Assembly: GCA_946611235.1 (NCBI GenBank)
Contig: CAMODE010000012.1
Coordinates: 1 to 32,607, forward strand
Reading direction: 5' to 3'
Source: an uncultured Caryophanales bacterium
Lineage (GTDB): Bacteria; Bacillota_I; Bacilli_A; RF39; UBA660
Length of the DNA stretch: 32,607 bases
Below are positions 1-32,607 of the stretch, piece by piece. The translations under genes and the position numbers were made by a program. The first letter of the stretch is position 1; each line of letters opens with the position of its first letter. Under the pieces are notes generated by a model. It was not told where the DNA came from. It searched no databases and was given only the letters and a program-made list of their open reading frames with translations.

Positions 1-142
1 CAGATTTACTAAAAGTTTTTCCTGATTTAATTCTTATAGAATTATCATTATACTTTTTTTGGAGTTCCTTTTCTTTTATTTTTCTTTGACGTCTACCTAA
101 GTTTTGACTCTGTTCAATCTCTTTAATTAATTCTTTATTCAC
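1..142 (-). CDS. N-terminal fragment of an unrecognised gene, cut by the window edge
   Basis: A minus-strand reading frame opens with GTG at 142 and stays open to base 1. An upstream AAAGGTGG at a normal distance supports this start. The visible 47 residues begin VNKELIKEIEQSQNLGRR and are strongly charged (Lys/Glu/Arg-rich, probably helical). There is no signal peptide or membrane segment. I do not recognise the family from this much. The next gene (304) is divergent, so the region between them must carry both promoters. Confidence 0.5.
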   Translation of the reverse strand, partial: MNKELIKEIEQSQNLGRRQRKIKEKELQKKYNDNSIRIKSGKTFSKS

Positions 143-250
143 AACTACAATACCACCTTTATTCTCTTATATAGATATTGTACCATAAAAATCATTGCGA
201 AGAAAATTGTTTATAAATTTACTCTTTTTTGCTGTTATTCTATCAATTAT

Positions 251-279
251 TTGACAAATTATTATTATTATTATATAAT
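251..279 (+). promoter_or_regulatory. Perfect consensus sigma-A promoter
   Basis: TTGACA (251-256), a 17-bp spacer made of ATT/TTA repeats, then TATAAT (274-279). Transcription would begin near 286, just before the ribosome binding site GGAGGGGG of the gene at 304. This rules out the longer ORF-track start at 229, which lies upstream of the promoter. Confidence 0.85.
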
Positions 280-303
280 ACATATCGATTGGAGGGGGAG
301 TAT

Positions 304-795
304 ATGGAAAAAACAATTATTATTCATCATAGTGATAATATCAATATTAAATATATTGAAAATAGAGTCAATGAAAAAAAATGTGTTATTACATTACAAG
401 GTACTGACGAAAAAACTCATTTAATAATTACAATTACTTTCTGTAATGATCCATTTTGGGATTTAACTATTAAGAGTGAATATAGAAATTATGATAATGG
501 GTACGAGCTTGTTAGTTGCAGTTTCGAAGAAAGTACAGAGGGAAACATGTATTTTAGATATCCAGGTCATGCAGTACACTTTTCAAATGACAAAGCACCA
601 AATTATTTAGAAATATATGAACGTTTGAAATTATTTTCTAAATTTCATGCATTAAGAAATATAGAATTACAGCCTTTAATTGATAAAGCATTTGAAATAT
701 CAGAACCTAAATTAAAGGAAATGATTAATGAGTTTATAGAGCATTATTATCCAGAAGAAAAGAAAAATAATATAGCTAGAACTTTAAAACCCTAA
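304..795 (+). CDS. Hypothetical protein, 163 aa
   Basis: I place the start at ATG 304 (MEKTIIIHHSD). GGAGGGGG sits at the right distance, and a perfect promoter at 251-279 lies inside the longer ORF listed from 229. The protein looks cytoplasmic, with no signal peptide or membrane helix. The N-terminal two thirds are beta-rich with alternating hydrophobic residues. The last 50 residues are helical and charged (KAFEISEPKLKEMINEFIEHYY). I recognise no family. It is a single-gene unit with its own promoter and a clean intrinsic terminator directly after the stop. The adjacent genes (a partial unknown and a damaged DUF1016 nuclease) suggest an accessory region. Confidence 0.8.
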   Translation: MEKTIIIHHSDNINIKYIENRVNEKKCVITLQGTDEKTHLIITITFCNDPFWDLTIKSEYRNYDNGYELVSCSFEESTEGNMYFRYPGHAVHFSNDKAPNYLEIYERLKLFSKFHALRNIELQPLIDKAFEISEPKLKEMINEFIEHYYPEEKKNNIARTLKP

Positions 796-803
796 GAAAT
801 AAA

Positions 804-828
804 ACTCCTAAATTAATAGGAGTTTTTT
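804..828 (+). terminator. Intrinsic terminator after the 304 gene
   Basis: Perfect 7-bp stem ACTCCTA/TAGGAGT with a 6-nt loop, followed by a T tract. It lies 8 nt after the stop codon. Confidence 0.85.
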
Positions 829-976
829 ATATTTTTTCCCTTTTATATAAGTTATTATTCTATTATTTTTTTATATTGTTATCTATATATTCTTAATTTA
901 AATTATTGTTTGGAGATACAACCTATTTTTCTTTCTAAGTCATCTTCTTCTAAACTAAGTTTATTATGTCATTTAC

Positions 977-1999
977 TTATGGCTGTTTCACATTTATACC
1001 AATATTAGAGTTTTTTTCTTCTTCTGCAAGTAGATTTTTCATATAATCAATGGATAATTTATCTAATATTTTATATTCACTTACTCCAACTGGTTTATTA
1101 ATATATTTTAATGTATAATCAACTATTTTATTATTTTTGCTTTTGCATAAGATTATACCAATAGATGGATTATCGGATTTATCTTTAATTTGTTCATCTA
1201 ATGCTTGTAAATAAAAACCTATTTTACTACCATATTCAGGAACAAATTCATCTATTTTTAACTCAACAGCAATATAACATTTTAATTTAGTATGGTAAAA
1301 AAGCAAATCTATATAAAAATCTTTGTTTCCAACTGTTAATTTATATTGACTCCCAACAAATGAAAAACCATTTCCAAATTCTAACAAAACATTTTTAAGC
1401 CTTTCTAACATTTTATTTTCCAATTCTTTTTCTTTATAATCATTAGTTAATTCTATTAAATCAAACACATAAGGATCTTTCATCACTTTAGATGCTAAAT
1501 CACTATTTTTCTTAAGCGTTAAATCAAAATTATTATATTTAATATTTTTTACTTGTCTCTTATATAGATTTGTTTCAATTTGATATAAAAGTATACTTTT
1601 AGACCAGCCTTCTTCTATACATTTCTCAATATACCATTTTCTAACTATCTTATTTTTAACTTTTTCAATTAAAATTATATTATGTGTCCATGGTAATTGT
1701 GCAACCAGTTGCACAAATTCAGAATCATCTATATATTCGCTATAAAAAGTTTTCATATATTTCAAATTTCTAATCGAAAATCCTTTTTGATTTGGAAATG
1801 TTATTTTAAGTTCGAATGCTAATTTATCTAAAAATTTATTTCCCCATGATGAATTATCATATAGTACTTTACCTATTCTAAAATATAAATTAACTAAGCT
1901 AATATTAGCATTTATCATAATATCTAATTGTGTTTTATTGATGTCTTGTTTTATATTATCAATCGCATCATTATACGTTTTATCTATTTATTCTATCAT
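977..1999 (-). pseudogene. DUF1016/PDDEXK nuclease (YhcG-like) with an in-frame TAA at codon 4
   Basis: The ORF track starts at 1918 (MINANISLVNLYFRIGKV). A strong start exists further upstream: GAAGGAGG followed by ATG at 1999, behind a perfect promoter. From 1999 the frame reads M-I-E-stop (TAA, 1990-1988), then 23 open codons (IDKTYNDAIDNIKQ...) run in frame into the 1918 Met. The rest has the DUF1016 pattern: an N-terminal domain with SWGNKFLDKL and FSIRNLKYMKTFY, then a PDDEXK-type domain with FYIDLLFYHTKLKCYIAVELK near residues 200-220, where D and E-x-K are the expected catalytic residues. The family is often linked to restriction-modification or other defence loci. One base (AAA to TAA) explains the stop. 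There is no Shine-Dalgarno before the 1918 Met, so the product is probably lost or very poorly made. Confidence 0.8.
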
Positions 2000-2034
2000 C
2001 TTTTCCTCCTTCATACTATTAATGATTAATATTT

Positions 2035-2063
2035 ATTATAAATAAATGTTAATAATATGTCAA
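2035..2063 (-). promoter_or_regulatory. Perfect consensus promoter of the DUF1016 gene
   Basis: On the minus strand: TTGACA (2063-2058), a 17-bp spacer, then TATAAT (2040-2035). The start codon with its GGAGG is about 36 nt further on, so the interrupted gene keeps full expression signals. Confidence 0.8.
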
Positions 2064-2114
2064 TGATATTTTGATTTCTTACAAACAAGCGTATGCTTAT
2101 TTAAGTAAAAATAA

Positions 2115-2142
2115 ATATAAGAGATTATTAAATCTCTTATAT
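2115..2142 (-). terminator. Hairpin overlapping the stop of the GH31 gene
   Basis: Perfect 12-bp inverted repeat (ATATAAGAGATT and its complement) with a 4-nt loop. The minus-strand stop codon (2137-2139) lies inside the stem. A T-rich stretch follows on the minus strand. The plus strand also has a short T run, so it could work in both directions. Confidence 0.6.
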
Positions 2143-4404
2143 TTTTTGAATATATTCAAGTAAGTAGATAAATATTTTGATATATTTTTTATCTAGCCCT
2201 ACTCTTTTTAATTTCCTTATTTGGATTCTTTTTTTCTTTATATCTAAATTACTGAATAAAATATTATCTATTTCTTCTTTTAATTTAGTATCTATTTCTA
2301 AATCATACAGTATTTCTTTTATTTCTTCGTTAATATAAGTTACATAATTAATAAAGGTATTATTTCCTTTAATATTGATAGTTAATTCTCTTCCCACGAT
2401 TAATCCTTCTATATTAATAATAAAATCATCTTTATCATAGAAGGCATTATATCTTATACTATTATCATTTATATTAAGTTCGGTTATATTCCTAATATTT
2501 TTAAATCTTAAGATATAATTTCTTTTATTTAATAGATTTTTTCCTTCTTTTTTCTTAATGGTAAAGGTATAATTATCTTCTTTATATTCATAATTAAAAC
2601 TTGTTATCATATAGAAGCCTTTTTCATAATTATAACTTATTCCATCATCCTCATATAAATCATAATTCCCATTATCTAATGGGTAAATATTTAATTCTAA
2701 AGTACTTGGTAGATCTTCTTTAATATTATTACTCATTGGTATAATACTACCTGCTTTTACAAATATAGGATAATCTTCATCATTATAAAAGCTATTATAA
2801 TATTTATTACCGATATATTTTTTTCCTTTAAGGAAATCAAACCAGATACCATTTGGAACATATATTTTTTTGAATACCCTATTAATTATTTTGTTTTTTC
2901 TTTCTGTAATTGGAGCAATAAAGAAATTACTACCAAAGAAATACTCATTTTGATATAAAGGTTCATCTAATATCTTAGGATAATCAAAATAGAATGGTTT
3001 TATTAAACCTTTTCCTTCTTTATGATATTTATAACTTTCACTATAAAGATAAGGAATTAATTTGTATCTTAAATTCATATAATATCTTATATGCTCTTTT
3101 AAAATATAATTCCATTTCCATGGTTCTCTTTTATAGTATAATCCTCCTTCACTAGCTAGTAAAAAAATAGGACTAAAGCAAGCAAACTCGATATATCTTA
3201 AATATAGTTCATCTTCTTCTATTCCTCCAGAATAGCCTCCGATTGGATGAGCTATAAATGATACTCCAACATTATATCCTTGTAAATTGTATCTTGGAAG
3301 TAAATTTAATGTATGAAAGTTTACTTTCGTTTTACCACTCCACATAATAGGATATCTATGCATAGATATACCATGATTACGAGTAAGAGTAAGGTTTCTT
3401 TTTCCTCGCATTACCATTGCTCCTGAATGATAGTGATCAAGTTTCCATAAGTTTATTTTATCATTGCTATTTTTATAATCGATACTAAATATATCAATTC
3501 CGACATTATTATAATTATTTATTATATTGTTTAAGTATAAGCCTATTTTATCATTACTAAATGGGATAAAACTATTATTATTATCAATATTAATAGAGGG
3601 ATTAATCGTAGTACCTATTTTAATATTATTTTTAGTTAAATAATCACTTATATTTTTTACATTAATACTAGGAGCATATCCATTAAGAAGAGAATCTCCT
3701 AGTAAGAAGATGGATATTGGGAAATTCTCACTTTTAAACCTATTAATTAAGTTATATATATCTGTCTCTGTATATTTATCATTTTTATACCACCATGCTC
3801 CTAGGGCATATCTAGGTATTAAACTTGGATAACCAGTTAAGGTGAAATAATCTTTTAATGCTGAATCAAAATCATTATCATACATGAATAAATATATGTC
3901 ATAATTATTTTTACCTCTATCGATAAAAATATCATGTTCATCTAAGACTAATGAGTTTGAATCATCTAATATAGAATATCCATCTAGAGAATATAATCCT
4001 TTATCTAAGATAATATCTTCTTTCATAGTATCAATGGAATAATTTATTCCTCTTAAATTTTTAATTTCTTTACTTGATGGATTCCATTCTACTTTAGTTC
4101 TATTTATTACCGCCTTTAGTCTTCCTGCTTTAATAGGGCTATTTTTTACATAAGTTAATGTAAATATTCCTGTATTTATTTCTATTAATGTTTCACTTTC
4201 TGTAATACCAAATGAAAATTTTTCAAACTTCCTATTGATAACACAACTTGTAGGCCGATCTTCAAATATACTATTTTCGTTATATTCAATTCTAACTAAT
4301 CTTGGTGTTAAAACACTTATTCTACTTTTACCTAAGGTAATAATATTTTCTCTTTCACAAGCAATATCTTTGCTTTTAACATAATAATTACTTATATTTT
4401 TCAT
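2137..4404 (-). CDS. GH31-fold glycoside hydrolase with a degenerate active site (possible pseudoenzyme)
   Basis: I place the start at ATG 4404 (MKNISNYYVKSK, 755 aa) with GAGGTGG upstream, not the track start at 4473. The order of domains fits family GH31. A beta-sandwich N-terminal region runs to about 200. A TIM barrel starts at IPRYALGAWW and ends near REPWKWN. C-terminal beta-sandwiches (FFIAPITE, YPIFVKAGSIIPM, LYEDDG) follow, and about 70 extra helical residues form the tail. The nucleophile Asp appears kept (GIDIFSIDYKN). The usual acid/base motif SGD is SGK (MWSGKT), SHDIGG is AHPIGG, the RLHS region is LLASEGG, and the DMDWH-like barrel motif is LLGDSLL. No signal peptide is seen, so it should be cytoplasmic. 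The fold is clear; activity is doubtful. Confidence 0.85.
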   Translation of the reverse strand: MKNISNYYVKSKDIACERENIITLGKSRISVLTPRLVRIEYNENSIFEDRPTSCVINRKFEKFSFGITESETLIEINTGIFTLTYVKNSPIKAGRLKAVINRTKVEWNPSSKEIKNLRGINYSIDTMKEDIILDKGLYSLDGYSILDDSNSLVLDEHDIFIDRGKNNYDIYLFMYDNDFDSALKDYFTLTGYPSLIPRYALGAWWYKNDKYTETDIYNLINRFKSENFPISIFLLGDSLLNGYAPSINVKNISDYLTKNNIKIGTTINPSINIDNNNSFIPFSNDKIGLYLNNIINNYNNVGIDIFSIDYKNSNDKINLWKLDHYHSGAMVMRGKRNLTLTRNHGISMHRYPIMWSGKTKVNFHTLNLLPRYNLQGYNVGVSFIAHPIGGYSGGIEEDELYLRYIEFACFSPIFLLASEGGLYYKREPWKWNYILKEHIRYYMNLRYKLIPYLYSESYKYHKEGKGLIKPFYFDYPKILDEPLYQNEYFFGSNFFIAPITERKNKIINRVFKKIYVPNGIWFDFLKGKKYIGNKYYNSFYNDEDYPIFVKAGSIIPMSNNIKEDLPSTLELNIYPLDNGNYDLYEDDGISYNYEKGFYMITSFNYEYKEDNYTFTIKKKEGKNLLNKRNYILRFKNIRNITELNINDNSIRYNAFYDKDDFIINIEGLIVGRELTINIKGNNTFINYVTYINEEIKEILYDLEIDTKLKEEIDNILFSNLDIKKKRIQIRKLKRVGLDKKYIKIFIYLLEYIQKI

Positions 4405-4446
4405 ATTACCACCTCTTTCTATTCTACAATATAATAATACCATATC

Positions 4447-4475
4447 AGAAAAAAAAGTGCAATTAATTTGCACTT
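4447..4475 (-). terminator. Terminator of the tRNA-Arg gene
   Basis: 8-bp stem AAGTGCAA/TTGCACTT with a 5-nt loop (4455-4475), followed on the minus strand by a run of eight T. It lies downstream of the tRNA and just upstream of the GH31 gene. Confidence 0.8.
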
Positions 4476-4528
4476 AAAAATAAATAAAAAGATATGCATA
4501 ATTACTCATACATATCTTTATACTCAAA

Positions 4529-4605
4529 TGGTGTCCTGGTGGAGATTCGAACTCCAGACCGATCGCTTAGAAGGCGATTGCTCTATCCAGCTGAGCTACC
4601 AAGAC
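4529..4605 (-). tRNA. tRNA-Arg(TCT), CCA encoded
   Basis: A full cloverleaf of 77 nt on the minus strand. Acceptor GTCTTGG pairs with CCAGGAC (one T-G wobble). The D arm is GCTC/GAGC, and the anticodon arm is ATCGC-CTTCTAA-GCGAT with anticodon TCT, reading AGA. The T arm is TGGAG-TTCGAAT-CTCCA, then discriminator A and an encoded CCA. AGA is the dominant Arg codon in this AT-rich window. Confidence 0.97.
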
Positions 4606-4621
4606 GTCACTGACAGATATA

Positions 4622-4650
4622 ATTATATAATATTATTTTCAAAATATCAA
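4622..4650 (-). promoter_or_regulatory. Promoter of tRNA-Arg
   Basis: Minus strand TTGATA (4650-4645), 17-bp spacer, TATAAT (4627-4622), 17 nt before the mature tRNA 5' end. Confidence 0.75.
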
Positions 4651-4667
4651 CTACTTTTTAAAAAAAA

Positions 4668-4696
4668 TTGCTTTTTTTATTTCTATACTATATAAT
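4668..4696 (+). promoter_or_regulatory. Promoter of the SpoVB-like flippase gene
   Basis: TTGCTT (4668-4673), 17-bp spacer, TATAAT (4691-4696), followed within 10 nt by the ribosome binding site AAGAGGTG. The leader would be very short. Confidence 0.65.
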
Positions 4697-4713
4697 TTAC
4701 TTAAGAGGTGCAC

Positions 4714-6036
4714 ATGAAAAAAATAATAAATATTCTATTAATAATATATATACTACTAATCTATTATCTAGTAGATACAAATACTAAATTATTAATAACA
4801 ATGAATTTTAGTTTGTATTTATTACTATATAGTTTATTTAGTACCACTAGTATAAAAGATAATAAAAATAAGAAAGAACTAATATATACCATAATATCAT
4901 TATCTATATTATCAATACCAATATCAATAATAAACTATCAATTAGGAAATATATTAAATATAGAATATTTAAATATAACTAATTTATTATGTACTATATT
5001 CTTAATAACTAATATAATAATAAAAATAATAAGTAAATATTTAAATAAAAACAGAATAATATCTATTCATAATATATTAACATTATTTATAAACATAATA
5101 TTAATAATCATATTAAAAAACAAATATAACATATCATTATTATATATAATCTCTATTAGCATATTCATAATTATATTAATACTATTCATTATTTTTGTAC
5201 TAAGAAAGCATAAACAAAACAATACATTCTATTTAAAAGAAATAAAGAATAATCTTGTAACAGACAAAGAACAAGTATTTACAAATATAATAAAATCATC
5301 TTATATCTATATATCCTCTATTATTTTATATTATATATTAACAAATACATATATAAATCCTAATACCAATATAATACTAAGTAATACTTACTTTTTTGGA
5401 ATAATACTAATAAATATAATATATAAAATAATAGAAAAATATATAACTATAGATAATATAAATAACTATAATCAAATAATAAATAAAGTATTAAATATAT
5501 CACTAACAATATGTATACCATTAATGGTAATATCATATCCCCTTAGTAAAATAATATTTTCAAGTAATTATAATATGATATTTCCATTAATAATATTATT
5601 ATTCTTTTATATTATATATAATACTATAATTAAGCTAAGTATTAATAATATAGGTAATAAAAAAATAAATATAAGTTTATTACTAGGGTTATTAGCAAAA
5701 CTATTACTAGAGGTGCCTCTTATTAATAGTGCATATCGAATGGGGTATGATTTAACATTAGGTACAATTATATCAACATCTATTAGTTTATTATTAGCTA
5801 TAATATTGTTATCAATATTTATAACTAGAAAATATAAAATAAATCTATTAAATAATTTTACCAATATCTTAAATATCATATACACAAATATAATATATCT
5901 ATTAATATTAGTATTATTCACTCTAATAATAAAAGTAGATAACCCAAAATATATAACAAATATATTAGTAGTAATCTTCTATATATTTATAAGTATAGTA
6001 TTTAATATAATAAAGAAAAAGATAATCAGAAAATAA
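4714..6036 (+). CDS. Polytopic membrane protein, SpoVB/MATE-type polysaccharide flippase-like
   Basis: I place the start at ATG 4714; the GTG at 4708 in the track lies inside the Shine-Dalgarno AAGAGGTG. The 440 residues are almost wholly hydrophobic, with about 12 membrane segments rich in Ile/Leu/Asn. The C-terminal half has the SpoVB/MurJ-like pattern (LLAKLLLEVPLINSAYRMG followed by alternating helices), the lipid-linked oligosaccharide flippase superfamily. It is shorter than typical SpoVB (about 500 aa), and the usual N-terminal motif is not obvious. That makes the exact subfamily uncertain. The role is probably export of a lipid-linked cell-surface precursor. It stands alone with its own promoter and terminator. 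Very high ATA use matches the window's AT bias. Confidence 0.7.
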   Translation: MKKIINILLIIYILLIYYLVDTNTKLLITMNFSLYLLLYSLFSTTSIKDNKNKKELIYTIISLSILSIPISIINYQLGNILNIEYLNITNLLCTIFLITNIIIKIISKYLNKNRIISIHNILTLFINIILIIILKNKYNISLLYIISISIFIIILILFIIFVLRKHKQNNTFYLKEIKNNLVTDKEQVFTNIIKSSYIYISSIILYYILTNTYINPNTNIILSNTYFFGIILINIIYKIIEKYITIDNINNYNQIINKVLNISLTICIPLMVISYPLSKIIFSSNYNMIFPLIILLFFYIIYNTIIKLSINNIGNKKINISLLLGLLAKLLLEVPLINSAYRMGYDLTLGTIISTSISLLLAIILLSIFITRKYKINLLNNFTNILNIIYTNIIYLLILVLFTLIIKVDNPKYITNILVVIFYIFISIVFNIIKKKIIRK

Positions 6037-6053
6037 TTTTCGATTATCTTTTT
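6016..6053 (+). terminator. Bidirectional terminator between convergent genes
   Basis: Outer stem AAAAAGATAATC/GATTATCTTTTT with an inner GAAAA/TTTTC stem around a TAA loop. The flippase stop codon (6034-6036) is in the loop. A and T tracts on both sides would serve the plus gene and the convergent minus gene ending at 6066. Confidence 0.8.
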
Positions 6054-6065
6054 TGAACTTAATTA

Positions 6066-6617
6066 TTAAATTTCTTCCATAGTAGCATAGCATCTTATAT
6101 TAATATTGAAACTAGAAGAAGAAAAACTAGTATCATATAACTCTTCATCTAACCATACATATACAGTATAACTAGATGGTGATGTTACAAGAGAAATATT
6201 ACTAGCAGCTAGTACACTATCACCATTACTAACATTACTAATAGATCCCTCAGCTACTAAAGTATCATTATTATCCAGTACAGCATATTTAAGGGCACCA
6301 GAACTAGCTAAATCACTATTAATACTAACAATATCTAAATAAATATGACCATATATATCATAAGTATTATTCTTTTTATAAAAAGATACTGTTGCAGCAC
6401 TACCACTAGTATAACTAGTACCAGGATTCAAAGTAGAACCATTAATATTAATTCCTTTAGTATATTCAATATATTTATCAAGCCCTTTAACAGTAGCATT
6501 AATATTTAAATCAGCAAACAAAACATACCTATACATAGCATAAGTAAATCCAGCAATAGTAATGATAAATAGAATAACTCCTATTATATATCCAAATAAT
6601 TTAATTTTTTTCTTCAT
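6066..6617 (-). CDS. Short TasA/camelysin-like exported protein (copy 1)
   Basis: 183 aa with the architecture shared by four tandem genes: a basic start (MKKKIKLFGY), one hydrophobic helix ending GFTYAMYRY, then a beta-rich extracellular domain. The TYA-aromatic junction resembles the SipW-type signal peptides of TasA and CalY in Bacillus, which form biofilm fibres. The mature part is rich in Ser/Asn/Thr and lacks an LPXTG anchor. The start is supported by AAGGATAAGGG upstream. Its nearest relative here is the 184-aa protein at 7950. A terminator at 6662-6690 separates it from the other three genes. No SipW-like peptidase is in the window. Family assignment rests on the signal and domain style, so it is moderate. 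Confidence 0.65.
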   Translation of the reverse strand: MKKKIKLFGYIIGVILFIITIAGFTYAMYRYVLFADLNINATVKGLDKYIEYTKGININGSTLNPGTSYTSGSAATVSFYKKNNTYDIYGHIYLDIVSINSDLASSGALKYAVLDNNDTLVAEGSISNVSNGDSVLAASNISLVTSPSSYTVYVWLDEELYDTSFSSSSFNINIRCYATMEEI

Positions 6618-6661
6618 ATATATCCCTTATCCTTTAACTAATATAATGATAACACATTAAT

Positions 6662-6690
6662 AAAAAAAGTGCAATCAAATTGCACCCGTT
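6662..6690 (-). terminator. Terminator of the TasA-like operon
   Basis: Stem GTGCAA/TTGCAC with a 5-nt loop, followed on the minus strand by seven T. It lies between the 6709 gene and the 6066 gene. Confidence 0.8.
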
Positions 6691-6708
6691 TATTTCAAAT
6701 TATTCTTT

Positions 6709-7902
6709 TTAATAAGTTACAACAGTTACATTGCTAGGTAAGTTCTCATCTGCCATAAACGTTTCATAAGTAGTGGAATTAGCAGGTACTTCAACAGTAA
6801 TACTTTTAACAGTTCCAGTAAATGCATCAGTAATATTAGTAACATTACTTGAATTAATTCTAATTGTTCCCTCTAAATTAGTACAATCTTTAAATGTACT
6901 ATTCAGATTTGTAACTTTAGAAGGAATGATAGGTACGTTAATTAAATGCGTATTTTCATGAAACATTAAACTAAAATCATACATATCTAAATTATTATCA
7001 AAATATGCCTCATTAATATCATCCAATTTTGAAAATGTATAAGAAGATTCATCCCAACATTCATTATTACATACAGTATTTCTATAATTAACCAATTCCG
7101 TGTTATATACCGTACCATTTATGGAGTATGAAGCAGGAATAGATACTATTGAATTACTTCCAACATATTTTGTTAACTTAATGTTATTACCCTCTATCTC
7201 ATATTCGAAATCAGTAATTGGATTATATGGTGGCATTATCACTGAATTTTCAGGAATATTACCATTAATTTGTTCAATTGATGCTTCTACACTAGCACTA
7301 AAATTAGTATCGCTAGCATTATTATTAGCTAACTTGCCATTTAAATAAATAGCTAAAATATAGTTCTTTCTATTCCCATTATCTGGAATAGAATCATAGT
7401 ATATTTCTTTTGTTCCAGTATTAGTTATATATCCTTTAGTTAAGGTATTAAAAGTTTCTCCATCCAAATCATTAGAGTTTACACTAGGATATTCTTCTGG
7501 ATCATAATAGAATAAAGCATATTGTAAGGCATTAGTACTATCACCATTTTCCATATATGCAGATGGTAAACTAGTAACATTAAGAGCAATTCTTAAATAA
7601 CCATCAATAGTACAATCTGATGTAGTATCTTTCCATACACTAAAATTAGAAAGAACCATGCCTTTTTTTATAGTAATTTGATTATGATATATTTCATCAG
7701 AAGGTTCAATTAATAGTAAATCTTCACCATTAATATCTTCACTTTTAGTGAAATTACCTTCAACTAAACATTTACTATTTAAAGTAACATTATAATCAGA
7801 TGTTCTCCATACTATAATAGCATATGTTACTCCTAATGCTAGAAATATAAATAATATTATACCAATTATAATTCCTATTCTTTTTGAGTTTTTAAAATTC
7901 AT
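6709..7902 (-). CDS. Long TasA-like exported protein with BspA-like C-terminal repeats (copy 1)
   Basis: 397 aa. Residues 1-35 form a basic start and membrane helix ending LGVTYAIIVWR. A beta-rich TasA-like domain follows to about 210 (motifs such as LRIALNVTSLP and ALQYALFYYDPEEYP). A linker PPYNPITDFEYEIEGNNI leads to a C-terminal region about 170 residues long. That region has BspA/DUF285-type surface repeats (SLMFHENTHL, LNSTFKDCTNLEG) and ends VEVPANSTTYETF. It closely parallels the 418-aa protein at 8535. BspA-like repeats occur on host-associated bacteria and are linked to adhesion. There is no cell-wall anchor motif; retention may rely on an uncleaved helix or fibre assembly. Last gene of the operon 9791-6709. 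Confidence 0.65.
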   Translation of the reverse strand: MNFKNSKRIGIIIGIILFIFLALGVTYAIIVWRTSDYNVTLNSKCLVEGNFTKSEDINGEDLLLIEPSDEIYHNQITIKKGMVLSNFSVWKDTTSDCTIDGYLRIALNVTSLPSAYMENGDSTNALQYALFYYDPEEYPSVNSNDLDGETFNTLTKGYITNTGTKEIYYDSIPDNGNRKNYILAIYLNGKLANNNASDTNFSASVEASIEQINGNIPENSVIMPPYNPITDFEYEIEGNNIKLTKYVGSNSIVSIPASYSINGTVYNTELVNYRNTVCNNECWDESSYTFSKLDDINEAYFDNNLDMYDFSLMFHENTHLINVPIIPSKVTNLNSTFKDCTNLEGTIRINSSNVTNITDAFTGTVKSITVEVPANSTTYETFMADENLPSNVTVVTY

Positions 7903-7949
7903 ATTATATCCCTACTCTTTCTATAAAAAGAAAATTATATAAAATATAA

Positions 7950-8504
7950 TTATTCTATTTCATTTATTACTCCACTTTCACCAGTAGCATACAAAGATAA
8001 TTTAACAGTCTTATTCATCATATTACTATTATTAACTACACTACCATCTATCCAATAATAAATATTATATACATCAGTACTATCAGATGATATTTGAACA
8101 TCACTTAGTAAAACAATATTATCATCATTATTATAATTTTCAAAATTATCTCCATCTATATATTCATTACCCTTATATATAGCCCATAAGAATGTACTAT
8201 TTTTAAGTTCATCTGGTAATGAATTAATCTTCATATATAGACTAAATCTATTACCAGGAATATCAGAAGTAATTTTAATTTGTTTTAATACTCCTTCTTC
8301 TTTATTAAGTACTGGTTCTAATTCTCCAATAATATCAGGACCGCCTATAAAAGTTATTGTACTACTTGCGGTTAAGTTAACATTAACATTTTGTTCTGCA
8401 GTACTTCTCCACTTAAACCAAGCATAGGTGCCAGTACCAAACATTACTACAAATAAGAACATTCCAATTAAAGATAAAAGGATTCTTTTTCTTTTATTAT
8501 TCAT
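7950..8504 (-). CDS. Short TasA/camelysin-like exported protein (copy 2)
   Basis: 184 aa. The signal region is MNNKRKRILLSLIGMFLFVV, ending FGTGTYAWFKWRS. The TYAWF junction is the clearest TasA/CalY-like motif of the four. The mature part is a single beta-rich domain (VNVNLTASSTITFIGGPDI, then ILWAIYKGN-like strands) of the same length as the 6066 protein. GAGGTG precedes the ATG. It lies 30 nt after the 8535 gene and 47 nt before the 6709 gene, all on the minus strand, consistent with one transcript. The likely role is a fibre or surface-layer subunit, with the long neighbours as larger partners (inference). Confidence 0.68.
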   Translation of the reverse strand: MNNKRKRILLSLIGMFLFVVMFGTGTYAWFKWRSTAEQNVNVNLTASSTITFIGGPDIIGELEPVLNKEEGVLKQIKITSDIPGNRFSLYMKINSLPDELKNSTFLWAIYKGNEYIDGDNFENYNNDDNIVLLSDVQISSDSTDVYNIYYWIDGSVVNNSNMMNKTVKLSLYATGESGVINEIE

Positions 8505-8534
8505 ATATTTTTCACCTCTTGTATTTCCTTATTA

Positions 8535-9791
8535 TTATGGAGAAATTATCTGAGTTTTTCCTAATTGACTTATTTCAACATTATTAGGTATTGTTCCTTC
8601 TAAATCAGTATAAGTAGTACTACTGGCAGGTACTTCTACTACTATATTTTTAGTAGTACCATTAAAGGTATCAGAATCTACTACTACATTTTCATTTGAT
8701 ATTCTAATATAACCTTCTAAGTTAGTACAATTTTTAAATGTAGATAACATACTAGTAACACTACTAGGTACATACTCAATATTAGTAAGAGAAGTACATC
8801 CTTCATAAGTATTATTCATACTAGTAATAGTATCTGATAATTTAGGAGCACTTACTAAACTAGTACATCCTTTAAATAAACCATCTACAGAATTATTAAC
8901 TAATTCAGTACCATCATATTCTGAGAATACTACACTATCAGCAAAATTTACTTCAGTAATAGTAGTATTACCACTGAAAGTAGATGTATTATTAGAAGTA
9001 TCACTAATTATCATTACATTGTAAGTAGTATCATTAACGATATATGTACTAGGTATATTTACTACTGTATCAGTACCAGTATAACTAGTTAATAATATTG
9101 TATTAGATGGTAATTGTATACCATTATAACTATCTGTAACATAAGTAAAATCACTAATAGGAGTAGCTACAAATTGATCTGCTTTAGCACTAACAGTAGC
9201 ACTAATGTTAGCTCCGATTATATCACCTCCTACTTTATTTTTATCTAAATATATAATAACTAAATAATTATGCTTATCACCAGGACTTAAATATTCTGTA
9301 TGAATATCCATAGTACCTTCTTCAGAAATTATTCCTCTTCTTACATAAGTAAATGTTTGATTTTTTAAATATTGAATAGTAGAATCGGTATATAAATTAG
9401 GATCAAATTCCGCTACTACATATTTTAAAGACCCATAACTATTACCATTACTTGTATAAGCATTTGATAAAGAATTAACATTAAGTTCAATAGTACCAAT
9501 ACCACTAACTTTATTACATCTTTTATCTAGTTCCATACTAACAGGACTAAATCCCATAGCAGTACTTAACTTAATACTACTAGCAGTCAAGTAATCATCT
9601 TCATTAATAGCACCTATATTGCCAATAATATCATTGCCTTTACTATAGTTTATATTAAAACAATGAGTATTACCTGCTACTATAATATTACCAGTAGTAA
9701 AAGTAAGCCAAGCATATACTCCACCTAATACTAAAATAAGTAAAAGTACCGAACTAATTATAAGTATCTTAATTTTATTATTCTTTTCCAT
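8535..9791 (-). CDS. Long TasA-like exported protein with BspA-like C-terminal repeats (copy 2)
   Basis: 418 aa, first gene of the operon. The signal helix ends VLGGVYAWLTFTTGN. A beta-rich domain runs to about 215 (LKYVVAEFDPNLY matches the 6709 paralog). The linker ISDFTYVTDSYNGIQLP follows, then three BspA/DUF285-type units (LFKGCTSLVSAPKL, MNNTYEGCTSLTNIEYVP, MLSTFKNCTNLEGYIRI) and the shared ending VEVPASSTTYTDL. This copy has one or two more repeats than the 6709 copy, as expected of a repeat that expands and contracts. GGTAGGAAAG precedes the ATG, and a good promoter lies 26 nt upstream. It is probably a surface adhesin or matrix component. Confidence 0.68.
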   Translation of the reverse strand: MEKNNKIKILIISSVLLLILVLGGVYAWLTFTTGNIIVAGNTHCFNINYSKGNDIIGNIGAINEDDYLTASSIKLSTAMGFSPVSMELDKRCNKVSGIGTIELNVNSLSNAYTSNGNSYGSLKYVVAEFDPNLYTDSTIQYLKNQTFTYVRRGIISEEGTMDIHTEYLSPGDKHNYLVIIYLDKNKVGGDIIGANISATVSAKADQFVATPISDFTYVTDSYNGIQLPSNTILLTSYTGTDTVVNIPSTYIVNDTTYNVMIISDTSNNTSTFSGNTTITEVNFADSVVFSEYDGTELVNNSVDGLFKGCTSLVSAPKLSDTITSMNNTYEGCTSLTNIEYVPSSVTSMLSTFKNCTNLEGYIRISNENVVVDSDTFNGTTKNIVVEVPASSTTYTDLEGTIPNNVEISQLGKTQIISP

Positions 9792-9816
9792 AAATATCTT
9801 TCCTACCCTCTATCTA

Positions 9817-9845
9817 AGAATACCATATTTATTAAAAATTATCAA
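9817..9845 (-). promoter_or_regulatory. Promoter of the TasA-like operon
   Basis: Minus strand TTGATA (9845-9840), 17-bp spacer, TATTCT (9822-9817), with the ribosome binding site about 15-20 nt downstream. The rest of 9846-9990 holds nothing else I can support. Confidence 0.65.
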
Positions 9846-10022
9846 GATTATTATAAATAAAAATACATATTTTTACACTTTCATAGTAACTATTCAGACT
9901 TATGACAATAAATTATTAATATAAAATAGCTAATAATATTTTTACTTATCAACAAGCAAAAATTGAACCTTTTTGATATAGTTTTATCACATTTTCCGAC
10001 AAAATATTTATAATCAATCCCG

Positions 10023-10046
10023 AAAAAGTCGGACATTTATTCCGAC
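10023..10046 (-). terminator. Terminator of the GerM-like gene
   Basis: Stem GTCGGA/TCCGAC with a 7-nt loop and TTTTT after it on the minus strand, starting 8 nt beyond the stop codon. Confidence 0.75.
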
Positions 10047-10053
10047 ATATTTA

Positions 10054-11016
10054 TTATTTTATATCATTAATGTTTAAAGTATATATTTCTTCATTATCAA
10101 CATAAAATGATACTGTTTCTAAATTATTATATATATTATCCATAGAAAGTCCTATCGTATATATAACTTCTTCTAATATCTTATTACTATCAACATCACT
10201 AAGTACTAAATTATTAAAATTAAGTTTTAAATTATTATCTAAAAGTTCATAATTATATATTTCTGTATTAGCATTTAAATAGCTCATTAAATTAGTTTCA
10301 TATATTGGGGAACTACTAAGTTCTTTAATAATTACTTTTATTTTATCATCAGTATTATTATTTACATACTTAGTAACAGGAACATAGTATTCATAATCAT
10401 TATATTTATTAACATAATACATAGTATAATAATCAATATCTTTAGTACTAACTAAATCATAACTCTTATTAATACCAAAATCTCTATTTAATAAAGTTGG
10501 AAGTTTTGTACCACTAGGAAGAGAATTAAGTACTTCTCCTTCTACTTTTATTATGACATTATCAATACCATCAATACTAGTTAAAGTATAAATAATTGAT
10601 TCAATCATCTTATTTTCATCTTTATCATTAATATCTAGTAACTCTTTAGAAAAATTAATAGTAAGAGTTCTATCTTCTAAATTTAGATCTAATACACTAG
10701 TACCTGGAGGTATTATACTCCTAAAACCATTTGGTATAATATTAGATTTCTTACCATCAATAATAAGACCCTCTACTAAATCTTTAGCTTTATCTACTAC
10801 CTCACAATTACAACTTGATATACTAGTTCTAGCAACATAATCTTCACTATCAACTAAATATATTGTACTTACGATATTATCATAAGTATACTCAATACTA
10901 CTCTTATCTAAATCTATTTCTTTAATACTAGAGTCTGGTAGTAAATACATAATAACAAGTATTAGAATAGCACTAGTAGCTACCATAATCTTTTTAATAC
11001 TCATCTTCTTTAACAT
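10054..11016 (-). CDS. GerMN-domain protein (GerM-like)
   Basis: 320 aa. An N-terminal basic stretch and one membrane helix (residues 8-25, IMVATSAILILVIMYLL) anchor an extracellular part with two GerMN-type halves. The first spans about 45-165 (IYLVDSEDYVA, then RSIIPPGTSVLDLNLEDRTLTINFSKELL). The second spans about 195-320 (MYYVNKYNDYEYYVPVTKYV, ... NYELLDNNLKLNFNNLVL, ... IIYTIGLSMDNIYNNLETVSFYVD). In B. subtilis GerM is a two-domain lipoprotein needed for sporulation and germination. Here a transmembrane anchor replaces a clear lipobox. ATAGGTGATG gives the ribosome binding site. In a lineage that may not sporulate, a general envelope role is equally possible. Confidence 0.85.
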   Translation of the reverse strand: MLKKMSIKKIMVATSAILILVIMYLLPDSSIKEIDLDKSSIEYTYDNIVSTIYLVDSEDYVARTSISSCNCEVVDKAKDLVEGLIIDGKKSNIIPNGFRSIIPPGTSVLDLNLEDRTLTINFSKELLDINDKDENKMIESIIYTLTSIDGIDNVIIKVEGEVLNSLPSGTKLPTLLNRDFGINKSYDLVSTKDIDYYTMYYVNKYNDYEYYVPVTKYVNNNTDDKIKVIIKELSSSPIYETNLMSYLNANTEIYNYELLDNNLKLNFNNLVLSDVDSNKILEEVIYTIGLSMDNIYNNLETVSFYVDNEEIYTLNINDIK

Positions 11017-11090
11017 AACATCACCTATTAATTAATATGTTTAATATAAGTAAGAAAGTACAATTATTTATTTTTTATAGAAAAAAAGAC

Positions 11091-12173
11091 TTACTCTAAT
11101 ACTTCTAGATTAAGTCTAATTAATTTATTACTGTTTAAATAATCCAATTTAAATTCATTATCTTTATCGATATTATTAATATTATATATAAGTATATAGT
11201 TTTGATATTTATCAGTACTTAATATATTATCTCTATATCCAACACCTATATCAGTGAAATAATTATAATATTTTTGACTAGGAATATATTTATTATTCTT
11301 ACTAATTAATACTAATTCATCTAAATCCAAACTATATTTATCTACTTTACCAATAATACTAATATTAATTATTACATAACTATTATTCAAACTAATTCTT
11401 TTTCTATCCGATATATATGATTTATTTATTTTAATATTAAAATAATTTGTACTTAGTATTTCTCCCTCATTTAAGTCACTATTAACAACATATTTATTAA
11501 AGGGGAACACCATTATAACTATTACAGCAAGTATAAAAATTATAATATTAATTATCATTTTATTATCATTATAATAATACTTTAGTTCTCTAAAAGTTTT
11601 TCTAACCATTCTTTTAATACCATTATAATTTAAGTCTGTATTAACTTCTACCTCAGCACTATCCTCTTTATTTAAATGTAATTCTTTTAAGTCACTAGTA
11701 AAATTAAATTTTTTTATATCAAAACCAAGTCCTCTAATTAGCATAGGTATTGATGCAACCACAAGTAACCAAAAGTTTATTCTTGATAAATCTCTATATA
11801 ATCTTATCATTCTACTAGAAGGTGTTAAAGTTTCTAACCCTCTAATTCTCGTATATAGATATATAAATAAAATAAATGATATTAAACAAATAAATATTGT
11901 ACCAATATAAAATACTCTAGGTTTATTCTTATACTTCATCAAATAATATATTATAAATGATAACATTATTACCATCATTATACCAATGAATATATAATAA
12001 CTAATATAGTTAGAAGAAATTACTTCTATATTACCATTAAAACTAATATAATCTTTAAAAAAATTAAGAATATATCTAGCTTTATCTATTATATACAACA
12101 ATATTAAAAACATTATTAAATGTATTAATCTAAAATGCTTAATTAAAAAAGCATATGGTCTTCTTAATATCAT
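11091..12173 (-). CDS. Membrane protein with C-terminal extracellular beta domain, unrecognised family
   Basis: 360 aa starting MILRRPYAFLIKHF, with GGGAGTG before the ATG. Three or four membrane helices lie in residues 15-170 (MFLILLYIID, IFIGIMMVIMLSFIIYYLM, IFICLISFILFIYLY, FWLLVVASIPMLIRGLG). A cytoplasmic linker of about 55 charged residues follows, then another helix near 210-225 (IIIFILAVIVIMVFPF). The C-terminal domain of about 130 residues looks beta-rich and resembles DUF4352-type domains in style only (VIINISIIGKVDKYSLDLDELVLISKNNKYIP). It is upstream of and co-oriented with the GerM-like gene, 74 nt apart. I do not know the function; an envelope role is the reasonable guess. Confidence 0.7.
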   Translation of the reverse strand: MILRRPYAFLIKHFRLIHLIMFLILLYIIDKARYILNFFKDYISFNGNIEVISSNYISYYIFIGIMMVIMLSFIIYYLMKYKNKPRVFYIGTIFICLISFILFIYLYTRIRGLETLTPSSRMIRLYRDLSRINFWLLVVASIPMLIRGLGFDIKKFNFTSDLKELHLNKEDSAEVEVNTDLNYNGIKRMVRKTFRELKYYYNDNKMIINIIIFILAVIVIMVFPFNKYVVNSDLNEGEILSTNYFNIKINKSYISDRKRISLNNSYVIINISIIGKVDKYSLDLDELVLISKNNKYIPSQKYYNYFTDIGVGYRDNILSTDKYQNYILIYNINNIDKDNEFKLDYLNSNKLIRLNLEVLE

Positions 12174-12270
12174 TTTTTCACTCCCACTTTCTATCTACAT
12201 CAATTATAATATATAATCTAAAAAGATTCAATTATATTTTTCATAATTAATCAGAAAAAGCTAATTATAA

Positions 12271-12300
12271 AAAGAAAAAAAAGTCTTAAGTTAAGACTTA
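12271..12300 (-). terminator. Terminator after tRNA-Glu
   Basis: Inverted repeat AAGTCTTAA/TTAAGACTT (12281-12299) followed on the minus strand by eight or more T. It lies 12 nt after the CCA end of the tRNA. Confidence 0.85.
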
Positions 12301-12311
12301 AAATGCAAAAA

Positions 12312-12388
12312 TGGTGACCTGTATGGAATTCGAATCCATGAATGTTGCCTTGAGAGGGCAATGTGTTAAGCCACTTCACCAACAGGCC
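12312..12388 (-). tRNA. tRNA-Glu(CTC), CCA encoded
   Basis: A 77-nt cloverleaf on the minus strand. Acceptor GGCCTGT/ACAGGTC, D arm GTG/CAC, anticodon arm TTGCC-CTCTCAA-GGCAA with anticodon CTC (reads GAG), T arm ATGGA-TTCGAAT-TCCAT, discriminator A, encoded CCA. The overall sequence follows the bacterial tRNA-Glu pattern. The CTC isoacceptor is less usual than TTC, especially in an AT-rich genome. It sits 60 nt downstream of gltX in the same direction. Confidence 0.95.
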
Positions 12389-12392
12389 ATTA

Positions 12393-12413
12393 ATTGTTCC
12401 TTTAAGGAACAAT
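12393..12413 (-). repeat. Palindrome between gltX and tRNA-Glu
   Basis: Perfect inverted repeat ATTGTTCC/GGAACAAT with a 5-nt loop, ending 4 nt from the tRNA 5' end and lacking a T tract. It is not a convincing terminator; it could mark a processing point in a gltX-tRNA transcript. Confidence 0.6.
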
Positions 12414-12448
12414 ATAATATTATCATAATTTTATTATTATTTCAATAA

Positions 12449-14092
12449 CTATTTTAATTTTTCTATTCTACTTATTATTCTATCTTTTCCTAGTAATTTC
12501 ATTATTTCATATAGATCAGGAGTCATACTCTTAGAGGTTATTGCTACTCTAAGTACAGTAGACACGTCTGCTACTGAACCTTTATAGTTATCAGGATTTT
12601 CTTTATAATCTTTCATATTACTAGCATATCCTAAGTTATCACATAACTCTTTAATATTATTAAACCATACTTCTTTATCAGATATATCATAATATTTATC
12701 CATATATAGATTTAATATTTTATTTATTTCATCCTTATCCGTAATGCTACCCCAGTCATAACTAGAAGGATTATATAACTCATCATACATATAAAATATT
12801 TGATTTTTTATCTCACTATAACAAGAATAATCTTTTCTTGGTTTCTTTTGCTCTCTTTCAATATTTAGAACATTCTTTGTATAATCTTCATACTTAGTAA
12901 TTAATTCATTAAACTCTTTATCATAATCTTTAGTCCAATTATATAAGTTATCATATACTTCATCTTTAGTCATTTTACTTATAACTGTCTTAGCAATATT
13001 ATCCAATTTCTCTAAATCAAAGAAAGCTCCTGATGAACTCATCTTTTTAGGGCTATATACAAAGTCGGTAAATTCTTTATCACTATTAGCAGTATGCCAC
13101 TCTTCATAATTAGAATTAATAATAGTCATTAATGCTTCAATAACAGCTTTAACTGGATAACCTTTTTCTTTATAATAAGTCATCGATGCTTCTGGATCTT
13201 TTCTCTTACTTATCTTTCTAACACTAGTTCCTTCTTTTTTTATAATTAATGGAGTATGAACATATTTAGGAGGTTTAAAACCAAAAGTTCTAAATAATTC
13301 GATATGTTTAGGTACTGATGATAACCATTCTTCTCCTCTTACAACATGAGTAGTATGCATTAAATAGTCATCTACTAGATGAGCAAAATGATATGTTGGT
13401 AGACCATCACCTGATTTCATAATAACAAAATCTTCATCGTTTTCCGGTAGTTCTATCTTACCTTTTACTAAGTCTTCAAAAACAAACTTCTTATTAAAGT
13501 CTCCCATACTTTTAAATCTAATTACATAAGGAATACCTTCTTTTACTTTAGAAATAAGTTCCTCTACTGGTACATTTCTATATTTAGCATAACTTCCATA
13601 ATAACCAGTCCTTACTTTACTTCTTTCCTGGACTTCTCTCATTTCATCTAATTCTTCTTTAGTACAAAAGCAAGGATATGCTCTTCCTATTTCAATTAAA
13701 TATTTAATAAAAGCATGATATATTTCTTTTCTTTCACTTTGAACATATGGTCCATAACTACCTACAATATTTCCTTCAAATTCATACTCATCAGGTATAA
13801 TATTATAGTGAGTTAAAGTATCCATAATTAACTTAGTAGCCTCTTTTACTTCTCTCTTCGTATCAGTATCTTCATTTCTTAAAAAGAATACTCCATTAGA
13901 ATTCTTAGCAAGTACATAATCAATAATAGCTTGATAAAAGCCTCCTAGATGCATATATCCTGTAGGACTAGGAGCAAATCTCGTTACTTTTTCTCCTTCT
14001 TTTAAATTTCTTTCAGGATACATTTCTTCATAATCTTTTATAGTTTTAGTAATACTAGGAAATAGAAGATCCGCTAAATCTTTATTTGTCAT
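12449..14092 (-). CDS. gltX: Glutamate--tRNA ligase
   Basis: Class I synthetase charging tRNA-Glu, cytoplasmic. The HIGH-type signature is in FAPSPTGYMHLGG (residues 40-52), followed by FFLRNEDTDTKRE. The KMSKS equivalent is ISKRKDPEAS near residue 295. The C-terminal third is the helical anticodon-binding region, ending LRVAITSKSMTPDLYEIMKLLG. At 547 aa it is longer than the usual 480-500. It resembles the divergent GltX type of clostridia and Erysipelotrichia that starts with about 35 extra residues (MTNKDLADLLFPS). I chose ATG 14092; the GTG at 14101 in the track is only 2 nt from AAAGG. toxN ends 18 nt upstream with no terminator between. A TATAAT at 14126-14131 inside the toxN end could supply a private promoter. 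Confidence 0.95.
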   Translation of the reverse strand: MTNKDLADLLFPSITKTIKDYEEMYPERNLKEGEKVTRFAPSPTGYMHLGGFYQAIIDYVLAKNSNGVFFLRNEDTDTKREVKEATKLIMDTLTHYNIIPDEYEFEGNIVGSYGPYVQSERKEIYHAFIKYLIEIGRAYPCFCTKEELDEMREVQERSKVRTGYYGSYAKYRNVPVEELISKVKEGIPYVIRFKSMGDFNKKFVFEDLVKGKIELPENDEDFVIMKSGDGLPTYHFAHLVDDYLMHTTHVVRGEEWLSSVPKHIELFRTFGFKPPKYVHTPLIIKKEGTSVRKISKRKDPEASMTYYKEKGYPVKAVIEALMTIINSNYEEWHTANSDKEFTDFVYSPKKMSSSGAFFDLEKLDNIAKTVISKMTKDEVYDNLYNWTKDYDKEFNELITKYEDYTKNVLNIEREQKKPRKDYSCYSEIKNQIFYMYDELYNPSSYDWGSITDKDEINKILNLYMDKYYDISDKEVWFNNIKELCDNLGYASNMKDYKENPDNYKGSVADVSTVLRVAITSKSMTPDLYEIMKLLGKDRIISRIEKLK

Positions 14093-14110
14093 ATAAATCA
14101 CAACCTTTCT

Positions 14111-14623
14111 TTATACTAATACTTTATTATATTCTTTAGATTTTTCTTCAAGTAAAATAAAATTACAACATCTATCTTTTACATTTTTAGGAAGTTTATC
14201 TTCTTTGTATAATAAATATAATGCTCTTGCTTTAGTTCTAATTATTTTTCTATTAGATGTTAACCATCTTAACTGACTACGAAGCAGTTTTATTCTTAAC
14301 ATTTCATCTTTATCAGTATAATTCTTATCCAAATCATACTCTGCATAATTATTATTTGTAACTGGAATCATATTATTAAAATTAATTACACCCAAATTAC
14401 CATCATCTATTTTAACTAAATCAAGAGTATTTTTTAAATATTTATGTTTAGGTTTAGGACTAGATAAAAGTGCAAAATACTCTTTATCTTCTACCATAAA
14501 TAATACTCCAATAAATGGTCTTAATTCTTTAATACCAGCATTATATGATACCCTATTATCATACTTTCTAAGATAATTACAGTAATTATAATCTACTTTT
14601 ACAATTTTAAAACTTTTAAACAT
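14111..14623 (-). CDS. toxN: Type III toxin-antitoxin toxin, ToxN/AbiQ-family endoribonuclease
   Basis: 170 aa with the ToxN/AbiQ pattern: an N-terminal KIVKVDYNYCNYLRKYDNRV, then RPFIGVLFMVEDKEYFALLSSPKPKHK, where the SPK-x-KH block contains the catalytic Lys region. ALLSSPKPKH, GNLGVINFNNMIPV and the C-terminal helical RTKARALYLLYKE follow. Family members are sequence-specific ribonucleases that cut cellular and antitoxin RNA and are held inactive by small pseudoknot RNAs. Many act as phage abortive-infection systems. The length is normal and all core motifs are visible, so it looks functional. The tandem repeats and terminator upstream (14703-14816) complete the canonical locus. The start is supported by AAAAGGGAG. 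The downstream neighbour is gltX. Confidence 0.95.
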   Translation of the reverse strand: MFKSFKIVKVDYNYCNYLRKYDNRVSYNAGIKELRPFIGVLFMVEDKEYFALLSSPKPKHKYLKNTLDLVKIDDGNLGVINFNNMIPVTNNNYAEYDLDKNYTDKDEMLRIKLLRSQLRWLTSNRKIIRTKARALYLLYKEDKLPKNVKDRCCNFILLEEKSKEYNKVLV

Positions 14624-14702
14624 ATTACCCGCTCCCTTTTATTTAATAATTGATGTTTATTATATATGAATAGTTAAAACCTGCCAATATATTTTAAACA
14701 TT

Positions 14703-14734
14703 AAATAAAAGGATTAGAGTGTGCTCTCTAATCC
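14703..14734 (-). terminator. Attenuating terminator between toxI and toxN
   Basis: Perfect 9-bp stem GGATTAGAG/CTCTAATCC with a 6-nt loop, then TTTTATTT on the minus strand. Its position, after the repeats and 80 nt before toxN, matches ToxIN loci. There, partial termination gives antitoxin RNA in excess over toxin mRNA. Confidence 0.9.
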
Positions 14735-14816
14735 ACTTTTTTAATTGCCATTTAGAGCTGGCTTCACTCACTTTTTTAATTGCCATTTATTTTAGGCTGG
14801 CTTCACCCGCTTTTTT
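14734..14816 (-). ncRNA. toxI: ToxI-like antitoxin RNA repeats (2 full units plus a 9-nt partial)
   Basis: On the minus strand two tandem units (39 nt, 14816-14778; 35 nt, 14777-14743) share AAAAAAG, GGTGAAGCCAGC/AGTGAAGCCAGC, TAAA and TGGCAATT. AAAAAAGTG (14742-14734) then opens a third unit and runs into the terminator. Each unit can form an H-type pseudoknot. Stem 1 is GGGU/GCCU in unit 1 and GAGU/GCUC in unit 2, so a G-C pair is replaced by A-U. Stem 2 is GCCA/UGGC in both. The unit size matches known 34-39-nt ToxI/antiQ repeats. ToxN would cut in the A-rich links and bind the released units. Confidence 0.9.
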
Positions 14817-14820
14817 TACT

Positions 14821-14862
14821 ATGTATACTATATACATGTGAAACGAAATAATTTCCTTTCAC
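14821..14862 (-). repeat. Two palindromes in the toxI leader
   Basis: ATGTATA-CTA-TATACAT (14821-14837) is directly followed by an inverted repeat with GTGAAA/TTTCAC outer arms and GAAA/TTTC inner arms (14838-14862). They fill the space between the toxI promoter and the first repeat. They could be operators or leader hairpins. Confidence 0.7.
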
Positions 14863-14869
14863 GTTTAAT

Positions 14870-14898
14870 AATATATCATAAATATTATTATTTGTCTA
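14870..14898 (-). promoter_or_regulatory. toxI-toxN promoter
   Basis: Minus strand TAGACA (14898-14893), 17-bp spacer, TATATT (14875-14870). The predicted start is at about 14862, right at the edge of the larger leader palindrome. Confidence 0.7.
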
Positions 14899-14904
14899 TA
14901 ATTT

Positions 14905-16062
14905 TTATTTATCTTTTATAAATTTATTAAGTTCTTTTTTTAATACTTTACCACTTAATAATTCATCTTTAGTAATGCCTACTACTTCAAAAGAATCAAT
15001 TGACTTAGTTCTTGGATAATTAACAAGAACAGTATTAAAATTTTTCATAAATTCTTTAGGATCTTGTAAATAATTATGATATAAGGATATTGCAATTATT
15101 TTTCCAATATAATATATAATTGGATCCCTAAAGCGAATCTTATCTTTATAGTTTGGTAAATCTCTATAATAATTTAACTCTTCTTTTTTCTTTTCTGCAT
15201 TATCCATTGCCTTTTCATCATCTAAGCATATTTCTCCATTATCATTAATAACTCTGTTCTTCATAGAACTAATAATACTAGAAGAAAAGGCATCATTAAA
15301 TAATTCTATATAGAAAACATTTAGTTCGTTATTAATTTCTTTTTGATAAAGATTATTATCTTTGATATATTTTAAGAATGAATATTCAAAGAATGAAGAA
15401 ACTACTTCAGAAAAAATAGTACTTCCTTTATCAAACAAATCTCTTTTATAGTATAAATAACTCTCATATGCATGGCCTAATTCATGGGCTAGAGATGATG
15501 CAAAATATAAATCTTGTGGAAGATTGTTATTTATTAAAATAATGTTTTTCTTTATTAAATCAAAAGGAAATAATAATCCTGAATAATTGGCTTCAAATGG
15601 TTCAATATACAAATTGTCTTTATTAAATGATTTAATAAATTTTTCGATGTTGTCATCTCCAAAGTCTAGATAAAATTCTTTAACTAAGCTGATAATTCTA
15701 TCTAGTGGTAAATAATTGCAAATATGGTAATTCTTATAAAAAGGATATTTTATATTTTTAAAATTATTTATTGTATTTCTAGATAATTTACTAATTAATG
15801 ACATATTGTCATCAGCATTTTTACAAAACATATTAAATATATTCTCAATATCATATTCTAGTTTTATATCTTTAATCCAATCTCCTGACAAATCTCCAAA
15901 TGAAAAAAAGTCTTCTGAACATATATGATCAAGAATAGATATTGAACTTAGTAATCTATCTCTTTTGGATTTGGTATTTGCTTTAGAGTATAAATAATTT
16001 AATTTCTGATAGTAATTTTTCATATCTTTTTTTATTTCATTTATTGTTTTTAATTCTTCCAT
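14905..16062 (-). CDS. Short M3-like (oligoendopeptidase F-type) zinc metallopeptidase
   Basis: 385 aa. The zinc signature HELGH occurs as SLAHELGHAYESYLYY (residues about 190-205), followed about 25 residues later by FSEVVSSFFEYSFL, whose Glu suits the third zinc ligand of M3 peptidases. Flanking regions are helical. M3 peptidases are normally 560-690 aa, so this lacks roughly a third, mainly on the N-terminal side. The start is nonetheless clean (GAGGGATTTAAC before ATG) and the frame is intact, so it may be a genuine short form. There is no signal peptide, so it is probably cytoplasmic and acts on peptides. Its stop lies 7 nt from the -35 of the toxI promoter. Confidence 0.75.
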   Translation of the reverse strand: MEELKTINEIKKDMKNYYQKLNYLYSKANTKSKRDRLLSSISILDHICSEDFFSFGDLSGDWIKDIKLEYDIENIFNMFCKNADDNMSLISKLSRNTINNFKNIKYPFYKNYHICNYLPLDRIISLVKEFYLDFGDDNIEKFIKSFNKDNLYIEPFEANYSGLLFPFDLIKKNIILINNNLPQDLYFASSLAHELGHAYESYLYYKRDLFDKGSTIFSEVVSSFFEYSFLKYIKDNNLYQKEINNELNVFYIELFNDAFSSSIISSMKNRVINDNGEICLDDEKAMDNAEKKKEELNYYRDLPNYKDKIRFRDPIIYYIGKIIAISLYHNYLQDPKEFMKNFNTVLVNYPRTKSIDSFEVVGITKDELLSGKVLKKELNKFIKDK

Positions 16063-16126
16063 GTTAAATCCCTCGATAATTACTTTAACATACTAAAACG
16101 AAAAAGTAAACCAAAATGAAATTTTA

Positions 16127-17218
16127 CTACGTGCTTTGTTTTAGTTTTTCTTCAATTAATTTTTTGTTATTTAGTAATCTTTTATCATCTGGAGATAACT
16201 CTAATGCTTTATTTATATTTTCTAGTGATTTATTATAATTACCTTTATAATAGTATGCTAAAGATAATAAATCATAAGGAGTATGATTCCAACTAAATAT
16301 TTCATTGATATAACTTTTAGTACTCTTTTCTATTTTTAATGCTTTATTTGTGTATTCTTCTACTTCATCCCAATTATTTAATTCATATTCGATTAGTGCT
16401 CTTTCCATATATGGATCTCTTAAATATGGAGCTTCACTAATTGCCTTATCTGTCCACATTCTTGCTTCATCGTATCTTTTTAAATATTTATAACATCTAG
16501 CAATAAATCTCATTGAAGCACATCTTTCATCTTTCCAAGTTGCTCTAGGTAATTTTAAATGTTTAATTAATGTATCTATTGCTTCATTATATTTACCATA
16601 GAACATATATTCTCTACCTAGATAGTGCATATTTCGGTCATCATCTGGATCCTCTTTAACAGATAATTCAAGTAGTGGTAAATATGCGCTTCTAGATTTA
16701 TTATTATCTGGATAATGTTCAACCGTTATTTCATCAGTTGTTAAAAATATTTCTTTTTCTCCAGTATATGTAAGTACTTCATGTACTGGATGAGTCCATT
16801 TATAATTCCTTCTAGAGTGTATTTTCTCTATATAAAAATTTACTTCTGGATTATGATATTTATCAAAACTCCATATATAATTATATCTTAGTCTTGTTAT
16901 TTTATCATTCCAAAGTTCTTCTAGTTTATTTCTCCAACCTTCTTTTAGTACTTCATCTAAATCAATACATACACATATATCAGTATCATCATCTACCATA
17001 TCTAAACTCATATTTCTTGCTACATCAAATCGCCATGGCTTTATTTCTTTAGTTTCGACGATAGCACCTATTTTTTTTAATTTTTCTACAGTTTTATCCG
17101 TACTACCAGTATCTAAAACAAATACTTTATCTGCCTCACTTACGCTATTCATAAATCTATCTACAAACTTTTCTTCATTCTTACAGATAGCATATACACA
17201 TACTTTATATTTTTTCAT
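16127..17218 (-). CDS. Family 2 glycosyltransferase fused to TPR repeats
   Basis: 363 aa. Residues 1-160 are a GT-A fold GT2 domain: MKKYKVCVYAICKNEEKFVDRF, DTGSTDKTVEKLKKIGA, RNMSLDM, and the metal-binding CIDLDEVLKEGW. HSRRNYKWTHPVHEVL follows. Residues about 185-360 are helical TPR-like repeats (YNEAIDTLIKHLKLP, YDEARMWTDKAI, YNKSLENINKALELSPDD). TPR-linked GT2 enzymes often modify proteins or act on surface glycans. It is cytoplasmic. Three collagen-like genes lie directly upstream in the same direction, separated by a terminator, so glycosylation of their Thr-rich GPT/GAT repeats is a plausible role, as with BclA glycosylation in Bacillus (inference). ATG is preceded by GAGGTG. Confidence 0.88.
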   Translation of the reverse strand: MKKYKVCVYAICKNEEKFVDRFMNSVSEADKVFVLDTGSTDKTVEKLKKIGAIVETKEIKPWRFDVARNMSLDMVDDDTDICVCIDLDEVLKEGWRNKLEELWNDKITRLRYNYIWSFDKYHNPEVNFYIEKIHSRRNYKWTHPVHEVLTYTGEKEIFLTTDEITVEHYPDNNKSRSAYLPLLELSVKEDPDDDRNMHYLGREYMFYGKYNEAIDTLIKHLKLPRATWKDERCASMRFIARCYKYLKRYDEARMWTDKAISEAPYLRDPYMERALIEYELNNWDEVEEYTNKALKIEKSTKSYINEIFSWNHTPYDLLSLAYYYKGNYNKSLENINKALELSPDDKRLLNNKKLIEEKLKQST

Positions 17219-17260
17219 ATTACACCTCTCTATATTTTATGAAAGAAACTTATTTAAATA

Positions 17261-17292
17261 AATAAAACTGTCCTATAAAGAACAGTTTTATT
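17261..17292 (-). terminator. Terminator of the collagen-like operon
   Basis: Perfect 11-bp stem AATAAAACTGT/ACAGTTTTATT with a 10-nt loop, 3 nt after the stop of the 17296 gene. T-rich on the minus strand. Confidence 0.8.
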
Positions 17293-17295
17293 ATC

Positions 17296-18297
17296 CTAAT
17301 TTAATTTTTTAACACTTAAAGTAGCATTAACTCCAGAACTTAGAGATACTCCTACTGCTAGTAATGCAGTCATGGCAAGATCTATTACTGCTCCTGCTGG
17401 TAGTGTTACGATAACACTACCACTATAGATAGAACCTACTCCTACAGATAATGCTCTTGATATTACAGTTGATGGTATATTTGTACCATTACTTCTAACA
17501 GCCATTGTAATAGTTGTAGCTGCTGCTGCAGTCATATTACTATAGTAATTAATTTCATATGTACCTGCTTGAGTTACAGTAATAGCATTAGCTGTAGCAT
17601 ATGTAGTATTTAAGTTTGGCATAGTTTCATTAAGTGGTATTTGAGTTGCAGTTCCTATAGATATACTTATTGTTTGCGCACCAGTATTATATCTACCACC
17701 ATAAGCATTTAATCCACCTGTTGGTCCTGTTGGTCCCGTTGGACCTGTTGCACCTATCAATCCTTGGGGTCCTGTTGCTCCGGTTGGACCTGTAGCGCCT
17801 ATTAATCCTTGTGGGCCTGTTGCTCCTGTTGGTCCTGTAGCGCCTATTAATCCTTGAGGTCCTGTTGCTCCTGTTGGACCTGTAACTCCTATTAATCCTT
17901 GAGGTCCTGTTGCTCCTGTTGGACCAGTAGCTCCTGCTAATCCTTGAGGTCCTGTTGCTCCCGTCGGACCTGTTGCTCCTACTAATCCTTGAGGTCCTGT
18001 TGCTCCCGTTGGACCAGTAGCACCCACTAATCCTTGTGGACCTGTTGCTCCGGTTGCGCCAGTAGCTCCTGCTAATCCTTGAGGTCCTATTGCTCCTGTT
18101 GGACCAGTTGCACCTATTAATCCTTGTGGGCCTGTGACTCCGGTTGGACCAGTTGCACCTATTAATCCTTGTGGGCCTGTTGCTCCAGTTGGACCAGTAG
18201 TTCCTGCTATTCCCTGAGGTCCTGTTGCTCCTGTTGGACCGGTAGGACCTTGTGGGATAACAAAATTTAATAAATAATCAGCATTTATAATTATCAT
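17296..18297 (-). CDS. Collagen-like protein with BclA-type C-terminal domain
   Basis: 333 aa. A short N-terminus ([16 protein letters not shown]) leads into about 175 residues of uninterrupted Gly-X-Y, built from 11 copies of a 15-residue unit [15 protein letters not shown] (45 bp). A trimerising-type beta domain of about 140 residues follows ([16 protein letters not shown] ... [14 protein letters not shown]-like strands ... [13 protein letters not shown]). This resembles the C1q/TNF-like head of BclA, the hair-nap glycoprotein of Bacillus exosporium. Thr in Y positions is typical of glycosylated bacterial collagens. No classic signal peptide is present, as in BclA. The Shine-Dalgarno GAAGGG is unusually close to the ATG. 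Third gene of a collagen-like operon. Confidence 0.9.
17707..18255 (-). repeat. 45-bp tandem repeats encoding GPQG-collagen units
   Basis: About 11 near-identical 45-bp units inside the collagen-like gene. They vary mainly at third codon positions and at the LI/LA/LV residues. Such repeats can change copy number by slippage or recombination. Confidence 0.9.
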
Positions 18298-18311
18298 TCC
18301 CTTCTTTTTTT

Positions 18312-18536
18312 TTAACCATTTATTGGTGTTATTGTCACACTAGCTGTTGTTCCTGGTTCACCAGTTGTTACTGTCCCTATTTGTAAAGTTGGTGCTGGAC
18401 CTGTTGCCCCCGTTGCACCTGTTTCTCCTTGCAATCCTTGGGGCCCAGTAGCACCTTCCAATCCCTGTGGCCCAGTTGGGCCTGTGGGGCCTTGTGGGAT
18501 AACAAAGTCTAGTATGTAACCTGTATTTTCATTCAT
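18312..18536 (-). CDS. Short collagen-like protein
   Basis: 74 aa: N-terminus [15 protein letters not shown], about 33 residues of Gly-X-Y ([16 protein letters not shown]...), and a C-terminal segment [18 protein letters not shown]. The start of the protein matches the [10 protein letters not shown] opening of the 17296 protein, and its end matches the end of the 18554 protein. It is a full small gene, not a fragment of either. It lies 17 nt from the gene before it and 14 nt from the one after, so the three are one operon. It may associate in mixed triple helices with the larger members (inference). Confidence 0.8.
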
Positions 18537-18553
18537 TTTTTTTACACTTCCTT

Positions 18554-18958
18554 TTAAACTTCAGTAATAGTAACTTCTGCTTCAGAACCAGGAGCACCTG
18601 TTGTTACTGTCCCTATAGCAAAAGTTGGTGATTCTCCAGTTGGACCTGTGGCTCCTGTTGGACCAGTAGCTCCTGCTATTCCTTGAGGTCCTGTTGGGCC
18701 TGTGGCTCCTACTTCACCTGCTATTCCTTGAGGTCCTGTTGGGCCTGTGGCTCCTACTTCACCTGCTATTCCTTGAGGTCCTGTTGGGCCTGTGGCTCCT
18801 ACTTCACCTGGTATTCCTTGAGGTCCCGTTGGTCCTGTTGGACCACCCGAGGGGCCTGTAGGTCCAGTAGGTCCTGTCTGTCCAATTATAATTGGAAATG
18901 GCCCTGGTAGTATTGGGCATTCATTATTATCATTATTCATACAACAATTATGTTTCAT
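18554..18958 (-). CDS. Collagen-like protein, first gene of the operon
   Basis: 134 aa. The N-terminus [26 protein letters not shown] contains three Cys and a Pro-rich stretch, as in exosporium leader regions of clostridial and Bacillus collagen-like proteins. Residues about 27-108 are Gly-X-Y, including four copies of a [15 protein letters not shown]-type 15-residue unit. The C-terminus [21 protein letters not shown] is shared with the 18312 protein. GAAAGGAGAATG precedes the ATG. The Cys cluster could allow disulfide cross-linking or anchoring at the surface (inference). Confidence 0.85.
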
Positions 18959-18985
18959 ATCATTCTCCTTTCATAAATAGTGTAT

Positions 18986-19023
18986 GAAAAAAAGAAGTAA
19001 GCAATTATTTTAATCGCTTACTT
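18986..19023 (-). terminator. Terminator after the CmpB-type membrane protein gene
   Basis: Stem AAGTAAGC/GCTTACTT with an inner ATTA/TAAT pairing and TTTTTTT on the minus strand. The stop codon of the 19018 gene lies inside the hairpin. Confidence 0.8.
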
Positions 19024-19680
19024 TATTTTATCTTTTAAATATTTATTTATATGAGTATATGGATATATTTTATTCCATATTTTTTTACTGCCTTCTTTTA
19101 AAGTATCTATTTTAAAATTTTCTAAATTTATTATTTTCTTTATATTTTTGGAATACTTAGTTAATTTTGATAGTAGATTTATTGATATAGATAGATCTAT
19201 TATAAAAATTCCATAAAATATTCCTAGTATAAATATTTTATAATTATCATTTATAAATTCTATTGCAAAGGTATTTATCCATGAGTAAAATAATTTGTAA
19301 TATATGATAGCTAGTACTCCCCATACAAGAGAAAACTTTAAACATATTATTCTCTTATAATTTAGTTTTTCATTAGAATAATCCCAAAGTTTTACATGAA
19401 ATAAATCAATCATTACTCTTCCAGTAATAAATTCTAATAATGTTAGTAATAATATTGAAACAATGGATATTAAAATCAGTTTATGACTATTATTTATATT
19501 TATGACTAATGTACATAATAGATTTATAATTACTGCTCCAAAACCATATAGAGGAATAGCACAACCTGATAAGAAACCTGGGTTTATAAATTTCTTATTA
19601 TGATAACTTCGATATGCTACTTCTAGAAACCAACCTACTATTGAAAATATAGCAAATATAAATAAATATTTTAACAACAT
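19018..19680 (-). CDS. Putative ABC-transporter type IV (CmpB-like) membrane protein
   Basis: 220 aa with five or six membrane helices. The family motif is clear at residues 13-55: IVGWFLEVAYRSYHNKKFINPGFLSG followed by CAIPLYGFGAVII. A second conserved part is FITGRVMIDLFHVKLWDYS, near 95. This is the CmpB family (putative ABC transporter type IV), common in Firmicutes and without a firmly known role. The C-terminal 40 residues are cytoplasmic and basic. TAGGAGG precedes the ATG. It follows the thymidine kinase gene by 39 nt and probably shares its transcript, ending at the 18986 terminator. Confidence 0.85.
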   Translation of the reverse strand: MLLKYLFIFAIFSIVGWFLEVAYRSYHNKKFINPGFLSGCAIPLYGFGAVIINLLCTLVININNSHKLILISIVSILLLTLLEFITGRVMIDLFHVKLWDYSNEKLNYKRIICLKFSLVWGVLAIIYYKLFYSWINTFAIEFINDNYKIFILGIFYGIFIIDLSISINLLSKLTKYSKNIKKIINLENFKIDTLKEGSKKIWNKIYPYTHINKYLKDKIK

Positions 19681-19719
19681 ATGAATCCTCCTAATTAATG
19701 GTATTCTTAAAATAATTTT

Positions 19720-20787
19720 TTATCTTACTTTTCTATATACTTTTGGTAACTTTTCATCCATGACATTTTCAATAAAACATTTAGGACATATTGATATATA
19801 ATTACCACCATTATCGATTACAACTTGGCTACCTGATTTTTGATATTCACCATTGGAGTTTATTCGTGCATTAAAGATTGCTCCTTCTCCACAAGGGCAT
19901 ACAGTTCTTAATTTAACTAAACTATCCGCGGTTTCTAATAGTCTTCCGCTTCCTGTAAAATGATTAGATAAAAAATCCACTTTTAATCCATAGCATCTTA
20001 CTGGTATATCATAATCTCTTACAATTTGTTTTAATTCATCTATCTGTCTTTCTGTTAAAAACTGGGCTTCGTCTACTAGAATATAGTTAATATGATTTCT
20101 AAGTAAATATTCTCCTTCGCCATATAACTTGGTATTATTATCGATTACTAAATCAGCTTTAGCTTGCATACCTATTCTTGATGATATCATGGATGGATCC
20201 CGATCGCTAAATGGCTTCATTAAAAATACATTTAAACCAGCCTTATCTAATTCATCTGCTTTATATAATAGTTTAGCGGTTTTACTTGAGTTCATAGCTC
20301 CGTAGTGGAATTCTAATTTTGCTCCTTTAGTTCTACGATTATATTTTAAATATTCTTCATCTATTTTTTCAATGGTATTAGATAATTCCATTAATCTCAT
20401 AGCGCCTGGTGAATATATTCCTCCCTTTAAAGTTCTGTCTCCATATGCTATAACAGGTATATTTAATAAATTGGCTATAAAAAATAAGTCTTCAGCATTC
20501 CTCTCACTCAAATACTGACTATTATCTACTAGTACACATGATATCTTTTCTTTCTTTAATATCCTTAAATATATTTCATCAAAAATACTATTATTGCCTG
20601 TTAACTTTATATCTACTTTTCTTGTTAGTGGATGATAGTTATTATTAAGTGTATATTTGCTTATAATATCTTCATTATTATAAGCATTTATTATTACTAC
20701 TTTCATATTGTTTTCTTCATAATTATATGCTGTTTCGCATAAATCTGCTGATTTACCGTTACCATATTTATAATATAACTTTGCCAT
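19720..20787 (-). CDS. tdk: Thymidine kinase, tandem-duplicated with a degenerate N-terminal copy
   Basis: 355 aa, against about 190-220 for a normal type II thymidine kinase. Residues about 154-355 are a complete enzyme: KLEFHYGAMNSSKTAKLL (P-loop), DEAQFL (Walker B/catalytic region), CYGLKVDF, and a zinc ribbon CPCG plus CPKC. Residues 1-150 repeat the same fold in decayed form: KLYYKYGNGKSADLCETAY for the P-loop, VDNSQYLSERNAEDL for DEAQFL, and VIAYGDRTLKGGIYSPGAMRLMEL for the lasso region, with no zinc ribbon. The reaction is ATP-dependent phosphorylation of thymidine for salvage. The N-terminal copy is probably regulatory or structural. ORF starts after AAGGAG. It lies 12 nt after the xer gene. 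Confidence 0.9.
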   Translation of the reverse strand: MAKLYYKYGNGKSADLCETAYNYEENNMKVVIINAYNNEDIISKYTLNNNYHPLTRKVDIKLTGNNSIFDEIYLRILKKEKISCVLVDNSQYLSERNAEDLFFIANLLNIPVIAYGDRTLKGGIYSPGAMRLMELSNTIEKIDEEYLKYNRRTKGAKLEFHYGAMNSSKTAKLLYKADELDKAGLNVFLMKPFSDRDPSMISSRIGMQAKADLVIDNNTKLYGEGEYLLRNHINYILVDEAQFLTERQIDELKQIVRDYDIPVRCYGLKVDFLSNHFTGSGRLLETADSLVKLRTVCPCGEGAIFNARINSNGEYQKSGSQVVIDNGGNYISICPKCFIENVMDEKLPKVYRKVR

Positions 20788-20799
20788 TTTACTTACTCC

Positions 20800-21684
20800 T
20801 TACTTCTTTGCTCTTGGATGAGCCATGTTATATGTTTTTCTTATTTGTTCATTTGTTATATGTGTATAGATACTTGTAGTATTAAGTGATTCATGTCCTA
20901 ATAATTCTTTTACTGTTACTAAGTCAGCGCCCTCTTCTAACATATCTGTAGCAAAGGTATGCCGCATGGTATGAGGACTTATTTTTATATCTAATCCTGC
21001 TTTTCTTACTAAGTCATCTATTATTACTCTAACATATCTTTCAGATAATTTATTTCCATCTTTATTTAAAATTAAGTATCCACTATTTATTTTATCAAAT
21101 GTATGATAGCCATCTTCTAAATAAGTATCCATAGCCTTCATAGTATGATTATTATATAATACCATTCTTTCTTTACTACCTTTACCTAATATTTTAATTG
21201 ATTTTTCTCCTCTATCAATATCAGATAATTTAATATTTACTAGTTCACTTACTCTAATACCTGAAGCATAAAGTAATTCTATTATTAAAGTATTCCTCTG
21301 GTTAATTGGAGTATCTTCTTTACATACTTCAAATATTTTATCTAACTCATTATCTTTTAAAAATTTAGGTAAATATAATTCTTTCTTAGGATTAGATACT
21401 TTATTAAAATAATTAGTAGTTACTATTTCTTCTCTTACTAAGTAATTATATAATCCTCTTATACTACTTAATTTTCTCGATATACTATTTTTATTTATCT
21501 TCTTTTCGTATAAATATTTTAAATATAATTTAACTGTATCATAGTTTATATCTAATATATTGGTAAAAGAATCTCCTAGAAATTCATTATATTCTATCAA
21601 ATCATCATAATATGATTTAATAGTTAAATCACTATATTTTTTTACTACTTTTAAATACTCTAAATACTTATCGATATACTTCAT
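20800..21684 (-). CDS. Tyrosine recombinase XerC/XerD family
   Basis: 294 aa from ATG 21684 (MKYIDKYLEYLKVVKKYSD); a GTG at 21693 is the track start. Neither has a good Shine-Dalgarno, so the start is uncertain by three codons. Residues 1-90 are the SAM-like core-binding domain. The catalytic domain shows all expected residues: Arg in ASGIRVSEL, Lys in LGKGSKERMV, HTMRHTFATDML (H-x-x-R), His in LLGHESLNTT, and Tyr in SIYTHI. Length and spacing fit chromosome dimer resolution (XerC/D acting at dif), not an element integrase. It leads a probable operon with thymidine kinase and the CmpB-type protein. Confidence 0.92.
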   Translation of the reverse strand: MKYIDKYLEYLKVVKKYSDLTIKSYYDDLIEYNEFLGDSFTNILDINYDTVKLYLKYLYEKKINKNSISRKLSSIRGLYNYLVREEIVTTNYFNKVSNPKKELYLPKFLKDNELDKIFEVCKEDTPINQRNTLIIELLYASGIRVSELVNIKLSDIDRGEKSIKILGKGSKERMVLYNNHTMKAMDTYLEDGYHTFDKINSGYLILNKDGNKLSERYVRVIIDDLVRKAGLDIKISPHTMRHTFATDMLEEGADLVTVKELLGHESLNTTSIYTHITNEQIRKTYNMAHPRAKK

Positions 21685-21710
21685 ATTTATCACTATATAA
21701 ATAATAACAC

Positions 21711-21748
21711 ATAAAAAAAAGATAGTAAATTATTTTGACACTATCTTT
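21711..21748 (-). terminator. Terminator-like hairpin between xer and type I module A
   Basis: Stem AAAGATAGT/ACTATCTTT followed on the minus strand by eight T. It would stop minus-strand transcription leaving module A (antisense RNA read-through) before the xer gene. Confidence 0.7.
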
Positions 21749-21753
21749 ACAAA

Positions 21754-21786
21754 AAATATTTTGGTAATAAACTTACCAAAATATTT
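21754..21786. repeat. 14-bp palindrome upstream of toxin A
   Basis: AAATATTTTGGTAA and its perfect complement around a 5-nt loop. The right arm overlaps the -35 of the toxin A promoter. Module B has the same element (23406-23438), with one T-A pair replaced by C-G. Confidence 0.85.
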
Positions 21787-21812
21787 ACTTATATGATAAT
21801 AATTGGTATAAT
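21784..21812 (+). promoter_or_regulatory. Toxin A promoter
   Basis: TTTACT (21784-21789), 17-bp spacer, TATAAT (21807-21812). Module B has the identical -35, spacing and -10. Confidence 0.8.
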
Positions 21813-21892
21813 GTTTATAGGAATATTTGATAGTTGGGTGTGGCCATTTTTTTCTTTCAGGGGTGTCTTTGGAAGAAAGGATGGCGATAATG

Positions 21893-21970
21893 ATGAACAA
21901 GAAGGATTGTTTAATTTTTTCTCTAGTAGTAATTATTCTGTTACTTGTTGTCGTAATACTTAAGAAATAA
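21893..21970 (+). CDS. Module A small hydrophobic toxin-like peptide, 25 aa
   Basis: Too short for the ORF track. The peptide starts MNKKDCLIFS and ends VVVILKK: a charged N-terminal tail, one membrane helix of about 18 Leu/Val/Ile residues, and a Lys-rich end. An ATG three bases earlier (21890) would add one Met. Ribosome binding site GAAGAAAGG lies upstream and can pair with UCUUU just before it. The same gene, in residue pattern and flanks, is found inverted at 23229-23306. Promoter, peptide, convergent antisense RNA and overlapping 3' end match the build of type I toxins (Fst, TxpA, BsrG style), which depolarise membranes when unrepressed. I do not recognise the exact family. Confidence 0.85.
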   Translation: MNKKDCLIFSLVVIILLLVVVILKK

Positions 21971-21973
21971 ACA

Positions 21974-22079
21974 GCCGCCTAACTCAGCAATTGACTTAGG
22001 CGACTTTCCAATTGAAGGTTGCACTCAACAGGCTAATATCAAGTGTTCCTTTTTTATTATATGAAATTTCTTTCATCTG
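21974..22079 (-). ncRNA. Module A antisense antitoxin RNA (candidate)
   Basis: Transcribed on the minus strand from about 22079. It has a 5' hairpin AUGAAA-GAAA-UUUCAU with a GNRA tetraloop (22076-22061), a middle hairpin CACUUGA/UUGAGUG, and an end hairpin GUCGCCUAA/UUAGGCGGC (22004-21974) followed by TGTTTATTT. The end hairpin needs a U-G wobble that exists only in this strand; the toxin strand would have a C-A mismatch. That argues it is the terminator of the antisense RNA. About 75-80 nt overlap the toxin mRNA 3' region. Confidence 0.8.
22023..22056 (+). terminator. Toxin A mRNA terminator
   Basis: Hairpin CACTCAA...TCAAGTG followed by TTCC and six T. The same element, with a perfect stem, ends toxin B. 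Confidence 0.75.
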
Positions 22080-22084
22080 TATAC

Positions 22085-22113
22085 ATAATAACATACTTTA
22101 ATATAAAAATCAA
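22085..22113 (-). promoter_or_regulatory. Antisense RNA A promoter
   Basis: Minus strand TTGATT (22113-22108), 17-bp spacer, TATTAT (22090-22085). Identical -35, spacing and -10 occur in module B. Confidence 0.8.
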
Positions 22114-22173
22114 GTACTAGGCCATGTTCCAATATACTTGTAAAAGTATGTTTATTTATTTATTTATAAATGT

Positions 22174-22199
22174 AAAAAAAGTATCTATTTTCTAGATAC
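22174..22199 (-). terminator. efp terminator
   Basis: Perfect 7-bp stem GTATCTA/TAGATAC with a 5-nt loop, then seven T on the minus strand. The efp stop codon lies inside the stem. Confidence 0.85.
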
Positions 22200-22742
22200 A
22201 TATTTTCCATCTTTAGTAGATACGATTATTTCTTCGCCTTCTTCAATGAATAAAGGTACTTTTACAAGCATTCCTGTTTCGATGATTGCATCTTTAGTAG
22301 CATTAGTAGCAGTATTTCCCTTAATAGCAGGCTCAGTTTTAGTAATTTTATAATCAATCTTTTCAGGAAGTTCTATTCCAAGCATTTCTCCTTCAAAAAA
22401 GATAATAATTACTTCTAATCCTTCTTTAAGAAATTTACATTCATTTTCTATTTGCTTTTTAGATAATTCTACTTGCTCATATGTTTCCATATTCATGAAG
22501 CTATAATTATCTCCATCAGAATACAAGAATTGCATCTTTTGTTTTTCTACATGAGCAGTAGGTACTTTAATACCAGCATTAAATGTATATTCTGCGATTG
22601 ATCCAGTTCTTAAATTTTTAAGTTTAGCTTTTACAATAGCAGCTCCTTTACCAGGTTTTACATGATTAAATTCTAATACTTGATATAAGTTACCATCATA
22701 GTTAATAGTTTGTCCAGTCTTAAAGTCATTAACATTAATCAT
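22185..22742 (-). CDS. efp: Translation elongation factor P
   Basis: 185 aa, the normal length. Three beta-barrel domains: the KOW-like domain 1 with HVKPGKGAAIVKAKLKNLRTG, where the Lys in PGKGA (position 32) is the modified tip residue; domain 2 (LYSDGDNYSFMNMETYEQ); and domain 3 ending with KGNTATNATKDAIIETG and LFIEEGEEIIVSTKDGKYVSR. EF-P relieves ribosome stalling at polyproline. The Lys at the tip fits Firmicutes types. The start overlaps the rpmG Shine-Dalgarno region: TAGGAGG contains the rpmG stop codon and serves efp. The pair lies between two inverted toxin modules. Confidence 0.98.
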   Translation of the reverse strand: MINVNDFKTGQTINYDGNLYQVLEFNHVKPGKGAAIVKAKLKNLRTGSIAEYTFNAGIKVPTAHVEKQKMQFLYSDGDNYSFMNMETYEQVELSKKQIENECKFLKEGLEVIIIFFEGEMLGIELPEKIDYKITKTEPAIKGNTATNATKDAIIETGMLVKVPLFIEEGEEIIVSTKDGKYVSRK

Positions 22743-22754
22743 TTAAATTACCTC

Positions 22755-22925
22755 CTATTTCTTAGTTTCTTTGTGTTTAGTTGTCTTACGACAGAATTTA
22801 CAATATTTGTTTAATTCTAATTTCTCTGGAGTGTTCTTTTTATTTTTTTCTTCTGTATAGTTAATATTTTTACATTCTTCACACATCAAAGAAACTAAAC
22901 CTCTATTTTCGTTTTTCTTTGCCAT
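22755..22925 (-). CDS. rpmG: 50S ribosomal protein L33
   Basis: Not in the ORF track. 56 aa starting [13 protein letters not shown], with two Cys pairs (CEEC and CKFC) forming the zinc ribbon of the C+ type of L33, and the usual basic C-terminus [21 protein letters not shown] precedes the ATG. It is the first gene of an rpmG-efp operon: the stop codon TAG forms part of the efp ribosome binding site TAGGAGG, so the two are translationally linked. rpmG is more often near secE-nusG, so pairing with efp is less common. Confidence 0.95.
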
Positions 22926-22959
22926 TTTAAATTCCCTCCTATTAATCCGTTTCTTATTA

Positions 22960-22987
22960 ATTATATCATATTTTCCTTATTTTACAA
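22960..22987 (-). promoter_or_regulatory. rpmG-efp promoter
   Basis: Minus strand TTGTAA (22987-22982), 16-bp spacer, TATAAT (22965-22960). The remaining stretch to 23083 is AT-rich and holds nothing else I can support. Confidence 0.65.
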
Positions 22988-23083
22988 CTATTTTTTGTTA
23001 TTTTTCTTTCTTTTTACTAAGCTATATTCTTTAATTAGTATAATCTTATATGTTGTATTTATATTAATATACTCTAAAATTTA

Positions 23084-23112
23084 TTGATTTCTATACTAAA
23101 ATATGTTATTAT
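23084..23112 (+). promoter_or_regulatory. Antisense RNA B promoter
   Basis: TTGATT (23084-23089), 17-bp spacer, TATTAT (23107-23112), matching the module A antisense promoter in inverted orientation. Confidence 0.8.
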
Positions 23113-23117
23113 GTATA

Positions 23118-23223
23118 CAGATGAAGGAAACTTCATATAATAAAAAAAGGAACACTTGATTCAAGCTCAAGTGGGCCAAAATTAATTGGTTTGCCACCTA
23201 AAACTTTGCTGCTTTTAGGTGGC
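23118..23223 (+). ncRNA. Module B antisense antitoxin RNA (candidate)
   Basis: Starts about 23118. The 5' hairpin is AUGAAG-GAAA-CUUCAU (23121-23136), the middle hairpin CACUUGA/UCAAGUG, and the end hairpin GCCACCUAAAA/UUUUAGGUGGC (23193-23223) with a UUUUAUUU tail. Relative to module A, the last pair of the 5' stem changes from A-U to G-C around the same GAAA loop, and the terminator stem also covaries. The RNA overlaps the toxin B mRNA 3' region over most of its length. Confidence 0.82.
23146..23174 (-). terminator. Toxin B mRNA terminator
   Basis: Minus-strand stem CACTTGA/TCAAGTG with a 7-nt loop, then TTCC and seven T. Confidence 0.75.
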
Positions 23224-23228
23224 CACTT

Positions 23229-23306
23229 TTATTTCACCAGTTGTATAACCTGTTGAAGCAGAATAATAATGATTAAAAGTAAGATAAGAAAATCTCTTTT
23301 GCTCAT
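23229..23306 (-). CDS. Module B small hydrophobic toxin-like peptide, 25 aa
   Basis: Too short for the ORF track. It begins MSKRDFLILLLIIIILL and ends QQVIQLVK: basic N-terminus, one membrane helix, terminal Lys. Same length as the module A peptide, with the shared pattern M-(N/S)-K-(K/R)-D. The ribosome binding site AAGGGAGG is strong but can pair with CUCUU directly upstream (loop AAG). Flanks match module A block by block: palindrome, promoter, leader GGAATATTTGATA, antisense RNA. Predicted to be a membrane-active toxin controlled by antisense RNA (inference from architecture). Confidence 0.85.
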   Translation of the reverse strand: MSKRDFLILLLIIIILLQQVIQLVK

Positions 23307-23379
23307 ATTACCGCCTCCCTTCTTAAGAGTAACCCCCTAAAAAGATTGGCCTCACCCATATCAAATATTCCTTAAATAC

Positions 23380-23408
23380 ATTATACTAAATAAGCACATA
23401 TAAGTAAA
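23380..23408 (-). promoter_or_regulatory. Toxin B promoter
   Basis: Minus strand TTTACT (23408-23403), 17-bp spacer, TATAAT (23385-23380). Same elements as toxin A. Confidence 0.8.
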
Positions 23409-23438
23409 TATCTTGGTAAGATTATTACCAAGATATTT
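23406..23438. repeat. 14-bp palindrome upstream of toxin B
   Basis: AAATATCTTGGTAA and its perfect complement around a 5-nt loop, overlapping the toxin B -35. Counterpart of 21754-21786 with one compensatory base-pair change. Confidence 0.85.
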
Positions 23439-23522
23439 TTATGCAATACGAGTTAAATGCTTATAAAATAAGGTATAAACATAATATTATATTTATAATG
23501 GACTCTTCTAATAGAAGTATTT

Positions 23523-23558
23523 CCGCGGATTAACCTGTTAATCCGTTAGCGATAGCGG
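23523..23558. repeat. GC-rich nested hairpin downstream of rnc
   Basis: CGGATTAA/TTAATCCG with a CCTG loop (23526-23545), plus an outer CCG/CGG pairing and an inner GCGATAGC. No T tract follows on the minus strand, so it is a weak terminator. It is strikingly GC-rich for this window and may be a dispersed intergenic element. The rest of 23440-23568 shows nothing else. Confidence 0.55.
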
Positions 23559-23568
23559 TTTAATATAG

Positions 23569-24219
23569 TTATTTTATTTTAGCTCTTTTGCTTAAGGCAT
23601 CTTTAGCAGCTTCTTGTTCTGATTCTTTTTTACTACTTCCTACTCCTTTACCCATAACAATTTCATCTACTTTAACAATAGAAGTAAACTTTTTATTATG
23701 AGCAGGTCCTTCTTCATTTATTACTTCATATACTACCGACTTCTTTTCAGTTTGTACTAATTCTTGTAATGTTGACTTATAATCATGTAAGAAATCGACT
23801 TCTTTTTCAATATAAGGTACTATTATATTTAAAACAAATTCTTTAGCTATATCGAATCCTTGATCTAAGTAGATCGCGGCAATAAAAGCTTCAAAAACAT
23901 CTGCTAGAATGGTATTATTTATTTCTTCTCCACTTCCTACTTTAATATCAGCTTCTAGTCCTAATTCTCTAGCATAAGTAGCACATGCTTCTTCACAGAC
24001 ATAAGCTGCTCGCATCTTTGTCATTGTTCCTTCTTCTAAATGTCTTTCTTTATATAGATACTCACTTATTGTTACTTCAAGAACAGCATCTCCTAGAAAC
24101 TCTAATCTCTCATAATCAGGATAACTAGGATTCTCATTAGTATATGATGAATGAGTAACCGCAGCAGTATATAAATTCATATTCGTAGGACTCATATCTA
24201 ATTTTTTAAATACTTTCAT
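23569..24219 (-). CDS. rnc: Ribonuclease III
   Basis: 216 aa. The endonuclease domain (1-145) carries the signature ERLEFLGDAVLEV, with the acidic catalytic residues, and ADVFEAFIAAIYLDQG, with the second metal-binding Asp/Glu pair. The C-terminal dsRNA-binding domain (150-216) ends KKESEQEAAKDALSK. It is a dimeric nuclease that cuts rRNA precursors and sense-antisense duplexes, and so is the likely enzyme for the toxin-antisense duplexes encoded just upstream in this window (inference). Its ATG overlaps the trmB stop (TAATG), showing translational coupling. Slightly short at the N-terminus versus the common 225-230 aa but complete in motifs. Confidence 0.97.
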   Translation of the reverse strand: MKVFKKLDMSPTNMNLYTAAVTHSSYTNENPSYPDYERLEFLGDAVLEVTISEYLYKERHLEEGTMTKMRAAYVCEEACATYARELGLEADIKVGSGEEINNTILADVFEAFIAAIYLDQGFDIAKEFVLNIIVPYIEKEVDFLHDYKSTLQELVQTEKKSVVYEVINEEGPAHNKKFTSIVKVDEIVMGKGVGSSKKESEQEAAKDALSKRAKIK

Positions 24220-24848
24220 TATTCTTTCACTCCTTCTAAGTAGTTTATTTTAATTCCTTTACTTGTAAACTTATCTTCATATTCAGTAGTTATAATATTA
24301 TCTTTATCTTTATGTAAATCTCTTGTTACATTAAATAATATATATCCATGTTCTTTTAGTGTTTCTAATGAATATTCAAATAAAGAATTATTATCTGTCT
24401 TCATAATTATTATATTTCTATTTTTAAATATTTTATCATATCTTTCGAGAAATCTCGGAGAAGTAAGTCTTCTTTTAGCATGTCTATCTTTGGGCCATGG
24501 ATCAGAAAAATTTAAATATATTAAATCGATTTCTTTATCAAAGATATCTTCAATTAATCTCGCATCCATTCTTATTAAATATAAATTATTGAGTTCTAAG
24601 TCATTAGTTTTTTCTACTGCTCTTAAGATTACTGAGTCATACATTTCTATTCCTATATAATTAATATTAGGATTATTTAGAGCATTCTTAATAATAAAAT
24701 TACCTTTACCCATACCTATTTCAATATAAATAGGATTATTATTATTAAATAATTTATGCCATTTACCTTTATAATCACTAGGATTATTTATAAAATATTT
24801 CCCCAGTAATATTTTTTCACTTGCTCCTTTAATATTTTTAAGTCTCAT
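24219..24848 (-). CDS. trmB: tRNA (guanine-N7-)-methyltransferase
   Basis: 209 aa. SAM-dependent enzyme making m7G46 in tRNA. Motifs: IEIGMGKGNFI (SAM-binding motif I), IGIEMYDSV, and the family signature LNFSDPWPKDRHAKRRL. C-terminal FTSKGIKINYLE is also typical. AAAGGAGATAATT precedes the ATG. Middle gene of the operon DUF1287-trmB-rnc: 11 nt after the first gene, with a 1-nt overlap with rnc. Confidence 0.97.
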   Translation of the reverse strand: MRLKNIKGASEKILLGKYFINNPSDYKGKWHKLFNNNNPIYIEIGMGKGNFIIKNALNNPNINYIGIEMYDSVILRAVEKTNDLELNNLYLIRMDARLIEDIFDKEIDLIYLNFSDPWPKDRHAKRRLTSPRFLERYDKIFKNRNIIIMKTDNNSLFEYSLETLKEHGYILFNVTRDLHKDKDNIITTEYEDKFTSKGIKINYLEGVKE

Positions 24849-24859
24849 AATTATCTCCT

Positions 24860-25504
24860 TTAACTTATACGATAATGTCCTATTACTTTACCATAATATT
24901 CTAGTATATCTTCTTCATAATTTACTTGATAACTATTTGCATGATGAATGATGAAGGGTATTCCCTTTTTATTTCGAGAATCTGATACAATACCGATATG
25001 TTTATTAAAGATAACGATATCTCCTCCCTGCCACTCATCTATTTTATGAATATCAGTAGTAAGCTCAATAGCATTTCTTTTGAAATATACTTTTAAATTT
25101 TGAACTCTTCGAAAATCAATATTAATATCTATTTTATCAATATTATATTCTTCTTTATTATTATTGATATCATCATCCACTAAGGTCATTAAGTCATAAC
25201 CTGCATTCTTTAAGGCATTGGCTACGACATCAGTACATACTCCATATTCATCATTAGAGTATCCTGATGCGTAATATTTACTTTTATATTTTGGTTTAGT
25301 TTTAATATATTCTTTAGCACTATTTAAGATATCCGTTTGATCATCGATACCATCATTATCTTTATCGATACTACTTTGATATGTAATTATATCAAAGTCT
25401 TTATTATAATACTTCTTATGAGGTATGATATTAAATATATATAATACTACAAATATAGTTATTATAAATAATAATAAAATACTTATTAATACTTTTTTAA
25501 ACAT
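24860..25504 (-). CDS. DUF1287-family secreted or membrane-anchored protein
   Basis: 214 aa. An N-terminal helix (FKKVLISILLLFIITIFVVLYIF) acts as anchor or signal. The DUF1287 domain follows: DGIDDQTDILNSAKEYI, YGVCTDVVANALKNAGYDL with the likely catalytic Cys, and WQGGDIVIFNKHIGIVSDSRNKKG with the His. It ends FIIHHANSYQV. The Cys-His arrangement relates it to NlpC/P60-CHAP-like folds, suggesting a cell-wall peptidase or amidase, but no activity is firmly established. It heads the operon with trmB and rnc behind a promoter only about 10 nt from the ribosome binding site. Confidence 0.88.
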   Translation of the reverse strand: MFKKVLISILLLFIITIFVVLYIFNIIPHKKYYNKDFDIITYQSSIDKDNDGIDDQTDILNSAKEYIKTKPKYKSKYYASGYSNDEYGVCTDVVANALKNAGYDLMTLVDDDINNNKEEYNIDKIDINIDFRRVQNLKVYFKRNAIELTTDIHKIDEWQGGDIVIFNKHIGIVSDSRNKKGIPFIIHHANSYQVNYEEDILEYYGKVIGHYRIS

Positions 25505-25521
25505 ATTTCCCTTCCCATAGT

Positions 25522-25550
25522 ATTATATCACAGTAATTAGTTTTTGTCTA
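25522..25550 (-). promoter_or_regulatory. Promoter of DUF1287-trmB-rnc
   Basis: Minus strand TAGACA (25550-25545), 17-bp spacer, TATAAT (25527-25522). The leader is very short, ending in GGGAAGGG. Confidence 0.75.
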
Positions 25551-25579
25551 AAATCTTACATTTAAAAAAGACAAAAACT
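25539..25579. repeat. 11-bp inverted repeat joining a stop codon and a -35 box
   Basis: AGTTTTTGTCT (25539-25549) and AGACAAAAACT (25569-25579). One arm contains the -35 of the DUF1287 promoter, the other the stop of the beta-helix gene. It may be that gene's terminator, formed across the next promoter. Confidence 0.6.
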
Positions 25580-26426
25580 ATTTGTCCATTTTAAGTACTT
25601 TGGTTATTTTTCTTTCATTTAATTTTCTTTGCATATCTGTTAAAGTATCATCATTTTTTCTATTACAATTCATTTCTACTTTATGTAAAGTGTTTAATAA
25701 TTGTATTCTTGCTTTTAATAGTTCTAAACTATCTTTATTTAAATCGATTATCTCACTATTAGATGTATTTAATTCTATATTATTATAAATGGTAACTGGA
25801 GATTTAATAGCACAAGTAAAACCATAATTACTATTATCTATCTTTATTTCTTTTAGAGCTTTTATCATACTTTCATCGTTATAAAAATAAGCACTATTTA
25901 AATATACGTATGGACTACTTATAGTACTATTTTTTAGTGATATTATTTTACTATTTATTCCAATATTACCACTGTATTCACTACATACAAAAGAGTTTTC
26001 TATAATAACTGATTCCCCATTTATATTTAGTTTGACAAATGGTCTATCATACTCTTTTACCTTTGATTCATTTATAAAATTATCTTCTATTAAGATAGTA
26101 TGTCCATTTAAATTAACATAATTATTGGCATAACCATAAAAAACATATCTATTATTTTTTAATTGAATAAAATAAGCATTTTTAATATTTATTGACTCAG
26201 TAAATGTACAATTATGAAAAATTAAGTCACAATTCGATCCATCAATAATAGTTTCATCTCCAAAATTTATATCATAAAATAAATATCGAACTCTCTTTCC
26301 ATTTTGACTACCTGTTAATAATATTTTATGATTATATCCAACACTTTTTTTAACGTATACTTTAATCATATCATTTTCTTCTTCTACTCTACCATATTTT
26401 GATAATTTACTCCTGTTAAAAAACAT
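25578..26426 (-). CDS. Hypothetical protein, beta-helix-like with C-terminal coiled coil
   Basis: 282 aa, ATG preceded by AAGAGGAGGAATT. Residues about 20-225 show a regular rhythm of short strands and Asn/Ile/Ser turns (IIDGSNCDLIFHNCTF, NINGESVIIENSFV, INSKIISLKNSTISS), as in right-handed parallel beta-helix proteins. The last 50 residues are a charged helix (LELLKARIQLLNTLHKVEMN, then MQRKLNERKITKV). There is no signal peptide or membrane segment, and no catalytic motif I can point to. Beta-helix folds occur in carbohydrate-active enzymes and structural proteins, so the function is open. It has its own promoter at 26450-26478. Confidence 0.65.
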   Translation of the reverse strand: MFFNRSKLSKYGRVEEENDMIKVYVKKSVGYNHKILLTGSQNGKRVRYLFYDINFGDETIIDGSNCDLIFHNCTFTESINIKNAYFIQLKNNRYVFYGYANNYVNLNGHTILIEDNFINESKVKEYDRPFVKLNINGESVIIENSFVCSEYSGNIGINSKIISLKNSTISSPYVYLNSAYFYNDESMIKALKEIKIDNSNYGFTCAIKSPVTIYNNIELNTSNSEIIDLNKDSLELLKARIQLLNTLHKVEMNCNRKNDDTLTDMQRKLNERKITKVLKMDK

Positions 26427-26449
26427 AATTCCTCCTCTTAACGTTATTT

Positions 26450-26478
26450 ATTATATTATATTAATAGCTTTTTGACAA
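26450..26478 (-). promoter_or_regulatory. Promoter of the beta-helix-like gene
   Basis: Minus strand TTGTCA (26478-26473), 17-bp spacer, TATAAT (26455-26450). Confidence 0.7.
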
Positions 26479-26535
26479 GTATTTGTACCTTATAATTGAA
26501 TAATGCATATACTATAGTGAAAGAAAGTGTGATAT

Positions 26536-26817
26536 ATGAAAGAAAGAGATATGATGTATGGTGGTTATTATCAGGGAGTGCCAGGTAATAATATGTATGG
26601 TAACTTTGGTTATCAAGGCCCTCCGGGAACATTAATGAATATGAATAATTCTTATATGAATAATAATGGATATAATAATAGTTACTTAGAGAATAATCCT
26701 TTTGTGGATATTAATAATAGACTTAATGAACTAGAAATAAAAGTTAATAATTTAGAACAAAAACTAAGTAGATATAAGAGTGTTAAAGAAGAAGATGATT
26801 CTATTTATATGTTATAA
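26536..26817 (+). CDS. Small Tyr/Asn/Gly/Met-rich protein with coiled-coil tail
   Basis: 93 aa. Residues 1-55 are low-complexity and rich in Gly, Tyr, Asn, Met and Pro (GGYYQGVPGNNMYGNFGY, QGPPGTLMNMNNSYMNNN). Residues 56-85 are an amphipathic heptad helix (INNRLNELEIKVNNLEQKL). It has no signal peptide. Such Tyr/Asn-rich heads with a coiled coil recall spore-coat or matrix-type structural proteins, but I do not recognise a family. The start at 26536 has only a weak ribosome binding site; the later ATG at 26551 is a possible alternative. It is one of only a few plus-strand genes, divergent from the beta-helix gene. Confidence 0.7.
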   Translation: MKERDMMYGGYYQGVPGNNMYGNFGYQGPPGTLMNMNNSYMNNNGYNNSYLENNPFVDINNRLNELEIKVNNLEQKLSRYKSVKEEDDSIYML

Positions 26818-26846
26818 GAGAGAATAAATTAATTATTCTCTCTTAT
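26814..26846. terminator. Shared 14-bp hairpin between convergent genes
   Basis: ATAAGAGAGAATAA and its perfect complement with a 5-nt loop. The stop codons of both the plus gene (26815-26817) and the minus gene (26829-26831) lie within it. T tracts are weak on both sides. Confidence 0.7.
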
Positions 26847-28736
26847 GTATTTATATCCATTAGTGGTAAATACAGCTTTACTAAAAGCCACTTTATTTTG
26901 AATAGTATTATTTATATATTCAATATATTCATCAGTTGCTTCACCAGTAAAAGAATTATCAGTACTGTTAAATTTACCTTTACTTGTAATCCAAGACCTA
27001 TTTCCTAATATTACTAAGCCTTCTTTATCAGAGAAAAGATCAGTACCAGCGAATAACCTAGAATCATAATCGATACCAAATAAATTATATATTGTTGGTA
27101 TAACATCAATAGGCATTCCATACTTATCTATTTCTTTTGTTCCTATTCTATTATTCCATAGTATTAATGAATTATGATTTATTTCAAATAGGGAGTCTCT
27201 TTCATAACTTGATATTTCATTTACTTCATCTAATGATAGGGCATATGGATAATGATCCGCTAGTAAAACGATAACGGTATCATTTAGTTTACCATTTTCT
27301 TCTAATTTATTAATTAGTAATTCTAAAGCTTTATCTAATTCAATATTACAAGCTATATATGCTCTTGGTTTTTCACTATAAGGAAGATCTTTTACTAAGT
27401 CTTTATTTTTTACTGCCATCATATTTGCATTAAATGTATATTCAAAATGACCTGATACTGTCATATAATAAGCTAAAAATGGTTTATCACTATCAATATA
27501 ATCAGTATATGTTTTTTCTATCATTTCTAAATCACTTTGAGGCCACACATCACAATCAATATCAAGTCCCATGTAGCAGGCTTTAAAATTATCAAAGCCA
27601 ATTGATTTTAAATATTTATTTCGATCTTGAAAATAGCCTGAGTTGTTATGATAGGCAAAAGCATTATATCCTTTGTTTTTAAAAGTAGTAGCAAGTCCAT
27701 ATGGAAAATTAGTCGTACCACTTCGCCAAGTACTAAGTATTGATGAATCGGGATATAATCCAGTAAGAGATTGAAATTCTCCTCCTATTGTACTTAGATA
27801 GTATGGTACATAAAAGTTATTAAAAACAAAACCCGAATGAGTTAGTTTATATAGTGTAGGAGTAAGTTCAGGAGATACTGCTATCTCACTATAACTTTCC
27901 GCTACTACAAAGACTAAATTTTTGCCTTCAAAATAAGAAGTATATTCATTCTTTTTGCTTGGTGTAGTCCCCTCTATATAACCCCTTATAACATCAGGAG
28001 TATTATCATCTAATACTAAATCTAATTTATTATCTTCATATATAATTTCTTCTGGTTTCTCTATCTTTTCTTCAGTATATTCTTTAACACTTACTATTTT
28101 TTCTTCAAAACCAAAGATACTTCTTTTTATATCTATATATGCACTTGATAATACTCCAAGCTTTTGAATAGCAAGATTAGGATTATTGACATTATAATAT
28201 AAATCATATATTCCTAACGTTTCTTTTTTATTGGTATCTAAATATAAGCGATAAGAACATATACTAAGAGGTATTAGTATAAGATGTAATATTAAATATT
28301 TCTTTTCTTCCTTTAATATATTAAAATCAAATTTCTTTCTAAATATAATAAACATAATAAATGGTAAAAAGAATAATATTATTCCATATAAATTATAAAA
28401 GATTGCTTTAAATACTTCATCTATAAAACTAGTTACTTGGTCTGCTATTCCAAACATAGAGAAAGAGAAAAAACTATCTAAGAATGATTTAACAGTAAAT
28501 TGTCCTGCGAACCATACTGATATTATAAAATAGATTATGTAATTAAAGATACGATTTAGTTTTTCACTAAATAAATTAGTTAGTACTGTTATAATAAATG
28601 AAGAAAATAATATATAGATAAAACTACTTATAATTGTATCTTTACTATATGTATCAAACATTAATAAAGCAAATAATAATTCATAATAAGTTAGTAATCC
28701 TATATTTATTAAATTATTTTTTAATATTTTTTTCAT
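26829..28736 (-). CDS. LTA synthase-family membrane sulfatase-like protein
   Basis: 635 aa. Five membrane helices lie in residues 10-170, followed by a linker and an extracellular alkaline-phosphatase/sulfatase-fold domain (about 270-600). Motifs: NLVFVVAESYSE (metal-binding Glu), STIGGEFQSLTGLYP (Thr as likely nucleophile), YHNNSGYFQDRNKYLKSIGFD, TVSGHFEYTF and LLADHYPYAL (metal-binding Asp-His). This matches LtaS-type glycerophosphate transferases, which build lipoteichoic acid from phosphatidylglycerol. The family also holds phosphoethanolamine- and other glycerol-phosphate transferases, so the exact substrate is open. It follows tgt by 10 nt in one operon. Confidence 0.9.
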   Translation of the reverse strand: MKKILKNNLINIGLLTYYELLFALLMFDTYSKDTIISSFIYILFSSFIITVLTNLFSEKLNRIFNYIIYFIISVWFAGQFTVKSFLDSFFSFSMFGIADQVTSFIDEVFKAIFYNLYGIILFFLPFIMFIIFRKKFDFNILKEEKKYLILHLILIPLSICSYRLYLDTNKKETLGIYDLYYNVNNPNLAIQKLGVLSSAYIDIKRSIFGFEEKIVSVKEYTEEKIEKPEEIIYEDNKLDLVLDDNTPDVIRGYIEGTTPSKKNEYTSYFEGKNLVFVVAESYSEIAVSPELTPTLYKLTHSGFVFNNFYVPYYLSTIGGEFQSLTGLYPDSSILSTWRSGTTNFPYGLATTFKNKGYNAFAYHNNSGYFQDRNKYLKSIGFDNFKACYMGLDIDCDVWPQSDLEMIEKTYTDYIDSDKPFLAYYMTVSGHFEYTFNANMMAVKNKDLVKDLPYSEKPRAYIACNIELDKALELLINKLEENGKLNDTVIVLLADHYPYALSLDEVNEISSYERDSLFEINHNSLILWNNRIGTKEIDKYGMPIDVIPTIYNLFGIDYDSRLFAGTDLFSDKEGLVILGNRSWITSKGKFNSTDNSFTGEATDEYIEYINNTIQNKVAFSKAVFTTNGYKYIRENN

Positions 28737-28746
28737 TATATCCCTC

Positions 28747-29889
<1,143 letters not shown>

Positions 29890-29900
29890 TTAACAAATAA

Positions 29901-29931
29901 AGAAAAAAGTAGCAATAACTAATTACTACTT
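29901..29931 (-). terminator. Terminator of the 29919 gene
   Basis: 8-bp stem GTAGTAAT/ATTGCTAC (one wobble) followed on the minus strand by TTTTTT. The stop codon lies in the loop. Confidence 0.7.
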
Positions 29932-30242
29932 CTTTTCTTATTTTTTATTTTATAATGGCTATGATCTAAGGCTTCTAAATTATCTTTAATAATAGATGAA
30001 TCATTTACAAAGATATATCCTTCTTGCATAGCCTTTAATCTTGTTTCTTCTGAATCATATCCAAAAAGTACATTTCTTATAAAGTAAGTTTTTTTACTTT
30101 CGTCATCATATATAATTGAAGCACCATATAAATAACATATATTATTAATTATATGAGGATAGTAAATTTTTTCTATGCTACAACCTTTATTCTTTAACAT
30201 AATTAATTTAATTTTTAATTCATTTAATAACATTTTCTTCAT
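29919..30242 (-). CDS. Hypothetical protein, 107 aa
   Basis: I place the start at ATG 30242 (MKKMLLNELKIKLI) with AGAAAGGA upstream; the track starts at a TTG 21 nt earlier. It is a small soluble alpha/beta protein: an N-terminal helix, then strands around YYPHIINNICYLYGASIIYDD, and FIRNVLFGYDSEETRLKAMQEGYIFVNDS. I recognise no family. It is a single-gene unit between tgt and the phage-type lysis genes. Confidence 0.7.
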   Translation of the reverse strand: MKKMLLNELKIKLIMLKNKGCSIEKIYYPHIINNICYLYGASIIYDDESKKTYFIRNVLFGYDSEETRLKAMQEGYIFVNDSSIIKDNLEALDHSHYKIKNKKRSSN

Positions 30243-30302
30243 ATTTCTTTTTCCTTTCTGCAAACGTATTATAACACATGATAAATTATATTACAATCAT
30301 TT

Positions 30303-31148
30303 TTATATTTCTTTTATTTCAATAGCATCAATTATACTACCGTTACCAGCATATCCTTTTTCTCTATCATTTATATTATAGTCTTTTCCATATACCCATG
30401 GAAGCCAATATTTTTTATTTTTATTATGAACCCTGTATTTAACACTACCTGATACTGCTACATCGGTTATTGCTCTTCCAATTATTCCAGCATAATCACT
30501 TCTTCCAGTTACTTCAGGAAGCCACCTATTACTCACTTTGACACAGTATTTTAATTTATCGATATATAATCCATCCATGGTTACACCAAAGACACCAGCA
30601 TAATCATTTTCATTAAAGGAGACATTAGGATACCATCTTCTACCTAGTCCATGGCTTTGATATAAATAATTACTCTTACCAGTATACTTTTCTACTTCTT
30701 CTCTTGTAACATGGAAATAGCTATAAGGATCACTCCAATAAGAGGCATTTCCTCTTGTTTCATCTCCATAATATGTACCATTTGTTCTTACATCTAAGTG
30801 GGTATAACTATAATTAATATAAGCTATACCAGTAAATCCTAAATCAAAGGCTACACAGCATATTATTTTGCTAGGTATTACTTTACCATCGATATCATAA
30901 TAAACACAGTCTACCGCTAAACCTTCACTATGTCTACCTAAAAATCCATTTTGCTTCTTATCATAATAAGGGCATCTATATCCTGATGATATTATACATT
31001 TACTAGCATGCACTTTAGAGAATAGTTCTTCTAATTTTTTTACTAGTTTAGTAGATACTTTTATTTCTTTGCAATGAGGACACTTAAATTCACTAGAATT
31101 AAAATGAGAACTTATTTGTATATTTGGAAGATATGTATTAACACTCAC
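30303..31148 (-). CDS. Phage-type endolysin: M15A peptidase with C-terminal wall-binding-like repeats
   Basis: 281 aa, GTG start at 31148 preceded by GGAGGTG. Residues 10-150 are a peptidase M15A domain (D-Ala-D-Ala carboxypeptidase or L,D-type endolysin): SSHFNSSEFKCPHC, ISSGYRCPYYDKKQ, and zinc ligands in GRHSEGLAVD and THLDVRTNG. FHVTREEVEKYTG closes it. Residues about 165-281 hold two or three copies of a repeat (RWYPNV...DYAGVFGVTMDGLYID, RWLPEV...DYAGIIGRAITDVAV, YWLPWV...), known from the C-termini of clostridial phage lysins. It overlaps the holin gene by one base (TAGTG), so the two are translationally coupled. Confidence 0.9.
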   Translation of the reverse strand: MSVNTYLPNIQISSHFNSSEFKCPHCKEIKVSTKLVKKLEELFSKVHASKCIISSGYRCPYYDKKQNGFLGRHSEGLAVDCVYYDIDGKVIPSKIICCVAFDLGFTGIAYINYSYTHLDVRTNGTYYGDETRGNASYWSDPYSYFHVTREEVEKYTGKSNYLYQSHGLGRRWYPNVSFNENDYAGVFGVTMDGLYIDKLKYCVKVSNRWLPEVTGRSDYAGIIGRAITDVAVSGSVKYRVHNKNKKYWLPWVYGKDYNINDREKGYAGNGSIIDAIEIKEI

Positions 31149-31480
31149 TATTTCACCTCCAGATCATTATTTATGATATGAATAGAATTATAAAGGAGAA
31201 CTCTTAGTTCTAAATCGCTTATCGTTATTCCTTTTTCTTTTAGTATTTCTTTTGTACTAGTAATAGCAGTATTAAGTTTATCTTCCCCATTACTATTTGG
31301 ATATATTTCATTTACATAGTTACATACTTTATCTACTACTTCTTTTTTTGTTTTATCTTGGATATATTTCTTATATTCTTTTTTAATATCTAATGCTATA
31401 TAAGATAATACTCCCATTACGATACTATGTATTATTTGTGTACCATATTCTTTTGTAAACTCTATTAATATATTATTCAT
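31148..31480 (-). CDS. Phage holin, LLH family-like
   Basis: 110 aa. One hydrophobic helix near the N-terminus (IIHSIVMGVLSYIALDI) and a cytoplasmic, charged region (KKEYKKYIQDKTKKEVVDKVCNYV, ... ILKEKGITISDLELRVLLYNSI). This matches the LLH holin pattern: an N-terminal membrane helix and an Asn/Lys-rich coil. AGGTGACAGT precedes the ATG. Together with the coupled M15A endolysin it forms a lysis cassette, but no other phage gene is present on either side. Confidence 0.8.
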   Translation of the reverse strand: MNNILIEFTKEYGTQIIHSIVMGVLSYIALDIKKEYKKYIQDKTKKEVVDKVCNYVNEIYPNSNGEDKLNTAITSTKEILKEKGITISDLELRVLLYNSIHIINNDLEVK

Positions 31481-31502
31481 ACTGTCACCTAATATATTAT
31501 AT

Positions 31503-31535
31503 AAAAAAAGAAAAAGCCCTTTTATATTAAAGGAC
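31503..31535 (-). terminator. Terminator of the 31545 gene
   Basis: Stem GTCCTTT/AAAGGGC (one wobble) with a 6-nt loop, then TTTTTCTTTTTTT on the minus strand. Confidence 0.8.
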
Positions 31536-31544
31536 TATTATTAT

Positions 31545-32195
31545 TTAAAAATTATTATAATCAGAATGTTTATAAAATTCTCTTTTTTTCATTTTAATTG
31601 CATTGTAGTTCTTTTTCATATTTTCAAATGGAATGGAGATATCAATCATCTTCCAAGGTAATGCTTCAATAGTTTGAGAAGGCTTATAAAACAATGGATT
31701 TGTTTCTTCAGGATGAGGGGAATTCTTATCTGAAAATGGTATTAAAAAATGACCATATGTAATTCCGCAGTCAATTACATCGGGAGATAAATATTCTTTT
31801 AAATGACTCATACTAAATATTTGATAAGGTTTTTCATCTTCCCATAAAATACAATAATCTTCCCCATAAAAATTTACCAACTGAGACATTACTATTTCCA
31901 TATAAGGATATGTAAAAGCAAGAGCAAAATCCTCTTTTCTATCATCATATTTTGGTATGTCTGCAAAAGGAAGATATTTATAAAATTTGTCATATCTATT
32001 TTTGTCTACAACTGCCTTGCTATCAAATGATCTAGCATCATTATAATAGTCCTCAAAAAAACTAAACCATATACTACCATACATTCCTTTAGAAGTATCT
32101 AATGCCTTTTTTTGAACTGTTCGTATACTTTTATTTAGTTCATCATTTTGTATCAATATAGTATCTCCAATATCATTGAATATTTCTTTATTCAT
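31545..32195 (-). CDS. Hypothetical protein, 216 aa
   Basis: Start supported by AAAGGAGAACAAG before ATG 32195. It is a soluble, aromatic-rich protein (MYGSIWFSFFEDYYNDARSF, KFYKYLPFADIPKYDDRKED, YGEDYCILWEDEKPYQIF). There is no signal peptide or membrane helix, and no motif I recognise. It is a single-gene unit with its own terminator, between a lysis cassette and a regulated gene start, which suggests accessory content. An immunity, defence or phage-derived role cannot be told apart from sequence alone. Confidence 0.75.
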   Translation of the reverse strand: MNKEIFNDIGDTILIQNDELNKSIRTVQKKALDTSKGMYGSIWFSFFEDYYNDARSFDSKAVVDKNRYDKFYKYLPFADIPKYDDRKEDFALAFTYPYMEIVMSQLVNFYGEDYCILWEDEKPYQIFSMSHLKEYLSPDVIDCGITYGHFLIPFSDKNSPHPEETNPLFYKPSQTIEALPWKMIDISIPFENMKKNYNAIKMKKREFYKHSDYNNF

Positions 32196-32380
32196 CTTGT
32201 TCTCCTTTCAATTAAAAAACAAAAATGGTGCTTGTGGTGGGAACTTTTTAAAAGCCTAAAGTCTTACAAAATAAGGTTTTTTTATTTTATTATTCCCGTT
32301 TTTACTCTCATCTTTTCGCTCATTTCGTGTACTTCGGAGTCATTTGGGAGTAATTTTTATATAAAAAAATAGTAAATTAA

Positions 32381-32417
32381 AAATGCACAATAATTTGATA
32401 AAAAAGTGCATTTTTTT
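32381..32417 (+). terminator. Hairpin with T tract upstream of the last gene
   Basis: Stem AAATGCAC/GTGCATTT around a 17-nt loop, followed by a long T run on the plus strand. The stretch 32196-32380 before it holds no gene I can support. Confidence 0.65.
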
Positions 32418-32439
32418 TATAATTTTTTTCAAAAAAGTG

Positions 32440-32468
32440 TTGACATATCTTACGATATGTGATATACT
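32440..32468 (+). promoter_or_regulatory. Consensus promoter with palindromic operator in the spacer
   Basis: TTGACA (32440-32445), 17-bp spacer, TATACT (32463-32468). The inverted repeat ACATATC-TTAC-GATATGT (32443-32460) sits between the two boxes, where a bound dimer would block polymerase. A second perfect repeat, TGTAATC/GATTACA (32474-32494), lies in the leader. Confidence 0.8.
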
Positions 32469-32508
32469 TAATATGTAATCAAGGAAAGATTACAGAAAGG
32501 AGTTGAAT

Positions 32509-32607
32509 ATGAATTACTTATTAAAAAAGCCAATTGGAAAGCTTACATTGAACGACTGCTACCAATTGACTAAATTAGGATACATCATTACTAAAAGCAA
32601 TGATAAA
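32509..32607 (+). CDS. N-terminal fragment of an unrecognised regulated gene, cut by the window edge
   Basis: ATG 32509 is preceded by AAAGGAG at the right distance. The 33 visible residues are MNYLLKKPIGKLTLNDCYQL followed by TKLGYIITKSNDK: soluble, basic, probably helical then beta. That is too little to name a family. The consensus promoter with an operator palindrome in its spacer suggests a tightly repressed gene, as seen in phage, plasmid and toxin-antitoxin loci. Confidence 0.7.
   Translation, partial: MNYLLKKPIGKLTLNDCYQLTKLGYIITKSNDK

Follow-up and report, generated by a model that had tools for sequence, protein, structure and literature searches.

Four consecutive genes on the minus strand of the window (the whole stretch of 32,607 nucleotides analysed here, which is C12, one of the 62 contigs of a 1.27-Mb genome) raise the question what kind of surface structure, if any, their products could build. 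An earlier note, made from the sequence alone, had described them as TasA-like proteins in long-short-long-short order, the two long ones carrying BspA-type heads, and had proposed the duplication of a two-gene unit as well as a filament of plain and adhesin-tipped subunits. According to our analysis, the gene set looks like a modular kit for adhesive surface fibres, with a common stem domain that occurs in two classes (I and II). We put the probability at about 0.5 that the genes specify a heterotypic filament or adhesin kit of the cell surface, processed by SipW, probably assembled by donor strands and fitted with interchangeable heads, the filament itself being putative.

In the order of transcription, the genes are M4 (8535..9791, 418 aa), M3 (7950..8504, 184 aa), M2 (6709..7902, 397 aa) and M1 (6066..6617, 183 aa), separated by gaps of 31, 48 and 92 bp. 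M4 starts with a SipW-type signal segment (residues 1–27; 9711..9791) that ends in GGVYA and is followed by WLTF; residues 4–33 are helical in the AF2 model. The mature beta-sandwich stem (residues 28–209; 9165..9710) is supported by a profile match to residues 1–210 and by the AF2 strands, and the C-terminal BspA-type head (8538..9155) by an LRR_5 match, the AF2 model and Foldseek. M4 and M2 both have class II stems, and the BspA/DUF285-like head of M2 (6712..7260) clusters with that of M4 and with other LRR heads. In the trees, M3 is a headless class I stem and M1 a headless class II stem. Between M2 and M1 lies a hairpin with a T run resembling an intrinsic terminator (6667..6687, minus strand). 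Five such terminator-like sites were found in the region against 0.6 expected, and this particular element recurs at the syntenic place in the related genome G010 (locus L081). M4, M3 and M2 therefore likely form an operon with M4 as its first gene, and M1 is probably a transcription unit of its own.

The minus-strand ORFs and the profiles bore out that the signal junction is common to the four proteins and that their beta-sandwich domains are homologous. A scan with a single stem protein yielded two named relatives, both uncultured 'Bacillales' MAGs. With a search profile made of ten stems of the present genome we found about 15 stem-family genes in this genome and 7–17 copies in each of ten other genomes of the genus; of 117 relatives, 40 are carriers, and these all belong to one bacterial family. 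From fetched loci 133 members were collected, of which 111 are complete. Every complete member has a strong N-terminal membrane segment and none a C-terminal one (0/111), for which reason sortase anchoring was rejected. As a separate observation, sortases are encoded in the genome.

The junctions of the window proteins read GGVYAWLTF (M4), GTGTYAWFKW (M3), LGVTYAIIVW (M2) and AGFTYAMYRY (M1), and a consensus G-x-T-Y-A-[YW]-[FY]-x-W-x-S could be aligned in 119 of 123 members. Used as a regular expression, the strict pattern matched 71 of 128 members, and just one among 664 other ORFs; rare elsewhere and aligned family-wide, the junction is thus not due to chance. After the predicted cut, aromatic residues occupy position +1 in 81%, +2 in 76% and +4 in 66% of the 119 aligned members, with polar residues at +3 and +5. 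Conservation of this kind past the cut is to be expected of a donor strand but is not usual in plain signal peptides. TasA polymerises via its first mature residues (PMC9674648), and archaeal threads have a conserved YYY motif directly after the cut (PMC9715654).

Class II forms a clade of 44 rows with an SH-aLRT support of 93 (93/89 in a smaller, careful tree). The mature profiles of classes I and II match each other in hhalign with Prob 99.3 (E 8e-21), so that the stems of short and long proteins are homologous and not the unrelated folds that the earlier note had reckoned with as an adverse outcome. Among 33 same-strand neighbours within 100 bp, 28 are I/II, three II/II and two unclassed. 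Mixed pairs thus make up 28 of the 31 classed tight tandem pairs where about half would be expected from the class frequencies; this pattern is strong but represents few independent trials, since about four independent types of locus account for all the pairs (the window array, a conserved 207+186-aa pair, and loci in G062 and G009). Of the II/II exceptions, M2-M1 and its counterpart in G010 are each interrupted by the terminator, and L161 is a borderline case; the four I/I neighbours are spaced 211–285 bp.

The window therefore has the order II-I-II, terminator, separate class II gene, which is not what a plain two-gene duplication would leave. With M3 in class I, the other three genes in class II, and M1 and M3 not being sisters in the trees, the duplication proposed for M1–M4 is refuted. 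An expansion of a short-long two-gene unit does exist at the orthologous locus of the relative G007, where classes II and I alternate across nine genes with each step within 100 bp. The idea of a plain subunit paired with a headed one stood in part: such pairs are found again elsewhere, both at further loci and in further species, and this speaks for a functional pair, but the meaningful pairing is that of the stem classes, not of short with long proteins. In the window it is the class II partner that bears the head; in G062, G009 and at the C19/C3/C12 locus it is the class I partner, and in G001 both are headed.

As to the heads, that of M4 matches LRR_5 with an E-value of 1.3e-4 and that of M2 matches DUF285 with 0.012, both below the Pfam cut-offs. 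The syntenic counterpart of M4 in G010 (L081:7208-8806) exceeds the cut-offs of both families (LRR_5 and DUF285; 46.4 and 32.1 bits). Foldseek with the AF2 model of M4 returned BspA-type LRR structures first (6mlx with 1.8e-5, 4gt6 with 9.9e-5, prob 1.00), and the predicted fold of the M4 head is that of a BspA-type LRR. The assignment of BspA-type repeats to the C-termini of the two long proteins is upheld. Family-wide, the main head clusters are LRR/DUF285 heads, heads with an RPxxYLKS...GtGtxxnPYxl ending, and FGE-like or dockerin-bearing heads. The first type occurs on 22 class I and 9 class II stems and the second on 12 and 8, respectively. For this second large family of heads Pfam offers no name, DUF6273 being matched weakly (E 0.17) by just one of nine members, and the PDB gave no meaningful match.

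Heads are exchangeable between stems. At least 18 switches between headed and headless states are required by parsimony on the tree, and the complete class I and II genes comprise 57 short, headless and 52 long, headed ones. For example, three syntenic members (L032, L091 and L092) have stems that are 80–81% identical, with a BspA head in the first two and an unrelated, uncharacterised head in L092. Similarly, L023 is headless and its G007 and G010 versions have 551–617 aa, with stems 79–82% identical. In the present genome, contig C19 runs on into C53 (141 bp overlap, 100%), and the head encoded there is InlB-repeat/LamG-like, LamG being our reading of the sequence and the InlB repeat (Flg_new) the sole Pfam match; the G007 and G010 counterparts have DUF285 heads. 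At the M4 locus, the stems are 79–80% identical and the heads differ in length, with identities down to 33%: the start of the M4 head is 69% identical in L079:9739 and 33% in L081:7208. Also, the counterpart of M2 (L081:9441) is 87% identical in its N part and 56% in its head. M3 is 86% identical to its G010 counterpart, and the closest G007 counterpart of M1 (L080:1016) is a headed protein of 563 aa with 54% N identity.

A SipW-type peptidase elsewhere in the genome had been named as a check, and three SipW/archaeal-type signal peptidases indeed score above the cut-off of TIGR02228, the family to which SipW belongs. The window has no signal peptidase gene; the nearest SipW genes are on other contigs. 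TIGR02228 peptidases are present in 39 of 40 carrier genomes and SipW-type peptidases also in 27 of 30 non-carriers of the same bacterial family, so that co-occurrence does not discriminate and was rejected as proof. The link is instead drawn from the signals. In related genomes, SipW-type peptidases adjoin TasA/camelysin-type proteins, and the signal profile of the stem family matches the signals of these neighbours with hhalign Prob 96. Since hhalign overrates signal segments in its raw E-values (controls that are unrelated but have an N-terminal membrane segment reached up to Prob 94), we used only the comparison with controls, in which the match scored 48 against 37 for the best control and lay above 40 of 40 random sets of other proteins with an N-terminal membrane segment. 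The TIGR04088 cut-off was exceeded in this genome by other proteins alone. A further tie is provided by the own SipW gene on C5: two genes on, a 471-aa protein has a C-terminal domain of a head family that several headed members also carry (38% identity to L117 over 324 aa, E 3e-59). A family head in a SipW operon, together with the signal match, ties the stem family to SipW, and judged by its sequence the family signal is of the SipW class.

The main rival reading is that of cell-bound single-chain adhesins, in which the N-terminal helix stays uncut, or the protein is released without polymerising, the stem serves as a spacer and headless members are decoys or relics. The strong membrane segment of every complete member fits this, as do the adhesin-like heads and the occurrence of SipW-type peptidases beyond the carriers. 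On the other hand, a mere anchor would not need the strict aromatic pattern past the cut. Moreover, stems without a head are just as frequent as those with one and the pairs are conserved across the genus, so that headless members are not relics. We consider single-chain adhesins unlikely, if still a serious alternative.

A second alternative is a strict TasA/CalY biofilm fibre system, in which classes I and II would be the counterparts of TasA and CalY and the heads a decoration. The SipW-type signal speaks for it, as do the heterofilaments that TasA and CalY form in B. cereus (PMC13082335). PF12389 is also the commonest Pfam family among the members, yet with weak matches only (5 of 47 members); within the present genome these reach at most 15 bits against a cut-off of 22.5, with an E-value of 0.16 for M4. 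A PF12389 survey of class and phylum for references found only one genome of the same family, and camelysin-type references were therefore taken from SipW neighbourhoods. Against such a SipW-neighbour camelysin profile, the mature stem showed no profile-level homology (hhalign Prob 0.5). Within this bacterial family, SipW also has genuine camelysin-type neighbours that are distinct from the stem proteins (L101, 40 bits). Strict TasA/camelysin membership was therefore rejected, and a plain TasA/CalY system is improbable.

'TasA-like' thus applies to the signal and the general fold and fails for the mature domain; the proper label is SipW-class, TasA-like in design, but not a TasA. The AF2 single-chain model of M3 is a ten-strand beta-sandwich (pLDDT 84.9), and that of M4 has a similar stem followed by the repeat head (pLDDT 85, pTM 0.76). 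In both models, the conserved aromatics are located in a low-pLDDT stretch that follows the signal helix and precedes the first strand, outside the sheets. A PDB sequence search with the stem profile gave chance matches only, and Foldseek gave weak, mixed beta-sandwich matches to the stem, including CFA/I CfaB; the M3 stem matched the Pyrobaculum bundling pilin 7ueg with prob 0.98 and E 2.5e-3 at a TM of about 0.34.

A spore-surface appendage or coat system, suggested by a GerMN-domain gene near the array (10054-11016), syntenic with it in three genomes, and by a gene for a BclA-like collagen with BclA_C in the window (17296-18297), is very improbable, as the family is mostly encoded at scattered loci that lack spore genes and SipW-class secretion points to the vegetative surface.

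For the preferred reading, the heterotypic filament or adhesin kit, we propose that a SipW-type peptidase would cleave the precursor with its SipW-class signal behind T-Y-A, so that the mature protein would start with the conserved alternating aromatic segment [YW][FY]xWxS. Most likely, this segment would act as a donor strand, completing the beta-sandwich of an adjacent subunit, a step modelled on TasA, archaeal bundling pili and archaeal threads. Co-transcribed class I and class II stems may then alternate or pair in a heterotypic filament or short stalk, on which the C-terminal domain (BspA-LRR, DUF285, LamG/InlB-repeat or other) of the partner or partners that have one would be displayed as a presumably adhesive or variable head. 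A more specific version is tentative and may well not hold: a combinatorial filament in which two stem classes are obligately paired and polymerise by strand exchange without sortase or usher, either class accepts any of several heads, many fibre tips or decorations are encoded per small genome, and recombination swaps heads between loci.

Known systems share parts of this design. The TasA/TapA/SipW system of Bacillus subtilis (PMC9674648, PMC10151520) likewise has a SipW-class signal, a beta-sandwich subunit without sortase signal, an N-terminal segment free to act as donor strand, and a second partner protein in tandem; donor-strand assembly has been described for TasA fibres (PMC9674648). 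The window family differs from it in that its mature domain shows no detectable homology, its genes number about 15 per genome, its C-terminal heads are exchangeable, its tandem genes encode two homologous classes of stem, and SipW is encoded elsewhere. The TasA/CalY heterofilaments of Bacillus cereus (PMC13082335) also consist of two SipW-class secreted subunits that co-assemble there without sortase, but they have no heads and come from a single locus; for CapP, no gene was recognised in the present system. BsaA of Clostridium perfringens (PMC7395162) forms a SipW-dependent, beta-rich and sortase-independent extracellular polymer, a character that the present system would share; BsaA fibres have one major subunit, encoded in the sipW operon, and no reported head modules (PMC7395162). 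The archaeal threads (Saci_0406) and Pyrobaculum bundling pili (PMC9715654; 7ueg) resemble the family in the cut N-terminal signal, the aromatic segment (YYY in threads) and the beta-sandwich. They have a donor strand, which in the window family is predicted, and unlike it they are archaeal, with a single main subunit and a possible cap; the structural match is weak. BspA-like LRR/DUF285 surface proteins share the head fold (6mlx, 4gt6; LRR_5, DUF285), but in the window the heads are mounted on a SipW-class stem.

In the open-access literature we found nothing relevant on the combination of a SipW-class stem with exchangeable heads. A few Bacillus and Clostridium species are known to make fibres that depend on SipW and not on sortase, and these consist of plain subunits. 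Here, a signal of the SipW kind is combined with a new stem family and exchangeable adhesin-like heads, in about 15 copies within 1.27 Mb. The system is a genuine and interesting variant among SipW-dependent surface-fibre systems, with a putative filament. If the stems polymerise, it would provide modular display by a logic like that of chaperone-usher pili with tip adhesins, in monoderm bacteria that have no usher.

Two of the three SipW-type signal peptidases of this genome, which are the putative processing enzymes of the stem-family signals, are proteins of ~375 amino acids (loci L022:10279-11403 and L024:10337-11467) that differ from classical SipW by a long N-terminal extension with multiple membrane segments. 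A TasA-like protein of 207 amino acids adjoins one of them. Among the proteins of this genome, the highest score for a SipW-cognate signal (24.5 bits with TIGR04088) belongs to a 616-aa protein on contig C10 (L026:2267-4117), in which a Big_3 domain is combined with a Vgb_lyase/beta-propeller-like C-terminus.

Stem sequences L029:1-620 and L022:1-447, each situated at a contig end, are 91% identical, with mismatches clustered in the 5' half and a 3' half that is almost identical. Judged from the sequences, such a pattern suggests that paralogues have recombined over a tract here. Stem-family copies with in-frame stops were found as well: on contig C27 of the genome to which the window belongs, a class I member of the DUF285 type (L030, ~6039-6620, minus strand) is broken by an in-frame TGA and a TAA, and further copies with in-frame stops are present in the related genomes G003, G007 and G010.

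Elsewhere in the window, the minus strand encodes the toxin component, ToxN, of a type III toxin-antitoxin system (14111-14623; Pfam E 3e-41) and a YhcG/DUF1016 PDDEXK nuclease (977-1918), the latter possibly with a role in defence or in a mobile element. Also on this strand, a family 2 glycosyltransferase with TPRs adjoins a protein that combines collagen repeats with a C-terminal BclA domain (16127-18297), a gene pair that may specify a glycosylated collagen-like filament of the surface or spore.

Type I dockerin domains follow the stem C-terminally in members from two related genomes, G054 (L132:4244-6289; E 3.7e-9) and G033 (L154:3013-5184; E 2.4e-5), and for these proteins a cellulosome-like docking is possible.
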